From NCBI GenBank assembly GCA_030431525.1, contig JAUIJC010000025.1, forward strand, positions 1-64,000: DNA of 64,000 nucleotides. Direction: 5' to 3'. The DNA is from Bacteroidia bacterium (GTDB taxonomy: Bacteria > Bacteroidota > Bacteroidia > Cytophagales > JAAEPT01). A model generated the notes under the pieces. That model was given only the letters and a program-made list of their open reading frames with translations, was not told the DNA's origin and ran no database searches. Shown one piece after another: positions 1-64,000 of this stretch. The stretch's first letter is position 1. Each line of letters opens with the position of its first letter. The position numbers and the translations under genes are program-made.

Positions 1-309
1 GTTGGCGACATATCCTGAATTGAAAAGCAAAGCGCTTTCACCTTGATGGACCTCCGCCAAAAATGCCTCAAGCTGTTCATGCAAGGACATATTGCCAGCC
101 AACAACCTCGACCCTCCTGAGCCAATAGCCCTGTTCCGTTCAACTTGGTAAGCCTCATCAAGAAGCCTCAAGACCTCAGGATTACTTGAAATCCCCAAAT
201 AATCATTGGAGCTGAAATCATGAAGCTGATCCACCGTCTGCAATCCCCTCAATAGGTTTTGGGATTCTCTGGCCTCCAAGGCCTTTTTCAACGTAGTGTG
301 CACACTCAT
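1..309 (-). CDS. bioF: 8-amino-7-oxononanoate synthase (BioF), N-terminal part, cut by window edge
   Basis: Only the first 103 codons are present; the gene runs off the left edge. The enzyme is PLP-dependent and joins pimeloyl thioester to L-alanine in biotin synthesis. The visible part has the hallmarks of the alpha-oxoamine synthase family: DFSSNDYLG near residue 32, then GSGGSRLLAGN, and LLFNSGYVAN at the edge. The catalytic lysine lies outside the window. The ATG at 309 is 14 bp after the helicase stop, so the two are probably cotranscribed. bioB lies about 4.6 kb away on the same strand, which supports BioF over the related 2-amino-3-ketobutyrate CoA ligase, though this fragment cannot exclude the latter. 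Confidence 0.82.
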   Translation of the reverse strand, partial: MSVHTTLKKALEARESQNLLRGLQTVDQLHDFSSNDYLGISSNPEVLRLLDEAYQVERNRAIGSGGSRLLAGNMSLHEQLEAFLAEVHQGESALLFNSGYVAN

Positions 310-323
310 ACGTCAATTCTTCA

Positions 324-2963
324 CTAATTCAAAAGCTTGCAGATTCCATTCAACACCTGCTCATTATTCAACTTCCAAGCAACATAGGAAACTGGATAAC
401 ATGTTGTCCCAGCTCGCTGTAAGGCCAAAAGATCCTCAAGATTCAAATCACTTACTTCATCAAGCAAAACAATTCCAACCTGTTGTCTGGAAAAGTAGGC
501 ATCAAAACTTACCCCAGCCAAATCAACCCCAAATTCACAGGAATCTTCAAGAGTATCATTTAAATGGGTAATCAGCTCTTTCTTCCAATCATTTTTGGGG
601 ATAGCAGTTCTTTCAGGGGCGATATATTCAGCCCCCAAATAATCAGCAATCAATGAATTGCCACTTTCCTGAAAGGATGTAAACACATACTGCTTTGACT
701 TCGCCCGACTCACCGACACATTAAACACATCAGGTCGATTTAAATGTCTCCAAGCCGTATGGTGGGCATCATCATCCAAAGCCATGGACAAAAGCATCAC
801 ATCCCGCTCCTCTCCCTGAAAAGCATAGGCTGTCCCACAAGTCAGTTGATGCTGTTCCAGCTTTTTGGTATCAAGAGTTTTTAACAAGCTGTCGGAAATA
901 AACTCGGCTTGACTCCTAAAAGGCGATAAAATGCCAATTGTCTTTCCAGCATCTTCATTCACCAGCTCTTGAACTTTTGTCAAAACAGCCTCTGCCTCAG
1001 CCTTGTTCACCCCTTTCTTATCCCTCTTCCCCTCAACAGCCACATGATGAAGCACAGTTTCATCAGCAGATAGACGCATCAATTTCAACGAGCTTTCATA
1101 AAATTGGTCGTTGCTAAACTGAATAAGCTCAGGGCGACTTCTAAAATGTTCATTCAAAAAACAGACTTGATCTTGTCCATGAAGTTGATGGAGCGCAACA
1201 TCCAACAGACTAAAGTTTCGATAATCAAACCAAGCCTCTTCCTCTAACCCATGCTTTTTTTGAAGATCTTTTTGATAAGCTTGAGTAAGGAAAGATACGT
1301 GCCTCAACTGTTTTGGGTCTCCAACCACCACGGCCTTTTTGGCGCGATGCATGGCTGACAAACCAGAGGCAACATCACACTGGGTCGCCTCATCAATCAC
1401 CACCAAATCAAACAGCTCCTTATGCAAAGGAAGCACGTCATATAAATCCGACAGCTTGCAAAGCCAAATAGGAAACGCCTCAAAAAGCGTCTCAAAGTTC
1501 ACTTGAGAAAAGCTTTCCTCCTGTTTTGAACTGTTCGTGGCTTTAATGCCATTTAAAAAGTGGACAAAATCCTGACGCTTTTTCCGCAATAGTTTCTTTA
1601 CCCTTTCATCTTGTTTTGCCTGCAACACCTGAGCAACCAATGCAGGCAATTGCTTTTGCACCTGCGCATATTGCTCAGACAACTCCACCAAGGTCACGTT
1701 TTTCTGGAGACGCCACTGCACTACTTTTTTCCACCATGAGAACCACAAGCCTCCGAATGATTCTTGTTCCTGTAAATGCACACTCCAGTCCCTCTCACTA
1801 ACAAGAGCGGATTGAATCTTACGCTCAAGATGAGCTTTTCTCTTTTGAAGTTGGTTCAACCGATGCTTTACACGAGAAAAATCATTGGACGACTTTGAGG
1901 AAATCCCGCCTAACAGGTTAGACAACTTAAGTTTCAAATCCTTCAGATACGATGACCTCCCCGCCCTTACAATCGCTTGTCCCAAACCAAAATCCTCCGA
2001 CAACTTTTTAGCCACCACATCAACCGCCTGATCAGTACGGCAAGCAATTAAGGTTGTTTTCCCTCGACTCAAATGCTCAACGGCCAAGGAAGCAATCGTG
2101 AATGATTTGCCTGTTCCAGGAGGTCCTACCACCACACTCAAGGCATGACGATTGGCTCCTTCCAAAATCGAGGATTGTGCTGGACTCAAATTGGCGGGAA
2201 CCATCCCACTAAGCACACTTGCAGAAACAGGAGCAGTTTCTCCAAAAAGGTTCTTCAAGGGAGCCGATACATCCTTTTGTGCTTCCAAAAGTTCTAACTC
2301 ACCGATAATCCCTTGCGTGGCAGTGGAATTTCTCAGCACCCCAAAAGCACTTGCTGGCAATAATCTATACCCATTGATTTCCTCCAGTTCATCAACTACT
2401 TGTTGCTTCGTTATCAACTCTGGATAAGACAACAAGGCAGAGGCATCCACCTCCTTTAAATGCTGTTCGGCAAAATTTTGTAGCGCCAGCGAGGCATGTT
2501 GATCAAATGGACCCAAAGGCAATTCCTGACTCAGCCTTTCCCACAAATCATCAGCCTCTTCCTTTTTCAGGGTATTCAAAAAATTGGAATTGATGTGTCT
2601 GTCCTTCAAATCGACAGAGAAAAAATAATTACCGTCCCGTTCCTCAATCTTGGCTGGATAAAGCAACAAGGGAGCACAAATCTTCGACTTCTTTCCAAAG
2701 GCATTTGTGCCTTTTCCAAGAACAAAAAAGGAGCAATAATACAGCGTTTTTTCAAGGCGATAAACTGCCAAAGTCTTCAGTACCTCCTTCGCTTTTTTCT
2801 CTGGAATAGGCACGCAAGGCATCTCACCAGAAAGCAGCTCTTCCCTTCCCTGAAACCAATGGACATGCTCAACCTTTGACCCAAAAATATTCGACAAGGT
2901 CAGTGTGCGGGTATCCGCCCGATAGCAATCCTTGTAGTAGCCAATGATAGATGCGTAATCCAT
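324..2963 (-). CDS. UPF1/DNA2-like superfamily 1 helicase
   Basis: An 879-residue ATP-dependent nucleic-acid helicase of the UPF1/DNA2 group. Visible motifs in order: Walker A VVGPPGTGKS near residue 278, motif II VVIDEATQCD near 523, VGDPKQLRH, NEHFRSRPELI, TAYAFQGEERDV, and the motif VI region NVSVSRAKSKQY. About 270 residues precede the helicase core and do not match a domain I can name. The last 110 residues after motif VI look like the short C-terminal endonuclease-like extension seen in several bacterial members, but I cannot identify catalytic residues. It sits between an envelope enzyme gene and bioF on the same strand. The substrate (DNA or RNA) is unknown. Confidence 0.85.
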   Translation of the reverse strand: MDYASIIGYYKDCYRADTRTLTLSNIFGSKVEHVHWFQGREELLSGEMPCVPIPEKKAKEVLKTLAVYRLEKTLYYCSFFVLGKGTNAFGKKSKICAPLLLYPAKIEERDGNYFFSVDLKDRHINSNFLNTLKKEEADDLWERLSQELPLGPFDQHASLALQNFAEQHLKEVDASALLSYPELITKQQVVDELEEINGYRLLPASAFGVLRNSTATQGIIGELELLEAQKDVSAPLKNLFGETAPVSASVLSGMVPANLSPAQSSILEGANRHALSVVVGPPGTGKSFTIASLAVEHLSRGKTTLIACRTDQAVDVVAKKLSEDFGLGQAIVRAGRSSYLKDLKLKLSNLLGGISSKSSNDFSRVKHRLNQLQKRKAHLERKIQSALVSERDWSVHLQEQESFGGLWFSWWKKVVQWRLQKNVTLVELSEQYAQVQKQLPALVAQVLQAKQDERVKKLLRKKRQDFVHFLNGIKATNSSKQEESFSQVNFETLFEAFPIWLCKLSDLYDVLPLHKELFDLVVIDEATQCDVASGLSAMHRAKKAVVVGDPKQLRHVSFLTQAYQKDLQKKHGLEEEAWFDYRNFSLLDVALHQLHGQDQVCFLNEHFRSRPELIQFSNDQFYESSLKLMRLSADETVLHHVAVEGKRDKKGVNKAEAEAVLTKVQELVNEDAGKTIGILSPFRSQAEFISDSLLKTLDTKKLEQHQLTCGTAYAFQGEERDVMLLSMALDDDAHHTAWRHLNRPDVFNVSVSRAKSKQYVFTSFQESGNSLIADYLGAEYIAPERTAIPKNDWKKELITHLNDTLEDSCEFGVDLAGVSFDAYFSRQQVGIVLLDEVSDLNLEDLLALQRAGTTCYPVSYVAWKLNNEQVLNGICKLLN

Positions 2964-2996
2964 AGTTTTCTCCTTTCTCCCAAGAACAATTCAGAC

Positions 2997-4844
2997 TTAC
3001 TTCGCCTGAAAATCCTCCGAAAGCATCTGCAAGAATGATGCGCCTAAGGTATCCGCCTGCTCTTGCCCCAAATCCTCTTGATAGGATTTACTATTCAAAT
3101 CAAAAGAGAGACGTGTGGAATCATTCACCCAGCCATAGCCATGGTTATAGGTGAAAAAAGAGAAATCAGGATTGGATGCATCAAGAATGTTTTTGCTATA
3201 CACAAAACTTGAATCCTCCCATCCCAACTGGCTCATTAAGGTAGAAGCCAGATCCACCTGAGATGCGTATCGGTCCACCACAGTATCCTTTACGGCCAAG
3301 GCACCTCCCAACCACAACATTGGGATATGATACTTTTCTGGACTGTAAACTGGCGTTTTATTAATCAGACGAACGCCATGGTCCGCTACCATCACAATCA
3401 ATGTATTATCCCACCAAGGCTGTTGCTTGGCCTCCGCAATAAAATGCCCAATGCACTGATCGGTGTAATACACGGAGTTTTTAAACTTGGTGTCTATTTC
3501 ATTCCCTTCAAAATGAGGGGCAATAGGAATGTAAAAAGGCTCGTGACTGCTCAGCGTAAACAGGCTATAGAAAAACGGTTGCTTAACCTGCCCCAAATCC
3601 TGTTGAAAGCGTTGTAACACATCATCATCAGCCACACCCCATTTGGAAGTATGCTGTTCCAGCGGGAAGTCATTTTTCTCGACAATCTTATCCGCTCCAC
3701 CCATAAGGAAATAGGATTGGAAATTGGCGAAGTTGATGTCCCCGCCGTAGTAGAATGCCGTCTGGTAATTTCGATTGGAAAACTCTCGGAACAAATTTGG
3801 AAGCTTTTGCACCTTACTCGGATAGCGAATCACTGAAGCCAAGGGCATCACAGGATAACCGCTGAAAAGCGCTACCATCCCCCTATCCGAACGGTCACCA
3901 CTGGCATAGAAATTCCGAAACAACATCCCCTCCTTAGCCAATTTATTCAGGTTTGGCGTCACATCCTCTTCACCACCAAGCACTTCAATAGCCTTGGCAG
4001 TAAAGCTTTCCAACACAATGAAAATCACATTGGGCTTTTCCGTTTTTAGCACCTTGGGGAAACCACCTGAATTTCTTGGAATTAACTGCTCATAAGTCCG
4101 ACTGGCCTTTTCCTTCGGAAAAAAGGAGTAGCCCATATTCAACTGCTTGCGATGCGTCAAGGTGTACATCACATTCCATGGCACATTGATGGCCGAATGG
4201 TTGGCAAAAATGTTCTTATGGAAATAAACAGCGCCGATTTTGAGCGGGATACCCAACTGCAATGGGCGGAGCGTGATGCCTCCACGGAGGGCGAGAAACA
4301 GAGCAAGTCCCACTGGAACAAAGCCCACCAATGAACGTAATTCACCTGTCCGCAAATTCCGTGAGGATTGCCTAACCAATGTCAAAAACGAGTAACTAAA
4401 CAGCCCAAACATCACCAGCCAAAGCCCGATGAGATAGAGCAATTCCCCGATTTTTAGGGAAGCCATGGCCTCTGTGGGTGTTTCCAAAAAGACCAATGCC
4501 TGACGGTCCAACTTGGCCCCCCAATAGCCATAGAGTTTCATGTCGGCGACAATGGCCAAGGAAAAAATGAATAAGGCAAAGAGTGTATAACCCGACAGGA
4601 ATCGGGTGAATCCCTTCCACTTGAAAAAACACATCCCCAACAAAATGATGGTCGGCACCAGCAAGACATAAGCCGTCATCGAGAGATCCAGCTTCAAGCC
4701 AACAACCATGGCCGAGAGGAAATCCCAAATACCTAATCCTTTTGCCTCACGGATATTGAACAAAAAGAAAAAGGCCCGTGAAGCCAAGAAAAAGACAATC
4801 CAAAACAAGCTGTATTTGAGGTAGAGATTGCGTTTTTTGTTCAT
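2997..4844 (-). CDS. LtaS/sulfatase-family membrane phosphotransferase
   Basis: About 615 residues. An N-terminal block of roughly five membrane helices (first ~220 residues) is followed by a periplasmic sulfatase-fold domain. Motifs: VLESFTAK (metal site), GDRSDRGMVALFSG (expected nucleophile region), SLFTLSSHEPF and VADHGVR near the end. The family contains lipoteichoic acid synthase and phosphoglycerol or phosphoethanolamine transferases; in a Gram-negative cell it probably modifies a surface glycan or lipid. The nucleophile position seems to be Ser, where LtaS has Thr. The frame extends to 4904 only through a TTG inside the bioB terminator, so the ATG at 4844 is preferred. A second, diverged family member is at 54870-56882. 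Confidence 0.85.
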   Translation of the reverse strand: MNKKRNLYLKYSLFWIVFFLASRAFFFLFNIREAKGLGIWDFLSAMVVGLKLDLSMTAYVLLVPTIILLGMCFFKWKGFTRFLSGYTLFALFIFSLAIVADMKLYGYWGAKLDRQALVFLETPTEAMASLKIGELLYLIGLWLVMFGLFSYSFLTLVRQSSRNLRTGELRSLVGFVPVGLALFLALRGGITLRPLQLGIPLKIGAVYFHKNIFANHSAINVPWNVMYTLTHRKQLNMGYSFFPKEKASRTYEQLIPRNSGGFPKVLKTEKPNVIFIVLESFTAKAIEVLGGEEDVTPNLNKLAKEGMLFRNFYASGDRSDRGMVALFSGYPVMPLASVIRYPSKVQKLPNLFREFSNRNYQTAFYYGGDINFANFQSYFLMGGADKIVEKNDFPLEQHTSKWGVADDDVLQRFQQDLGQVKQPFFYSLFTLSSHEPFYIPIAPHFEGNEIDTKFKNSVYYTDQCIGHFIAEAKQQPWWDNTLIVMVADHGVRLINKTPVYSPEKYHIPMLWLGGALAVKDTVVDRYASQVDLASTLMSQLGWEDSSFVYSKNILDASNPDFSFFTYNHGYGWVNDSTRLSFDLNSKSYQEDLGQEQADTLGASFLQMLSEDFQAK

Positions 4845-4860
4845 GAAGTGGAAGTATAAA

Positions 4861-4895
4861 AAAGACCTGACAGGCACTACACCCATCAGGTCTTT
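4861..4895 (-). terminator. Rho-independent terminator of bioB
   Basis: The 10-bp perfect stem AAAGACCTGA/TCAGGTCTTT is followed on the minus strand by a run of T. It lies between the bioB stop and the start of the membrane phosphotransferase, and it helps fix that gene's start at 4844. Confidence 0.8.
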
Positions 4896-4916
4896 GAATA
4901 TCAATCAAACGGACGA

Positions 4917-5954
4917 TTACTTTTCGTCCAACAATGCGTTGTTGTGATCAGCCACGGAAGGAATCTGGTTCACTTCTACACTTGGCTTGTCGCCATTTTT
5001 GAACGCCTTACGAGGCTTGAGGTTCAAGGTCTGGAACAATACCTTATCCTGATCCTCCTCTGGGTTTGGCGTCGTCAAGAGCTTGTCACCAGCAAAGATG
5101 GAGTTAGCTCCAGCCATAAAGCAAAGGGCCTGCTCTTCCATGCTCATGCGCACACGACCAGCGGAAAGACGAACCTGCGTTTTTGGCATGACGATACGCG
5201 CAGTGGCGATCATTCGAACCATATCCCAAACAGGAACTTTTGGCTGGCTCTCCAATGGCGTACCCTCAACAGGAACCAAAGCGTTCACTGGAACAGACTC
5301 TGGATGCTTTGGCATTACCGCCAAAGTATGAATCATTCCGATACGGTCCTCAACAGTTTCACCAAGGCCGATGATACCACCAGAACAAACGGAGATTCCG
5401 CTCTTGCGCACATTGTCGATGGTGTCCAAACGGTCATCGTAAGTACGTGTAGAAATGATTTCGTCGTAGTGCTCCTCGGAAGTATCCAAGTTGTGGTTGT
5501 AGGCATAAAGGCCTGCATCCCTCAACTTTAGCGCCTGCTCCTCGGACAACATACCGAGCGTACAGCATACTTCCATATCCATGGAGTTTACGCCTTTCAC
5601 CATTTCCAACACCTTGTCGAAGTCGCGGTTGTCGCGCACCTCGCGCCATGCGGCACCCATACAGAAGCGCGTGCTACCTGCGTCCTTAGCGGCACGAGCG
5701 GCATCCAACACCTCATCAACCTCCATCAACTTCTGCACCTTCACATCAGTGTGATAACGTGCAGCCTGCGGACAGTAAGCACAGTCCTCTGGGCATCCAC
5801 CAGTTTTCACCGACAAAAGCGTACAAACCTGTACCTCCTGCGGGTCATTGTTTTCACGGTGAACAGTAGCAGCCTTATATATCAACTCAAGGAAAGGCAT
5901 GTCATAAATGGCACGAATCTCCTCCCTTGTCCAGTTATTTCTTACTTCAGTCAT
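4917..5954 (-). CDS. bioB: Biotin synthase
   Basis: A radical SAM enzyme of 345 residues that inserts sulfur into dethiobiotin in the last step of biotin synthesis. The SAM cluster motif [10 protein letters not shown] (CxxxCxxC) is near residue 54, after SVKTGG. The downstream [10 protein letters not shown] and the RLSAGR region with its cluster arginine are also typical of BioB. Length is normal. The ATG at 5954 is used; one codon upstream is a GTG. A TATTTTTG -7 element lies about 60 nt upstream and a strong terminator follows, so it is probably a single-gene unit. bioF is about 4.6 kb downstream on the same strand. Confidence 0.97.
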
Positions 5955-6013
5955 CACTCTGATTGTTTAAGCAAAAACCCATTTTTTATGGATTCGCTAT
6001 TTCAACAGCCCTG

Positions 6014-6021
6014 CAAAAATA
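6014..6021 (-). promoter_or_regulatory. Bacteroidota -7 promoter element for bioB
   Basis: TATTTTTG on the minus strand matches the TAnnTTTG consensus exactly, about 60 nt before the bioB ATG. A matching -33 TTTG was not found at the usual spacing. Confidence 0.45.
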
Positions 6022-6046
6022 ATCCATTATTAACAGAAAAGCTATG

Positions 6047-6088
6047 AGCCCGTTTATCACCCTAATATTGAGGGTTTCCAAAACGGCT
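6047..6088 (-). terminator. Hairpin downstream of sppA
   Basis: Nested arms: AGCCCGTTT pairs with AAACGGCT, and the inner ACCCT pairs with AGGGT around AATATT. It lies just after the sppA stop. There is only a weak T run, so termination is an inference. Confidence 0.4.
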
Positions 6089-6098
6089 TTTGCTTCTA

Positions 6099-7886
6099 TT
6101 AATTGGTCTTAATCCAAAACGGCATCAAAGCCTGTGTCCCTTCCAATTGCTGCAGGTTTTTCAACTGCTTATACTGCTGATAATTAGGACCCAACTCTTC
6201 CTCAACCATTCCCTGCTTTGCTTCAGTAAGTAGGTCCTCATTCAACAATTCAAAGAAGCCTTTCTTTTTCGGCAGATACTCAATGCTGTAATTTTCGGAA
6301 ACCCCAGCCTGCTCTGCGGCAATATCCACTGCGGTGCCTAACCCACCAAGAATATCCACCAAACCGATTTTTTGGGCATCTGCTCCTGTCCACACACGAC
6401 CGCCAGCAACCTCTCTCAAGGAGTCCACGTTCATTCCACGGCCTTGGGCAGCTTTAGTGGTAAAGTCCTTATAGATGCGCTCCACCTCCTTTTGAATGAT
6501 TTCGCGCTCTTCTTTGCTTAATTCTTCTGTAGCCTTCAACACATTGGCATAAGGTCCAGTAGCCACTCGGTCAGTCGTAATGCCAAGCTTGTTTTCCAAG
6601 AATTTCTCAATGTTGAACACCACACCAAACACTCCAATCGAACCCGTAATGGTTGTTGGCTGGGCAACAATCGTATCACAAGCCATTGACATATAATAAC
6701 CACCAGAAGCAGCCACATCAGACATGGAAGCAATTACTGGTTTCACCTCCGAGGCCAACTTCACCTCACGCCACATTACATCCGAAGCCAAGGCGCTACC
6801 ACCAGGAGAATTCACGCGAATTACAATCGCCTTCACATCATCGTCCAATCGAGCTTGGCGGATGTTCTTTGCGATTTCATCGCCACCCAAAATATCCCGT
6901 TTGTTCTTTCCAGGCATGATTTGACCTGTGGCGACAATGACGGCAATTTTTTCACCCTCAGAAGGGAATTGATTGGCGTATTTCAAGGCATCAACAAAAG
7001 GAATATCATCACCAGCATCCAATGCCAACTCAGCCCTCAAATCATCCAACACTTGGTCGTAGTATTTCAGGCTGTCAATGAGTCCTACTTGAACGGCATC
7101 ACTTGGCTGACGAACCAACATGGAATCAGCAATGTTTCGAACGCGCATGGAATCAAGTCCACGAGTTTGTGCCACTTCCCTTACCACTTGACCGAAAATG
7201 GATTCAATGAATTGCTGCACTTGAAGGCGGTTGGCTTCGCTCATGTCCTTACGGATAAGCGGCTCCACCGCACTCTTGAATTTTCCTACTCGGAAAATCT
7301 GAGGCTGGATATCCAAACGCTTTAGCATATCCTCAAAGAACATCAACTCCGTCTCGATACCTGAGAAAATCAGTCCTCCAGCAGGATTCAGATATACCTT
7401 ATCTGCCGCAGAAGCGAGATAATAGCTCTTTTGGGAATATTGGCTGGCATAAGCATAGATTGGCTTGCCAGATTCCTTGAAGGCCACTAATGCTTGGCGA
7501 AGTTCCTGAATGGAGGCATACCCTCCATTAAACTTCTCAAGGTTCAAATAAATCCCCTTAATATTTGGGTCCTCAGCAGCACGCTTAATCGCTTGGCGAT
7601 ATTCCACCAAGCCAGCACTCTCAGCAGCGACAACAGGCAAGTCTAACTCACTCAACGGATTCTCTTTTGCCTTTTCCACCAATGGAGAATCGAAATTCAA
7701 TCGAAGGATGGTGCTTTCCGTCAAAGTCACAGGCATTTTCCCGCCTTCATTCAAATCCTCACCCAAATTGCTAAGGGCTGCCACCATCCCTGCAATGAGA
7801 ATAAACGGCAACACGAAAATGCCAATAAACAGGGCTATAGATGTCCCCAGACAAGAGGACAGTACATTCTTGAAGAAATTACTCAT
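6099..7886 (-). CDS. sppA: Signal peptide peptidase SppA, 67K type
   Basis: A 595-residue inner-membrane serine protease that degrades cleaved signal peptides. It has one N-terminal membrane helix (about residues 8-38) and two tandem ClpP-like repeats, the long form typical of Gram-negative bacteria. The Lys/Ser dyad is recognisable: lysine in VGKFKSAVEPLIR in the first half and serine in VAASGGYYMS in the second. The motif RVNSPGGSALASD is also present. The gene is divergent from folK across 71 bp that carry back-to-back -7 elements. Length and both repeats appear intact. Confidence 0.95.
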   Translation of the reverse strand: MSNFFKNVLSSCLGTSIALFIGIFVLPFILIAGMVAALSNLGEDLNEGGKMPVTLTESTILRLNFDSPLVEKAKENPLSELDLPVVAAESAGLVEYRQAIKRAAEDPNIKGIYLNLEKFNGGYASIQELRQALVAFKESGKPIYAYASQYSQKSYYLASAADKVYLNPAGGLIFSGIETELMFFEDMLKRLDIQPQIFRVGKFKSAVEPLIRKDMSEANRLQVQQFIESIFGQVVREVAQTRGLDSMRVRNIADSMLVRQPSDAVQVGLIDSLKYYDQVLDDLRAELALDAGDDIPFVDALKYANQFPSEGEKIAVIVATGQIMPGKNKRDILGGDEIAKNIRQARLDDDVKAIVIRVNSPGGSALASDVMWREVKLASEVKPVIASMSDVAASGGYYMSMACDTIVAQPTTITGSIGVFGVVFNIEKFLENKLGITTDRVATGPYANVLKATEELSKEEREIIQKEVERIYKDFTTKAAQGRGMNVDSLREVAGGRVWTGADAQKIGLVDILGGLGTAVDIAAEQAGVSENYSIEYLPKKKGFFELLNEDLLTEAKQGMVEEELGPNYQQYKQLKNLQQLEGTQALMPFWIKTN

Positions 7887-7933
7887 AAGTGGAAAATTCC
7901 GAGCTGGATAACAGACTTGATAAAAATTTGCAT

Positions 7934-7953
7934 CAAAGATAAAGGTATCTTTG
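7934..7953. promoter_or_regulatory. Palindromic divergent promoter between sppA and folK
   Basis: CAAAGATA-AAGG-TATCTTTG is a perfect 8-bp inverted repeat. Each arm, read outward, is a TAnnTTTG -7 element: the minus-strand copy would serve sppA (leader about 40 nt), and the plus-strand copy ends 5 nt before the folK ATG, implying a nearly leaderless transcript. Confidence 0.5.
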
Positions 7954-7957
7954 TCCT

Positions 7958-8461
7958 ATGGAAAAGAAGACAACAAGCGTTTTTTTATTACTCGGCGGGA
8001 ATTTGGGAGACCGTGAGGCAAACCTTAGTGCTACCCGAAAATGGATTCGAGGTGAAATTGGCAACATCAGCCTCGCCTCTGGCATCTATGAAACAAAGGC
8101 TTGGGGAGTGGAGAACCAACCTGACTTCTTGAACCAAGTGATTCAGGTGCAAACCACTATTGAGGCCGAGGAGATAATGGAAATTGCCCTTTGGATTGAA
8201 AAACAAATGGGCCGCATCCGTCACCAGCGTTGGCATGAACGTACCATGGATATTGACATTCTCTTTTATGGGGAAGCGATTATTAATGCCGACAACCTTC
8301 AGGTGCCACACCCACGCTTGCACGAGCGCCGCTTTACGCTTGCGCCATTAGCGGAAATTGCTCCAGACTTTACTCACCCTGTCCTAAAGAAGACGGCTCA
8401 AGAACTATTGGACGAATGTTCCGATTCACTCGCCGTCAACTTGCTGGTCGAGGGAAACTAA
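7958..8461 (+). CDS. folK: 2-amino-4-hydroxy-6-hydroxymethyldihydropteridine pyrophosphokinase
   Basis: A 167-residue folate-pathway enzyme that transfers pyrophosphate from ATP to hydroxymethyl-dihydropterin. Signatures: LLLGGNLGDREANL near residue 10 and RHQRWHERTMDIDILFYG near 90, holding the conserved Arg and the metal-binding DxD. VPHPRLHERRFTLAPLAEIAP follows, as expected. It stands alone on plus. Its last 36 bases overlap the 3' end of the convergent metallophosphoesterase gene, so the two messages are antisense at their ends. Confidence 0.96.
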   Translation: MEKKTTSVFLLLGGNLGDREANLSATRKWIRGEIGNISLASGIYETKAWGVENQPDFLNQVIQVQTTIEAEEIMEIALWIEKQMGRIRHQRWHERTMDIDILFYGEAIINADNLQVPHPRLHERRFTLAPLAEIAPDFTHPVLKKTAQELLDECSDSLAVNLLVEGN

Positions 8462-9517
8462 AACACGTTCCGAAGGGGTAATGAACTCCACTGAAAACGT
8501 TCCTCCCTCATAAAAAGTCAACTTACAAAAGCCTCGCTCCTGACGCGCAAACAAAGCACCCTTTTCCTTCACATAACTGAGCTTGCTTCCTGCACCACTG
8601 CCTACATGATAGATGCCATCAACCTCAAGCATCTGTAAGCAATGGTCATGACCCGCCACATAGAAAGTTCCCGGATACTTGTTGACAACTGAGCTCACAG
8701 AGGTGACAAAAGAACCGTACCCTTTGTGGACAACATCTTGCTTATAGCCGAACCTTTTGCGGTAACCCACATAGATAGACCCAAAAATGGGCAGAGGAAT
8801 ATATCCCCACCATTTTTGCCCAAATTCCTCCAATGGAAACAGGTGCGCCCGTGCCGGGAAATGTCCCCCATGCAGGCCATTGCTCACTAAAGGATGGTGC
8901 GCCGCCACCACTACCTTTTTCCCTGCCTGATGATTCTTAGCGCACAAACTATCCAACTGGCGAATAAGAGTGGTGGTATCCCCCAGCTCATTGGCTTCAA
9001 CGGCAGTCAACCACCATTGGCTGTCCAATACCAACAAGGCAATGCTATCCCCAACAGCAACCTCTTGGACTCCTACTCCTCCATCGGCAGGAATAAAGGC
9101 ATGGCCTTGCAAAACACTATCAATGTAATTCGCCTGATTCTCAAGGCGTGAATTCCCCTCGAAACTTCCTTGATACCAATCATGGTTTCCTGGAATAAAA
9201 ATCACTTTTCCTGAAAAATCCTTCACGGCATCCAGTGAAGCATCCAAATTTTTCTCAGCCTCCTTCCTGCCCTCCTCCATCTTGTCTGGCATTCCCGCAG
9301 GATAAATATTATCCCCTAAAAACAAGACAGTTACGCTATCAGTACATGTTTGAAGTTCTTGCTTCAACAGTGTTAAAGCCTCCCCTGAAGCATCGCTGCC
9401 ATGTGGTTTTCCAGCATCCCCAATCAAATACAAGGTATGAACGGCTTTCTGGCCAAAGGCAAACGAACTGATGGCCCAAAAGGAAACCATCAATCCAAGA
9501 ATGTTTTTAAAACGCAT
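8426..9517 (-). CDS. Exported calcineurin-like metallophosphoesterase
   Basis: 363 residues with a clear signal peptide (cleavage probably after SSFAFGQ). The metallophosphoesterase motifs occur in order: LIGDAGKPHG, FLGDNIYPAG, FIPGNHDWYQG, AAHHPLVSNG and VAGHDHCLQ, giving a complete dinuclear metal site. The substrate is not predictable. Its start overlaps by 11 bp the end of the upstream beta-barrel gene on the same strand, so the two are translationally coupled and may act together in the periplasm or outer membrane. Confidence 0.88.
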   Translation of the reverse strand: MRFKNILGLMVSFWAISSFAFGQKAVHTLYLIGDAGKPHGSDASGEALTLLKQELQTCTDSVTVLFLGDNIYPAGMPDKMEEGRKEAEKNLDASLDAVKDFSGKVIFIPGNHDWYQGSFEGNSRLENQANYIDSVLQGHAFIPADGGVGVQEVAVGDSIALLVLDSQWWLTAVEANELGDTTTLIRQLDSLCAKNHQAGKKVVVAAHHPLVSNGLHGGHFPARAHLFPLEEFGQKWWGYIPLPIFGSIYVGYRKRFGYKQDVVHKGYGSFVTSVSSVVNKYPGTFYVAGHDHCLQMLEVDGIYHVGSGAGSKLSYVKEKGALFARQERGFCKLTFYEGGTFSVEFITPSERVLVSLDQQVDGE

Positions 9518-10457
9518 AACCTAAACTTAGTCCTGGCATGAAAATGAAATCGTGATTATCAGAGAAAAGCGCTATTCCAGCTCTGAAAACCATCCCTCTT
9601 TCCAAGGGCTGAAACCGATAGCCCAACCAACCGGAAGCAGGGAATATGCCATCTAGAGGAAGAACCCCACTTAACCCTGTCTCCAAAAAGCTTTTGTGCG
9701 CACCGAAATTCCACATCACCGAGATTGGTGATAGACTTAGGCCCAAACGACCAACCAAAAACCCATACTTTTTAGGCCAAATCTTCTCCACTACTACGCC
9801 CACTGGGATTGACCATCCCAAAGCTTCTACATTTAAATTAATCCCCTGCCTATTGCCCCTGTGAGCTTTTCGACCTCTCCGCATGTCATCCAAGGCCATT
9901 TTTTCCTCCGCCGTCATCCTTGGGTAATAGGACTTTCCAATACTAATGCCCACTTGGTGCTTCAACTTAAAAACAGCATCCTCTGGCTGAAAACCATACG
10001 GGTGATAAAAGACTTTTAGTGAAAACCCACCATGCCGGGGCTGATAGCTGTACGCCAAATTAAATGTGGCTGGAAAATAACGGTGGGCTCCTAAAAGGAA
10101 AGCGTCCTCATTCGTCACCTGGCTCACCAATGGGGCGACCATAAATTCTCCACCAATCTCAAATTGGTGACGTCCAAAAATCCGTCGTTTTAAGCCCAGA
10201 CTAAAACGGAAATCCAGAAAATAACTGTTTTCGTCATCTATAAAGATTCCATTCCCAACTCCCAAATAGGCGGAAACTGGATAGGTTTGATAGAATTGGT
10301 ATTCGTAATTAGCCCCAAGAATAGAAGCCCTGGTTACCCCAAGGTTCGCCCACAGAGAATGCTTTGAGAGTGGAAGGCTGTCCACCTGAGCAAAGCCAAA
10401 TGACTCACAAAAAGAAAAGATTAGGCTAAAAAGAATTGCCCTGAAAAAAGTCTTCAT
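9507..10457 (-). CDS. Predicted outer-membrane beta-barrel protein, function unknown
   Basis: 316 residues. A signal peptide (KTFFRAILFSLIFSFCESFGFAQ) is followed by alternating hydrophobic strands with aromatic ends, and the C-terminus SLGYAF ends in Phe as outer-membrane barrels do. No family was recognised. The ATG at 10457 is chosen because the next upstream start (10472) lies inside the fabD terminator. It overlaps the metallophosphoesterase gene by 11 bp, which suggests a two-gene operon. Confidence 0.6.
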   Translation of the reverse strand: MKTFFRAILFSLIFSFCESFGFAQVDSLPLSKHSLWANLGVTRASILGANYEYQFYQTYPVSAYLGVGNGIFIDDENSYFLDFRFSLGLKRRIFGRHQFEIGGEFMVAPLVSQVTNEDAFLLGAHRYFPATFNLAYSYQPRHGGFSLKVFYHPYGFQPEDAVFKLKHQVGISIGKSYYPRMTAEEKMALDDMRRGRKAHRGNRQGINLNVEALGWSIPVGVVVEKIWPKKYGFLVGRLGLSLSPISVMWNFGAHKSFLETGLSGVLPLDGIFPASGWLGYRFQPLERGMVFRAGIALFSDNHDFIFMPGLSLGYAF

Positions 10458-10465
10458 CAGAAAAA

Positions 10466-10489
10466 AAGCCACCGGAAATCCGGTGGCTT
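10466..10489 (-). terminator. Rho-independent terminator of fabD
   Basis: The stem AAGCCACCGG/CCGGTGGCTT has a 4-nt loop and a T run on the minus strand, 10 bp after the fabD stop. Confidence 0.9.
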
Positions 10490-10499
10490 AAGAGTAAAG

Positions 10500-11372
10500 T
10501 TATATCGCAGCAACTTCCATTTTACGTTCAACCTTCTTCACAAGACCCTGCAACACCTTGCCTGGTCCGCTTTCGATGAACACCTCAGCGCCATCAGTAA
10601 TCATGGCCTGTACGGACTGTGTCCAACGCACTGGAGCAGTCAACTGAGCAATGAGGTTTTTCTTGATTTCCTCAACGTCAGTAGAAGGCTTGGCGTTTAC
10701 GTTTTGGTAAACTGGGCAGATAGGTGAACCGAAAGTAGTCGCCTCAATGGCATCAGCCAACTCAGCACGGGCAGGCTCCATCATTGGAGAGTGGAAACCA
10801 CCACCAACTGGCAACAACAAAGCACGCTTTGCTCCAGCTTCCTTGGCCAACTCACATGCCGCCTCAACAGCTGCATTAGCACCAGAAATCACCAACTGAC
10901 CTGGGCAGTTGTAGTTTGCAGGAACCACGTCAGCACCAGCTTTTTCACAAACTTCCTCAACTTGCTCATCAGTCAAGCCAAGAATGGCCGCCATGGTTGA
11001 AGGGTTTTGCTCACATGCTTTCTGCATAGCAAGCGCACGCTTGTAAACCAACTTCAAACCGTCCTCGAAAGAGAGGGTGCCGTTGGCTACCAAAGCAGAA
11101 AACTCACCTAAGGAGTGGCCTGCTACCATGTCTGGAGCAAAGTCCTCGGCAGTTTTCGCCAAAATTACTGAATGAAGGAATACCGCTGGCTGGGTAACTT
11201 TTGTCTGCTTGAGATCTTCATCAGTTCCCTCGAACATCAAATCGGTAATGCGGAAACCGAGAATTTCGTTAGCCTGCTCAAAAAGGGCTTTTGCCTCTTC
11301 GCTTGACTCATACAACTCCTTTCCCATCCCCACAAACTGGGCACCTTGGCCCGGAAAAACGTAAGCTTTCAT
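10500..11372 (-). CDS. fabD: Malonyl-CoA:ACP S-malonyltransferase
   Basis: A 290-residue fatty-acid synthesis enzyme that loads malonate onto acyl carrier protein. The N-terminus MKAYVFPGQGAQFVGMG is diagnostic. The nucleophile serine is in GHSLGEFSAL near residue 91, the substrate arginine is expected near KRALAMQKA, and the partner histidine is in GGFHSPMM near residue 197. Length is normal. It is followed by a strong terminator and preceded by a near-consensus -7 element (11399-11406), so it appears monocistronic and outside any fab cluster. Confidence 0.97.
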   Translation of the reverse strand: MKAYVFPGQGAQFVGMGKELYESSEEAKALFEQANEILGFRITDLMFEGTDEDLKQTKVTQPAVFLHSVILAKTAEDFAPDMVAGHSLGEFSALVANGTLSFEDGLKLVYKRALAMQKACEQNPSTMAAILGLTDEQVEEVCEKAGADVVPANYNCPGQLVISGANAAVEAACELAKEAGAKRALLLPVGGGFHSPMMEPARAELADAIEATTFGSPICPVYQNVNAKPSTDVEEIKKNLIAQLTAPVRWTQSVQAMITDGAEVFIESGPGKVLQGLVKKVERKMEVAAI

Positions 11373-11441
11373 CGCTGAAATCTGTTTTGTTCAGGCGACG
11401 AAATTACGAAGAAAAGAGTTTGAACCGACAAGACGATAGAC

Positions 11442-11477
11442 TTTAGACCTTAGGCTTTAGCTGAGCTAAGGTCTAAA
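11442..11477. repeat. 12-nt inverted repeat between fabD and the T9SS protein gene
   Basis: TTTAGACCTTAG (11442-11453) and CTAAGGTCTAAA (11466-11477) are perfect inverted copies with a 12-nt loop. Further TCTAAAATCTAAAAG-like text continues on the right. It may end transcription of the gene at 11507, but it belongs to the wider set of phrase-like intergenic palindromes in this window. Confidence 0.65.
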
Positions 11478-11506
11478 ATCTAAAAGCGTAGCGGTCTAAT
11501 GTCAGC

Positions 11507-14230
11507 TTACCTGGCCAACAAAATCCAGCCATTAAAATGCTGTGTGGCGGTATTTGGGTTGAGGCGCTTAAAAGTGACCACAGCCTCATAATAGTAGGTT
11601 CCATCGGCCAATTCCTTACCGTTGAAATTTTCTCCGTTCCAATCAATATTCGGATTGGTTTGGGAATAATAGACCTTGTCCCCGTAGCGGTTATAGACGG
11701 TAAACTCGATGGCCTCTACGAATCTTGTCGGCGGAATCGGGAAGAACAAATCATTGACCTGATCCTCATTAGGCGTAAAGACATTAGGGAACTCGATGTT
11801 TACACAATTGTCATTGCAGGCGACATTGCTGTAAACGCTCTCATTGCCATAAATATCCAAGGCAGTCACCACATAACACCCAGCATAGGAATCCAAGCCC
11901 GTATGCGTGAAGGTCAAATCCAAGGTGTCGGTATGGGTGGCAATCAGCGTAAAGGCCGAATCAAGATTCTCCTTATAGTATATTTTGTAGGAGACTTCCT
12001 CGGGCAAACATCCCTCTGACCTATTATTCTCCCAGCTCAGCTCATTTACAATGGCAGAGGCTTCCTCTTGGGGCTTACTGCAATCATTGACCTGCAAAGC
12101 CAAGTTTGGAGGACATGGCGGAACGGTATCTCGCGGAACAGTACAAGTGATATTCGACTTGTTCACCAACACGTCCGAAGTCAAGTCCTCATTACAAAAC
12201 ACCCCTCTTGTTTCAGCAAAGAAACATACTGTATCTCCATTGTTTAAGCCAGTAATGGCAATAGAGTCCAATGTTCCCCGAACAGAATCAACAGGCCATT
12301 GCACACCTGCACTATCACGGTAAACCACTTGGTACAAACTATCAGGGAAATACCAGTTCACGTTGGCCTCAAAATTCAAAATGGCCATTTCATCCGCTCC
12401 CTGTGAAGTAGCCCAAACACTGGACACAGCAGCAGAACTTCCCAACAATTGGGAACTTGCATCAAACAACCTTACTTGGTAAACATAACTCGTATCCTCC
12501 GTATTCAGCCCAGTGTCCACAAAACTGACATCATCCAAGGTGTTGAAGTTTTGAGAATAGATTTGAACCGCAGCCTGCTCCTCAAACTCCAAGCCCTCAT
12601 TTCTGAAAACTTTGTAAGTGAATGGGCCATTCGTGCTATTCATCACAATAGGCTTTTGCCACTCCAATAGGATTTCTCCAGCCAGGGAATCCGTCTTTTC
12701 AACACTCACCTTTTTTAACAAAGGAACATCAACGCCCATTTTGGCCTCCGCTGCCCAACTTGCATAACTTTCTCCGTTACTCGGAAAGGAAAAACTTGAC
12801 GAGAGCATATAGTAATACGTCACACCAGCCAACAAGCCCTCTCCTTCATTGTTATCTAAAAAACTTGTTGTTGAGGCATCCACCTCACCGATTTTCTCAA
12901 AGCCCCAAGCGTCTGGAACACCAACCGTACAAGGATCTCGGTCAATATTGCTGGTATCGCAGGTTGCACGCCAAACGCTGATAGTTTCAGCCTCCCCTTC
13001 ACAGACATAAGGGTCCCAAGTCAGTTGCACCTGATCGGTTTGCACTTGGGCATTTAAACCCACTGGAGCTGGTCCATGTACTGAAATCTGTTGGCTCTGA
13101 AGATGAGAGAGGTTTCCTCCCGAACGTTCCCTGACCTTATAAACCACTATTTGTGGCTGCTGCTGCACTTGGTCACAGGAAGGAGTCCAATTAAAAATCC
13201 CTTCAAGAGAGTCCAGAGAGAGGGATACTTGAGTAAAACTGGCACCCTCAACCAAGGGCTTTCCAAAGGCTTCCAACTCGATGGCATCCCCATTTGGGTC
13301 CCAAGCCAAAACAGTGTCAATGTATAGCTCGCCTGCGGCAATACAAGTGTCATTCGGGATAATCAACTCTGGGCGCTCATTGTCCTCCTCGAACACCTTG
13401 ATCTGCATATCTCGCACCACATAACCGAGCATGACGCCATCACGCCATTCTTCCACCCTAAAGGCAATGTTGTACTCATCTCGGCGAACGCCCGACACTC
13501 CCTTCTCTATATAGAGTGGCGTATTCCAGACGATATCACCTGTAACAGGATCGATGGTATAGCTGGAGGGTGAGCCAAAAAATGGATCATCAGGCTCCAT
13601 ATATCCAGGAACGTCCATTGGCGTCTTTTGGTCATCAGCCGTCCCTTGAGGGATCAAAGGAACAAACACCAAACTGTCACCATCAGGGTCCCAAGCTCCA
13701 GGGTTATGCGTGTAGATTTCTCCAATATTGGCCACATCAATTGGAGGAACAGTAAGTACTGGGGTGCTATTGATCGGAGAAAAACTATTGAGATAGATAT
13801 AAGTCTCAACGTAAATGTTCTGCTGGTCGGGGGTAATCATGTTCACCACCTCATGGTTTCGCTTCACCCCCACCCAACTGATGGTATATCCCCAGTTTGC
13901 CACAGGAAACACATAATCCAAACGATAGGTATGCTTCAGGGTTCGGTAATTTTTTGTCCCTGAGATTTCTACGGAATTAATCAATGGGAAATTCACTGCC
14001 TTACCATTGATATAGACTATCGCTGGATCATCCATCTGGATTTGACCGCCTCCCCCATTGCCAGAAGAGGTATTATCATAATCCGTGTAAGCGGTCAAAG
14101 TAATTCGATACTCCAAATTAGTGAGACGCTCGGCCACAATATCCGCCGCACGGAAATGCGATGCCATCAACCTATGGCTGCCCAGAAGCGCAAAAAATAC
14201 CATGAAGAGGAGACGAAGACGGTGTGGCAT
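11507..14230 (-). CDS. Large secreted protein with gliding-type (type B) T9SS C-terminal domain
   Basis: About 907 residues. It has a signal peptide (FMVFFALLGSHRLMA), then several immunoglobulin-like or fibronectin-like segments, including WDPDGDSLVFVP and WDPNGDAIELEAFG, which resemble cadherin-type Asp-rich motifs. The C-terminal ~90 residues begin NVFTPNEDQVNDLF and run through VYNRYGDKVYYS to NGWILLAR, the type B sorting domain recognised by the type IX system. Such proteins are surface adhesins or filament subunits. The ATG at 14230 is used because the next upstream start is TTG. No operon partner is visible. Confidence 0.88.
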   Translation of the reverse strand: MPHRLRLLFMVFFALLGSHRLMASHFRAADIVAERLTNLEYRITLTAYTDYDNTSSGNGGGGQIQMDDPAIVYINGKAVNFPLINSVEISGTKNYRTLKHTYRLDYVFPVANWGYTISWVGVKRNHEVVNMITPDQQNIYVETYIYLNSFSPINSTPVLTVPPIDVANIGEIYTHNPGAWDPDGDSLVFVPLIPQGTADDQKTPMDVPGYMEPDDPFFGSPSSYTIDPVTGDIVWNTPLYIEKGVSGVRRDEYNIAFRVEEWRDGVMLGYVVRDMQIKVFEEDNERPELIIPNDTCIAAGELYIDTVLAWDPNGDAIELEAFGKPLVEGASFTQVSLSLDSLEGIFNWTPSCDQVQQQPQIVVYKVRERSGGNLSHLQSQQISVHGPAPVGLNAQVQTDQVQLTWDPYVCEGEAETISVWRATCDTSNIDRDPCTVGVPDAWGFEKIGEVDASTTSFLDNNEGEGLLAGVTYYYMLSSSFSFPSNGESYASWAAEAKMGVDVPLLKKVSVEKTDSLAGEILLEWQKPIVMNSTNGPFTYKVFRNEGLEFEEQAAVQIYSQNFNTLDDVSFVDTGLNTEDTSYVYQVRLFDASSQLLGSSAAVSSVWATSQGADEMAILNFEANVNWYFPDSLYQVVYRDSAGVQWPVDSVRGTLDSIAITGLNNGDTVCFFAETRGVFCNEDLTSDVLVNKSNITCTVPRDTVPPCPPNLALQVNDCSKPQEEASAIVNELSWENNRSEGCLPEEVSYKIYYKENLDSAFTLIATHTDTLDLTFTHTGLDSYAGCYVVTALDIYGNESVYSNVACNDNCVNIEFPNVFTPNEDQVNDLFFPIPPTRFVEAIEFTVYNRYGDKVYYSQTNPNIDWNGENFNGKELADGTYYYEAVVTFKRLNPNTATQHFNGWILLAR

Positions 14231-14509
14231 ACACAAAGAAAGCTACGTTGAAGAAAGGACCAAAAACGTGCCTGCATAAAGGTTTATCCTCCAAACAGAA
14301 AAAAAGAAACCGAAAAACTCAAATTCAAGGCTCAAGCCAGATGCCCCAACTTTCTTACGCTTTAAGTCTTCATCAGGTTATCCCTTTCCCTACAACCCCC
14401 AGAGTTTATTTAGATTCTGTTTAGATACCGCAAAAATAGTATCCCTCTTTGGTACATATACCATCGGGACGTAACTTGTACCCCAAAAAGTCAAACATTT
14501 TAAAAACCG

Positions 14510-15208
14510 ATGGCTTCCCTTAAAGAATCTCTAACCAGTTCCGTTGGAAGAAAATATGTGATGGGTCTCACAGGACTCTTCCTGATTGTCTTCCTTTTGG
14601 TTCACCTTTCGGGCAATTTCACCCTCCTGTTGAAAGATGGAACCGCTTTTAACACCTATGCCCACTTCATGAAGGAGAACTTGCTGATTAAGTTGAGTGA
14701 GGTTATTCTCTTTGGTGGTTTCTTGCTACACATCATCCAAGGATTGATGTTGACAGCAAAGAACAAAGCTGCTCGTGCTGTGAACTACCAAGTTGCTCAC
14801 AAACACGACAAAGTAGATTGGACTTCTAAGGCTATGAGCGCCTTGGGCATGATCCTACTTATCTTCTTGATCATCCACCTCTACGACTTCTTCCGTTTCA
14901 AGTACTTTGTTGCTGACCCGCAAATGACGGCTGATGGAACAATGATCGACCTTCATGGCATTGTTCGCCACGAATTCTCCGAAGGTGGATTGGAAGGTAT
15001 CTTCCACTTGGCGGTTTACACTTTGGGTATGGCTGCTGTAAGCTTCCACTTGTGGCACGGCTTCCAGAGTACATTCCAGTCTCTTGGATTGCGTCACCCG
15101 AAGTACACTCCATTCATCCAAGGTTTGGGTAAACTTTACGCGGTAGTGGTTCCTGCAGCTTTCGTTGCAATCCCATACATCATCAAATTCACCGCTGAGG
15201 CGCATTAA
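14510..15208 (+). CDS. sdhC: Succinate dehydrogenase cytochrome b subunit (single-anchor type)
   Basis: 232 residues with about five membrane helices. This is the fused di-haem b anchor of Bacteroidota-type succinate:quinone reductase, so no separate sdhD is expected and none is present. Histidines inside helices (LLVHLSGNF, GGFLLHIIQG, IIHLYDFF, SFHLWHGFQS) are the likely haem ligands. It is the first gene of sdhC-sdhA-sdhB, 99 bp before sdhA, and divergent from the T9SS gene across about 280 bp. Confidence 0.96.
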   Translation: MASLKESLTSSVGRKYVMGLTGLFLIVFLLVHLSGNFTLLLKDGTAFNTYAHFMKENLLIKLSEVILFGGFLLHIIQGLMLTAKNKAARAVNYQVAHKHDKVDWTSKAMSALGMILLIFLIIHLYDFFRFKYFVADPQMTADGTMIDLHGIVRHEFSEGGLEGIFHLAVYTLGMAAVSFHLWHGFQSTFQSLGLRHPKYTPFIQGLGKLYAVVVPAAFVAIPYIIKFTAEAH

Positions 15209-15307
15209 GCCCAACGATTAATCAGGTAAGTTTTTGAGGCCAATATTCCTTTTTCCTTAAAAACAGATTAATCAACATTACTCAACGATTTAAAGCTCTG
15301 TCGAGAA

Positions 15308-17245
15308 ATGGCATTAGATTCGAAAATCCCTAAGGGGTCAATTGATAAAAAATGGTCGCAGTACAAATCTGAGATCAAGCTTGTTAACCCAGCCAACAAA
15401 CGTCACATCAACGTTATCGTAGTTGGTACTGGTTTGGCTGGTGGCGCTGCCGCCGCTTCTCTTGGTGAGATGGGCTACAATGTAAAAGCCTTCTGCTTCC
15501 AAGATTCTCCACGTCGTGCCCACTCCATTGCGGCACAGGGTGGTATCAACGCCGCTAAAAACTACCAGAACGACGGTGACAGCGTTTACCGTTTGTTCTA
15601 TGACACCATTAAAGGTGGTGACTACCGTGCACGTGAGGCAAACGTTCACCGTCTTGCTGAGGTGTCACGTAACATCATCGACCAATGTGTTGCTCAGGGT
15701 GTTCCTTTCGCTCGTGAATACGGAGGTTACCTCGACAACCGTTCTTTCGGTGGTGTACAGGTAAAACGTACATTCTACGCAAAGGGTCAGACTGGTCAGC
15801 AGTTGTTGCTCGGCGCTTACTCTGCACTTTCCCGTCAGATTGCTGCCAAGACAGTAACGATGTACAACCGCCACGAAATGTTGGACGTTGTTATCGTTGA
15901 CGGAAAAGCCCGCGGTATCATCGCCCGTAACTTGATTACTGGTGAGATTGAGCGCCACTCTGCTCACGCAGTAGTATTGGCTACTGGTGGATACGGCAAC
16001 GTATTCTTCCTTTCTACCAACGCAATGGGTTCTAACGTATCCGCTGCTTGGAAGGCTCACCGTAAAGGCGCTTACTTCGCCAACCCTTGCTACACGCAAA
16101 TTCACCCAACTTGTTTGCCACGTTCAGGTGACCACCAGTCAAAGTTGACTTTGATGTCTGAGTCCCTCCGTAACGATGGCCGTATCTGGGTTCCTAAGAA
16201 AAAAGAGGACGCTGAAGCGATTCAGCAAGGCAAGAAAAATGCGAACGACATTCCTGAAGAGGATCGTGACTTCTACTTGGAGCGTCGCTACCCTGCCTTC
16301 GGTAACCTCGTACCACGTGACGTTGCTTCCCGTGCTGCCAAGGAGCGTTGCGATGCCGGTTATGGTGTAAACCAAACTGGTGAAGCTGTTTACCTTGACT
16401 TCGGTTACGCGATCAAGCGTATGGGTAAAGACGCCATTGAGGCTAAGTACGGTAACCTCTTCCAGATGTATGAGAAGATTGCCGACGAGAACCCATACGA
16501 GTTGCCAATGAAGATTTACCCAGCAGTGCACTACACCATGGGTGGTGTTTGGGTAGACTACGATTTGATGACTACCGTTCCTGGTCTGTACTGTGCTGGT
16601 GAAGCCAACTTCTCTGACCACGGTGCTAACCGCTTGGGTGCATCTGCTTTGATGCAGGGTCTCGCCGACGGTTACTTCGTATTGCCATACACCATCGGTA
16701 ACTACTTGGCTGACGAAATCCGTACTGGTACTATCCCAACAGACTCTCCTGAGTTCGACAAGGCTGAGGCTGAGGTGAAAGGCACCATCGACAAATTGAT
16801 GAACAACAACGGTACGAAGCCAGTTGACTACTTCCACAAATTGCTCGGTTCCGAGATGTGGGAGAAATGTGGTATGGCGCGTAACGCTGAAGGCCTTAAA
16901 TCTGCCATTGAGGAGATTCAGAAAATCCGCAAAGACTTCTGGGCTAACGTTAAGATTCCTGGTTCTGCCAACGCCATGAACCCTGAGTTAGAGAAAGCAC
17001 TTCGTGTGGCTGACTTCCTCGAATTGGGTGAGTTGATGTGCCGCGACGCATTGATGCGTGAAGAATCTTGCGGTGGTCACTTCCGTGAAGAGCACCAGAC
17101 TGAAGAAGGTGAGGCACTTCGTCACGACGACAAGTTCGCCTTCGTTGGTGCTTGGGAATTCAAAGGCACGGACTCTGAGCCTACCCTCCACAAAGAGGAG
17201 TTGGTTTACGAGAACGTCGAAATGAAGCAGCGTAGCTATAAGTAA
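15308..17245 (+). CDS. sdhA: Succinate dehydrogenase flavoprotein subunit
   Basis: 645 residues. It oxidises succinate to fumarate in the TCA cycle and passes electrons to SdhB. An N-terminal Rossmann motif ([19 protein letters not shown]) is near residue 39. The covalent-FAD histidine is in [17 protein letters not shown], and the catalytic region HPTCLPRSG follows. [21 protein letters not shown] is the FAD-binding C-terminal motif. Codon use is strongly biased to C/T-ending codons, consistent with high expression. It is separated from sdhB by an inverted repeat. Confidence 0.98.
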
Positions 17246-17246
17246 G

Positions 17247-17327
17247 AAGTACAATGTACAATGTATTGTGTATTATGATTTTGACTGGTTCAGCCTCATA
17301 ATACTTTGTACATGATACATTGTACTT
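17247..17327. repeat. 31-nt-arm inverted repeat inside the sdh operon
   Basis: The left arm (17247-17277) and right arm (17297-17327) match at 25 of 31 positions when one is reverse-complemented; the ends AAGTACAATGTA and TATTATG are perfect. The text is repetitive (GTACAATGTACAATG). It fills almost all the sdhA-sdhB gap, ending 13 nt before the sdhB ATG, so the message would carry a hairpin there. Confidence 0.85.
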
Positions 17328-17340
17328 AACCGATAGAACA

Positions 17341-18096
17341 ATGGACATCAACGTCACACTAAAAGTTTGGCGCCAGAACGGACCAAACGATAAAGGAGAT
17401 TTCAAGGAATACCAAATCAACAAGGTGAGCACCGACTCCTCATTCTTGGAGATGATGGATATGCTCAACAACCAGTTGATCGAAAACGGCGAGGATCCAA
17501 TCGCTTTCGACCACGACTGTCGTGAGGGTATCTGCGGTATGTGCTCTATGTACATCAACGGCCGTCCACACGGCCCAGGTGATGGCATCACTACTTGTCA
17601 GCTCCACATGCGTTCATTCAAGGACGGCGACACCATCTACATCGAGCCATGGAGGGCCACTGCCTTCCCAATCATCAAGGACTTGATGGTTGACCGTACT
17701 GCCTTTGACAAAATCATGCAGGCTGGTGGTTTCGTATCCGTGAACACTGGTTCCGCCCAAGACGCCAACAACATCCCTGTCCGCAAGGAGGATGCTGACG
17801 AGGCCTTTAAGGCGGCGGCTTGTATCGGTTGTGGTGCTTGTGTAGCGGCTTGTAAAAACGCCTCTGCCATGCTCTTCACCTCTGCTAAAGTTTCCCAGTT
17901 GGCGCTTTTGCCACAGGGTCAAACTGAAGCTACTGAGCGTGCCCTCAACATGGTTGCCGAGATGGACGCACAAGGCTTCGGTGCTTGTACTAACACTGGT
18001 GCTTGTATGGCTGAATGTCCTAAGGAGATTTCCTTGGAGCACATCGCTCGCTTGAACCGCGAGTATATGGCAGCTAGCTTGACGAGCAGGGACTAA
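17341..18096 (+). CDS. sdhB: Succinate dehydrogenase iron-sulfur subunit
   Basis: 251 residues. It carries electrons from SdhA to the haem anchor through three clusters. The [2Fe-2S] ligands are in CREGICGMC with a distal TTC, near residues 60-85. The cysteines for the other two clusters are in [13 protein letters not shown] and [15 protein letters not shown]. The frame can be read back to a TTG at 17320, but that lies in the inverted repeat, so the ATG at 17341 is chosen. It is the last gene of the operon; the terminator is at 18219. Confidence 0.97.
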
Positions 18097-18102
18097 ATTA
18101 TT

Positions 18103-18206
18103 GTCTGTACCTTGATTCACATGACATTAGGATAACAAGGATCTGCAATTGGTTTACCCCTTTGGCATCCTGCATATCCCTAAATCATAAAAATCAAGGT
18201 ACAGAC
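18103..18206. repeat. 15-nt perfect inverted repeat enclosing a 74-nt loop, after sdhB
   Basis: GTCTGTACCTTGATT (18103-18117) and AATCAAGGTACAGAC (18192-18206) are exact inverted copies. The arm text CCTTGATT recurs in the repeat at 61598-61693. It starts 7 nt after the sdhB stop. The loop contains no gene. Confidence 0.75.
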
Positions 18207-18218
18207 TTATTGATATTG

Positions 18219-18258
18219 AAAAACCCCTTGGGACATTCGTTCCAAGGGGTTTTTTTAT
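18219..18258 (+). terminator. Rho-independent terminator of the sdh operon
   Basis: The 13-bp perfect stem AAAAACCCCTTGG/CCAAGGGGTTTTT is followed by further T residues. Confidence 0.9.
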
Positions 18259-18280
18259 ACTTAAAAATGCACCTCATATC

Positions 18281-18362
18281 GATATCGATGGGTTTCACTC
18301 CATCGCTAAGGAGAACCGCCCTTACAGGGCTCAACCGTGATAGCCCTGAAGGGGCGGTTCTT
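18281..18362. repeat. Intergenic repeat with ATATCGATATCGATGGG start and CGCCC/GGGCT hairpin
   Basis: 19-nt arms GAACCGCCCTTACAGGGCT (18313-18331) and its near inverse (18342-18360) agree at 17 of 19 positions. Before them lie ATATCGATATCGATGG and a small GATGG/CCATC hairpin. A partial second copy is at 28914-28935. No reading frame is evident. Confidence 0.75.
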
Positions 18363-18425
18363 CACAGCAAAAGACTTCAGTCCTTTGTTAACCAAGCGAA
18401 AAGCATCATGAAGAGAATATTCCTT

Positions 18426-18433
18426 TAACTTTG
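18426..18433 (+). promoter_or_regulatory. -7 promoter element of the T9SS cargo gene at 18453
   Basis: TAACTTTG matches TAnnTTTG exactly and ends 19 nt before the ATG, giving a leader of roughly 12-15 nt. No good -33 TTTG at normal spacing. Confidence 0.5.
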
Positions 18434-18452
18434 CACAAAAAATTACACCCCC

Positions 18453-20654
18453 ATGAAACAGCTTTTCCTCTTTTTATCATTGCTGGCCATTACAGCCAGC
18501 CAACAACTTTTCGCACAAGAATCACTTTGGGAAGTTTACCACGCTGACTCCGTAGAGCTCCCAAGCTTCCGCCGTCCAGACCAAACTGATATTGATGCAC
18601 AAGGCTATAAATGGGGAGTAACTTCTGATGGCCTTTCCTTTACAAAATCAAAAGATGGAATCACGGAAACAATTCCAGTAAATGATACCTCTGTCGGACT
18701 TTTAGGAGAAGTTTTGACCGTAGATTTCGACAATAATATTTGGGCGTGGAGAAAGGATAAAGCAGGGTTTGTAAAGTTTAATAGAAAAAACCTTTTGTTT
18801 ATGCCATATGAGCTACCAATTGACACCTACATAGATAATTTTATTGTTAACAACTACGGAGCAGTATATGTCAGAACTTATAGAACAGAAACAGGATATA
18901 GCTTTTACGATAGATATTTACACATTTACAATATTGAAGAGGATTTATGGGGAAAATACAATGATTACTTTGTATACAAACCTGTACTAAATAACAATGG
19001 AGAATTATACGAAGGTTTTAGCTTCAGAAAGACAATAGTTCAAACAACAGGAGAACATTATACATATACCCAGATTGAAGATTTAGAATATTATGATTTT
19101 GAACTTCCAACTTTGTGCACAAATAATGGAACTGAATGGTATGCATGCGTTGGTTGGTTAATGAAATCTGAAAATGGAAAATGGATGCGTTATGATTACC
19201 CTATTCAAAACTATATAACAAAGTCTGGTCTTGCTAAAATAAAATTAGACCTTGATGGAAATATTTGGATTTTTCTTGAAAAGAAAATCATTCTAAAATT
19301 TACTCCAAAAACAAGCCCTCTTACAACTGGCCAAACCTACTTCGACGCCAATCAAAACGGCATCAAAGACCCTTCTGAATCATACCTCCCAAACCAAAAA
19401 ATAAAGGTCTTGCCATCAGGCAAACAATTCCTCACCAACCAGCAAGGACAGTTCGCCTTTACAGGTGACAGCGGAGCCACTTTTGTGATTGAGCATGTAT
19501 TGGAATCGGGAGTCAATATCAGCTCGGATTCCCTGCGCTATACCATTACCCTTTCAGACACGAACATCACAGGACTTGATTTTGGTTTGTATGGCTCGGC
19601 TTTCAAGGCTAAGCTTTCTGGAAGCTTTTCCCTTCCAAGATTCCGTTGCAGTACAGGACAAGCTGGATTTTTGATGTTTGAAAACGGTTCGGAGCCTTTG
19701 ACCGATGTTAGCTTGAAACTCCAACTTCCAAGCGGGGTTGAGTTTATCGATGCGGACTCCCTCCCCGACAACCAAGGCGGGGAAATCGTATGGGACTTGG
19801 GTGATCTTGCACCCTTTCAAACTGGAAAAGTCAAAGTTTTAGTAAAGGCGCCAAATTTCCAACAAATGGGAAACAGCTTCGCATTCAAGACCAGCGGAAT
19901 GGGCTATGTGGGTAACACCCCCATCCCATTTAAGAAAACCAATTACTACACCCTGCGTTGCTCCTACGATCCTAATGACAAACAGGTATCTCCCGAAGGT
20001 GTCATGGATGAGGGCTACACGCTAAAAGACGTAGAGGAATTCGATTACCTTATCCGTTTCCAAAACACAGGAAACGACACGGCTTATGTGGTGCGTTTGG
20101 AAGATTCCCTTTCCACGCATTTAGATTGGAACAGTTTTGAGGTTGTGGACGCCAGCCATACCTACACTACTGAAATTGATGAGAACGGTTTGGTCACCTT
20201 TACTTTTGACCAAATCATGCTTCCAGACAGCACCACCAACGAGCCTGCTAGCAACGGGTATATCCGTTACCAAATCTCCCCAAAAGCTGGACTGCCTGAC
20301 AACACGGTCATCAAAAACACCGCGTTCATCTACTTCGATTATAACCCAGCGGTCATCACCAACACCACCATCAATACCTTGGTAGATGAACTCCCAAAAG
20401 TGACAGCCACAGAAACTTCCGTAGAAACTATTGGCGGATTCGTCTTCCCTAACCCTACGGCAAATGAGATTAACATTTCCAGCCCTGAGAGTGGTACCAT
20501 CCGCCTCTACAGCCCTACTGGAAATCTTAGACTTAAGAGAAACGTGGAGGAAGGCATTACAAAAATCTCCCTTCCAGAACTCAACAAAGGTCTGTATCTC
20601 CTTGAACTGGAAACAGCACAGGGCAAACAGGTTAGTAAGCTGATTATTGAGTAA
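18453..20654 (+). CDS. Secreted protein with type A T9SS C-terminal sorting domain
   Basis: 733 residues with a signal peptide ending near QQLFAQ. Residues ~20-290 contain repeats resembling the strands of a two-component-regulator beta-propeller (DIDAQGYKWGVTSDG, DFDNNIWAW, DLDGNIWIFLE). A carboxypeptidase-regulatory-like segment follows (YFDANQNGIKDPSE), then a DUF11-like segment (DEFDYLIRFQN-type, SPKAGLPDNTVIKNTAFIYFDYNPAV). The last ~75 residues (FVFPNPTANEINISS ... GLYLLELETAQGKQVSKLIIE) are a type A sorting domain. Bases ~18,650-19,310 are clearly more AT-rich than the rest of the gene, suggesting a mosaic. The function of the cargo is unknown. Confidence 0.85.
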   Translation: MKQLFLFLSLLAITASQQLFAQESLWEVYHADSVELPSFRRPDQTDIDAQGYKWGVTSDGLSFTKSKDGITETIPVNDTSVGLLGEVLTVDFDNNIWAWRKDKAGFVKFNRKNLLFMPYELPIDTYIDNFIVNNYGAVYVRTYRTETGYSFYDRYLHIYNIEEDLWGKYNDYFVYKPVLNNNGELYEGFSFRKTIVQTTGEHYTYTQIEDLEYYDFELPTLCTNNGTEWYACVGWLMKSENGKWMRYDYPIQNYITKSGLAKIKLDLDGNIWIFLEKKIILKFTPKTSPLTTGQTYFDANQNGIKDPSESYLPNQKIKVLPSGKQFLTNQQGQFAFTGDSGATFVIEHVLESGVNISSDSLRYTITLSDTNITGLDFGLYGSAFKAKLSGSFSLPRFRCSTGQAGFLMFENGSEPLTDVSLKLQLPSGVEFIDADSLPDNQGGEIVWDLGDLAPFQTGKVKVLVKAPNFQQMGNSFAFKTSGMGYVGNTPIPFKKTNYYTLRCSYDPNDKQVSPEGVMDEGYTLKDVEEFDYLIRFQNTGNDTAYVVRLEDSLSTHLDWNSFEVVDASHTYTTEIDENGLVTFTFDQIMLPDSTTNEPASNGYIRYQISPKAGLPDNTVIKNTAFIYFDYNPAVITNTTINTLVDELPKVTATETSVETIGGFVFPNPTANEINISSPESGTIRLYSPTGNLRLKRNVEEGITKISLPELNKGLYLLELETAQGKQVSKLIIE

Positions 20655-20675
20655 CTTGTTTCCCTCCTCTATACA

Positions 20676-20714
20676 AAAACCCCTTGAGATGTGATTCTCG
20701 AGGGGTTTTCTTTT
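20676..20714 (+). terminator. Rho-independent terminator after the T9SS cargo gene
   Basis: The stem AAAACCCCTTGAG/CTCGAGGGGTTTT has one G-T pair and is followed by CTTTTTATT. Confidence 0.85.
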
Positions 20715-20884
20715 TATTCATCGGGCGAAATCTGTTAAGGTAGAATGGAATCCTACGCTAAGAAATAGCTATCCCCTTCCCAAAAGCACTCTTTGACAGT
20801 CCAACTTTTTTAAATCCCAGCTCGCTGAAATCTCCCCTATTTTCCATAAATCGTAAAAAAGGCATTAAAGGGGATAAGGGAACG

Positions 20885-21739
20885 ATGCCCACGGCAAATG
20901 CTGTTGTTCTAAAAGACCGACTTGAAATAAGTATTGCATCAGCCCCAGTTTTTATGAAAAAACACTCTATTGTAGGCTACCATTTGGGCGAAAAGCTCGA
21001 CTTGAAAACCATCAAACACTCCTTGGCCTTCGAATGCATTTATGCCGACCCCACGGAACTAATTTACCAAAACGAGGACGAATCCTTTTTCCAAATCTTT
21101 GATTACGGGAGCATCGTCTTCCTTGGGGTGGACAACTCCATCAAAACAGAAATCATCAACAACATTCGGAACATTCTGGAGCTTGACACCCAAGAACTCT
21201 GCACCGAAAATTTTGCGATTGAAATCGACCCAGAGGCCCCCTACAAGGTGATGTTCAACCGCATCAGGGTGCCCAAACTGAATTTGGACCTCGCCAAGGT
21301 ATTGATGATTAACATGGCCCAATCGGTGGCCTTGGACAATTACATCGAACAATCCAATTCCCTATTGGGTCAAACAGAACTCTTTTCAGCGGAATTGGAG
21401 GCAAAGGGAAAGCTTTCCATCAAAGGCAAAAAACTCCTCAAATACATCGGAAGAACGCTCAACCTCAGGAACAGAATCGCCCAAAACCTTTACATTTTCG
21501 ACAACCCCGATTTGGTGTGGAATGATGAGTTCCTGAACCGCGTCAACGACGACCTGAACCGCGAACTGGATATACGGCTCCGCCACAGAAACCTTCAGGA
21601 GAACCTTAACATCGTAAAGGAAAACTTGGAGATGCTGAAGGATATTTACCAACACTCCCACAGCTCCTTTTTGGAGTGGATCATCATCATCTTGATTGCC
21701 ATTGAAATTTTGAACTTGATTGTGGAAAAATCCATGTGA
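20885..21739 (+). CDS. RMD1/DUF155-family membrane-anchored protein
   Basis: 284 residues. Features of the RMD1 (DUF155, Sif2/RMND1) family: an FDYGSIVFLG core near residue 75, a long helical region, and a C-terminal HSSFLEWIIIILIAIEILNL membrane anchor close to residue 265. Members occur in mitochondria, where RMND1 supports mitochondrial translation, and in many bacteria where the role is unknown. The protein would be cytoplasmic with a tail in the inner membrane. The gene stands alone between two terminators. Confidence 0.78.
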   Translation: MPTANAVVLKDRLEISIASAPVFMKKHSIVGYHLGEKLDLKTIKHSLAFECIYADPTELIYQNEDESFFQIFDYGSIVFLGVDNSIKTEIINNIRNILELDTQELCTENFAIEIDPEAPYKVMFNRIRVPKLNLDLAKVLMINMAQSVALDNYIEQSNSLLGQTELFSAELEAKGKLSIKGKKLLKYIGRTLNLRNRIAQNLYIFDNPDLVWNDEFLNRVNDDLNRELDIRLRHRNLQENLNIVKENLEMLKDIYQHSHSSFLEWIIIILIAIEILNLIVEKSM

Positions 21740-21759
21740 TTTCTACAGGCCTTTTATTC

Positions 21760-21793
21760 AACCCTTCGGAATGCATTTTCGAAGGGTTTTCTT
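21760..21793 (+). terminator. Rho-independent terminator after the RMD1-family gene
   Basis: The stem AACCCTTCG/CGAAGGGTT is followed by TTCTT. Confidence 0.75.
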
Positions 21794-21874
21794 ATGCCCT
21801 CAAACAAGCCTAACTTTATGTGATTTTTCAGATGAAACTACCCTAACTTAGATTCCCCACTCATCCATATTTTC

Positions 21875-23419
21875 ATGAAACGGCTCCCTATCGGCATCCA
21901 AGATTTTCGCACCATCCGTGAGGAAAACTACATATACGTGGACAAAACCAAGGACATCCACTACATGATAGAGAACACGCGACAGGGTTTTTTCTCGCGA
22001 CCACGAAGGTTCGGAAAGTCCTTACTAATCAACACCCTAAAGGAGCTATTCAAGGGAAATAAGGAACTTTTTGAAGGACTGTACATCTACGACAAGATTT
22101 CTTGGGTAAAATATCCTGTTATCCACGTCGATTTCAACGCCATGAACTACAAATCAAATCCTTTGGCAGATGAGATCGACAAAAGCATGGAAAAGAATGC
22201 CAAAGAAAACGGCATTGAATTAATCGCCACTGACTATAAAAACAAGTTCATCGAACTGCTCGACCGCCTACACAAAGAACAGGGAAAAGTGGTTGTTCTC
22301 ATCGATGAATACGACAAGGCCATCACCGACTTTTTAGGGGAAGAAGAAAAGGTCAATGAGAACATTAGTGTCCTGAAAAACTTCTACAGCACACTGAAAT
22401 CCGCAGACGGTCATATCCATTTCAGCCTCATCACAGGAGTCTCCAAATACGGAAAAGTTTCCATTTTCTCGGATCTTAATAACTTGGACGACCTGACGCT
22501 GAATAGACGTTGCACCACCATTGCGGGCATCACCAAGGAAGAGCTTCAAACTGCGTTTTCCAAACATTTGGAATCCCTTTGCCAAGAAATGAATTTCACC
22601 CATGAGGAGCTTATCCAACGCATCAAACTTTGGTACAATGGGTATTCTTGGGATGGAAAAAACAGTGTGTACAACCCTTTCTCTTTATTGAATTTCCTGA
22701 AGGAAGGACAGCTCCAAAATTATTGGTTCACTACGGGTACACCTTCGTTTCTGATCAAACTGTTACGCAAACAACGCATTCCCGCCTATCAGCTCGAACA
22801 GCTTCAGGGTGCCACTGCCCTACTTGAGAGTTCAGATGTGAACGACATTGAGCTGTTGCCCCTACTTTTTCAGACAGGCTATCTCACCATTATCAATGTC
22901 AAAGAAATCATTGCTGGAAGATTGCGCTACACCCTTTCCTATCCAAATGAAGAGGTTCGCCAATCGTTTACCAAAAACATCTTGGCAGGATACCTTTCAA
23001 AACCCGTAGCCCAAACAGAAAGTGAATACATCATTCGTCTGACCGACACCTTGCTGGAAAAAGATCTTGAAGAATTCTTCAACATCTCCAAAGCCATTTT
23101 CGACGGCATCCCCTACGGCATCACCGCCAAACAGGAAGAATACTTCCATTCGGTCATGCACGTGATCCTCACCCTCACGGGAATGCGTACCCACTCTGAG
23201 GTTCAGACCAGCAAAGGACGGATGGATTCTGTTGTTGAGTCTCCTGATACTGTTTACATCTTTGAGTTCAAAATCAACACATCGGCTGAGGAGGCTTTAT
23301 CACAAATCGACGAAAAAGGCTATGGAAAACGGTTTGCTGTGGATGGAAAGGCCTTGGTCAAAATCGGTGTCAACTTCGACACCGAAAGCAAGAACATCAG
23401 CGAATGGATTGCAATATGA
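21875..23419 (+). CDS. AAA-ATPase-like protein with C-terminal PD-(D/E)XK nuclease domain
   Basis: 514 residues. This is the two-domain architecture common and expanded in Bacteroidota. The N-terminal ATPase-like domain begins LPIGIQDFRTIREENYIYVDKT and has a modified P-loop RRFGKSLLINTL (near residue 44) and a Walker B-like VVVLIDEYDKAI (near 138). The C-terminal nuclease-like domain has GRMDSVVES and YIFEFKI, giving the D...ExK pattern near residues 450-465. The biological role is not established. Its stop overlaps the P450 start in an ATGA, so translation is coupled. Confidence 0.85.
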   Translation: MKRLPIGIQDFRTIREENYIYVDKTKDIHYMIENTRQGFFSRPRRFGKSLLINTLKELFKGNKELFEGLYIYDKISWVKYPVIHVDFNAMNYKSNPLADEIDKSMEKNAKENGIELIATDYKNKFIELLDRLHKEQGKVVVLIDEYDKAITDFLGEEEKVNENISVLKNFYSTLKSADGHIHFSLITGVSKYGKVSIFSDLNNLDDLTLNRRCTTIAGITKEELQTAFSKHLESLCQEMNFTHEELIQRIKLWYNGYSWDGKNSVYNPFSLLNFLKEGQLQNYWFTTGTPSFLIKLLRKQRIPAYQLEQLQGATALLESSDVNDIELLPLLFQTGYLTIINVKEIIAGRLRYTLSYPNEEVRQSFTKNILAGYLSKPVAQTESEYIIRLTDTLLEKDLEEFFNISKAIFDGIPYGITAKQEEYFHSVMHVILTLTGMRTHSEVQTSKGRMDSVVESPDTVYIFEFKINTSAEEALSQIDEKGYGKRFAVDGKALVKIGVNFDTESKNISEWIAI

Positions 23420-24729
23420 CGCCACAAATCACCTCCGATTCCCTCCTGTTTGGGAACATGAAAACCTATGTGGCTGACCCCTTGGCATTTCTTGAAAAAC
23501 ACGCAAAGACCGAAGGCGACATCTTCCAATTCAGGGTGGCCCATCGGACCCTCACCTTTGTGAATAAACCTGAATGGGTGCATCACATCCTGTACGGAAA
23601 CCATCGGAACTACCGCAAGAACTTGGCTTACCGCAAGCTGAGTTTACTTTTGGGACAAGGGCTTTTCACCAGTGAAGGTGACTTTTGGCGCAATCAACGG
23701 CGCTTGGCCCAACCCGCTTTCCACCGCAAACAAATCGCGAGTTATGCGGACATTATGGAAACCTGTACCAAGGAGATGCTCGCTCAATGGAAAAGCAAAG
23801 GTGAAATTGAGCTTTGCTCTGAAATGACTCAGCTTACTTTGCGGGTCATCAGCCAATGCATTCTTGGCTTGGACCTGAACGAGAAAGAAGGTGCTGTTCA
23901 AAAGCATTTGCCCTACGCCCTTCAGTTTATGGTCAAGCGCATTACCTCGGCCATGAACGCGCCCATGTGGTTGCCTACGGATTCAAACAAGCGCTTTCAG
24001 ACGGCCGTTAAGGCTTTGGACAATGATATACAGGCCATCATTCTGGCAAAGCGTAAAAAGCTTGGAGAGGACCTCCTGAGCACGCTTATCAAAGCGACGG
24101 ATGAGGAAACAGGACAAGGCATGTCCGATGAACAGCTAAGGGACGAGGTAATGACCTTCTTTTTGGCGGGCCATGAGACCTCTGCCATTTCCCTTTGCTG
24201 GACCATCCAATTGCTTTTGGAGCATGAGGAATGCCTCGAAAAATTGGTCAAGGAACTTGAATCCGCGAAGGATAATGATTTGGGCACCTTGCTCAGTCTT
24301 CCCTACTTGGACGCCTGTATCAAGGAATCCCTGCGTTTGCGTAGCCCCATTTGGATTTTGGGACGTGAGGCGCTCGGCCCCGACCATATCGGCGACCACC
24401 AAATTGAACAGGGTGACAGCATCATCTTCTCCCCTTTTTTGATGCACCAACATCCAGATTATTGGATGCGCCCCAAGGATTTCGTGCCTGAACGGTTTAT
24501 GCAGGATATCCCAGAAAAGGCCTATCTGCCCTTTGGGGCTGGGCCACGGACCTGCATCGGGGAACATTTCGCCATGATGGAAATCAAATTGATTCTGGCC
24601 AATATGCTCAAGGCCTTTGATTTCAGCTTGCTGGATGCCAGCCCTGTCGAATTTGAGCATTCTTTGACATTACGACCAGCCAAGGAAATGAAGCTCCGCC
24701 TGACGGCCAAACAACAATGTCCCGCATAA
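23416..24729 (+). CDS. Cytochrome P450
   Basis: 437 residues. A soluble class I type haem monooxygenase; it needs reductase and ferredoxin partners that are not encoded nearby. Motifs: I-helix AGHETSA near residue 251 with the oxygen-activating acid/threonine pair, K-helix ExxR in CIKESLRLRS near 303, and the haem-ligand cysteine in FGAGPRTCIGEHFA near 379. The overall look resembles the CYP102/CYP4-like bacterial group, often acting on fatty acids, but the substrate is not predictable. The ATG at 23416 overlaps the upstream stop (ATGA). The convergent gene after it shares a hairpin. Confidence 0.95.
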   Translation: MTPQITSDSLLFGNMKTYVADPLAFLEKHAKTEGDIFQFRVAHRTLTFVNKPEWVHHILYGNHRNYRKNLAYRKLSLLLGQGLFTSEGDFWRNQRRLAQPAFHRKQIASYADIMETCTKEMLAQWKSKGEIELCSEMTQLTLRVISQCILGLDLNEKEGAVQKHLPYALQFMVKRITSAMNAPMWLPTDSNKRFQTAVKALDNDIQAIILAKRKKLGEDLLSTLIKATDEETGQGMSDEQLRDEVMTFFLAGHETSAISLCWTIQLLLEHEECLEKLVKELESAKDNDLGTLLSLPYLDACIKESLRLRSPIWILGREALGPDHIGDHQIEQGDSIIFSPFLMHQHPDYWMRPKDFVPERFMQDIPEKAYLPFGAGPRTCIGEHFAMMEIKLILANMLKAFDFSLLDASPVEFEHSLTLRPAKEMKLRLTAKQQCPA

Positions 24730-24765
24730 AAAAGCGCCCCTACCAAGCCAAGCTTCGTAGGGGCG
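24730..24765 (-). terminator. Hairpin between the convergent P450 and 117-residue protein genes
   Basis: CGCCCCTAC (24735-24743) pairs with GTAGGGGCG (24757-24765). The minus strand continues into a run of six T, so it mainly terminates the minus-strand gene. Confidence 0.8.
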
Positions 24766-24787
24766 ATTCATTTATTGGTATTCAGAC

Positions 24788-25141
24788 TTAGTTGAACTCA
24801 TCAAATTCTGAGGCGTCCCACACGTCGTAATAATCGATATCCAAATCCTCTAATTCGAAATGCACATTCATATAAAGGAGGTTTCCGTCCTTCTCAAGCG
24901 TATATGAGCCGTCCATTCCCGTTTTGTAGGTCTTTCCGTTCACAATCACCACACCATCATCAGTGTCCATCGCCTTGCGGAAATCATCCTCCTCACAGCC
25001 CTCCATCACGATGCGAAGGTGAGTAATCAACTCAGCACGCTCTGAATTTTCCACCTCAAAGGCATAACACTCATCAATTCGGAAATTCTCACAAGGAATT
25101 TCCAGCACATTTAGGTCGGTCTTAATTTCAATCGTTTTCAT
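24788..25141 (-). CDS. Small acidic protein of unknown function
   Basis: 117 residues starting MKTIEIKTDLNVLEIPCENFRID. No signal peptide or membrane helix, so probably cytoplasmic. It is strongly acidic, especially at the C-terminus (ELEDLDIDYYDVWDASEFDEFN). No family was recognised. The frame extends upstream to 25192, but the ATG at 25141 follows a good -7 element and is preferred. It has its own promoter and terminator. Confidence 0.6.
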   Translation of the reverse strand: MKTIEIKTDLNVLEIPCENFRIDECYAFEVENSERAELITHLRIVMEGCEEDDFRKAMDTDDGVVIVNGKTYKTGMDGSYTLEKDGNLLYMNVHFELEDLDIDYYDVWDASEFDEFN

Positions 25142-25443
25142 CCTTCGCACATTTCTATTTCCAAACACAAAAATAGGACAGGCCAAGGCCAAGAATCAAG
25201 CGTCAGGACACAAGATTCCCTTTTCCTTCACTCTTTAAAGAAACGTCATTCCTAAAAATGCGCCTATCTCCCTTAAACTCAAGAAAAGCCACCTGAACCC
25301 AGCCTGAAAATATTGTTACCCCAAACGCATTGCACATTCCTTTTTTTCACCAATATTTCCCAAAAACACCAAAAAATTCTGCCGATAGCGAAAACCTTGT
25401 GCATTCGGGCATAACAGCCCCACTGCCCATTTTTCCAAAGAGA
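25142..25443. other. Intergenic region between divergent genes
   Basis: 302 bp. The only recognisable element is a minus-strand TATTTTTG -7 box (25168-25175), about 27 nt upstream of the acidic protein gene. The right part has an open frame leading into the RimK-type gene, but its N-terminus is unlike the family, so it is treated as non-coding. Confidence 0.4.
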
Positions 25444-26913
25444 ATGAACAAACTGCTCATTGTTGACAACCCAAAGAAACACCATTTCTCCGTGGATGGC
25501 GTTCAGGTGGTCTCCGCCAAGGAGTACCTCACCAACCCTGCTTTCGGCACCAAGAAAAACCTTCGGGTTTTCAACCTCTGCAATGATTACGGCTATCAGT
25601 CAAAGGGATACTATGTTTCACTTTTGGCCGAAGCACGTGATCACCGTCCTACCCCGTCCGTCAAAAGCATTCTCGACCTCAAAAGCCCATCGCTTATTCG
25701 GGTGGCATCCGACGAGTTGGATAGCCTGATTCAGCGCAGTTTGGCGGGACTGAAATCCAATGAGTTCACCCTGAGCATCTATTTCGGACAGAACGTTGCC
25801 AAAAAATATCGGGAGTTGAGCCGTGCCTTCCACAGGCATTACCAAGTGCCCTACCTTCGGGTGAAATTCCAGTACAACCAAAAATGGCAGGTGCAATCCC
25901 TGAGGACGATTCCTTCCAAGGAAATCCCTGAGGACCACTTTCCCCTTATTGAGGAGTTTGCCCAAGCCTATTTCCATAAAAAACGCTACGACAAGGCGAA
26001 ACCAAGTACGGCCAACTATTCCTTGGGCATTATGGTCAAAGAGGGCGACGAGGCTCCTGCCTCCAACCCAAAAGCACTTCAAAAGTTTGTGGAGTCGGCA
26101 GAGAAGGCTGGCTTCGCAACGGAGTTTATCACAGGAAAAGACTTCAACCGCCTGCCTGCTTTTGACGCCCTATTTATTCGTCAAAGCACCCACGTCAACA
26201 ACGAAACCTACCGCTTCGCCCGAAAGGCACAAGCAGAAGGCATTGCCTTGGTGGACTATCCTGAGGCAATCCTCAAATGTAGCAACAAAGTGTACATGGC
26301 GGAATTGTTGGAACTGGCGGGAGTCGCTCAACCAAAAACGGTAATCGTCCATCGCAGAAACCGAAAACAAGTGGAATCACTTATCGGCCTTCCCTGCGTG
26401 CTAAAGTCACCTGATTCTACGTTCTCCTTTGGCGTAAAAAAGGCTGAAACCCCTGAGGAGCTGGATCAGATCACCAGCACCATGCTCAAAAAATCGGAGC
26501 TGATTATCGCACAGGAATTCTGTTTCACTGATTACGATTGGCGCATTGGCGTATTGGATGGTCAGGCCATTTATGCTTGCAAATACTTTATGGCGCGCGA
26601 CCATTGGCAGATTTATAACTGGTCGGCTGATGACAAGGTAGATACCGAAGGTGAGTTTGAAACCCTGCCCTTGAATGAAGTTCCCTCTTCCATCATCAAC
26701 ATTGCCGTAAAGTCCGCCAAACTGCTTGGAGATGGACTCTATGGTGTAGATGTAAAGCTGATTGACAACCAACCTGTCGTCATTGAAGTAAATGATAACC
26801 CGAATATTGATTTCGGTATCGAGGACAAAGTCTTGGGAAATCAGCTTTACGAACTCATCATCAATGCCTTCAAGGAGCGGATTGAAAAACGCCTGAAGGG
26901 AATCATCCAATAA
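25444..26913 (+). CDS. RimK-type ATP-grasp ligase with N-terminal extension
   Basis: 489 residues. The first ~200 (starting MNKLLIVDNPKKHHF) form the extra N-terminal domain found in the longer RimK-related proteins. The C-terminal half is an ATP-grasp ligase with CVLKSPDSTFSFGVKK (nucleotide lysine) and DVKLIDNQPVVIEVNDNPNID, whose E/N residues bind Mg. The family adds amino acids, often glutamate, to a carboxylate. It is followed 27 bp later by a GCS2-type ligase and then an N-formylglutamate amidohydrolase-like gene; the trio probably works in one pathway. The ATG at 25444 fits the family N-terminus. Confidence 0.85.
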   Translation: MNKLLIVDNPKKHHFSVDGVQVVSAKEYLTNPAFGTKKNLRVFNLCNDYGYQSKGYYVSLLAEARDHRPTPSVKSILDLKSPSLIRVASDELDSLIQRSLAGLKSNEFTLSIYFGQNVAKKYRELSRAFHRHYQVPYLRVKFQYNQKWQVQSLRTIPSKEIPEDHFPLIEEFAQAYFHKKRYDKAKPSTANYSLGIMVKEGDEAPASNPKALQKFVESAEKAGFATEFITGKDFNRLPAFDALFIRQSTHVNNETYRFARKAQAEGIALVDYPEAILKCSNKVYMAELLELAGVAQPKTVIVHRRNRKQVESLIGLPCVLKSPDSTFSFGVKKAETPEELDQITSTMLKKSELIIAQEFCFTDYDWRIGVLDGQAIYACKYFMARDHWQIYNWSADDKVDTEGEFETLPLNEVPSSIINIAVKSAKLLGDGLYGVDVKLIDNQPVVIEVNDNPNIDFGIEDKVLGNQLYELIINAFKERIEKRLKGIIQ

Positions 26914-26940
26914 TCGCTTCCAATTAGCCTAATCCAATTA

Positions 26941-28188
26941 ATGGCAACAACCTCCAATGGACGCTTTGGACTTTTTGAAGTCTATGGTGTCGAGATGGAA
27001 TACATGATTGTGGACCGCAAAACCCTTGATGTGCGTCCACTGGCTGACAAGCTTTTTGAATTAAAAACTGGGAAGATTCTTTCCGATGTTCCCAACGGCG
27101 ACATTGAATGGTCCAATGAGCTGGTCAATCACGTGGTAGAACTGAAAACCAATGGGCCAGCCTCCAGCTTGGAAGACCTTCCTGAAAAGTTTCTCAAGAA
27201 TATTCAGGAAATCAACCAGCTACTTGAACGGGAAAACGCCATGCTCCTACCAACGGCCTGCCACCCTTGGATGGATCCGCATGTGGAAACTAAGCTTTGG
27301 GAACATGACCACAATGAAATCTATGACCTCTACAACCGCATCTTTGATTGTCGAGGCCATGGTTGGTCAAACCTGCAAAGCACGCACATCAACCTTCCTT
27401 TCAAGGATGATGAAGAATTTGCGCGATTACACTCCGCCATTCGCATTATTCTACCCTTAATTCCAGCCATAAGCGCCAGCTCCCCCATCTTGGATGGCAT
27501 GTCCACTGGACTTTTGGATACACGCTTGGAGGTTTACTTGGATAACCAAAAACGGATTCCAAGCCTTACGGGCAGGTTGATTCCTGAACAGGTGTTCTCC
27601 GAAAAGGAATACCACGACAAGATCTTTTCCCCAATCAAACAGGACATCAAGCCTTTTGACACGGAAAACATCATGGACAGCCTTTTCCTGAACTCAAGGG
27701 GAGCCATTGCCCGCTTTGAGCGCGGTGCCATCGAAATTCGGGTCATTGACATTCAGGAATGCCCCTTGGCAGATATCTGCGTTTTGGCAATCATCGTGGC
27801 CACCTTGAAGGGGCTTACCGAAAACCGTTGGTCCACCTTTGCCGAACAGGCTAAATGGCATGAAGAGGACCTGCGAAAAATCTTCCTCAACACGATTCGC
27901 CACGGCGAAGCCACATGGATTGATGACCCGAATTATCTCAAACTGTTCGGGATAGCATCTCAAGGCATCTCGGCCTCTGAGCTCTGGAAACACCTGCTCA
28001 CTCAGGTGCAAAAGGACATTCCTTCCTCGCTTCAAAAAGAGGTGAAACAATTGCTTGATTTGGGAACATTGGCCCGTCGGATACTTACAGCCGTAGAACG
28101 GAATCGCGGTCATTTCCCATTGATTAACACCTATAAGAAACTTGCCCAGTGTTTGGCAGAAAACCGCTTCTTCAACCCTTATGAATAA
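26941..28188 (+). CDS. Carboxylate-amine ligase of the glutamate-cysteine ligase type 2 family
   Basis: 415 residues. The N-terminus GLFEVYGVEMEYMIVD carries the Glu residues that bind Mg-ATP, and GWSNLQSTHINLPF and RFERGAIEIRVIDIQECP match the GCS2 (YbdK-like) fold. These enzymes join an amine to a gamma-carboxylate; YbdK itself has only weak gamma-glutamylcysteine activity, so a glutathione role should not be assumed. It is the middle gene of a three-gene operon and overlaps the next start by 8 bp, with the ATG of the next gene inside its final codons. Confidence 0.85.
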   Translation: MATTSNGRFGLFEVYGVEMEYMIVDRKTLDVRPLADKLFELKTGKILSDVPNGDIEWSNELVNHVVELKTNGPASSLEDLPEKFLKNIQEINQLLERENAMLLPTACHPWMDPHVETKLWEHDHNEIYDLYNRIFDCRGHGWSNLQSTHINLPFKDDEEFARLHSAIRIILPLIPAISASSPILDGMSTGLLDTRLEVYLDNQKRIPSLTGRLIPEQVFSEKEYHDKIFSPIKQDIKPFDTENIMDSLFLNSRGAIARFERGAIEIRVIDIQECPLADICVLAIIVATLKGLTENRWSTFAEQAKWHEEDLRKIFLNTIRHGEATWIDDPNYLKLFGIASQGISASELWKHLLTQVQKDIPSSLQKEVKQLLDLGTLARRILTAVERNRGHFPLINTYKKLAQCLAENRFFNPYE

Positions 28189-28900
28189 TCAGCGCTTGAA
28201 GTTGCTCCTGACCTGTGAACACGGGGGAAATGAGATTCCAGCATCTTACCAAGATTATTTTCTGGAGGCTAAAGAAAGCTTAAACAGCCACAGGGGAATC
28301 GACTTTGGAGCATTGGATTTATTCGGCTATTTAAAACCGCTGGCCAGTCATTCTCACTACTCAACGACGAGTCGGCTCTTGGTTGAACTCAACCGTTCTC
28401 TACATCATCCCCATCTATTCTCTTCCTTCACAAAAACCATTGCTGAAGAAAGTAAAACAGCCATTCTTAACGACTATTACTTCCCCTACAGAAAGCAAGT
28501 TCAAGAATGGATTGAGAAAGAAATCAAGCAGGGATTCCAAGTGCTTCACGTATCCGTCCATTCCTTTACTCCTGAACTTAATGGGGAGGTGAGAAATGCA
28601 GACATTGGGCTTTTATACGACCCGAGCAGAGAATCCGAGAAGGCATTTTGCAAACGTTGGAAAAGCTCAATCAATCAGATTGAACCTGCATTAAAAGTAC
28701 GCTTCAACTACCCCTACCTTGGAAAAGCAGATGGTTTTACCACTGCTCTTCGGAAGTTGTTTCCTGTAAATTATTCGGGGATTGAATTGGAGATCAATCA
28801 AAAATGGAGTGTGGATAACCAAATGGATGAGCAGATAAAAAAGGTAGTATATTCCAGTTTAGAGGAAATGATCTCTCAACACAAAAAAGCCAAGGACTAA
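28181..28900 (+). CDS. N-formylglutamate amidohydrolase family protein
   Basis: 239 residues. The opening LLLTCEHGGNEIP and HRGIDFGALDLF contain the His and Asp typical of HutG-like zinc amidohydrolases, with VELNRSLHHP and VSVHSFTPELNG following. The classical enzyme cleaves N-formylglutamate in histidine breakdown, but no hut gene is nearby. In this operon it more likely hydrolyses an amide made or trimmed by the two ligases. The ATG at 28181 overlaps the previous stop. Its stop codon lies inside the terminator hairpin of the convergent DUF502 gene. Confidence 0.85.
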   Translation: MNNQRLKLLLTCEHGGNEIPASYQDYFLEAKESLNSHRGIDFGALDLFGYLKPLASHSHYSTTSRLLVELNRSLHHPHLFSSFTKTIAEESKTAILNDYYFPYRKQVQEWIEKEIKQGFQVLHVSVHSFTPELNGEVRNADIGLLYDPSRESEKAFCKRWKSSINQIEPALKVRFNYPYLGKADGFTTALRKLFPVNYSGIELEINQKWSVDNQMDEQIKKVVYSSLEEMISQHKKAKD

Positions 28901-28911
28901 CGTCCTTGGCT
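28882..28911 (-). terminator. Terminator of the DUF502 gene, overlapping a convergent stop codon
   Basis: AGCCAAGGAC (28888-28897) pairs with GTCCTTGGCT (28902-28911). T6 follows on the minus strand. The TAA of the plus-strand amidohydrolase lies in the loop, so coding sequence and terminator are shared. Confidence 0.8.
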
Positions 28912-28913
28912 GA

Positions 28914-28935
28914 GGAGAATCGCCCTTTCAGGGCT
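28914..28935. repeat. Partial copy of the CGCCC/GGGCT intergenic repeat
   Basis: GAGAATCGCCCTTTCAGGGCT closely matches the left arm of the repeat at 18313-18331 and its upstream GGAGAA. Only one arm is present. Confidence 0.6.
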
Positions 28936-28948
28936 AATGTTTTATGTG

Positions 28949-29512
28949 TTACTTTTTCCCTCTTGGCTTGGCTACACCACCTGATACGATAAACTTCATC
29001 ATGTCCGAGCCAGAAACATCCAGAGGTTCCACATGCTCCTTGTCTACCACAAAGAGGTTTCCTGAGAAGTTGTAAGAATGGGGAAGGTAAACAGCCACCT
29101 TTCCTTCCATCCCCAAAGAGCTTAAATCATTTTGGGTGATAAAGCCCAACTTCTGCAGGCCAATATTTTTGTTGATCGTTACCAAGACTGGTTTGTCGAA
29201 TTTCTTCTTGTCCCCAACAAAGGCGTCCATCAAATCCTTTAAAGAAGAATAAAGGAAATTGACCAACGGAATCTTATCGATGTACACATCGATGAACTTG
29301 GCCAATAAAAACTCGGAGGCCAGATAGCCCAAAAAGAGGACAATAAACACCGCAAGCGCAAAACCTGCCACCAAGGCTGTCTTCTCAAGCCCCAGACCAA
29401 CAATCTTCTTTTCAATCCAATTATAGAGGCTTGTCAGAATGATGATGGTCAACCCCAAGGGAGCAACAATCAGCAAGCCACGGAAAAAGTATTTCTGAAG
29501 TTTATTAAGCAT
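28949..29512 (-). CDS. DUF502-family membrane protein
   Basis: 187 residues. Two N-terminal helices (GLLIVAPLGLTIIILTSLY and LVAGFALAVFIVLFLGYLA) are followed by a soluble region including IPLVNFLYSSLKDLMDAFVG, the pattern of the DUF502 family of inner-membrane proteins. No biochemical function is established. The ATG at 29512 is downstream of the nqr terminator; the earlier in-frame start at 29548 would lie inside that hairpin. It is therefore a separate transcription unit from nqr. Confidence 0.8.
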   Translation of the reverse strand: MLNKLQKYFFRGLLIVAPLGLTIIILTSLYNWIEKKIVGLGLEKTALVAGFALAVFIVLFLGYLASEFLLAKFIDVYIDKIPLVNFLYSSLKDLMDAFVGDKKKFDKPVLVTINKNIGLQKLGFITQNDLSSLGMEGKVAVYLPHSYNFSGNLFVVDKEHVEPLDVSGSDMMKFIVSGGVAKPRGKK

Positions 29513-29535
29513 AATAAATACTGCAAAAACCAAAA

Positions 29536-29564
29536 AAAGGCGTCGCACAATGCACGACGCCTTT
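29536..29564 (-). terminator. Rho-independent terminator closing the nqr operon after nqrE
   Basis: AAAGGCGTCG pairs with CGACGCCTTT, with T7 on the minus strand. It lies 20 bp after the nqrE stop, where nqrF would be expected. Confidence 0.9.
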
Positions 29565-29584
29565 AGTATTATTCCAAGAGGAAA

Positions 29585-30286
29585 TTAACGAAGGGAAACA
29601 GTGTTCTCCTCAGCCTTAGCAGGCTTGGTCTCCTTGCTTTCTACTTTTGTAGACTCCTCACCTTTCTTGCCACCTTCTACTTTGATACCCATGAAGGCCA
29701 TGAAAGCCATACCCATGAGACCAGTAACGATCATGGTGATACCAAGACCACGAAGACCAGCAGGAACGTTTGAATACTTCATACGCTCACGTACAGCAGC
29801 CAAACAAACGATGGCGATCATCCAACCGATACCAGCGGAAGGACCGAAAACCAACGCCTCAGAGAACGTGTACTCACGAGTTACCATGAAGAGGGAACCA
29901 CCCAAGATAGAGCAGTTTACCGCGATCAATGGCAAGAAGATACCCAAGGCACCATAAAGTGCAGGAGAGAATTTCTCAACGGCCATCTCTACCAACTGTA
30001 CCATCGCAGCAATTGTAGCGATGAACATGATGAAGCGCAAGAAGCCGAGATCGATAGTAGCGAAGTCATCACCCAACCAAGAAAGCGCGCCTTCTTGAAG
30101 AATGAAGTGATCCAAGGTCCAGTTCAAAGGCACAGTGATCGCCAATACGAATACTACCGCAGCGCCAAGGCCAATAGCTGTTTTTACCTTCTTGGATACC
30201 GCCAAATAGGAGCACATTCCCAAAAAGAAGGCGAAAATCATGTTCTCGATGAACATGGATTTAATCGCAAGTGCTAACAGGTCCAT
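29585..30286 (-). CDS. nqrE: Na+-translocating NADH:quinone reductase subunit E
   Basis: 233 residues with six predicted membrane helices. With NqrD it forms the central ion-path pair that also binds an Fe centre. The N-terminus [24 protein letters not shown] and the half-repeat [12 protein letters not shown] carry the conserved cysteines. The C-terminus has a polar, Lys/Glu-rich tail of about 30 residues beyond the usual ~200, possibly cytoplasmic. It is the last gene of the visible nqrABCDE operon and is followed by a terminator. Confidence 0.95.
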
Positions 30287-30316
30287 AGTTTCTATGTTTT
30301 TGAATACTGAGACTTT

Positions 30317-30352
30317 AGTACTGAGTACCGAGCAAGCTCAGTACTCAATACT
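30317..30352. repeat. 17-nt-arm inverted repeat inside the nqr operon
   Basis: AGTACTGAGTACCGAGC (30317-30333) and its inverse (30336-30352) agree at 15 of 17 positions with a 2-nt loop. Related TGAATACTGAGAC and TTTGTACTCTGTACTT text extends outward on both sides. It fills the 86-bp nqrD-nqrE gap. Confidence 0.8.
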
Positions 30353-30372
30353 TTGTACTCTGTACTTAATGA

Positions 30373-31056
30373 TTAATGCTCCTCAACGTAGCCGTTACGT
30401 GTACGCTGCAACCAGATGATGATACCTACCACCATGAAGGCACCTACTGGAGTAACCATGATACCGAAGTTCTCATAGCCAGCAGTGTATGCACTTTCAG
30501 GGATGATAGTGAAGCCAAACAACTTACCAGAACCGAAAAGCTCACGGAAGAAGGCAATGGCCAAAATCACCCAAGAGTAACCCAAACCAGATCCCAAACC
30601 ATCAAGAGCAGAGTCCCAAGGCTTGTTACCCATGGCGAAGGCCTCCAAACGACCCATTACGATACAGTTGGTAATGATCAAACCAACGAATACAGAAAGG
30701 GACTTGGAAACGTCAAACATGTAGGCTTTCAACACCAAGTCAACTACCGCTACGATGGTCGCTACGATACCCAACTGGGCGATGATACGGATGCTTGAAG
30801 GAATCAAGTTGCGAAGCAACGAGATGATAACGTTAGAGAAAACAACTACAACCGTTACAGCGATAGCCATAACCATGGTTGGAGCCATCTGAGAAGTTAC
30901 CGCCAAGGCAGAGCAGATACCCAAAACCTGTACGGTTACAGGGTTATCGTCATCCAAAGGGTCAGTAACGTAGCGCTTGCGCTTGGCGGAGAATAATGGC
31001 TCTGCCGGCTCGGCAATCTGGGCCACTTTCTCTTGTTCCAAAGTTTCAGTGCTCAT
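30373..31056 (-). CDS. nqrD: Na+-translocating NADH:quinone reductase subunit D
   Basis: 227 residues and six membrane helices, homologous to NqrE in inverted topology. Key segment QVLGICSALAVTSQMAPTMVMA, with a conserved Cys, and IITNCIVMGRLEAFAMGN are recognisable. An extra ~25 polar residues precede the first helix (EQEKVAQIAEPAEPLFSAKRKR). It lies 18 bp after nqrC and 86 bp before nqrE, the latter gap filled by an inverted repeat. Confidence 0.96.
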   Translation of the reverse strand: MSTETLEQEKVAQIAEPAEPLFSAKRKRYVTDPLDDDNPVTVQVLGICSALAVTSQMAPTMVMAIAVTVVVVFSNVIISLLRNLIPSSIRIIAQLGIVATIVAVVDLVLKAYMFDVSKSLSVFVGLIITNCIVMGRLEAFAMGNKPWDSALDGLGSGLGYSWVILAIAFFRELFGSGKLFGFTIIPESAYTAGYENFGIMVTPVGAFMVVGIIIWLQRTRNGYVEEH

Positions 31057-31074
31057 ATCTAAAAGATTTGAATC

Positions 31075-31803
31075 TTAACTCTTTTTATTGAAGAAAGGCT
31101 CGTAGTTCTTGAAGTAAGCCTGAATCATGTTGTTCACGCCGTTCATGGTCATTGAAGCACCAGAAAGACCGTCAACCTGCAATGGCTTGCCATCATAGTT
31201 GCTACCCTCACCCTTTTGCACCTCGACAACGGCCGCACCTTCGTAAAGCTTCTTGCCTACGAAACGAGCTTGAACGTCTGCGTCAGTGATTCGGGCACCA
31301 AGACCTGGAGTCTCACCCTTGTGGCCAAAGGTAATACCCTTGATGGTTTTCATGTCAGGAGCCAAGGCTACATAGCCCCAGATTTCGTCCCAAAGACCAA
31401 GACCATACAAAGGAAGCACATAGGCAGTCACCTTGCCACCCTCCTTGTATTCAAAAACAGGATACTTTTTATCCTTGTCTTTCTTCGCCTTGAAAGTGGA
31501 ACGTGGGTTCACAGACTCAGCAGCCTTCACACCCTCCTCAATCGTTTCACCGTTCACACCCACCACAAAACCTGAGATGGACTCATCGAACATTTCACCT
31601 ACGCGGGCCTTGCCCTCGTTGGAAGCGATTTCGTTTACTTTGGTTTGTCCAAGCACAGCGGACATAACCTGGTAACGCTTATCGAGTTTTTCCTCGCTTT
31701 TGATGGTTGGCTTCAAACCCTCGGCAACACCAGCCAAAAGTCCTCCACAAACAACCGTCAAGATAAGCGTAAATACAATGACGTATCCTTTAGACTGTTG
31801 CAC
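31075..31803 (-). CDS. nqrC: Na+-translocating NADH:quinone reductase subunit C (GTG start)
   Basis: 242 residues: one N-terminal helix (GYVIVFTLILTVVCGGLLAGV) and a periplasmic FMN domain. The flavin-attachment segment reads DGLSGASMTMNGV; the residue that is usually Thr in SGAT is Ser (TCA codon). ApbE, which attaches the flavin, is not in this window. The start appears to be GTG at 31803: the frame upstream hits a stop within two codons and there is no ATG nearby. It overlaps the end of nqrB by 14 bp, so translation is coupled. Confidence 0.94.
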   Translation of the reverse strand: MQQSKGYVIVFTLILTVVCGGLLAGVAEGLKPTIKSEEKLDKRYQVMSAVLGQTKVNEIASNEGKARVGEMFDESISGFVVGVNGETIEEGVKAAESVNPRSTFKAKKDKDKKYPVFEYKEGGKVTAYVLPLYGLGLWDEIWGYVALAPDMKTIKGITFGHKGETPGLGARITDADVQARFVGKKLYEGAAVVEVQKGEGSNYDGKPLQVDGLSGASMTMNGVNNMIQAYFKNYEPFFNKKS

Positions 31804-32953
31804 GGCTCAATCTTCTTTTTTTGTTGGCATTTACTACAAAGTAGTCGATCAATGGAGCGAGCACGTTCATCAACAAGATGGCGAGCATCACACCCTCTGG
31901 ATAAGCTGGGTTGATTACGCGAATCAAGATGGACAAGAAGCCAGCCATGAAACCGTAAATCCATTTACCGACATTCGTTTGGGCAGCGGATACTGGGTCA
32001 GTTGCCATAAAGACAGTACCGAAAGCGAATCCACCCATGATCAACTGATAATAGGCAGGTACAGCTCCGAAACCTCCGTTGTTGAAAGTCTGAACCAAGT
32101 AGCCCATTGCAAGACCACCCAAAACCATGGAAACCATAATTCTCCAGCTACCCACACCAGTGATGACCAAGATGGCAGCACCAATCAAACACATCAAAGC
32201 GGAAGTCTCACCGATAGAACCAGGGATGTTTCCAAAGAAAAGGTTTTCAACACTGAACAATCCGTTTCCAGCAGCAACCAATTCAGCAACCTGCTCTTTT
32301 GACTTAGAAGCAATGTCACCCAATACAGTAGCACCAGTGTAACCGTCAAGAGCGGTCCACACTTGGTCACCAGACATGTTCTTGGCGTAACCGAAGAACA
32401 ATACCGCACGAGCGGTCAAGGCTGGGTTCAACAAGTTCATTCCAGTACCACCGAACACCTCTTTACCAAGAAGTACAGCGATAATAGTAGCAACAGCAAC
32501 CATCCACAATGGCATGGTCGGTGGTACCACCAATGGAATAAGCATCCCAGAAACCAAGAAACCTTCGTTAACTGGGTGTTTACGAACTACTGAGAAAACA
32601 AATTCTACAGCAAGACCTGTTGCATAACATACAGCAACAATTGGTAGCGTTTTGATAGCACCGAACGCAAAGGCGGAACCAAAAGTAAAGGCCTCGCCAG
32701 CTGCAGTGAAGTGCTGCACACCAACATTATACATACCGTACAACAAACAAGGAATCAAGGCTACAATTACTGTAACCATCATACGCTTGAGGTCAACGGC
32801 GTCACGCACGTGGGCACCTTTAGAAGGAGCCGTATGGTTTGGCTGGAAGAACAGCGTCTCGTGCGCCTCGTAGAGATAGTAATACTTCTCCCACTTGCCC
32901 CCCTTCTCAAAGTTGGGCTTTACATTATCGAGAATGTCCCTAATGAACTGCAT
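31790..32953 (-). CDS. nqrB: Na+-translocating NADH:quinone reductase subunit B
   Basis: 387 residues, about ten membrane helices; it forms the main Na+ channel and carries riboflavin plus a covalent FMN. The opening QFIRDILDNVKPNFEKGGKW is typical. The FMN threonine lies in DGYTGATVLGD near residue 205, and the sequence around it matches the family. It starts 11 bp after nqrA and overlaps nqrC by 14 bp. Confidence 0.97.
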   Translation of the reverse strand: MQFIRDILDNVKPNFEKGGKWEKYYYLYEAHETLFFQPNHTAPSKGAHVRDAVDLKRMMVTVIVALIPCLLYGMYNVGVQHFTAAGEAFTFGSAFAFGAIKTLPIVAVCYATGLAVEFVFSVVRKHPVNEGFLVSGMLIPLVVPPTMPLWMVAVATIIAVLLGKEVFGGTGMNLLNPALTARAVLFFGYAKNMSGDQVWTALDGYTGATVLGDIASKSKEQVAELVAAGNGLFSVENLFFGNIPGSIGETSALMCLIGAAILVITGVGSWRIMVSMVLGGLAMGYLVQTFNNGGFGAVPAYYQLIMGGFAFGTVFMATDPVSAAQTNVGKWIYGFMAGFLSILIRVINPAYPEGVMLAILLMNVLAPLIDYFVVNANKKRRLSRATV

Positions 32954-32964
32954 CTCCTAATCGA

Positions 32965-34317
32965 TTAGCTGTTTAGCATTAAATCAATACCACGACGGAT
33001 GATTGACTGCACTTCGTGTTTGGACACGTCCACAAACTCACAAAGGGCAAAATCCTCCTCGGCTACCTCATAGATTCCCAAGGCCTCCATTTCTTCGAAG
33101 TCCTCAGCCAAAATAGCCTTCAACAAGTACACTGGATAGATATCCATTGGCAATACTTGCTCCATCACACCCGTCTGCACGAATGCACGGTGCTCACCGT
33201 TGATGTTGGAATCAAGTACATGCTCCTTGCCACGATTCAGGAATGACAATAACCCCAAAGAACGGCCGAAGCTCAAACGAGAAGTTGGAGCAAAAGAACC
33301 GAAGAACTTGTAGTTGTCTCCTTCAGGAATAACAGTGACTTGGTTGTCGTAGAAACCTACGTAGCTGTCTTTGGCTACCTTCTCACCAGAGAGGATGTTA
33401 CCAGAAACGATACGCACGTTTTTAGAAGACAACTTACCATCGATCAATTTGTCGATAGAAGCACCATTATAAGTCTTATAATACTTTGGCTCGGCTACCT
33501 CAGAACCAGTCAAAGCAACAATGCGAGATGCATCGTACTTGCCTTCCAAGAAGAGCTTACCAATCTGTACAACTCCGTAAGGAGAAACAGTCCAAACCAA
33601 ATCACCTTTCCCGATTGGGTCGATGTTGTGGATCTGAACACCAACGTTACCCGCTGGGTGAGGACCGCTAACAGAATTCACCTCAACGCCTTTGGCTTGA
33701 GCGAAAACTTTTGGGGTCTGGCCATTCACGTTCAAGTGAACCTTGCCTGAAGTCAATTTCTTCAAGACCTCCATACCAGCCTCGAAGTTGGCCTCTTCGC
33801 CAGCGAAGAGTACTTCAAAGTCTGGAGCCAATGGCGCAGTGTCAAAACCGGACACAAAAATAGCCTTAGGGGTATGCGCTGGGTTAGCAACTACCGCATA
33901 AGGCCTTTGAATGATGTGTGGCCACACACCACTATTCGCCATTTGGCTTTTGATTTCCTCCTCGGAAAGACGAGAAAGCTCAGGCAACGAATACTTATTG
34001 AAGCTCTCGTACTCGACCTCTTTATCGGCCAATACCTTGATCTCCAACAAGCGACGCTTTGCGCCACGTTTAACTTCTACAACCTCACCACTTACTGGTG
34101 AAGTGTACTTAACGGCCTCCAAACTCTTATCGTAGTAGAGCGGGGTGCCTGCCTTGACCTTATCGCCTTCCTTGACCAACATCTTCGGTTTGCCGTAACC
34201 GACAAAGTCCGTAGGCTTCACCGCTAAAGTCTCCGAGGCGAGCTCGACTACTTCTGGTTTAGCTTGGCCGGAAACCTTAATATCAAAGCCTTTCCGTAGG
34301 TTTATACTCTTGGACAT
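32965..34317 (-). CDS. nqrA: Na+-translocating NADH:quinone reductase subunit A
   Basis: 450 residues, a soluble cytoplasmic-face subunit that contributes to quinone binding. N-terminal MSKSINLRKGFDIKVSGQAKP and FVGYGKPKMLVKEGDKVKAGTPLYYDK are family signatures. The C-terminal half includes SFNKYSLPELSRLS and LCEFVDVSKHEVQSIIR. It is the first gene of the operon. A TAATTTTG -7 element lies about 80 nt upstream at 34394-34401. Confidence 0.96.
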   Translation of the reverse strand: MSKSINLRKGFDIKVSGQAKPEVVELASETLAVKPTDFVGYGKPKMLVKEGDKVKAGTPLYYDKSLEAVKYTSPVSGEVVEVKRGAKRRLLEIKVLADKEVEYESFNKYSLPELSRLSEEEIKSQMANSGVWPHIIQRPYAVVANPAHTPKAIFVSGFDTAPLAPDFEVLFAGEEANFEAGMEVLKKLTSGKVHLNVNGQTPKVFAQAKGVEVNSVSGPHPAGNVGVQIHNIDPIGKGDLVWTVSPYGVVQIGKLFLEGKYDASRIVALTGSEVAEPKYYKTYNGASIDKLIDGKLSSKNVRIVSGNILSGEKVAKDSYVGFYDNQVTVIPEGDNYKFFGSFAPTSRLSFGRSLGLLSFLNRGKEHVLDSNINGEHRAFVQTGVMEQVLPMDIYPVYLLKAILAEDFEEMEALGIYEVAEEDFALCEFVDVSKHEVQSIIRRGIDLMLNS

Positions 34318-34393
34318 ACTCCTATTAGTTCCCTATTAGAACAGCTGCAAATCCTTTTCGAATGCTTCGTGATAAAGCACACAATTCAGCGTA

Positions 34394-34401
34394 CAAAATT
34401 A
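34394..34401 (-). promoter_or_regulatory. -7 promoter element of the nqr operon
   Basis: TAATTTTG on the minus strand matches TAnnTTTG exactly, 77 nt upstream of nqrA in a 195-bp intergenic gap. Confidence 0.45.
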
Positions 34402-34512
34402 GTAAAACTCGGGCATTATCCCACTCGAACGCCAACAAAGTAACATTAACGGACAAGTTAGGCGAAAAAAGCAGGAAAGCTCCTTTCATTGATATCCCGA
34501 GCGACAGAAACC

Positions 34513-35199
34513 TTACTCCCTGACTAATAATTCCTTACGACACAAAGAAAGTACTTCTTCAGTCTGAGAATCTATGGTATGGCTTGTTGTATCCAACACG
34601 TAGGCATCATCCGCTTTTTTGAGTGGACTCTCCTCCCTACTGCTGTCAATCCGGTCCCTTTCTTGCAAATTTTCGATCACATCTTCCAAGGAGGCCTCCT
34701 CCCCTTTGGACTTCATCTCTGCCAGACGACGTTCTGCACGAACCTTTACATCAGCAGTGACAAAAATCTTGATGTCTGCATTAGGAAACACGTTGGTGCC
34801 AATGTCCCTTCCGTCCATCACTACACCACCTTGCTCACCCATCTTTCGCTGTTGATTTACTAAGGCATGGCGCACATCAGGAATTGCTGCCACTTTGCTC
34901 ACATTATTTGAAACCCTCAGGCTGCGAATCTCCTTTTCCACATTCACACCATTGAGGTAAGTTTCAGACAACTTCCTTTCTGGATTGAATTCAAAAGAAA
35001 TCTTCAATGAATGTAAGCCCTTAGCCACGGACAAGGTATCCTCCAAGTCAATATCTTGATCTAAAAAATAAAGTGTGACGGCACGGTACATTGCACCAGT
35101 GTCGATAAACACATAACCCAACTCCTCAGCCACACGCTTTGCGGTCGTACTCTTTCCACAGCCCGAATGGCCATCAATTGCAATGATCAAGTCTTTCAT
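34513..35199 (-). CDS. cmk: Cytidylate kinase
   Basis: A 228-residue enzyme that phosphorylates CMP and dCMP. The P-loop IDGHSGCGKSTTAKRVAEELG is at the N-terminus, followed by FIDTGAMYRAVT. VMDGRDIGTNVFPNADIKIF and the lid region RIDSSREESPLKKADDAYVLDTT are complete. Length is normal. It has its own promoter (35276-35283) downstream of the surE terminator. rpsA and ispH, frequent neighbours, are absent. Confidence 0.96.
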   Translation of the reverse strand: MKDLIIAIDGHSGCGKSTTAKRVAEELGYVFIDTGAMYRAVTLYFLDQDIDLEDTLSVAKGLHSLKISFEFNPERKLSETYLNGVNVEKEIRSLRVSNNVSKVAAIPDVRHALVNQQRKMGEQGGVVMDGRDIGTNVFPNADIKIFVTADVKVRAERRLAEMKSKGEEASLEDVIENLQERDRIDSSREESPLKKADDAYVLDTTSHTIDSQTEEVLSLCRKELLVRE

Positions 35200-35275
35200 C
35201 GGAAGACATTAGCTATTTGACAACAGATGCCAGCTTCCACTTTATCAAGAATCCACTTGCATCAAAATTCGAGGG

Positions 35276-35283
35276 CAAAGGTA
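35276..35283 (-). promoter_or_regulatory. -7 promoter element of cmk
   Basis: TACCTTTG on the minus strand matches TAnnTTTG exactly and immediately follows the surE terminator T run. Predicted leader about 70 nt. Confidence 0.5.
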
Positions 35284-35284
35284 C

Positions 35285-35317
35285 AAAAAAAACACCCAAG
35301 GGTTTTTCCCTTGGGTG
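35285..35317 (-). terminator. Rho-independent terminator of the ribBA-surE transcript
   Basis: CACCCAAGGG pairs perfectly with CCCTTGGGTG across a 5-nt loop, with T8 on the minus strand. Confidence 0.92.
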
Positions 35318-35363
35318 CTATCCTTCAATAGGAGAAGCTTTCTAAATCAATGATTCGTTCTTT

Positions 35364-36137
35364 TTAACTCAACTCCCAATCACTGGTCAACTCACTGGTG
35401 TAATGATGAGCCGTCATATCATATTGACATGGAACCACAGAAACATAATTGTTATCCACAGCCCAAACATCCGTGTCATCGGCATGATCCATATTCACGA
35501 ACTCCCCAGACATCCAGAAATAGCGGCGACCATGTGGATCAAAACGCTGATCAAATTTCTCTTGCCACTTGGCATGTGCCTGACGGCAAATCTTGATTCC
35601 TTTTAATGGCTCCTCTCCCGCTGGTGGGAAATTCACATTTAGAGTAACTCCCTTTCGGATTCCTTTATCCAAGGCTTCTCCTACAATTTTTCGAATAAAA
35701 GGGGCCGTATATGAAAAATCAGCTGTATGCGAATAATCACAAACACTAAATCCAATGGCTGGAATATTCTCAATCGCCGCCTCAATGGCCGCAGACATTG
35801 TTCCCGAATAAAGCACCGAAATGGAGGTATTACTTCCGTGGTTAATCCCACTCAAAACCAAATCTGGAGACCTGTCATGCAGTACAAAGTTCTTGGCCAA
35901 CTTCACACAATCCGCTGGCGTTCCTGAGCACTCATAAGCAGGCGTATCCCCAAAAATATCCGTAGGATCCAATCGCAAGGTATTGCCAATGGTGATGGCA
36001 TGTCCCATTCCAGATTGGGGGCTATCTGGCGCTACCACAACCACATCCCCAAATTCTTTGGCTATCTCCACCAACAAACGAATCCCTTTGGAGGTGATTC
36101 CATCATCATTGGTCACTAAAATCAAAGGCTTTTTCAT
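35364..36137 (-). CDS. surE: 5'-nucleotidase SurE
   Basis: 257 residues. It dephosphorylates nucleoside 5'- and 3'-monophosphates. The N-terminus KKPLILVTNDDGITSKGI has the metal-binding Asp pair, PDSPQSGMGHAIT and LVLSGINHGSN carry the rest of the active site, and STPADCVKLA-like GTPADCVKLA is conserved. The start at 36137 is chosen; the frame continues to a TTG at 36149. It is the last gene before a strong terminator, downstream of ribBA and a small exported protein. Confidence 0.96.
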   Translation of the reverse strand: MKKPLILVTNDDGITSKGIRLLVEIAKEFGDVVVVAPDSPQSGMGHAITIGNTLRLDPTDIFGDTPAYECSGTPADCVKLAKNFVLHDRSPDLVLSGINHGSNTSISVLYSGTMSAAIEAAIENIPAIGFSVCDYSHTADFSYTAPFIRKIVGEALDKGIRKGVTLNVNFPPAGEEPLKGIKICRQAHAKWQEKFDQRFDPHGRRYFWMSGEFVNMDHADDTDVWAVDNNYVSVVPCQYDMTAHHYTSELTSDWELS

Positions 36138-36193
36138 AAGAGCATTCAATGCAGATAGACAAGGAAAGAACTCCCCTTATTTACCTCGAATTT

Positions 36194-36877
36194 TCATTGT
36201 TCACCACTTGCTGTAGACTCGTCTGATTTATAGCGACCCTTCAGCTGGTTGTAATGCTCGAAAATAGCGATTAAATCATCTTGGAACCCATAATGCAAGC
36301 GATTTTCCTTGATGTACTCCTGCATCTGACGAGTATAATAATCTGAAAAGATTTTCATCACCCCCTTCCTGTTATTTCGGAAATGCTTGGCCAGCCCATC
36401 TCCAGCCAGATAAAAATAATCATAGGCCAAGACCCTAACCGAGGCAGCAAAACCTTGGTTTGCAAAGCCTCCCTGCGACTGAAGAGTAATATGCTCACGA
36501 GTAAGCAAAGGAGTAGATCCTTCCTGCAAAACCTCAAAAATCACTGGCCGATTATAATCCCTTGACGTCTGAAATGGAAACACTTGGAAATCCCTTCGTG
36601 TGGAATCGGTGATATCCATGATAGTAAACCGCTTGATACGAAGGGCGGTCATGGTCAACTTCTTGTGACCCAAATCCACCTGAATGATATTATTGGGGAT
36701 GTTGTATTTTATTTTCCCCACAATGGTATCATACTTTTGAGTGACCACCATGCCCGGATGCCAAAAGTCAGGTGATAATTTTTGGGCAGAAACAGAAAAA
36801 GAGCTGAAAAAAGTAAAGGCGAAAAAAAACACCAACAAGAAGTGATTCCGGTTGGTGTATGAAAAAGTGTTATACAT
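36194..36877 (-). CDS. Exported protein of unknown function
   Basis: 227 residues with a signal peptide (HFLLVFFFAFTFFSSFSVSAQ). The mature part begins KLSPDFWHPGMVVTQKYDTIVGKIKYNIPNN, a pattern seen in many uncharacterised Bacteroidota proteins that start with a short beta-rich domain. A C-terminal stretch reads LRNNRK-like HFRNNRKGVMKIFSDYYTR. No catalytic motif is visible. It starts 10 bp after ribBA ends and lies 56 bp before surE, so it probably shares their transcript. Confidence 0.65.
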   Translation of the reverse strand: MYNTFSYTNRNHFLLVFFFAFTFFSSFSVSAQKLSPDFWHPGMVVTQKYDTIVGKIKYNIPNNIIQVDLGHKKLTMTALRIKRFTIMDITDSTRRDFQVFPFQTSRDYNRPVIFEVLQEGSTPLLTREHITLQSQGGFANQGFAASVRVLAYDYFYLAGDGLAKHFRNNRKGVMKIFSDYYTRQMQEYIKENRLHYGFQDDLIAIFEHYNQLKGRYKSDESTASGEQ

Positions 36878-36887
36878 AGGCTATTTG

Positions 36888-38096
36888 TTATTCGTCGTTC
36901 TCAAGAATATCATGGCCCATCTTATCTCGTTTTGCTTTCAGGTAGGCCAAATTATGTTCATTTGGTTCTATTTCTATCGGCACACGCTCAATGATTTCTA
37001 ACCCATAACCCATCAATCCTGCACGCTTCTTTGGGTTGTTGCTCATCAAACGCAATTTATGCGCATCCATTTGACGGAGAATCTGGGCACCTACACCGTA
37101 ATCACGCTCATCCATCTTGAAACCTAAAGCCAAGTTGGCTTGAACGGTATCCATGCCCTGCTCCTGAAGGTTATACGCCTTAAGCTTGTTGACAAGACCA
37201 ATACCTCGCCCTTCTTGGTTCATATAAATGATGAGTCCCTTTCCTTCTTTCTCCACCATTTCCATGGCTTTGTGCAATTGAGGACCACAATCACATCGGC
37301 AGGAACCGAAGATATCCCCTGTTACACAAGAAGAATGAACACGTGCCAAGATTGGCTCATTTGGCTCCCAAGTCCCCTTGCTCAATGCAAGGTGCAGGTC
37401 ACCAGTATTGGTCTGCCTGAAACAAGTCAACTTGAAATCCCCCCACTCAGTAGGAAGGTTCACATCAACTTCTTTCTCAATTAAGCTTTCCTTCTCTAAT
37501 CTATACTCGATTAGGTCCTGAATGGATACGAGTTTCAACCCAAATTTTTCAGAAACCTTCTTGAGATCTGGAAGACGTGCCATAGTGCCATCCTCGTTCA
37601 TGATTTCAACGAGAACACCAGCAGGAGTCAAACCAGCCAAACGCGCAAAATCAACAGCGGCCTCCGTGTGTCCAGCACGACGAAGTACACCCGCAGGTTT
37701 TGCCTTCAATGGAAAAATATGTCCCGGCTTACCAAGCTCTTCTGGTTTGGTTTTCGGGTCAGCTAATGCAAGAATCGTTTTAGCGCGGTCACTGGCAGAG
37801 ATTCCAGTGGTACAGCCATGACCTATCAAATCAACAGAAACGGTAAATGGCGTCTCAAAGGTGGCTGTATTTTTACCCACCATAAGCTCCAAACCCAATT
37901 CCTCACAGCGATCTTCTGGAATCGAGGCACAAATCAACCCGCGACCTTCCTTGGCCATGAAGTTGATAATCTCAGGAGTGACCTTTTCAGCAGCACAAAT
38001 GAAATCACCTTCGTTCTCACGATCCTCGTCGTCCACTACGATGATTATCTCGCCACGCTTGATGGCCTCAATGGCGTCTTCAATTCTATCTAGCAT
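36888..38096 (-). CDS. ribBA: Bifunctional DHBP synthase / GTP cyclohydrolase II
   Basis: 402 residues catalysing the two entry steps of riboflavin synthesis. The N-terminal RibB domain has [12 protein letters not shown] near residue 20 and [17 protein letters not shown] near 140. The C-terminal RibA domain has the zinc ligands in [18 protein letters not shown] and [11 protein letters not shown]. Both domains look complete. No FMN riboswitch was seen upstream; the space instead holds a CAGTTA/TAACTG-type repeat. It heads a likely transcript with the 227-residue protein and surE. Confidence 0.97.
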
Positions 38097-38190
38097 TCCA
38101 GTTAACAGTCTATACAGTTAACAGTTAGCAGTGATCAGTTAGCATCCCTTAACGAAATAACTGATAACTATTAACCGATAACTGACAAAA
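38097..38190. repeat. CAGTTAACAGTTA-type intergenic repeat upstream of ribBA
   Basis: On the left are CAGTTAACAG-like heptads (ACAGTTAACAGTTAGCAG); on the right are ATAACTGATAACTATTAACC and GATAACTGAC, roughly inverted relative to them. The right arm runs into the 3' end of the glycosyltransferase gene (stop at 38171), so it is partly coding. The same heptad, CAGTTAT, is tandemly repeated at 52716-52743. Confidence 0.65.
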
Positions 38191-39349
38191 AGCCCTTTTC
38201 CAGCACTTGTACTGAGGCTTTCCAGTTATAATGTTCTTTAACGAAAGTACGTCCCTTTTGGGATATCTCCTTACAACGTTGGGGCTTATTAAGTAGCTCC
38301 TCAATAGTTTGGGCGAATTCTTCAGGTGTAGAACAAACCTCAATCCCAGATTGTTCGCCGCTCTCAATAGCCGAATAAGCCAAGGGCGAAGTTACGACAG
38401 GAATTCCACAGGCCATCGCTTCCAAAATCTTGTTTTGGAGTCCTTGTCCGGCAAACAAGGGAGCAACAAACAGTGAGGACCTTAGCAGGTATTCCCTAAC
38501 ATCCTCCACAAAACCAGTCACTTCAACATGTTCACTGGCCAGTTCCTGCACCTCGGCGGAAGGGCTAATGCCAATCAAACAGGCCTTGGCTGGTCTTCCC
38601 AAACGCTCGCTTAACAACGGAAGAATCCGCTGAACTAAATATTTGCTGGCCTCGACATTGGGATAATAGCCCATATTACCCAATAGCGCCACATCATAGC
38701 TCTTCTCTTCTACCGCTGGCAATTCGAAGAAATCCTCACAAATACCGTTAGGCACGATATCAATGTCACCAACTTTGGCTTCCTTCAAAGCCTTGGCGTC
38801 AGTGGCGGTAATGATGGAACAACGGTCAAACCAATCGCCCATTTTTCTCTCACACACAGCCAATCGCCTTGCCTCTTCCTTCACAACGGGCTTCAAGTAC
38901 CATGGAGATTTCGTGGCCCTTTTAGCCATTCCCAAAGAAAAGGCATCCATATAATCAAGGTAGTATGCTACCTCCTTCTTAAATGGAATATTCTTGAACA
39001 TGCGCACCAGCTGGACATAACAGAGGTCAATCTGCTTTTCATCCATCAGGCGCTCAATGCACGCTTTAATTTTTGGTTCTTGGAAATACCCGACTTGGAA
39101 AGGGGTATTTGAAAAAGTGACTTTGGCAAGGTTGAACAATTGTCTGATTCGACCCAAGGAAAACAAATGCACCTCCTCACAAAGGGATGCCACTTGCTCA
39201 TAATCCTTCTCAGAGACAGTTTCATCACTAAGGCACACCAAAAAAATCTCGTGATGTTTGGCCAATTCTACCAACTGGTAGTAGGCCCTCAACTTATCCC
39301 CTTTGTCTGTTGGATAAGGAAATCGCGACAATGCAACCAACAGCCTCAT
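38171..39349 (-). CDS. Glycosyltransferase, GT4-like
   Basis: 392 residues. The start RLLVALSRFPYPTDKGDKLRAYY is typical of a group of GT-B transferases related to the Stp1 sugar-transferase family. The donor-binding C-terminal domain is marked by VPNGICEDFF, DVALLGNMGYYPNVEAS and VAPLFAGQGLQNKILEAMACGIPVVTS. It probably adds a sugar to a surface glycan in the cytoplasm. Its ATG overlaps the stop of the next upstream transferase by 4 bp. The last ~20 bases lie in a repeat. Confidence 0.88.
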   Translation of the reverse strand: MRLLVALSRFPYPTDKGDKLRAYYQLVELAKHHEIFLVCLSDETVSEKDYEQVASLCEEVHLFSLGRIRQLFNLAKVTFSNTPFQVGYFQEPKIKACIERLMDEKQIDLCYVQLVRMFKNIPFKKEVAYYLDYMDAFSLGMAKRATKSPWYLKPVVKEEARRLAVCERKMGDWFDRCSIITATDAKALKEAKVGDIDIVPNGICEDFFELPAVEEKSYDVALLGNMGYYPNVEASKYLVQRILPLLSERLGRPAKACLIGISPSAEVQELASEHVEVTGFVEDVREYLLRSSLFVAPLFAGQGLQNKILEAMACGIPVVTSPLAYSAIESGEQSGIEVCSTPEEFAQTIEELLNKPQRCKEISQKGRTFVKEHYNWKASVQVLEKGFLSVIG

Positions 39350-40587
39350 CCTTTCACCTTTAATGCTTTATAATATTCCAGCAACTCCCCGATTCGAGAA
39401 TAGTTGCTGTATTTCTGTGACACCAATTGAATAGCACTTGCCCCCACTTTTTGGCGATCAGACTTAGAACCCGCCAAACTCAACACTTCATCAACAAATG
39501 CCTCCTTGGTATCTGCAATTTTCAAATCCTCCCCTTTTTTGACGTCGATTCCTTCAGCGCCAATGGAGGTTGAAACAATCGCCTTACCCAAAGCCATCCC
39601 CTCGATCACCTTAATCCGCATCCCACTACCAGACTTCAAGGGCACCACCATTACGGCTTTGCTATTCATGAACTCCACGGCATCAGGAACCTTCCCCAGC
39701 ACATAAATATTCTCCTTGCCGTCCCAACTTTGGATATCCTCCGGCACATCAATGCCAGCGATATAAAATTTAAGCTCAGGATTACGGCTTCTGATTTCTG
39801 GCCAAATCTCCTCCAAAAACCACTTTACTCCTTGCTGGTTCGGCATCCAGTTCAAGGAACCTAAATGGAAAACACTTCCTTCCTCCTCTTTTTGGAAATC
39901 AGGCTGGAATAGGTCCATATCGACACCTGTTGGAGAAGTAAACATCTCCTCACAGCCACAAGCCTTGAAAAACTCCGCGTCAACATCAGTAATGGGAACA
40001 ATGGCATCAAAACGCTGCAATACCTCCAGCTCGTAAGCTTTGAGGCGCTTAGCCAACAGGTTGAGATAACTCTTCTTGGGATAGCTGGAATGATCGGCCA
40101 TTCGGCTCCAAATCATATGCTCCACGTTATGTTGGCGGAGCACCAGCTTCGCTTCTGGCAAACACTCCCGAAAGACATCCACATACACACTGGTCTGCAA
40201 ACCGTCAAACTGCACAACGTCAAAATCTTTTCCAGCTAAAAACCCGCGCAAAAACTCACGAAACCCATCGTGATCAAATCGTGAAATATGAAACGATTCG
40301 TCGGTAAACAGGTTCCTGAAAGCATCCCGTTTGCGGATATCCGTTTGGATATCGTAAGTCACCAATTGCCCAAAATTCTTGAAGGACTCAGGCAAATTAT
40401 CCTCTGAGATATAATGCTTGCTGGTATTAAAGCACAACAAGGTCAAATCACAGCCATGTTTATGGAAGCCCTTGGCCATATTATACATGGCAATGGCTCC
40501 ACCATCTTGCCTTGGATAAGGAACCCGCGGACAGAATTGGAGGATTTTCACTTGATAGACTTTTTGGAATGGACCGAAAAGGGGCAT
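39346..40587 (-). CDS. Glycosyltransferase, GT4-like
   Basis: 413 residues. A GT-B enzyme with the N-terminal motif KILQFCPRVPYPRQDGGAIAMYN, then VFHLGSLNWMPNQQGVKWFLEEIWP and VVPLKSGSGMRIKVIEGMALGKAIVST, the donor-site Glu region. Only one ATG is available near the N-terminus, about 12 codons before the family start. It is paired with the next transferase through an ATGA overlap, so the two probably make successive additions to one glycan. Substrates unknown. Confidence 0.88.
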   Translation of the reverse strand: MPLFGPFQKVYQVKILQFCPRVPYPRQDGGAIAMYNMAKGFHKHGCDLTLLCFNTSKHYISEDNLPESFKNFGQLVTYDIQTDIRKRDAFRNLFTDESFHISRFDHDGFREFLRGFLAGKDFDVVQFDGLQTSVYVDVFRECLPEAKLVLRQHNVEHMIWSRMADHSSYPKKSYLNLLAKRLKAYELEVLQRFDAIVPITDVDAEFFKACGCEEMFTSPTGVDMDLFQPDFQKEEEGSVFHLGSLNWMPNQQGVKWFLEEIWPEIRSRNPELKFYIAGIDVPEDIQSWDGKENIYVLGKVPDAVEFMNSKAVMVVPLKSGSGMRIKVIEGMALGKAIVSTSIGAEGIDVKKGEDLKIADTKEAFVDEVLSLAGSKSDRQKVGASAIQLVSQKYSNYSRIGELLEYYKALKVKG

Positions 40588-40652
40588 TTACACCACTTTT
40601 CTTACCCCGATTTAAACAAGTCTGCAAGTTAACACTTTTCCCAAAGCAACTA

Positions 40653-40694
40653 AACGAAAGAAGGCAACCCTATTAAACAGAGTTGCCTTTCGTT
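40653..40694 (-). terminator. Hairpin after the small basic protein gene
   Basis: AACGAAAGAAGGCAAC pairs with GTTGCCTTTCGTT, leaving a 3-nt bulge. It lies between the stop at 40717 and the glycosyltransferase start. Confidence 0.6.
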
Positions 40695-40716
40695 AATCTT
40701 ACACTCAATAAATCAG

Positions 40717-41076
40717 CTAACGCTTAGGGGTAAAGGCTCGCTCATCGCCTTGGTAATCCCTTGATTTTTGTTTGGTCTTCCGTTCCCTTTTCTTCATTTC
40801 ACGGTGGACCATTTTTTGGTAATTCTCGTGCTTTCGTTTCAGCACTTTCATTTTGCGCATATCTTTTTTGCGCTTCTCCTTTCCAAAATGCTTCATGGAA
40901 CGGTCCTGCCTCTTGAGCAATTTTTTCACCTGTTTGCGGTGCTTAGCAGCAACATTCTCGGCTACCATTTGCTCTTTGGGCATTTCCCTGTTACGCTTCT
41001 TTTTATCCTTCGGACCTTCGGCAAAGGAAAGCGAACAAACCATGAAAAACATGATTATGCAGGCAAACTTGCGCAT
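40717..41076 (-). CDS. Small, very basic exported protein
   Basis: 119 residues. The signal peptide KFACIIMFFMVCSLSFAEG is followed by about 95 residues that are more than a third Lys or Arg (KKLLKRQDRSMKHFGKEKRK and similar). The composition suggests a helical, unstructured or coiled polycation in the periplasm or outer surface. It is not recognisable as a known family; comparable Lys/Arg-rich exported proteins are common in Bacteroidota but undefined. It has its own terminator and no clear operon partner. Confidence 0.55.
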   Translation of the reverse strand: MRKFACIIMFFMVCSLSFAEGPKDKKKRNREMPKEQMVAENVAAKHRKQVKKLLKRQDRSMKHFGKEKRKKDMRKMKVLKRKHENYQKMVHREMKKRERKTKQKSRDYQGDERAFTPKR

Positions 41077-41243
41077 GGTTTTCTGGGGTTAAGTACATAG
41101 GAAAACAGGCGTTTCGTACACCTTCCCTTTTCCCTTTTGTACTCACTTCTGCCCCAGAGCGTTTAGGAAATGCTAAAAAAATCGGCGGGTAAACTTACAT
41201 ACCCAACAAGCGCAAGTAAAATATCGATTATCCCCGCAAAACC

Positions 41244-42281
41244 TTACGCACCTTTTTTATGGGTATAATGTCTACAGAACTCATCAATTTCCTTTCGAGA
41301 ACCCAACACGATAAAGACCTCCTGTGGCCTGAGTACCACATCAGAATGTGGATTAAAAATGTACGGGCATCCGTATTCCTTGTAACCCAAAATGGTCACA
41401 CCAGTTTTCCGCCTTGGGTCAAGCTGTTGAATGCTCATCCCTTTGAAGGCTGACTTAAAATCATCATAAGTAAACTCCTCCAGCATAAACTCATCGTTGC
41501 CGATACCGCTAATCTGGTCAAGAAATTCAATCACCTTAGGTTTTTCCACCAAAGTGGCCATGTAGTGACCACCAATCACATCTGGCATCACCACACTATC
41601 AACCCCAGCCCTTTTCAAGCGGCTTTCAGACGATGCCTCGTAGGCCCTTGATACAATTCGGATTCTTGGATTCAACTCACGGGCTGTGAGTGCGACAAAT
41701 ACGTTTTTGGCATCATCCGATAAGCAACAGATAATAGCTCTTGCCCTTTCAATGCCTGCTTTCCTGAGCACCTCATCTTGGGTTGCATCTCCCGCAATAA
41801 AATAAGTTGGTCGCTCGCCGTCCTGAATAGTTGGCTTGAACACCTCCTGATCACTATCCACGACAACAAAGTCGGAGCCCGACCTACGGAACTCCTCAGA
41901 GGCTTGGAAACCATTTCGGCCATAGCCACAAATAATGACGTGATTATTCAACTTTTGCACGCTCCTACCACTTATATAATGGGAAAATATCTCTTTCAAT
42001 TCGCCCTCAAAAACATACTTAGAAATCACTGTGAGGAAATAGGCAAACACCCCAATATTAAAGAGGATGTAAATGGAAGTAAATACCTGCCCTTCATCAG
42101 ACAAGGGACGAACCTCATGAAACCCCACCGTGGAAAAGGTGATAACGGCCATGTAAAAGGCCTCATGCAGAACATACCCCTCAATAAAGGTAAAGCCCAA
42201 CACCCCAACCAGCAGGCTTAAACCTAACAGGAATAGGCCCCAAAAGAAGTCCCAAAAGTGTCTTACCAATGTTATCGCCAC
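41244..42281 (-). CDS. Two-TM potassium channel with RCK (TrkA-N/C) domains
   Basis: 345 residues. Two membrane helices with a pore loop in the first ~90 residues; the selectivity filter reads TVGFHEV, differing from TVGYGD at two places. The cytoplasmic part has a TrkA-N Rossmann segment (VIICGYGRNGFQASEE), then VDSDQE and GDATQDEVLRKAG, and a TrkA-C domain (GVTILGYKEYG). The likely start is GTG at 42281, four bases after the ung stop, because no ATG is near and the frame closes upstream. It appears to be the last gene of PorP/SprF-ung-channel. Confidence 0.85.
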   Translation of the reverse strand: MAITLVRHFWDFFWGLFLLGLSLLVGVLGFTFIEGYVLHEAFYMAVITFSTVGFHEVRPLSDEGQVFTSIYILFNIGVFAYFLTVISKYVFEGELKEIFSHYISGRSVQKLNNHVIICGYGRNGFQASEEFRRSGSDFVVVDSDQEVFKPTIQDGERPTYFIAGDATQDEVLRKAGIERARAIICCLSDDAKNVFVALTARELNPRIRIVSRAYEASSESRLKRAGVDSVVMPDVIGGHYMATLVEKPKVIEFLDQISGIGNDEFMLEEFTYDDFKSAFKGMSIQQLDPRRKTGVTILGYKEYGCPYIFNPHSDVVLRPQEVFIVLGSRKEIDEFCRHYTHKKGA

Positions 42282-42285
42282 AGTC

Positions 42286-42948
42286 TTACCAATCTATTTC
42301 TTCCTTGCTGACACTTTTCAAATAAGCATTCACCTTGCTAAATGGCTTGGATCCAAAGAACCCACGGTAGGCCGACAATGGCGAAGGGTGAGGACCTGCA
42401 ATGACATGATGTTTAGTACGGTCGATGACCTTCCCTTTTTTCTGGGCATAAGATCCCCAAAGGATAAACACCACCTGTTCTTTCTCGTCAGAAATTTTCT
42501 TGATGACAGCATCGGTAAACTCTTCCCAGCCTTTTCCCTGATGGGAACCCGCAGAAGCCGCCTGCACGGTCAAAGTCGCATTGAGCAACAACACCCCTTG
42601 ATCAGCCCAACGCTCTAAGTTACCTGATGAAGGAATCTCCTTTCCCAAATCATCTTCCAACTCCTTAAAGATATTCACCAAGCTTGGTGGTTTGGCAATG
42701 CCATCACTCACCGAGAAGCACAGGCCATTGGCTTGCCCAGGACCGTGATAAGGGTCTTGCCCCAAAATCACGACTTTCAAATCATCGAATGAACAATGAT
42801 CAAAAGCATTGAAAATCTTATTCCCTGGGGGATAAATGGTTTTGGAAGTGTACTCATCCTTCACAAAACCAACCAACTGCTCGAAATAGGATTTGCTGAA
42901 TTCAGCATCCAACCTTTCCTTCCAAGATGAAGCAATCTTCACATTCAT
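42286..42948 (-). CDS. ung: Uracil-DNA glycosylase
   Basis: A 220-residue family 1 enzyme that removes uracil from DNA. The water-activating motif VVILGQDPYHGPGQANGLCFSV is near residue 57 and the DNA-intercalation motif HPSPLSAYRGFFG near 190. Length is normal. It lies 17 bp downstream of the PorP/SprF gene and 4 bp before the channel gene, so it is probably in a three-gene transcript with unrelated products. Confidence 0.97.
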   Translation of the reverse strand: MNVKIASSWKERLDAEFSKSYFEQLVGFVKDEYTSKTIYPPGNKIFNAFDHCSFDDLKVVILGQDPYHGPGQANGLCFSVSDGIAKPPSLVNIFKELEDDLGKEIPSSGNLERWADQGVLLLNATLTVQAASAGSHQGKGWEEFTDAVIKKISDEKEQVVFILWGSYAQKKGKVIDRTKHHVIAGPHPSPLSAYRGFFGSKPFSKVNAYLKSVSKEEIDW

Positions 42949-42965
42949 AAGTTCTCACGTTCAAT

Positions 42966-43955
42966 TTAGAAACTTGGACACGGCATCTTAGGGCGCTGAC
43001 CTCGGCGACAGGAATATGGGAGCCCATAATTAATTGACAATTCATGTGTTCCACCTGATGAGGGCGTTAAGGCCGAAATGGTCAAATCATAGCTATAGGC
43101 AAAGGTAAAATGATCCAATCTGTACCCGACCAAGAAAGAAATCGCATCATTGCTACCCTCTTTGAAAACTGGTAGACCTCGGTAGAATATCCCTGCCAAA
43201 ATGGGATCAATTTCCACATAGGCACCTACTTCCAACTGATCCGCTTTTCCCTGCGCTTGATAATGAATCATAGGCATCAGAAACACCTGTTCCTTCACGC
43301 GGTTGACTACAAACTGCCCAAGATTAAATCGGAATCCTCCATGAAGGGAAAATCGACGAGGATACTTTACATTTCCTTCCAGTAAAGTCACATTGGGCCT
43401 GCCCAAATGAAATAGGGAAACGCCCACCCAAGCCAGTTTTGAATAAGCCAAGGCACCCGCAGAGAAGTCTACATATCCCTTAGAAAAGCCTCCTTCATTT
43501 CCCTCCCCATTATCCGAGCTAATATTACCATCCTCGTCAATCTGATCCGTGAAAATCAAATCACGATCGCCTACCCGTCTGTAGCCATAACCTCCTTGCA
43601 GGCCAAACCGAAAGTTCCAGCTCTCGGCCTTTACCTTGTAGCCAAACAAACCAGAAATATTGGTAGTCCGAACATCTTGCCCCGTTGTCTGATCATTAAA
43701 CATCAACCCAAAACTTCCTGCAATCCTTCGCATGGAATGCTCCACAGCCAGCCCTGAGGACTGATAACCTCCAGGGATTTTGGCCCATTGGTTTCTGTGA
43801 ATAGCAGTTACCCGCAAATTAAAATCCCCACCCACAAAGGCTGGATTCAAATACGGGGAAAAGGCCAAAAACTGGGTAAACTGAGCATCTTGAGCCCTCA
43901 GACCTGTAAGGCAACCGAAAAAAAGCAGGAAAAGATAGAGGGATGATTTTGACAT
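42966..43955 (-). CDS. PorP/SprF-family type IX secretion membrane protein
   Basis: About 329 residues. A signal peptide (LFLLFFGCLTGLRAQ) is followed by DAQFTQFLAFSPYLNPAFVG, the diagnostic N-terminus of PorP/SprF proteins, and an outer-membrane barrel with GTHELSINYGLPYSC near the end. Family members assist secretion and surface attachment of type B CTD proteins such as the one at 11507, though that one is far away. The ATG at 43955 is used; the frame's earlier start is TTG. Confidence 0.93.
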   Translation of the reverse strand: MSKSSLYLFLLFFGCLTGLRAQDAQFTQFLAFSPYLNPAFVGGDFNLRVTAIHRNQWAKIPGGYQSSGLAVEHSMRRIAGSFGLMFNDQTTGQDVRTTNISGLFGYKVKAESWNFRFGLQGGYGYRRVGDRDLIFTDQIDEDGNISSDNGEGNEGGFSKGYVDFSAGALAYSKLAWVGVSLFHLGRPNVTLLEGNVKYPRRFSLHGGFRFNLGQFVVNRVKEQVFLMPMIHYQAQGKADQLEVGAYVEIDPILAGIFYRGLPVFKEGSNDAISFLVGYRLDHFTFAYSYDLTISALTPSSGGTHELSINYGLPYSCRRGQRPKMPCPSF

Positions 43956-43977
43956 AAATGGCAATCGAGGCGCACAG

Positions 43978-44144
43978 TAAGCAAAAGAGAAATAATAAAC
44001 TGGTCCACTAAGGCACAGTTATTTTGTTCGCTGTTTGTGGCAAGTTGATGCAGGGATAGCCGTAGCTATCGCAAATCAAGTTGCTACAAACAGCGGGCAA
44101 AAGAACAAGACGACTGGGTCAGCTTATTGTTTTTCTTTTGCTAA
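43978..44144. repeat. Long imperfect inverted repeat, about 70-nt arms
   Basis: The left arm (43978-44049) and right arm (44075-44144) are imperfect inverted copies over their whole length. The best part is GCTGTTTGTGGCAAGTTGAT against its 18-of-20 match. The 25-nt loop has its own GATAGC-CGTA-GCTATC hairpin. It lies between the PorP/SprF start and the lipoprotein gene. Related single-arm copies are at 44164-44222 and 44943-45020. Confidence 0.75.
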
Positions 44145-44163
44145 ATCACGAAGATAAGCGCTA

Positions 44164-44222
44164 AGTGAAAGTAAAATAGCAAGCCGACCTGTTCAGTTTT
44201 GTTGTTTTACTTTTTTACTAAG
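44164..44222 (-). repeat. Single-arm copy of the 44-kb repeat
   Basis: Read on the minus strand, TTAGTAAAAAAGTAAAAC followed by AACTGAACAGGTCGGCTT resembles the outer ends of the repeat at 43978-44144 and the copy at 44943. Confidence 0.5.
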
Positions 44223-44247
44223 GTAAAAAAATGAATGCGGATGAATC

Positions 44248-44298
44248 AAAGAAGCCATGACTCCCCATATCACAGATACGGAAAATCATGGCTTCTTT
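44248..44298 (-). terminator. Perfect 13-bp hairpin after the lipoprotein gene
   Basis: AAAGAAGCCATGA pairs with TCATGGCTTCTTT around a 25-nt loop, 40 bp downstream of the lipoprotein stop. T-run support on the minus strand is weak. Confidence 0.55.
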
Positions 44299-44337
44299 TG
44301 AAAAAAATAAATGGATTAATCCCTTCGCCAATCCCAA

Positions 44338-44919
44338 TTAGGGTATATCCAATCGCCAAAAACGCAATCTCAAATCCAAGTTGTTACCCACTCCTTGCTT
44401 TTGAAGCCTCACTCGATAACCATCCCCGCTTTTCCATTCAGCGTTCCAGTTGGCGATTGAGTTATGCGATCCAAGCTTGGAATCATAATACTCTACATAT
44501 TCTTGGAAGGAACTGTCTCGACTACCTCTTGTAAAGAAATAATCAGTCACGACAACTTCTCGGAGGTGATCAGTGCTGTCGAAATAGTACTCCAAATCCA
44601 CACTCTCATCCAAACCAAAATCCAAGGTATAGGCAATGTAATCCTCCCCTGTCTCCAAATGCTTGGCCTCTTTCTCCGCCCAGCGCACCTCAGCTGAGGT
44701 CATGCCAAACTCCAAATTGCGGAACATCAAACTATCACTTGACACCACGCGCTGCAGCTTTTCACTGTATTGAGAAAACTCCTTGGAAAACAACTGCTCA
44801 TTCGATGTGCTATCCGCCGCTACATTATCAGAGTGGCCCTGCCCCTTTTGCTTTTTCTGCTCACAGGACCAACTCAGCGTCGTCAACACAATGAACAAAT
44901 AGAAATACAATCCTTTCAT
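44338..44919 (-). CDS. Putative lipoprotein, function unknown
   Basis: 193 residues. The N-terminus has a lipoprotein signal with a lipobox LSWSC ending at residue 19, followed by a polar linker (EQKKQKGQGHSDNVAADST). The rest is beta-rich (EYYFDSTDHLREVVVTDYFF, GDGYRVRLQKQGV). No domain was recognised. Its two sides carry copies of the same AT-rich repeat, in opposite orientation. It is probably monocistronic. Confidence 0.6.
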   Translation of the reverse strand: MKGLYFYLFIVLTTLSWSCEQKKQKGQGHSDNVAADSTSNEQLFSKEFSQYSEKLQRVVSSDSLMFRNLEFGMTSAEVRWAEKEAKHLETGEDYIAYTLDFGLDESVDLEYYFDSTDHLREVVVTDYFFTRGSRDSSFQEYVEYYDSKLGSHNSIANWNAEWKSGDGYRVRLQKQGVGNNLDLRLRFWRLDIP

Positions 44920-44942
44920 TCCTGAAAAATAAACAGGCTAAT

Positions 44943-45020
44943 GATTTAGTAAAAGAAAAAGAATGAACTGAACACGTCGGCTACATGATTGTCCGCAGTT
45001 CGTAGCAAGTGAATTTGCCA
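44943..45020 (+). repeat. Half copy of the 44-kb repeat, upstream of the lipoprotein gene
   Basis: GATTTAGTAAAAGAAAAAG, GAACTGAACACGTCGGCT and GCAGTTCGTAGCAAGTGAAT follow each other as in the left arm at 43978-44049. There is no inverted partner here. Confidence 0.55.
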
Positions 45021-45157
45021 TAACGAACAAAATAGCTGCGCCTTTGTTATTCACTTTATTCCTTCACTTTCACTTTGAAAACACCCTCCATTGTTCTTTT
45101 GAGAGGTATGCGCTTGATGGGAACACCATTAAAGTTCGTAACTTTAAGGATTCTATT

Positions 45158-46774
45158 ATGGTTCCGCCAATCCGTTCCTTTCGCCTTTTCGCTTACGTAA
45201 TGCTCCTCTTGGGAGGCATTACTTTGCTATTCCCTTCGGGTGAGATTCCACTCGGAGACTATTCCTTGACCCTTTTCAACTGGGAGGAAGTCTTTATCCA
45301 CCGCCCACCAGTACGCAAAGACAGCAGTGTGGCCGAGGTTGTCGCCATGGTCGAACAACTGGAAGCCTTGGAACAGACTGCATCTGACAGCACTTCTACT
45401 GCGGATAGCTTGGCCACCACGGCTGACAGCACCAAACAGGTGGCCAGTCGCGAAAAGTTATTAGACGCAAAAAAGCGGATTCAATTTCCCGAAGGAAAAC
45501 AAAACGTACTTGATCACTTCTTCGCAGAGCTACACAAAACCTTAACGGACAGTACGGCTCCCGCCATTCATATTTTACATTACGGAGATTCTCAACTTGA
45601 GGGTGATCGCATTACCTCAAGGTTAAGAAAACGCTTCCAAGGAAAATTTGGTGGATGCGGCGCAGGCCTCCTTCCCCTCACCGACCCAATTGGTGGTCGA
45701 ACCACGTTAAAAATAACCAGCGGAGGACCATGGAAACGCCATATTATTTACGGACACGGCTACAAAAAAGACACTCCAAGAAACTATGGTGTGTTGGGAA
45801 GCTATTTTGATTTTGCGCCAAAACCGAAACCTCAACCTGAAATCCTTGTAGCCAAGGTGAAACCCGATTCACTGAAAGGATCCGATTCACTTGTGGCAGC
45901 CACTCCAGACTCCATTACCCAAGTTGATTCTTCGACTACCCCAATTCCTGACTCCCCAAAAGAGTGGCGCACAGCTTGGGTGAACTATCAAAAAGGCTAT
46001 TCAAAAATCCAGTGGAAAAAGGATTTTAACCGCCTTAAAATTCTTTACGGCCCCTGCGAAGACACACTCCAGCTTACCTTAACCTCTGAAAAGGACACCA
46101 TAGGCCAGTACATTTTGCCGCCACGGAAGTATGCTGGAAACTACGCCATTTCGATTCATAAACCCTTCAAGGATTTTAAACTGACCTTCGAGGGATACAA
46201 TCCGCCACCCATGCATGGGGTTTGCATGGAATGCAGACACGGCGTGGCTGTTGACAACATTTCCTTTCGGGGAAGCTCAGGCACCGAATTTTGGCGAATG
46301 GACCAAGGCGCTGTTCGCACACAGGTAAAACTGCTCAATGCCAAATTCCTGATTGTTCAGTATGGCGTGAACGTGGTTCCTGGCCAAGCAAAAAGCTATG
46401 ATTTCTACGAACGAGCCTTCTACAAGCAACTCAAACGCCTAAAGGCACTTGCGCCGAATATGGACATATTGGTGGTCGGTGTTTCGGACATGGCCTATAA
46501 AAATGGCGAGATTTATGAGTCCTACCCGAATATTGAAATGATTCGAGATGCCCAGAAGAACGCCGCATTCAAAGCTGACTGCGCCTTCTTCGACCTCTAT
46601 GAGGCTATGGGAGGAAAAAATGCCATGGTCAGCTGGGTGGAGGCCGAAAAACCCTTGGCAGGTAAAGATTATACACACTTCACACCAAGAGGCGCCCGCA
46701 TCGTGGGAGAAATGCTTTACAACGCCCTTATCCTTCAGTACGAGGATTACGTAAAGAACCTAAGGACGAACTAA
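45158..46774 (+). CDS. SGNH/GDSL-type hydrolase, membrane anchored
   Basis: About 538 residues. One N-terminal helix (LFAYVMLLLGGITLLFPSG) is followed by a Ser/Thr/Asp-rich linker and an SGNH fold: block I ILHYGDSQLEGDRITSRL near residue 135, and the C-terminal catalytic His/Asp region KDYTHFTPRGARIVGEML. The protein is likely periplasmic and may de-esterify an acetylated glycan. A Pro/Ser/Asp-rich insertion occurs around residues 230-265. It is followed after 16 bp by a second SGNH gene. The ATG at 45158 is preferred because the upstream frame lacks any signal-like sequence. Confidence 0.78.
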   Translation: MVPPIRSFRLFAYVMLLLGGITLLFPSGEIPLGDYSLTLFNWEEVFIHRPPVRKDSSVAEVVAMVEQLEALEQTASDSTSTADSLATTADSTKQVASREKLLDAKKRIQFPEGKQNVLDHFFAELHKTLTDSTAPAIHILHYGDSQLEGDRITSRLRKRFQGKFGGCGAGLLPLTDPIGGRTTLKITSGGPWKRHIIYGHGYKKDTPRNYGVLGSYFDFAPKPKPQPEILVAKVKPDSLKGSDSLVAATPDSITQVDSSTTPIPDSPKEWRTAWVNYQKGYSKIQWKKDFNRLKILYGPCEDTLQLTLTSEKDTIGQYILPPRKYAGNYAISIHKPFKDFKLTFEGYNPPPMHGVCMECRHGVAVDNISFRGSSGTEFWRMDQGAVRTQVKLLNAKFLIVQYGVNVVPGQAKSYDFYERAFYKQLKRLKALAPNMDILVVGVSDMAYKNGEIYESYPNIEMIRDAQKNAAFKADCAFFDLYEAMGGKNAMVSWVEAEKPLAGKDYTHFTPRGARIVGEMLYNALILQYEDYVKNLRTN

Positions 46775-46790
46775 AGCCCACTTTTACATT

Positions 46791-48041
46791 ATGTCCAATA
46801 AGATTACAAGCCTACTGATTGCTAGCATATTCTTCACACTTGCAGGTTTTGCCCAAGACCCTTCTTCCTTGGCCAAGATCGAGCAAAACGTTATCCAATA
46901 CCCTGAAAACATTGCTCCCTTTTTCCATCAACTGGATCAGCTTTCACAGGGAACGCCTAAAGACATTAACATCGTCCATTTTGGCGATTCACATATTCAA
47001 GCGGGAATCACTCCCGAGAAAGTTCGCCAAAAACTTCAGCGCATCCCTTACTTCGGTGATGGCGGACGAGGCATGACTTTTCCCTATCGCCTTGCACACA
47101 CGAATAATCCCTCCGACTATAAGATCAGTTACACTGGGAAATGGGAAGGCGCCCGAAATGCCGTTAACCGCCATTCATCAAATTGGGGTGTCACAGGCAT
47201 TACCGCTCAAACCACTCAAGTTTGGAGCACCTTTTCGATTGATCTAAACACTTCGGAAGACACAAAACATCGTGCGGACCACATCCGTGTTTACTATCCT
47301 GTGAACGATACTACCTCCTTTGAGGTCATGATTAAGGTGGGCGTGAAAATCCTTTATGGCGAAAAGCATCCTGAGGGCTACAAAGATTTCTATTTGGAAA
47401 GGCCTGTCACCGAAGTTGAGTTCCTTTTGAGTAAGGCACATCCCAACCAAAGTCAATTCCTATTGCAAGGGATTTGGACAGAGAACACAAAAATTAATGG
47501 CATTGTCTATCAATCGATTGGCGTAAACGGTGCCAAGGTCAGCTCCTACCTACGTTGCAAGGACTTTGTGCCTCAGCTAAAAAGCCTTGAGCCAGATTTG
47601 GCCATCATTTCCTTGGGAACCAATGACGCCTACGACAACAACTTCACACAAGCCTCCTACGAAAACAACCTTTCTCGATTAATCGACAGCATTCGTAAAG
47701 CAAAACCTAATTGCTCCATTTTGCTGACCACCCCAAATGACGCACTGGGCTATAAAAAGCGGTTCAACCCACATAACGAGTTGGCCACCCAAAGCCTTCA
47801 TAAAATCGCTCAAGAAAAAGGCTGTGCCCTTTGGGACTTCTTCGCCATTATGGGCGGACCCAAAAGCATCCATTCTTGGATTTCGTCTGGTTTGGCAAAA
47901 AAGGATTATATCCATCTCACGGGAAAAGGCTATAACTATCAAGGTGACCTGCTATTTCAGGCATTGATTGTAAAGGCCTACTTGGGTGATCACCAAGATT
48001 TCACGGAAGTGGAACCTGAACCAACTCCTACAACTGATTAA
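46791..48041 (+). CDS. SGNH/GDSL-type hydrolase, exported
   Basis: 416 residues with a signal peptide ending near TLAGFAQ. Block I NIVHFGDSHIQAGIT is near residue 62, block III ISLGTNDAYDN near 272, and the catalytic His in KDYIHLTGKGYNYQG near 380. It is paired with the larger SGNH gene upstream. Tandem SGNH genes are often found beside MBOAT acyltransferases, but none is visible here. The substrate is unknown; esterase action on surface polysaccharide is plausible. Confidence 0.82.
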   Translation: MSNKITSLLIASIFFTLAGFAQDPSSLAKIEQNVIQYPENIAPFFHQLDQLSQGTPKDINIVHFGDSHIQAGITPEKVRQKLQRIPYFGDGGRGMTFPYRLAHTNNPSDYKISYTGKWEGARNAVNRHSSNWGVTGITAQTTQVWSTFSIDLNTSEDTKHRADHIRVYYPVNDTTSFEVMIKVGVKILYGEKHPEGYKDFYLERPVTEVEFLLSKAHPNQSQFLLQGIWTENTKINGIVYQSIGVNGAKVSSYLRCKDFVPQLKSLEPDLAIISLGTNDAYDNNFTQASYENNLSRLIDSIRKAKPNCSILLTTPNDALGYKKRFNPHNELATQSLHKIAQEKGCALWDFFAIMGGPKSIHSWISSGLAKKDYIHLTGKGYNYQGDLLFQALIVKAYLGDHQDFTEVEPEPTPTTD

Positions 48042-48054
48042 CTGAAATTACGCG

Positions 48055-48172
48055 GGCTGTCACCTGCCAACAGCCAGAGGCTTTGGCAGTGTGATTTCCC
48101 CCAAAGAGCTGATGTTTAGACCACACTGCCAAAGCTTTCACCTGTTGGCAGGTGATATAAACAACAGCTCTT
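48055..48172 (-). repeat. REP-doublet element, copy E, upstream of ruvB
   Basis: Two inverted 34-nt REP units: 48060-48093 and 48122-48155, agreeing at 29 of 34 positions. Each unit is itself a hairpin CTGCCAA...TTGGCAG. The right unit is enclosed by a 15-nt stem, AAGAGCTGATGTTTA (48104-48118) with 48158-48172, one mismatch. In reverse orientation it matches the copy at 49321-49438. Confidence 0.88.
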
Positions 48173-48278
48173 CTTAACTCCAGCGAATAAATCTCAATTT
48201 GATATCCATTTTTCTTCAAAGGCCGAGCCTTCCCCCGAAAAGCCGTAACTTTAAGGGCGTTGCAAATTTGATGGCCGA

Positions 48279-49307
48279 ATGCGGGAAGATTATTTGACAG
48301 GTGAAGACCAAGAGTTTTCACCCGAAGAAAAAGACATCGACAGGGCGCTCCGCCCACTTTCTTTTGAAGACTTTGCAGGTCAGGGGAAAATCGTAGAAAA
48401 CCTCAAGATTTTTGTTGGGGCCTCAAAACTACGGGAAGAACCGCTCGACCACGTTTTACTTCATGGCCCTCCAGGATTGGGAAAAACTACCCTTTCCAAT
48501 ATTATCGCCAACGAATTGGGCTCAAACCTGACCACCACCTCTGGTCCTGTTTTGGACAAGCCTGGAGAGTTGGCGGGACTTCTCACCAAGCTGGAACCCA
48601 ATGACGTCCTGTTCATTGATGAGATTCACCGATTGAATCCTATCGTGGAGGAATACCTCTATTCCGCCATGGAGGATTATCGCATTGACATCATGTTGGA
48701 TTCGGGCCCAAATGCCCGAAGCGTCCAAATTGGCCTGAACCCATTCACACTGATTGGGGCCACCACTCGTTCAGGACTATTAACCTCTCCGCTACGCGCA
48801 AGATTCGGCATCAATGCCCGCTTGCAATACTACGACACCAAGCTTCTTTCCACCATTATCGGACGTTCCTCTGATATTCTGGACACCCCAATTGATGAGG
48901 AGGCTTGCTACGAAATTGCCCGAAGGAGCCGTGGCACCCCGCGAATCGCCAACAACCTATTGCGACGAACAAGGGACTTTGCCCAAATCAAAGGGGATGG
49001 CACCATCACCTTGGCGATTTCCCGCATGGCTCTCGATGCCTTGGATGTAGACCAAAACGGCTTGGATGAAATGGACAACCGCATCCTGAGCACGATTATT
49101 GAGAAATTCAAAGGCGGACCTGTGGGCCTTTCCACCATCGCCACGGCGGTAAGCGAGGAAGCCGAAACCATCGAAGAGGTTTATGAGCCTTTCCTTATCC
49201 AAGAAGGCTACATCAAACGCACCTCACGCGGAAGACAGGCCACAGCAGAAGCCTACAAGCACCTCAATATCGCCCCTCCTGTTCAGCAGGGTGGACTGTT
49301 TGATTAA
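48279..49307 (+). CDS. ruvB: Holliday junction ATP-dependent helicase subunit RuvB
   Basis: 342 residues. This is the motor of the RuvABC branch-migration complex. The AAA+ P-loop [18 protein letters not shown] is near residue 60, Walker [10 protein letters not shown] near 110, and the sensor and arginine-finger regions [18 protein letters not shown] follow. The winged-helix C-terminus [14 protein letters not shown] is complete. ruvA and ruvC are not adjacent. The gene is bracketed by two inverted copies of a REP-doublet element. Confidence 0.97.
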
Positions 49308-49320
49308 TGATGGAGTTATG

Positions 49321-49438
49321 CAGAGCTAATTATCATATCACCTGCCAACAGCTAAAAGCTTTGGCAGTGTGGTATGATAATTAGCTCTGTGTAAAAACTC
49401 ACACTGCCAAAGCCTCTGGCTGTTGGCAAGTGACGGCC
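49321..49438 (+). repeat. REP-doublet element, copy F, downstream of ruvB
   Basis: REP units at 49338-49371 and 49400-49433 (30 of 34 matching, inverted). The left unit sits at the tip of a perfect 17-bp stem, CAGAGCTAATTATCATA (49321-49337) with 49373-49389. It has the same architecture as copy E in opposite orientation, but the outer stem sequence differs while staying paired. Confidence 0.9.
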
Positions 49439-49598
49439 TACATAACTTCAGCAAAAGAAACGGAGGAAAGAAACGACTGATCGACAAGGCTCAACACCTA
49501 CTTGAAAAATTCGAACAGTTGTTAGAAATTTGTTCTGCGAATGCATCCTTTTCACCAAATTTGGAGTATCTGATTGTTATATAACCCTCAGAATTTGT

Positions 49599-49799
49599 AT
49601 GAAGACTGCGTTACAACTACTGAAGAAAGTTCCTGGACGCGATTTGTTGACCTACTTGCCTCTTCGCTTCCTGGATCTTTGTGCGAACTTTGTCCCACAA
49701 AACATTCTAAGCATGAGACGCCGTACCATCGCCACCTTCTTTATTGGCATGGGCCTCGGTTGGGGCGCTGACGTCCTTCGCTTCATCGAAAAGAAGTAA
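49599..49799 (+). CDS. Small basic protein of unknown function
   Basis: 66 residues starting MKTALQLLKKVPGRDLLTYL. It has a central hydrophobic stretch (TIATFFIGMGLGWGADVL) that could be a short membrane segment or amphipathic helix, preceded by MRRR. The stop is followed closely by a terminator. Reading-frame length is modest, but the positive charge, the sensible ATG and the terminator support a real gene. Family not recognised. Confidence 0.5.
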   Translation: MKTALQLLKKVPGRDLLTYLPLRFLDLCANFVPQNILSMRRRTIATFFIGMGLGWGADVLRFIEKK

Positions 49800-49841
49800 G
49801 CCCAACGATTTTCACATCATTTTGATGGCAACAATTTCATT

Positions 49842-49873
49842 AAGCCTCGGCAGTTTTGTCGGGGCTTTTTTCA
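49842..49873 (+). terminator. Rho-independent terminator after the 66-residue protein
   Basis: AAGCCTCGG pairs with a GTCGGGGCTT-type arm with wobble pairs, followed by TTTTTT. Confidence 0.65.
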
Positions 49874-49905
49874 TGCCCCACTTTTTTACCTTTTCTCTGA
49901 TTTTT

Positions 49906-49963
49906 ATTGCAATCCAGTTGCATAAATATTCTTCACCAAAGATATTTGCAACCGAATTGCAAT
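49906..49963. promoter_or_regulatory. Two inverted 18-nt motifs upstream of the Fur/Zur gene (probable operator)
   Basis: ATTGCAATCCAGTTGCAT (49906-49923) and TTGCAACCGAATTGCAAT (49946-49963) agree at 15 of 18 positions when one is reverse-complemented. The second ends 4 nt before the ATG and overlaps a near-consensus -7 box GATATTTG (49941-49948). Autoregulation by the adjacent Fur-family protein is an inference. Confidence 0.65.
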
Positions 49964-49967
49964 ACTC

Positions 49968-50369
49968 ATGAGCACCCACCAAGACCTACTCAAGAAATCT
50001 GGCTTGCGAATTACCCAACCCCGCCAGAAAATTCTCGATATATTTTTTAATACCTCTGGCCCACAAAGCCTATCCAGCTTAGAAAATGCGCTCTCCAAGG
50101 AAATGGACAGGGCCACCATCTACAGGAACCTACTGACCCTTAGCGACAAAGGCATTATCCATGGTGTAACGGGTAACCAAGGCACCCAGTACCTGCTGAG
50201 CAGTTCAACCAACCACCCGATGCATCCGCATTTCAAATGCCTCTCCTGTGACACCTTGAGTTGCATTGAAGTCAATACTAGTATTTCCCTCCCCGAGAAT
50301 TACTCAGTCAAAAACATCAATTGGCTAATTGAAGGTCATTGCCCCTCTTGCAATAGTAATATCCAATGA
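49968..50369 (+). CDS. Fur-family metalloregulator, probably Zur
   Basis: 133 residues. The winged-helix N-terminus has SGLRITQPRQKILDIF and the recognition region DRATIYRNLLTLSDKGI. The C-terminal metal domain has HPHFKCLSCDTLSC near residue 90 and CPSC near 125, the structural zinc site. The downstream ZnuD-like receptor, coupled by an ATGA overlap, points to zinc rather than iron or peroxide sensing. It probably represses its own operon via the paired motifs upstream. Confidence 0.85.
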   Translation: MSTHQDLLKKSGLRITQPRQKILDIFFNTSGPQSLSSLENALSKEMDRATIYRNLLTLSDKGIIHGVTGNQGTQYLLSSSTNHPMHPHFKCLSCDTLSCIEVNTSISLPENYSVKNINWLIEGHCPSCNSNIQ

Positions 50370-52711
50370 GGTTAAAAATTCAATACATACGCCTCGCCTC
50401 CCTTAGCCTGTTTTGGTTCGTTGTTGGATACCAGCTTTCAATGGCTCAATCCGACCCTTGTAACTTGACCCTCACGGGAAAGGTAATGGACCAGCATAAT
50501 GGCGAACCCCTGCCCTTCGCAGTCGTTATTTCCAAGGATGGAAAACACCGAGCCTCCACAAATTTGGATGGCGTTTACCGCATGGAAGGCCTTTGTGAAG
50601 GCACCTGCACTTTCGTATGTAAGCATTTGGGCTGTACACCCGTGGAAAAAACGGTGACACTGAATACAAACTCAGCCGTCGATTTTTACATGGAGCACTC
50701 CATTGAAAGCCTCGATACGGCTGAAATAATCGTAAAGAAGCGTGGAGAGGAAGAAACCCGTACAGAGGAGAGTCTTCAAGGACAAAGTTTGGAACGCCTG
50801 CGAGGGCGATCCTTGGGCAAATCCTTGGAAGAAATTCCAGGAGTAAGCACGCTAAATACAGGAGCGACCATCAGTAAACCTGTGATTCAAGGGTTGCATA
50901 GTAACCGCATTCAGATTCGAAACAACGGCCTTCGGCAAGAGGACCAGCAATGGGGACAGGAACATGCGCCAAACATTGACCCTTGGGCCATGGAACGTCT
51001 GAGTGTGGTCAAAGGCGCATCCTCTGTAGAATATGGTGCCGAAGCGGTTGCTGGCGTTGTGATCGTTGAGCCAGAACCACTTCCAACGGATTCGGCTTGG
51101 CACGGTGCCCTACACACGGTGGGATATACCAACGGCTGGGGCGGACAACTGGCTGGAAAACTCCAAAAAGGCTCGGCCAAGATTGACGGTTTTGGCTGGC
51201 GGGTACAAGGTAGCCTTCAGAAGCAAGGCGATAACCGAGCTCCCGATTATATTCTGACCAACACAGGTTTATATGGAGGAAATGTCTCTACAGGCATTGG
51301 GCTTAACCGAAAAAAATACGGGGTTGAAGCCTATTACAGCTATGTAAGCCAGACGACGGGAATATTGCGGAGCGCCCATATCGGCAACCTGACCGACTTA
51401 GAAAATGCCATTGAAAGTGACCGTCCCTTGGTGGTCCGTCCGTTCAGTTATGCCATCAACAACCCAAAGCAAAAGGTTAAACACCATTTGGCAAAAGTTG
51501 AGGGCTATTACCGCATCTCAAACTTGGGGAAACTCAAACTCCGCTATGGTTATCAATTCAACCGCCGAAAGGAGTTTGACATCCGTCGTGGTGATCGGGA
51601 CTCCATTCCTGCCTTGGACATCAAGCTGAGCACCCAAACGGTCGATGCCATTCTGGAACATTACACCATTCGTCGATTCAAAGGAAAAATCGGGGTCAAT
51701 ACCTTTTACCAAAAAAACCTCAACGTGGCTGGAACGGGCATCCGCCCGCTCATCCCCAACTATATCCGACAGAGCTTCGGGGTTTTCTGGATTGAACGCT
51801 ATATCAAAGGTAAAATGGAATTGGAGGCTGGAATTCGCTACGAACACCAACGCCTTGAAATTGCCAAGTTTGACCAAAGCAAAACCCTTATCCAGCAAAC
51901 CAAAAACTTTGACAATGTGGCGGGAAGCTTGGGCTGGATTCAGCATATGGGCGAGGATGGAAAAAACACGCTACGCATCAATCTTGGAACAGCCTTCCGT
52001 CCCCCAAATGTGGCTGAACTCTATAGTGAGGGTCTTCACCATGGCGCCGCCGCTATTGAAATTGGCGACTCAACACTAAACACTGAGAAGACACTTAAAC
52101 TCGTTGCTGGCTATACCTTCAACCCAAAAACTTGGCTCAACATTCAGCTGGAGGGACACTTCAGCTATTTCGAGGATTTCATCTTTTTGGAACCACAGGA
52201 TGAAGCCGTGCTCACCATTCAAGGGGCTTTTCCACTATTCCTTTACAAACAGACGGACGCGTTGGTATATGGTGGTGACCTGAGCGCCCTGTTCGATTTG
52301 GGAAAAGGATTCTTCTTCCAAACAAAACCCTCCCTGCTCTTCAACAGGGACTTGGACAAAAAGGACTTCCTGCCCTTCTTCCCAGCAAATCGCTGGGGAA
52401 ACAACTTGGGCTACCAAAGGGACAGCCTTGGGGCCTTTAAAAACGTCTATTTCCTGATACGTACATCAGCAGTGACCCAACAACGTTTCGCTCCGAAGGA
52501 AGGAGATTTTACTTCACCACCTGACGGCTATTTCCTAACGGGAATTGAGCTTGACGGCGAACTTCCCTTAGGAAAGGATAATACCCTCACGCTGGGCCTC
52601 AGCGTTGACAACCTGTTCAATGTCCGCTACCGCGATTACCTTGACCGTTTGCGCTATTTCGCAGATGAAACAGGGACAAACGTCTGGCTTCGTGTCGGAT
52701 TGAAGTTCTAA
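50366..52711 (+). CDS. TonB-dependent receptor, ZnuD-like
   Basis: 781 residues. A signal peptide (ends near QLSMAQ), a carboxypeptidase-regulatory-like domain (LTLTGKVMDQHNGEPLPFAVV, near 34-115), a TonB plug (SLEEIPGVSTLNTG, IQGLHSNRIQIRNNG, then QQWGQEHAPNIDPW) and a 22-strand barrel to the C-terminus. The plug text resembles ZnuD zinc receptors rather than SusC proteins. It imports a metal or metallophore across the outer membrane. The start overlaps the regulator stop (ATGA). Two small exported proteins follow on the same strand. Confidence 0.88.
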   Translation: MRLKIQYIRLASLSLFWFVVGYQLSMAQSDPCNLTLTGKVMDQHNGEPLPFAVVISKDGKHRASTNLDGVYRMEGLCEGTCTFVCKHLGCTPVEKTVTLNTNSAVDFYMEHSIESLDTAEIIVKKRGEEETRTEESLQGQSLERLRGRSLGKSLEEIPGVSTLNTGATISKPVIQGLHSNRIQIRNNGLRQEDQQWGQEHAPNIDPWAMERLSVVKGASSVEYGAEAVAGVVIVEPEPLPTDSAWHGALHTVGYTNGWGGQLAGKLQKGSAKIDGFGWRVQGSLQKQGDNRAPDYILTNTGLYGGNVSTGIGLNRKKYGVEAYYSYVSQTTGILRSAHIGNLTDLENAIESDRPLVVRPFSYAINNPKQKVKHHLAKVEGYYRISNLGKLKLRYGYQFNRRKEFDIRRGDRDSIPALDIKLSTQTVDAILEHYTIRRFKGKIGVNTFYQKNLNVAGTGIRPLIPNYIRQSFGVFWIERYIKGKMELEAGIRYEHQRLEIAKFDQSKTLIQQTKNFDNVAGSLGWIQHMGEDGKNTLRINLGTAFRPPNVAELYSEGLHHGAAAIEIGDSTLNTEKTLKLVAGYTFNPKTWLNIQLEGHFSYFEDFIFLEPQDEAVLTIQGAFPLFLYKQTDALVYGGDLSALFDLGKGFFFQTKPSLLFNRDLDKKDFLPFFPANRWGNNLGYQRDSLGAFKNVYFLIRTSAVTQQRFAPKEGDFTSPPDGYFLTGIELDGELPLGKDNTLTLGLSVDNLFNVRYRDYLDRLRYFADETGTNVWLRVGLKF

Positions 52712-52715
52712 ACTT

Positions 52716-52743
52716 CAGTTATCAGTTATCAGTTATCAGTTAT
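52716..52743 (+). repeat. Four tandem CAGTTAT heptads
   Basis: Exact heptad CAGTTAT repeated four times, 5 bp after the receptor stop. The same heptad is the unit of the repeat at 38097-38190. No inverted arm was found here. Confidence 0.7.
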
Positions 52744-52828
52744 CAAGATAGCCAGAATGAAGACCTCTTGTGTCTTGTGTTTTAATTCAACCAAAAGTTT
52801 TACTAACCAATAACCAATCTATCTAACC

Positions 52829-53383
52829 ATGAAAAAGTACGCACTACTTTCGGTTGGCCTCGTGGCCATGTTAGCTTCTTGTAGCGACGATGATGTTACA
52901 CCTTCTGAACCAGTGAACGAGGAGGAAGTCATCACCAAAATGACCGTCAACTTTGTACCAGAAGGCGGAGGCGACACCCTCAAATTCACTTTCGAGGATG
53001 CTGACGGCCCAGGCGGAAACGACCCTGTCATCACTAAAGATGATCTCAAAGCCAACACCGTTTACAACACTTCTATTGGTCTTTGGAGCGATGAAGGGGA
53101 AGACATCGCCGAGGAAGTTAGTGAGGAGGATAACGAGCACCAGTTCTTCTTCGAAGTGACAGACCTCAACGCAACTTACGTGTATGACGATGAGGATGGT
53201 GATGGCAATCCAGTTGGTTTGAAAACCATATGGACGACCACTGACGCCAGCACTGGAGACTTCCAAGTTATCCTTCGTCATGAGCCAAATAAATCAGCCT
53301 CAGGCGTGTCTGAAGGGGATATCACCAACGCTGGTGGGGAGACTGACATCGAGGTCGTCTTCGAAGACGTGAAAATTGATTAA
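52829..53383 (+). CDS. Putative lipoprotein of the zinc-uptake operon
   Basis: 184 residues. Lipobox LASC near residue 18 after MKKYALLSVGLVAM, then an acidic linker (SDDDVTPSEPVNEEEVITKM). The mature protein is acidic and repetitive in Asp/Glu (DEDGDGNPVG) and ends in EVVFEDVKID. It does not match a family I can name with certainty; similar lipoproteins are frequent next to metal TonB receptors. Acidic loops could bind metal, which is speculation. It lies 117 bp after the receptor. Confidence 0.65.
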   Translation: MKKYALLSVGLVAMLASCSDDDVTPSEPVNEEEVITKMTVNFVPEGGGDTLKFTFEDADGPGGNDPVITKDDLKANTVYNTSIGLWSDEGEDIAEEVSEEDNEHQFFFEVTDLNATYVYDDEDGDGNPVGLKTIWTTTDASTGDFQVILRHEPNKSASGVSEGDITNAGGETDIEVVFEDVKID

Positions 53384-53421
53384 ATTTGAAGAAAGTGGGT
53401 TCTTAACAAATTCCCTTTCTT

Positions 53422-54204
53422 ATGGCAAAGCGAATCTTTATAGCTGTTCTCTTTTTTGTTCTTGGCGTGAATTCCGCATCTGCAAGGTGCGCTGACTGCA
53501 AAGGAAAGGGCATCTGGGCCTGGCCCGAAGAGACGCACGTTGCCCCCAACGCCATTTTCAAATTGGAGGGTTATGCCGTAAGTGAGGAAATTATTGAAAA
53601 CCTAAATGAATATTACCCGGTTTACTTACAGGCCGACAGCCACCGTGTGGATTTGGAGGTCATGGAGCGCCACAAGGGCCAGCACCATTTGATGCAGGCG
53701 CTTTTGAAACCTAAGGAGCTCCTGAAACCTGGGAAAAAATACTTTCTGAAAATTGATGATTTGGACGAGTTCCAAGCGGGACAACTCCATCGAAAAAACG
53801 ACTCCACTCATCAGGAGGAGGCTATTTATTGGATTGTTAAGGACAGCGTGGACAACAAGCCACCTGTCCTTATCGCCGAGCCTAAGTTGATGGAACGCAT
53901 CAGTAATCACCTGAGTTGTGGACCCGAAACCTTCGCTGTTTTTGATTTGCCTGTGGAGGACAGCTCAGCAGTCCTCGCCATTTGTGAATTGAGCGATACC
54001 AACTTCACGGAATCACACACTTTTATCTTCCCCATCGAAGCTGACGGACAAGTCCATGTGGGACACGGAATGTGCTTTGGAGGCATCCGCTACAAAATTG
54101 GCCACGCCTACAAAATTCGGTTCCGCCTGATTGACGCCAGCGGAAATAAGGAAGATGAGTTTACGGATTGGATTGTGTTTGAAAGTCCGTTTACGGGATA
54201 TTGA
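53422..54204 (+). CDS. Exported protein of unknown function, beside the receptor operon
   Basis: 260 residues with a signal peptide ending near NSASARC. Early CADCKGKGIWAWPEE has a CxxC pair. The rest is beta-rich, with no catalytic motif identified. It starts 38 bp after the lipoprotein gene and is followed by a terminator, so it is probably the last gene of the zinc-related operon. Function unknown. Confidence 0.6.
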   Translation: MAKRIFIAVLFFVLGVNSASARCADCKGKGIWAWPEETHVAPNAIFKLEGYAVSEEIIENLNEYYPVYLQADSHRVDLEVMERHKGQHHLMQALLKPKELLKPGKKYFLKIDDLDEFQAGQLHRKNDSTHQEEAIYWIVKDSVDNKPPVLIAEPKLMERISNHLSCGPETFAVFDLPVEDSSAVLAICELSDTNFTESHTFIFPIEADGQVHVGHGMCFGGIRYKIGHAYKIRFRLIDASGNKEDEFTDWIVFESPFTGY

Positions 54205-54230
54205 TTGATTCCCATCAACTGAAAAAATTA

Positions 54231-54257
54231 AAGGATGCTTTAGGGCATCCTTTTTTG
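54231..54257 (+). terminator. Rho-independent terminator of the zinc-related operon
   Basis: AAGGATGC pairs with GCATCCTT, followed by TTTTT. Confidence 0.8.
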
Positions 54258-54297
54258 TTTCCCTCAGACATTAATATTCCCAACTAATTTCTAATTG

Positions 54298-54864
54298 ATG
54301 AAAAAAAGGTTTTCAATCTTCAGTTTAGGGCTAACTACATTTCTACTGAGTAATCTGTTTTATGGAAGGGAAATGGAAATTACATTGGCACTTCATACCA
54401 CTGGATTCATTTTGGCAATGATTGCCCTACTCACAATGATTTTTGGTCAAGGTGGCAAGAAAACCACCATAATTGCTGTTGGCATGGGTTTTTTGGTCTA
54501 TTTCTCCCAACCAATAGTTAACCCACTACTAAAAAAACATTCACTAAACATCTACCTTAAGCAACATGAAGAATCCCTTCTAGAAACCTGTAATGTATTG
54601 GAGATTCAAACAGGAGACTTTCAACTTTTAAACGACAGTGTTAACATCAATGAAACAAAATTAAAGAACAATGAAATTGAGAAAATCATTTTGCATCAAA
54701 AGACTCTAAAAACCTACTTAATCTCAAAATCATCTGGAGAAATTCATTTCGGACTTTGGGGTTTTTTAGACAATCGCTCTGGGTTGATATATACGTTATC
54801 CGGTAAAGCTCCCCAAATCAACAGAAACTGCACCCACCTCAAAGATGGGTGGTATTTCTACTGA
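54298..54864 (+). CDS. Small membrane protein, function unknown
   Basis: 188 residues. About three N-terminal hydrophobic segments (SIFSLGLTTFLLSNLFYG, TGFILAMIALLTMIFG, IIAVGMGFLVYFSQPIV) precede a soluble C-terminal half rich in Lys and Asn. The base composition is more AT-rich than the neighbours. No family recognised. The ATG at 54298 follows a TTG in the same frame. It is convergent with the next gene and its stop is 5 bp from that gene's stop. Confidence 0.55.
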   Translation: MKKRFSIFSLGLTTFLLSNLFYGREMEITLALHTTGFILAMIALLTMIFGQGGKKTTIIAVGMGFLVYFSQPIVNPLLKKHSLNIYLKQHEESLLETCNVLEIQTGDFQLLNDSVNINETKLKNNEIEKIILHQKTLKTYLISKSSGEIHFGLWGFLDNRSGLIYTLSGKAPQINRNCTHLKDGWYFY

Positions 54865-54869
54865 GAACT

Positions 54870-56882
54870 TTATTTAATATCAAGATATACATGTTCTCTG
54901 CTACTTTCCTCAACAACCAATTGATTCCCCACCATTCGGTTGTTGTACTGCTGTATGTAAGCCTTTGCTTTGTCTTCTAATTCCTTCTGCTTCTCCGGCA
55001 ACTCATTCAAAAGGTCGTTTTCCTCCAAGGGGTCATTCACAAAGTCATACAGGGCAACGGTGCTATCTCCCTCCACATCAAACTGAAGGTGATAATTGCC
55101 TTCATAATACTGATAATAACCACTGAGGTGGTTGACCGCAAAAGGTGTTGAAGTAGTATCAAAAACATCCCTTCCAAAAGCCACAAAATCCTTTTTGATA
55201 CCCAATTCGCTTAAAACTGTAGGGAGAATATCTGTCTGTTGTGCAAGCACATCATGGACGCCCTTGAAGTTTTTATCTCCTGGTTTATGGAAGATAATTG
55301 GTGCCTTAAAATGCCCCATTGAAGTCAAATATTCCTCTGAAAGAGAAGCATTGCAGTGGTCTGCGGTAATCACAAAGAGGGTATTCTCAAACCAAGGTTG
55401 CTTTGAGGCCGTCTGAAAAAACTTCCGCATGGAAAGGTCCGTATAGGCCACCGCCTTTTGAATAGGATGCTCCCCTTCGGGAAGAATATCCTCATACTTT
55501 TCAGGCACTTGGAATGGATGATGGGAGGAAAGCGTAAACACAGAACTCAAAAACGGCTCTTTAAACTCTCCCATTTCTGTAGCAAAATACTGCAAGAACT
55601 GCTCATCCCAGATACCCCAGAAGCCATCAAAATCTTCGGAATGATTATACTCGGTCATCCCGAAATAATCTTGGAATCCCGCCTGACGAGAAAATGCCTG
55701 AAAGCCCATTGAACCGTTTGGAGCCCCATGAAAAAACGAGGTGTAATACCCCTCCTCTCCGAGCAGACTCGCCAAGCTATTCACCTTATTACCAGAATAA
55801 GAGGACAGTACAAATGGTTCTTCCAAGGACGGCACCCCAGCCAAAATAGATGGCATGGCCTCAATTGACTTCCGCCCATTGGCCAAAGAATGCGTAAACA
55901 CATGGCTTTGAGCCATCAAGGAATCCATGAAAGGGGTAAATCCCTGATAGTTTTCCTTATCCCGATTGAAAAAGCCCGTGTATTCCTTACCGAAACTCTC
56001 CCAAATAATCACCACCACATTCAGCGGTTTCTTAGCAGAAGAAACATTCCCAGATTCAAAATGCACTGGAGAATAAAGGCTACTCAACTGTTCATCTTGA
56101 AAATACTTTAGTGGCTTCCTACTTTTCTTGCTCAATGTCCGAAGCACCGCAAAAGGCGTGTTCAGAACAATGGCCCTTTGATTCGGCTTATTAATGTATT
56201 CGCTGGCATTGCTCAAGGAAATTGGACGCACATGACCTCCAAACCCTCCACTCACTCCACCTATAAAACCGTAGACCAATGCAGGAACGGCAAGCGCCCG
56301 AATCACATAAGGAATAAACGGTTTGGTAAATGCCACGGGCTTCACCCTCACCAGTTGATAACTGTAATATAGAATTCCAAGAAAGGTTACCCACAGGAGC
56401 ACTAATGGCCAATAATCCATCAGAAACCTTGGCAACAAGGCTCCCATATTATCTTCATTGGCAAAGGCTTGAAAAACCGAAGATGTTGTGCGCTTGAGGG
56501 TGAAGGTATAATAGGCTGTATCGGCAAGATTCATGGCAAGCCCCAGTCCATTTGCCACTACAAAAAGCCACTTCATGAACCGCTCAAAACCAGTCTTTCC
56601 CGCCAAAGGCAAGGGAAGAATGGTAAGCGCTATAAAAATCACATTGAGGTATAGGATGGCAGAAAGGTCGAACCGAAGTCCGCCCATCATCATCCGCCAA
56701 AGTTGAGGGAAATCAACTTGGGGAAATTCTGCTCGGTGGTAGACAAAAAAAACGTATCGAGATAACGAAAAAAGGAGTAATACAACCAGCAAGCGATAAA
56801 CTAATGCCACGTAGGCATTGGTTTCCTGAAGAGAAAACCATTCAAACAGACGACTGCCTGCTGTTTTAACCACGTTCTCCAT
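54870..56882 (-). CDS. LtaS/sulfatase-family membrane phosphotransferase, second copy
   Basis: 670 residues. Five or so N-terminal helices precede an extracytoplasmic sulfatase-fold domain. Motifs: IIWESFGKEYTGFF, the nucleophile region ANGRKSIEAMPSIL with Ser, SVFTLSSHHPF, and VITADHCN. It is diverged from the copy at 2997 and is 55 residues longer. The C-terminal third carries VNDPLEENDLLNELPEK. Probably modifies a surface or envelope lipid or glycan. The ATG at 56882 is chosen over a GTG one codon upstream. Confidence 0.85.
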   Translation of the reverse strand: MENVVKTAGSRLFEWFSLQETNAYVALVYRLLVVLLLFSLSRYVFFVYHRAEFPQVDFPQLWRMMMGGLRFDLSAILYLNVIFIALTILPLPLAGKTGFERFMKWLFVVANGLGLAMNLADTAYYTFTLKRTTSSVFQAFANEDNMGALLPRFLMDYWPLVLLWVTFLGILYYSYQLVRVKPVAFTKPFIPYVIRALAVPALVYGFIGGVSGGFGGHVRPISLSNASEYINKPNQRAIVLNTPFAVLRTLSKKSRKPLKYFQDEQLSSLYSPVHFESGNVSSAKKPLNVVVIIWESFGKEYTGFFNRDKENYQGFTPFMDSLMAQSHVFTHSLANGRKSIEAMPSILAGVPSLEEPFVLSSYSGNKVNSLASLLGEEGYYTSFFHGAPNGSMGFQAFSRQAGFQDYFGMTEYNHSEDFDGFWGIWDEQFLQYFATEMGEFKEPFLSSVFTLSSHHPFQVPEKYEDILPEGEHPIQKAVAYTDLSMRKFFQTASKQPWFENTLFVITADHCNASLSEEYLTSMGHFKAPIIFHKPGDKNFKGVHDVLAQQTDILPTVLSELGIKKDFVAFGRDVFDTTSTPFAVNHLSGYYQYYEGNYHLQFDVEGDSTVALYDFVNDPLEENDLLNELPEKQKELEDKAKAYIQQYNNRMVGNQLVVEESSREHVYLDIK

Positions 56883-57004
56883 CACTGTTATTTCTGCCTA
56901 ATGCAAAAATAACATGTCCGTTGGGTTAATTAAAAATTAACGCAATACTTACATAAGGTTTTCCCTTCTGTGATTGTCCATTTCCATAAATGGAGACCAC
57001 GCAT

Positions 57005-57784
57005 TTACTCCACAACAAATTCTTGATTAATAAACCACAGATCAGGATCAATCTTGGCATTTGCTCCTGGCCCTACCTTCAAATGATAGTTTTTGCCATT
57101 CTCAAAGGAAAATTCCTCTTGGCGGGCCAGCGTAAATAGGCTGATAAATTCCTGCACATCGCCTTTGAATACCTTGCTGAAGCATTCTCGAACAGGCTTG
57201 CCCTCCTCATCATTTTCACTCACAACAATGAAAAATTCCTGTACGCAATGGGCGGTAGAACAATCCAACACCATTTCATGGGAAGACTGAAAATAGCGGG
57301 TTCCCTGCTTGTCGCTCCCTCCCATCAGTTTGGGAACAAAATCCTGCCGAACCAAAATCTGGTTGCTCTGCACATCCTTTACAAAGACGTCCCCTTTCTT
57401 ATTGTAACCATAAAGTTCTAACCGCACCTCATATACTCCCTCATAGGGAAAGACGTGGAAAAAAATCTTTTGGGTAGGTGAATAGCCTCCGTCCAAACGG
57501 AAGAGCTCTCCCTCCTTTTGCTGAATCCGCTGACCATTGCGTTCCAACACCCATTTGAAATAACACTCTTTTGCCCCTTTTACCTTGCCAACATAAGCTT
57601 CGGACACATCGCCACGCAGTACGATTACATCCTCACAATTCACATTGCGGATGTCATCCATACTGAGCAAATGCCCATAGTTTGAGGTCAACCGAACAGC
57701 CAAGTCCTCATCCGTGTTGCGTTGGACAAAAGCCCACAACAGGCAACAAGCAAAAATTAGCGGTATTACCCTTCTAAAGTTCAT
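57005..57784 (-). CDS. Exported or anchored protein of unknown function
   Basis: 259 residues. Hydrophobic N-terminus (RRVIPLIFACCLLWAFVQR) with CC in the membrane segment; lipidation is possible. The mature part includes VNCEDVIVLRGDVS and CYFKWVLERNGQR, with several Cys that could form disulfides. A PKD-like fold around VFPYEGVYEVRLELYGYN would suit this style. No confident family. The ATG at 57784 gives the membrane segment near the N-terminus. Confidence 0.55.
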   Translation of the reverse strand: MNFRRVIPLIFACCLLWAFVQRNTDEDLAVRLTSNYGHLLSMDDIRNVNCEDVIVLRGDVSEAYVGKVKGAKECYFKWVLERNGQRIQQKEGELFRLDGGYSPTQKIFFHVFPYEGVYEVRLELYGYNKKGDVFVKDVQSNQILVRQDFVPKLMGGSDKQGTRYFQSSHEMVLDCSTAHCVQEFFIVVSENDEEGKPVRECFSKVFKGDVQEFISLFTLARQEEFSFENGKNYHLKVGPGANAKIDPDLWFINQEFVVE

Positions 57785-57894
57785 GTAACAGCGTGTATTC
57801 CAAGCCACAAAAATAAACAGGTTTTTATGGAATCACAGGATATCTTCATCGGGATGGAACCTCCCTGCCTCCCCATAATTCCAAAAATCAGCCT

Positions 57895-57902
57895 TATATT
57901 TG
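57895..57902 (+). promoter_or_regulatory. -7 promoter element of the DUF481 gene
   Basis: TATATTTG matches TAnnTTTG exactly, 21 nt before the ATG. Confidence 0.5.
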
Positions 57903-57923
57903 TAGGCTTATTACCTATTCAAT

Positions 57924-58733
57924 ATGAGAAAACAGTTATTCTTTGCTCTTTCCCTACTGTTCGCCACCGCTTTTTCTTTCTCAGGGCGTGCTCAAATCCT
58001 AAATATTGAACAGTTCCGTTTGGATGCTGACACCTCTCACGCCTTGTTGGGAAATGTGAGTTTGGGTGGATCTTTTACCAAACAGAACAACTCCATTTGG
58101 CAAGTTGGCTTGGGTGCCAATGCGGTTTACCTCTCCAAAAAGCACAGCTACATGGTGCTGAGCGACTACAGCCTTTTGAAAAGTGACAAGAGTGATGTGG
58201 AAAACGAGGGCCACGTTCACTTTCGTATCAACCAATGGCGACGCAAGAAAGTCTCTGTCGAATACTTTGGCCAAGTACAATTTGACCTTGGCCGTGGTTT
58301 GGAAAGCAGGCAACTTGGTGGCGCTGGCGTTCGCTTCCTGATCTATAACAGCAAAAACGACCGTCTGAATATTTCTGGAAACACCACATTGATGTATGAG
58401 CGTGAGATTTGGGAGGGTGATTCCACGGGAAATATCGAATCCACACTTTTGGATAATGGCTCCTTGCGTACCAATTTCTTGAAATCATCAACTAACTTGA
58501 CAGTTCGTGCAAAACCATTCAAGAATGTGATGCTCGAATTGATTTCATATTACCAAGCTCGTCCAGACGACTTCTTCAAGCCCCGATTCATTTCGGACTT
58601 CTCGGCCACCTTCCAGTTCAACAAGAAACTTGGCTTGGCCTTGAACTTCAGCTCCATCTATGATTCCGCCCCAGTTGTGGACATCGAAAAGCTGAACTAC
58701 GACACCAGTATGGAATTGGTGTACAACTTCTAA
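57924..58733 (+). CDS. DUF481-family outer-membrane protein
   Basis: 269 residues with a signal peptide ending near GRAQ. The rest is made of alternating beta-strands typical of DUF481 (YdiY-like salt-induced outer-membrane) proteins: NVSLGGSFTKQNNSIWQVGLG, GGAGVRFLIYNSKNDRLNISG, and a final MELVYNF ending in Phe. Probable barrel in the outer membrane. Role unknown. It precedes dnaX on the same strand by 74 bp. Confidence 0.8.
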   Translation: MRKQLFFALSLLFATAFSFSGRAQILNIEQFRLDADTSHALLGNVSLGGSFTKQNNSIWQVGLGANAVYLSKKHSYMVLSDYSLLKSDKSDVENEGHVHFRINQWRRKKVSVEYFGQVQFDLGRGLESRQLGGAGVRFLIYNSKNDRLNISGNTTLMYEREIWEGDSTGNIESTLLDNGSLRTNFLKSSTNLTVRAKPFKNVMLELISYYQARPDDFFKPRFISDFSATFQFNKKLGLALNFSSIYDSAPVVDIEKLNYDTSMELVYNF

Positions 58734-58742
58734 AGGACCTTT

Positions 58743-58798
58743 GGATACCAGTTTCATGATTCGCACATCTTGATACTTGATACTGGCGTCCTAATACC
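58743..58798. repeat. Imperfect inverted repeat between the DUF481 gene and dnaX
   Basis: GGATACCAGTTTCATGAT and TTGATACTTGATACTGG are loosely inverted. The text CTTGATACTTGATACTGG is repetitive like the other intergenic palindromes. It ends 10 nt before the dnaX ATG. Confidence 0.5.
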
Positions 58799-58807
58799 AT
58801 ATTCAAA

Positions 58808-60478
58808 ATGGACCAGCACTTCGTTGTTTCCGCCCGAAAATACCGCCCTTCCACCTTCTCAACGGTGGTTGGTCAGGAACATATTACCACCACGCTAAAG
58901 AATGCCATTCGCAACAATCACTTGGCGCAGGCATTCCTTTTTTGTGGACCGAGGGGCGTAGGCAAAACCACCAATGCGCGGATTCTCGCCAAGACCATCA
59001 ACTGCGAGAATCTGACGGAGGACATTGAGCCTTGCAACGAATGTGACTCCTGCAGGTCATTCAACACCAGCAGTTCCTTCAATATCCACGAGCTTGACGC
59101 CGCATCGAACAACTCGGTGGACGATATCCGCTCGTTGGTCGAACAGGTCCGTTTCCCACCTCAGTCAGGTAAATACAAGATTTACATCATTGACGAGGTG
59201 CACATGCTTTCGACGGCTGCCTTCAACGCCTTTTTGAAGACCTTGGAGGAACCGCCATCATACGCCATTTTCATCTTGGCGACCACCGAGAAACACAAGA
59301 TTATTCCAACCATTCTCTCCCGTTGTCAAATTTTTGATTTCAACCGCATTCAGGTCAATGACATTGCGGTGCACCTGAGAATGATTGCCGACAAAGAGGA
59401 AGTAAACGCTGAGGACGAAGCCCTTCACTTGATTGCGCAAAAGGCAGATGGCGCCCTGCGTGATGCCCTTTCCCTGTTTGACTTGATGGTCACTTTCGCC
59501 CAAGGCGACTTGACCTACAAGCAGGTGGTGGATAACCTCCACATCCTCGACTACGACTACTACTTCCAAATTACGGAGCAGTTGCTGGATGAAAACCTTT
59601 CTGAGGTGCTTCTCATTTTTGATGAGATTCTCAAGAAGGGCTTTGACGGCCATAACTTTATCACGGGCCTTGCGGAGCATTTCCGCAACTTGATGGTCTC
59701 CAAAGACGAGGCGACCGTTCAGTTGATGGAGGTTTCCGACAGCACCAAAGAGCGTTATCTGGAACAAGCGGAAAAATCCACGCTTTCCTTCCTGCTTACG
59801 GCTTTGAATTTGGCGAGCCAATGCGACCAAGGTTATAAGGCGAGCCGTAACCAGCGTTTGCACGTTGAGTTGGCTTTGATGAAAATTGCCCACCTCAATT
59901 CGGCGGTGAACCTCGCCAAAGAAGGAGGATTAAAAAAAAAAGATGATACACCAGTAGAACCTACTGGTCAAGCTCAAGCGACTCCCAGCTATCAAAACTC
60001 GGCGCCTGCCATCCCAAAAATCAATCAGATTGGGACGCTAAAAACGCCTATTTCCACCCCACAAATTAAGGCTGTTGAGGAGCCTGAACCTACCCCAATC
60101 ACCAAGGAGGAAGACTTCACCGAAGACGCTCTTTATTCCGCTTGGCGGGAATATATCTCCTTGCTCAAACGCCACAACAAAACGGGCGAAATGGTGGTGT
60201 TGGATGGCCGAAACCTGAAAAAGGCTGGTAATAGCATCAGCTTTTCGGTGGACAATGCTATTCAGCTTGGGCGCTTCAGCAAGCTCAAGGAACACCTTAC
60301 CAACTTTTTGAGGAACAAGCTGAACAACGGGAAAATTACTTTGGAGGCTTCCGTTAGCAACTCTACGGAAAACTCGACGACCAACTTGGTGGAGTCTGAG
60401 GAGTTTAAACAATTGGCCAAAAAGTACCCGAAGCTTCATCAATTGAAAGATGAGTTGGGCTTGGACAATAACTTCTAA
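58808..60478 (+). CDS. dnaX: DNA polymerase III subunits gamma and tau
   Basis: 556 residues (tau form). The clamp-loader ATPase core has the P-loop [17 protein letters not shown] near residue 38, zinc-ligand cysteines in CNECDSC near 78, IIDEVHMLS and [19 protein letters not shown]. Domain III ends near residue 370. At residue 375 the code is TTA AAA AAA AAA GAT: an A10 run (59932-59941) with AGGAGG just before it (59923-59928). A -1 shift gives a stop after one codon, a +1 shift after four, so a gamma of about 380 residues could be made. The tau-specific C-terminal part is ~180 residues. Confidence 0.96.
59923..59942 (+). other. Candidate gamma/tau slippage site in dnaX
   Basis: AGGAGG (59923-59928), then A10 (59932-59941) and G. 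It is placed just after ATPase domain III. Alternative frames close at once: -1 reads AGA TGA; +1 reads ATG ATA CAC CAG TAG. The architecture parallels the known E. coli and Thermus dnaX sites. Confidence 0.7.
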
Positions 60479-60513
60479 TTCCATCACAGAAAACTGAAAG
60501 GTTTTTAAAGTTT

Positions 60514-60590
60514 AACCACGGAGGAAAGGAGAAAGGGAGACTCAAAATGTGAAACTCATTAGACCTCCTTTCCTCCCTTTCTCCGTGGTT
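60514..60590. repeat. Purine-rich 27-nt-arm inverted repeat after dnaX
   Basis: AACCACGGAGGAAAGGAG... (60514-60540) and ...CTCCTTTCCTCC...CTCCGTGGTT (60564-60590) are imperfect inverted copies; the outermost AACCACGGAG/CTCCGTGGTT is exact. It fills the dnaX-YheT gap and may end the dnaX message. Confidence 0.8.
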
Positions 60591-60615
60591 TTCTTTTAAA
60601 CAAATCATCTTGAAA

Positions 60616-61551
60616 ATGTCCGAGTTCCGCCCTCCCTTTCTCTTCAAGAATCCCCATTTGCAGACTATTCTGCCCAACCTTTTTCGCAAAAGGAACTTCC
60701 CCACCACAAGGGAAACGTTGGACACTCCTGATGGGGATTTTATTCACTTGGATTGGAAAACCGAGGGCAACAAAACGGTGACTGTTGTCATTCATGGATT
60801 GGAATCAAGCGCCAACCAAAACTACATGCAGGCCATGGGCGATTGCCTGCTCACGCATGGTTCGGATGTGGTGCTTTACAACCTGAGAAGCTGTAGCGGA
60901 GAACCCAACAGACTTTTTCGCTCCTATTTCGGCGGTGACTCCCTCGACCTTGACCACGTTTTGAAGCACGTTCAGGGAAAAAAGTATGAGCAAATAAATG
61001 TTGTGGGATTCAGTTTTGGGGGAAATATCACGCTAAAATACCTTGGTGAATTTGGCGAGAATGCCCGTTGCGACAAAGCTGTGGCCATCTCCGTCCCGAT
61101 TGACCTTGGGGCTTCTTCAGACCACTTCAACGCCCCTTCAAACCGTTTCTACCTCAAACGGTTTTTGGATAAGCTCAAAGGAAAATTATTGGAGAAGGAA
61201 CCCTTGTTTTCTGATCAGCTGAATCGGGATACCATCAATTCCTTTCAAACTTTTGAGGAATATGATGACTATTACACCGCTCCTGCGCACGGCTTTAAAA
61301 GTGGGCGTGATTATTACGAAAAATGTAGTTCGGTCAATTACTTAAGCGGAATCAGAAAACCAGCCTTGTTGATCAACGCCAAGGACGACCCATTTTTAAC
61401 CAAGGAATGTTTCCCACATCACATCGCTAAGGAAAACCCATTTTTCCATTTAGAAACCCCTGAACACGGAGGGCATGTCGGCTTTTTCAACTTCCCCTTC
61501 CCAGAATTCTTTTGGCATGAGCTGAGGGCTGTTTCTTTTTTGGGGCTTTGA
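60616..61551 (+). CDS. Alpha/beta-fold hydrolase, YheT family
   Basis: About 311 residues. N-terminal EFRPPFLFKNPHLQTILPN is diagnostic of the YheT group. The nucleophile serine is in GFSFGGN near residue 137, with the oxyanion region VIHGLESSANQNY and a distal His in ETPEHGGHVGFFN near 290; an Asp in LLINAKDDPFLT completes the triad. Broad esterase or hydrolase; substrate unknown. The start is the ATG at 60616 just after a TTG. It is separated from dnaX by a palindrome. Confidence 0.92.
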   Translation: MSEFRPPFLFKNPHLQTILPNLFRKRNFPTTRETLDTPDGDFIHLDWKTEGNKTVTVVIHGLESSANQNYMQAMGDCLLTHGSDVVLYNLRSCSGEPNRLFRSYFGGDSLDLDHVLKHVQGKKYEQINVVGFSFGGNITLKYLGEFGENARCDKAVAISVPIDLGASSDHFNAPSNRFYLKRFLDKLKGKLLEKEPLFSDQLNRDTINSFQTFEEYDDYYTAPAHGFKSGRDYYEKCSSVNYLSGIRKPALLINAKDDPFLTKECFPHHIAKENPFFHLETPEHGGHVGFFNFPFPEFFWHELRAVSFLGL

Positions 61552-61597
61552 CCTTGATTGAGGGATAAATAGGATTTCTGATAACCCTTCAAAGCAG

Positions 61598-61693
61598 AAC
61601 CTTGATTTTTTGGATAGGAAGATGAACAGGATTCATGCACATCTAAAGTACTCGCTGAATCCTACTAATCCTCTTAATCAGTTCCATCAAGGT
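61598..61693. repeat. Inverted repeat overlapping the 3' end of the DUF983 gene
   Basis: ACCTTGATTTTTTGGATAGG...GAACAGGATTCA on the left and TGAATCCTACTAATCC...GTTCCATCAAGGT on the right are imperfect inverted copies. The right arm contains the stop and last six codons of the DUF983 gene. ACCTTGAT is also the arm text at 18103-18206. Confidence 0.75.
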
Positions 61694-62084
61694 ACTTCCC
61701 CATCATCGGTTTATACCCTATAAAAATATTCATCCAAATCATTCGGGACAGCCTAAAGTTTACTGGAGCAAACAATAGTGCAAAGACGATGGTGATGGCA
61801 ATCAACACATCATAATTCACCTTCTCAAATAGGATATTTCCCGCCGTAAAGAACGCCACCACTGTCGCCACAGCAAAAGCGTAACTCACGTACATGGCTC
61901 CCGTGTAAAACATTGGCTCTGGATCCAGATCCAACCCACAATTCGGACAATACTTAGGCATCTCCCCCATTTCGTCCAATGAAAAACGATACGGGTTAGC
62001 GTGGACAAACACAGGAGCAGACTGGCACTGCGGACAAGTGCAGGTCAGGATGCTGTTCAATTTGGTGCCGTGGAGCATTTTCAT
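61674..62084 (-). CDS. DUF983-family protein
   Basis: 136 residues. A zinc-ribbon-like N-terminus (CTCPQCQSAP and CPNCGLDLDPEP) precedes two to three membrane segments (YVSYAFAVATVVAFFTAG and VLIAITIVFALLFAPVNF). This is the DUF983 pattern common in Bacteroidota; function not established. Its last codons and stop lie inside an intergenic-type repeat. It is convergent with the YheT gene and precedes the GH8 gene by 60 bp. Confidence 0.85.
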   Translation of the reverse strand: MKMLHGTKLNSILTCTCPQCQSAPVFVHANPYRFSLDEMGEMPKYCPNCGLDLDPEPMFYTGAMYVSYAFAVATVVAFFTAGNILFEKVNYDVLIAITIVFALLFAPVNFRLSRMIWMNIFIGYKPMMGKYLDGTD

Positions 62085-62144
62085 AGCGGTGGGATTTCTT
62101 CTTACAACACGAATATACCCGAAGGTGTTCCTGAGGAGTGTGAC

Positions 62145-63620
62145 TTATCGCACAAAACGATAAGCCTGTCCTGTCAGCTTTCCATCAAGCTCAAGGGCAA
62201 TATAATAGGTTCCCTTTTTCAGCTTACTGATTTTTATCAGAGTTTCTTCCTCCTCTGAAATCTTCTGAGATTTCAACGCCTCACCCTGAACATTCATCAC
62301 CACTACCTTGGCCTTTGTTCCAGCAGGAAGCTTCTGTCCACTAATAGTGAGCGCTTTATTTGATTGGGCCAATACGTTCAATTCTTGAACACCAGCATCC
62401 TCAGGTTTCCACACATTGCCCGAGAGGGTGAGCATGTACAGCATTTTCAGGGTATTGCTGTAATAGTCGCCGTCCTCCACTTTTGAGGCCTTAAGCTCAC
62501 CGTAAAGGGTATTCAACCAATCCTGTCGAGATGAATCGGCCATGGCGCTCACAGCAAAAGCTCCCAAATAGGTGTCATCATGCCAATCATAAACGGCTGT
62601 ACCGTCCAATTGATAGCCATTGGACAGCGCATTGGTATTTCCCTTGGTCGATGTCACCAACCACTGATTCATGCGCTCCACAGCGTCCTTGGAACGCTCA
62701 TCGCCATACAAGAGGTAGTCAGTGGTCAAACGCCACGGGTCACGGCAGGCATTGTAGTAATAATGGCCGTCATGATCACCTTCCAAAAAATGAGCTGTTG
62801 ATGGGTTTCCACCCTTTTGAACATTCAAGATAAAGTCTGGCAACAAGCCTGTTTTCGGAGCATGATTGGCCTGCATCCTATACACCAAGGACTGACAGGT
62901 ATCCACGACTTTTCCCCAGCCTTCATTCTGGTTGTAATGCTGAAAGGCCCTGAAATGATCAATGATAAAATCCGAAGTCCGTGTGGAATAGAAATACTTT
63001 TCACCCGCATAGGAATGCGCCCAGTTACCCAACTGAATGGTTGAAAATTCCTTGTTCACATCATCCGAATAGATGAGCTCAATCATCGCTTTCGCCTCTG
63101 CGAGATAATTGATTTTGCCCTCGCTCCCCCATTGTTTATGAGCCAAAAGCAAAGCGTAGGCGATATCGATATCTCCATCCGAGGCAGTGTTCGGCCCCGT
63201 CTCATCATCGTTTTTGCATTCCTTAATTTGCTTCCAAGCCATCAATTTCGGACTGGCGGGACTTGGGAATTTTCGCACCCATGCCAGCATTCCATCAAAA
63301 ATCTGTTGAGCCTCCTCATCATGACCTGCCATATAGGCCGTAATCATCATGCCGTAACCCATCGCCTCAGAAACGGTCATTGTATTTCCCTCCTCTCCGA
63401 AGGAAACATAATAGATGCCTTCACCGCATCCCTGCTTCACATACTTGGCTTTCCAAGCATCATAGAAAGACGCCGTTTGCTGATCAAGGCTTTCTTGGGA
63501 ATCAATGGTTGGCTTGATGTGTCCTTTTGTGTAAGGGGTGTGCTGAGGAAATGGCTTGTTTTGGGCAAATGAACTACCCAGAATGGCTAAGAGTAGGGAA
63601 AAGAGAAGGGCGGTTTTCAT
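62145..63620 (-). CDS. Glycoside hydrolase family 8 enzyme with T9SS C-terminal domain
   Basis: 491 residues. Signal peptide near KTALLFSLLLAILGSSFAQ. The GH8 catalytic core has the proton-donor Glu in TMTVSEAMGYGM near residue 90 and the DGDIDIAYALLLAHKQW segment with the catalytic Asp near 145. The family acts on chitosan, cellulose, lichenan or xylan; which one cannot be told. A linker leads to the type A sorting domain of about 75 residues ending QAYRFVR, so it is secreted by the type IX system. The ATG at 63620 is used; an earlier TTG at 63644 is unlikely. Confidence 0.93.
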   Translation of the reverse strand: MKTALLFSLLLAILGSSFAQNKPFPQHTPYTKGHIKPTIDSQESLDQQTASFYDAWKAKYVKQGCGEGIYYVSFGEEGNTMTVSEAMGYGMMITAYMAGHDEEAQQIFDGMLAWVRKFPSPASPKLMAWKQIKECKNDDETGPNTASDGDIDIAYALLLAHKQWGSEGKINYLAEAKAMIELIYSDDVNKEFSTIQLGNWAHSYAGEKYFYSTRTSDFIIDHFRAFQHYNQNEGWGKVVDTCQSLVYRMQANHAPKTGLLPDFILNVQKGGNPSTAHFLEGDHDGHYYYNACRDPWRLTTDYLLYGDERSKDAVERMNQWLVTSTKGNTNALSNGYQLDGTAVYDWHDDTYLGAFAVSAMADSSRQDWLNTLYGELKASKVEDGDYYSNTLKMLYMLTLSGNVWKPEDAGVQELNVLAQSNKALTISGQKLPAGTKAKVVVMNVQGEALKSQKISEEEETLIKISKLKKGTYYIALELDGKLTGQAYRFVR

Positions 63621-63646
63621 GGTGATGCAAAGGAGGTTTTTCAAGA

Positions 63647-63738
63647 ACCACAGAGGTCACAGAGGAAGGGAGAAAAGGAGGCGTATTATTCAGGAATGTA
63701 TGCCTCTTAAACCTCCCCTCCTCTGTGTCCTCTGTGGT
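63647..63738. repeat. CACAGAGG-type inverted repeat between GH8 and pth
   Basis: ACCACAGAGGTCACAGAGGA begins the left side (63647 on); the right side ends CCTCTGTGTCCTCTGTGGT (to 63738), with AAGGGAGAAAAGGAGG and CCTCCCCTCC inside. The outer ends pair well and the middle is imperfect. Confidence 0.8.
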
Positions 63739-63757
63739 ATTTTTCACACTTCAATAT

Positions 63758-64000
63758 TCAATTAAACTGATTCATGGTCCGCTGAATGCCCTGCATCCCG
63801 AAGGACAAAAGCATCTCACCAGCCTTATCCAAATGAGGAATCAGCGCCTCCGTTTCTTCATCGGTAAAGTTGCCCAATACATAATCCACCTGACCTCCCT
63901 TTGGATAGTCGTTGCCTATTCCAAAGCGCAAACGTGGGTACACCTTGGTGTCCAACATTTCTTGGATATTCCCCAAGCCGTTGTGACCGCCATTCGAACC
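63758..64000 (-). CDS. pth: Peptidyl-tRNA hydrolase, C-terminal part, cut by window edge
   Basis: The last 80 residues of Pth, which releases peptides stuck on tRNA. The edge fragment [15 protein letters not shown] is the conserved substrate-binding loop of family 1 enzymes, then [25 protein letters not shown] continues the family pattern. The catalytic His-Asp region lies outside the window. The gene runs off the right edge, so the start cannot be given. Confidence 0.93.

Follow-up and report, generated by a model that had tools for sequence, protein, structure and literature searches.

What do three tightly packed genes, encoding two amide-forming ligases and one amide-cleaving enzyme, do for their host, and do they belong together at all? 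The question is raised by a locus in the window, the whole stretch of 64,000 nucleotides that was analyzed here. A sequence-only reading had described a RimK-type ligase with an extra N-terminal domain, a GCS2-type ligase and an N-formylglutamate amidohydrolase-like (FGase-type) enzyme in close succession. We recovered the same coordinates (Table 1), the 27-bp gap between RimK and GCS2 (26914-26940) and the 8-bp overlap between GCS2 and FGase (28181-28188). A Pfam scan confirmed the three enzyme families and identified the extra domain as RLAN, a defined Pfam family (PF14401, E = 1.5e-48, 164.7 bits against a cut-off of 25), alongside RimK (PF08443, E = 4e-9, 36.8 bits against a cut-off of 21), GCS2 (PF04107, E = 1e-26) and FGase (PF05013, E = 8e-17). 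The ATG starts of RimK (25444) and GCS2 (26941) agree with those of homologs in the alignments. Within the 4.24-Mb genome, RLAN and GCS2 are each present as a single copy and PF05013 occurs three times, the two occurrences besides that of the trio sitting within proteins of ~680 residues. Promoter and terminator scans gave results no better than the shuffled-sequence level.

Table 1 Features of the ligase-ligase-hydrolase locus, numbered from the first letter of the window.
Feature	Position	Strand	Basis
RLAN-RimK-type ATP-grasp amide ligase, 489 aa	25444..26913	+	PF14401 + PF08443; 20-row alignment
RLAN domain of RLAN-RimK protein	25516..25941	+	PF14401
RimK-like ATP-grasp domain of RLAN-RimK protein	26281..26811	+	PF08443, residues 318-494 of 527-aa frame
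GCS2 (YbdK/GCL-type) carboxylate-amine ligase, 415 aa	26941..28188	+	PF04107
FGase-type zinc amidohydrolase, 239 aa	28181..28900	+	PF05013
RF01687 'Acido-Lenti-1' two-hairpin element	28890..28935	+	45.1 bits vs gathering 37; overlaps FGase stop codon

We examined the conservation of the trio in two sets of loci. The first comprised 75 loci retrieved with the GCS2 protein. The second comprised 40 Bacteroidota neighborhoods retrieved with RLAN, namely those of 39 RLAN-containing genomes (the window was omitted) and of genome G010; RLAN itself was found in 40 of 345 Bacteroidota genomes. RLAN-RimK lies directly upstream of GCS2, on the same strand, in all 75 loci of the first set, although it is partial at contig ends in three (L026, L058, L061) and split into two frames in L053. 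FGase follows downstream in 60 of the 75; four of the 15 misses fall at contig ends and 11 have room for the gene. Its position varies, being 1.3-1.4 kb away in six Fibrobacter loci, and a tyrosine-phosphatase-like gene intervenes in L041. Short RLAN-RimK genes account for 28 of the 40 neighborhoods in the second set, and these are adjoined by GCS2 in every case and by FGase in 20. GCS2 and FGase are both missing from the remaining 12, of which one has a GNAT-C39 gene. Thus, the trio is co-conserved across genomes and forms a conserved unit, since the pairing of RimK with GCS2 is invariant in both sets (75/75 and 28/28) and their adjacency is not due to chance. FGase is not essential to the chemistry, because it is missing from 11 of 75 loci with room for it and from 8 of 28 short-gene neighborhoods.

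The hosts are diverse, and include Bacteroidota, Balneolota, Fibrobacterota, Planctomycetota, Verrucomicrobiota, Pseudomonadota, Bdellovibrionota, Thermodesulfobacteriota and one Thermoplasmata MAG, with FGase missing in some; RimK, GCS2 and FGase are all present on a plasmid of Legionella adelaidensis. Neighboring genes in the window do not share this distribution. The cytochrome P450 gene (23404-24729) and the antisense 134-aa ORF (24788-25192) are without homologs in the 75 loci, the window's own entry (L076) being the sole match, and we rejected both as pathway members.

The usual cassette is larger than the trio. A C39-like cysteine peptidase gene (~235 aa) heads the operon in 67 of the 75 loci and in 25 of the 28 short-gene neighborhoods. 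The three-gene operon seen in the window is real, but it lacks a fourth, leading gene that most relatives possess and that the sequence-only reading could not reveal. The count for the 75 loci comes from a profile search, because gene calling by longest ORF conceals the C39 gene in some loci. Three of the eight misses in the first set are cut by contig ends (L026, L058, L061), while five truly have no such gene there (L007, L014, L064, L065, L070); the C39 member is thus dispensable as well. The protein gives weak but significant matches to PF13529 and PF03412. Gln11, Cys17, His176 and Asp192 are invariant in all 16 aligned rows, with Cys17, His176 and Asp192 as the Cys-His-Asp triad, and the N-terminus, judged by eye from the alignment, shows no obvious signal peptide.

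The four proteins have diverged together. Their pairwise distances are correlated with r = 0.92-0.96 over 68 complete cassettes, a set that includes near-duplicates and is uncorrected for species kinship, and none of 999 permutations reached values as high. The four cassette enzymes are also the only families present in at least 59 of the 75 loci. It could still be argued that three enzymes of ordinary, isolated function have become neighbors by chance, given that C39 and FGase are missing in some loci. We consider this extremely unlikely, as the universal adjacency of the two ligases and the co-divergence already contradict it.

The profile search found no C39-like gene in the window or in its genome. 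When the same search was applied to ten genomes, the gene was found in five (G019, G239, G010, G163, G127), all of which have C39-containing cassettes. The five without it were the window's own genome, three of Flavobacteriaceae type whose cassettes are C39-less (G278, G250, G394), and G001, where RLAN is unmatched and completeness is only 84%. The window clusters in the RimK tree with five C39-less flavobacterial rows (support 100/100), while in the GCS2 tree those five rows cluster and the window falls outside them. Because the trees differ in this way, a common C39-less lineage appears likely for RimK, and is unproved for the operon as a whole.

The pairing of RLAN with GCS2 was reportedly predicted by Iyer et al. 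in 2009 (Mol Biosyst 5:1636), and the definition of the RLAN family, in that paper or in Pfam, reportedly places it nearly always beside GCS2. Those RLAN/RimK-type/GCS2 neighborhoods reportedly include an RLAN-RimK fusion beside GCS2, as in the window. On this basis, we regard the window trio as the C39-less form of a cassette type that is known but uncharacterized. Our literature searches, judged by titles and the openings of abstracts, found no paper on the cassette, and it is not described in the portions of PMC12239564, PMC2922099, PMC4431377, PMC8070244, PMC2864571 and PMC13298647 that were available.

We then compared each enzyme to known structures and families. The AF2 model of RLAN-RimK (pLDDT 84.6) is closest in its ATP-grasp half to LysX, ArgX and RimK structures (Z of 27.7-26.4), enzymes that use the carboxylate of a glutamyl group to attach an amino acid. 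These best matches span residues 190-484, and ATP-grasp entries over residues 188-484 took up the whole search, which says almost nothing about the RLAN half. The window protein therefore has the ATP-grasp fold in common with RimK (the 30S S6-glutamate ligase), LysX and ArgX, but adds an RLAN N-terminal half. It falls far below the NCBIfam cut-offs for RimK (29.8 against 331 bits) and LysX (47.7 against 275.6 bits). The RimK score, together with the different cassette context, led us to reject a plain S6 ligase.

RLAN also occurs in a second architecture. Eleven of the 12 proteins in the Bacteroidota set that are not of the short type are longer frames of 642-718 residues without GCS2. An N-terminal GNAT domain is fused in all three that were scanned, and the other eight would carry one too, judging by their length. 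In the twelfth case (L169), GNAT and C39 domains are encoded by a gene of their own next to the ATP-grasp gene. By analogy, the GNAT-fused relatives bring to mind the NAGGN route, where Ngg both N-acetylates a glutamine and attaches a second one, and a peptidase gene adjoins (PMC8070244, in part). The NAGGN operon (PA3459-PA3461, asnO-ngg) resembles the cassette in combining non-ribosomal glutamine ligation with a peptidase gene, but uses a GNAT-type Ngg and an asparagine synthase, and the available portion of that source names no GCS2 or FGase (PMC8070244). Similarly, the rlo operon of P. aeruginosa (RloABC) pairs a cytosolic ATP-grasp enzyme with a peptidase, but the latter is a retropepsin-like protease accompanied by a membrane protein, and the portion available mentions neither GCS2 nor FGase (PMC12239564).

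The AF2 model of GCS2 (pLDDT 91.9) is most similar to YbdK-type ligases (Z of 38.5 and 38.2) and plant glutamate-cysteine ligase (Z of 33.5), followed by gamma-glutamylcysteine synthetases (Z of ~22-25) and Dop/PafA (Z of ~20). Its sequence profile gave no match in the PDB at E = 0.01, and the protein is below all NCBIfam YbdK and GshA cut-offs, the best being 69.7 against 371 bits for carboxylate-amine ligase, with 37.5 against 249 bits for gshA_cyano. Thus, the fold is common to the YbdK-type and plant enzymes, whereas the window type of GCS2 adjoins RLAN-RimK in every locus seen.

The sequence-only reading had noted no glutathione genes nearby; it missed a gene for a GshB-like ATP-grasp protein that lies in another part of the genome (G000:C35). 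The product of the C35 gene exceeds the NCBIfam cut-offs of NF009110 'glutathione synthetase' (434 against 408 bits) and NF003573 (284.9 against 272 bits), and GCS2 is the only copy in the genome, so that GCS2 could be an ordinary gamma-glutamylcysteine ligase that feeds this enzyme to yield glutathione. We judge this very unlikely. GCS2 lies far under every NCBIfam glutamate-cysteine ligase cut-off and has RLAN-RimK rather than gshB as its partner gene. Furthermore, the C35 protein misses TIGR01380 (242.3 against 299 bits), its gene overlaps one for an FGase-MATCAP fusion, and the genome has a BshC gene, which suggests bacillithiol as the host thiol. A plain glutathione pathway is hence lowered by both the cut-offs and the gene context.

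The FGase-type enzyme has eight residues (Glu13, His14, Arg65, Asn71, Arg72, His127, Arg138, Glu202) that are invariant in 12 of 12 aligned rows. Its profile matches PDB entry 2ODF (an FGase family member, hypothetical protein Atu2144) over nearly the full length (E = 8e-39), and it matched no NCBIfam family. A search of the genome confined to hutH-type genes found no histidine ammonia-lyase, since the sole hutH-like gene is by its scores the flexirubin tyrosine ammonia-lyase FlxA (835 against 700 bits for FlxA; 464.7 against 539 bits for hutH). The earlier remark that no histidine-degradation genes lie nearby thus holds genome-wide as far as the ammonia-lyase step. Because the hutH search found no Hut-type ammonia-lyase and NCBIfam gives no match, we do not read the enzyme as HutG.

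With roughly even confidence, we propose that the trio forms the core of a conserved C39-like/RLAN-RimK/GCS2/FGase cassette for the synthesis and turnover of a small cytosolic glutamyl peptide. GCS2 would activate the gamma-carboxyl of glutamate and couple it with the amine of a second molecule, X, to give gamma-Glu-X. RLAN-RimK would then activate a free carboxylate of gamma-Glu-X and couple this with the amine of the third component, an amino acid that is plausibly glutamate. Such an order mirrors glutathione synthesis by GshA and then GshB. An acyl-amino-acid amide in the product would be hydrolyzed by the FGase-type enzyme, either to recycle the product or to trim it. In lineages that have it, the C39-like enzyme may act as a peptidase or transpeptidase on the same product, a step that the window lineage would be without.

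This proposal is favored by the co-conservation of the two ligases with a hydrolase and their correlated divergence, by the resemblance of the ATP-grasp half to LysX, ArgX and RimK and of the GCS2 model to YbdK and glutamate-cysteine ligases, by the invariant residues of the C39-like protein and its lack of an obvious signal peptide, and by the GNAT-fused RLAN group that recalls NAGGN. The sequence-only reading had offered either a small peptide-like metabolite or a glutamyl-tagging cycle, both of which fit the enzyme classes. The gene order, co-conservation, co-divergence, enzyme families, conserved C39 triad residues and absence of C39 here are observed, and the substrates, the order of steps and the product are inferred.

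As a special case of the glutamyl-peptide proposal, the product could be a compatible solute like NAGGN. The ligase and peptidase logic and the GNAT-fused RLAN relatives do resemble the NAGGN genes, and several host genera are marine or halotolerant. Yet the cassette is abundant in rumen Fibrobacter and no further gene family is conserved beside it across the 75 loci, which makes an osmolyte improbable.

The main rival to a small peptide is a protein-tagging cycle, in which RLAN-RimK would modify the terminus or a side chain of a protein with glutamate-like residues, a gamma-linked residue would come from GCS2, and the FGase-type and C39-like enzymes would remove the tag. Both proteins and peptides are possible substrates for RimK and C39-type enzymes. 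The GCS2 model also resembles the Pup ligase PafA and the depupylase Dop, and another operon in the genome pairs an ATP-grasp enzyme with the FGase-MATCAP fusion, MATCAP being named from microtubule-associated tyrosine carboxypeptidase. A precedent exists in RimK, which adds glutamates to RpsF that are removed by RimB (PMC12239564, in part). However, the surroundings of the cassette in the 75 loci hold no conserved gene for a target, as only its own four enzymes recur there. In addition, FGase-type enzymes are best known for acting on small acyl amino acids. We therefore regard protein tagging as rather unlikely.

Returning to the small peptide, a bolder extension of the proposal, which we consider less likely than not, is a widespread and so far undescribed class of glutathione-like gamma-glutamyl peptides. 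Such peptides might be made by GCS2 and then RLAN-RimK, processed by C39 in the manner of phytochelatin synthase acting on glutathione, and recycled by FGase. Some lineages, including that of the window, would have dropped the C39 step and hold the core metabolite only. That two ligases and two hydrolases have stayed together in numerous bacterial phyla, as well as in an archaeal MAG, points to a metabolite or modification of value to very different cells. The C39-less form provides a minimal unit of two ligases and one hydrolase that is convenient to express and assay.

Finally, we considered the RF01687 element at the end of the operon, which has a fold z-score of -4.31. The genome contains 114 RF01687 matches at E ≤ 10, 43 of them above the gathering score and many arranged as inverted pairs. 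It is a dispersed element and no component of the pathway. A gene for a Y1 (IS200-like) transposase elsewhere in the genome (G000:C39) is closely flanked by RF01687 elements on both sides. We surveyed 20 regions chosen around RF01687 matches in 14 genomes and found transposases of 55-67% identity near the element in three others (G110, G154, G166), giving four of the 14 genomes when the G000:C39 locus of the window's genome is counted. Since RF01687 is dispersed, occurs in inverted pairs and lies near a Y1 transposase, it looks less like an independent small RNA than like a REP element accompanied by its transposase.

The RF01687 element at the end of the trio operon, where it overlaps the FGase stop codon, belongs to a dispersed family in the window's own genome (G000), in which inverted pairs are frequent. 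A search of this genome returned 114 RF01687 matches at E ≤ 10, 43 of them exceeding the cut-off. Such elements lie at both flanks of a Y1/IS200-like transposase gene on contig C39, and relatives of this transposase were found close to an RF01687 element in 3 other genomes. The RF01687 element here looks like a REP element rather than an sRNA.

Features near the trio and elsewhere in G000
Feature	Location	Strand	Basis or remark
Cytochrome P450	window 23404-24729	+	upstream of trio
RF01687 (Acido-Lenti-1 RNA) element	window 28890-28935	+	Rfam match
Putative NQR (Na+-translocating quinone reductase) operon	window 29585-34317	-	by eye
RF01687 elements flanking Y1/IS200-like transposase gene	C39:9025-9715
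FGase-MATCAP (QEGLA) and GshB-like ATP-grasp gene region	C35:83456-86486 (L183:3457-6487)	-
FGase-MATCAP (QEGLA), second copy	C24 (L184:4998-7004)	+	sequence likeness and length

The putative NQR genes are convergent with the trio, and the P450 gene is not conserved alongside the trio.

Among the cassettes of relatives, the GCS2-to-FGase gap is 1.3–1.4 kb in six Fibrobacter loci (L041, L042, L044, L045, L049 and L056); the L041 gap contains a gene of the tyrosine-phosphatase family. Long RLAN-RimK frames of 642–718 aa (L150, L155–L157, L159, L162 and L164–L168) have no adjoining GCS2, C39-like peptidase or FGase gene, and all three that were given a domain scan carry an N-terminal GNAT domain. 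Upstream of the L156 frame lies a putative recA-like gene, recognised by eye.

Besides the trio, G000 holds another ATP-grasp and FGase pairing on C35, where the FGase-MATCAP and GshB-like genes overlap; this pairing includes a relative of microtubule-associated tyrosine carboxypeptidase. The genome has two FGase-MATCAP proteins, the C24 copy being assigned from similar sequence and length rather than a whole-protein domain scan. Contig C70 (L180) carries a flexirubin-type cluster that includes an FlxA tyrosine ammonia-lyase.
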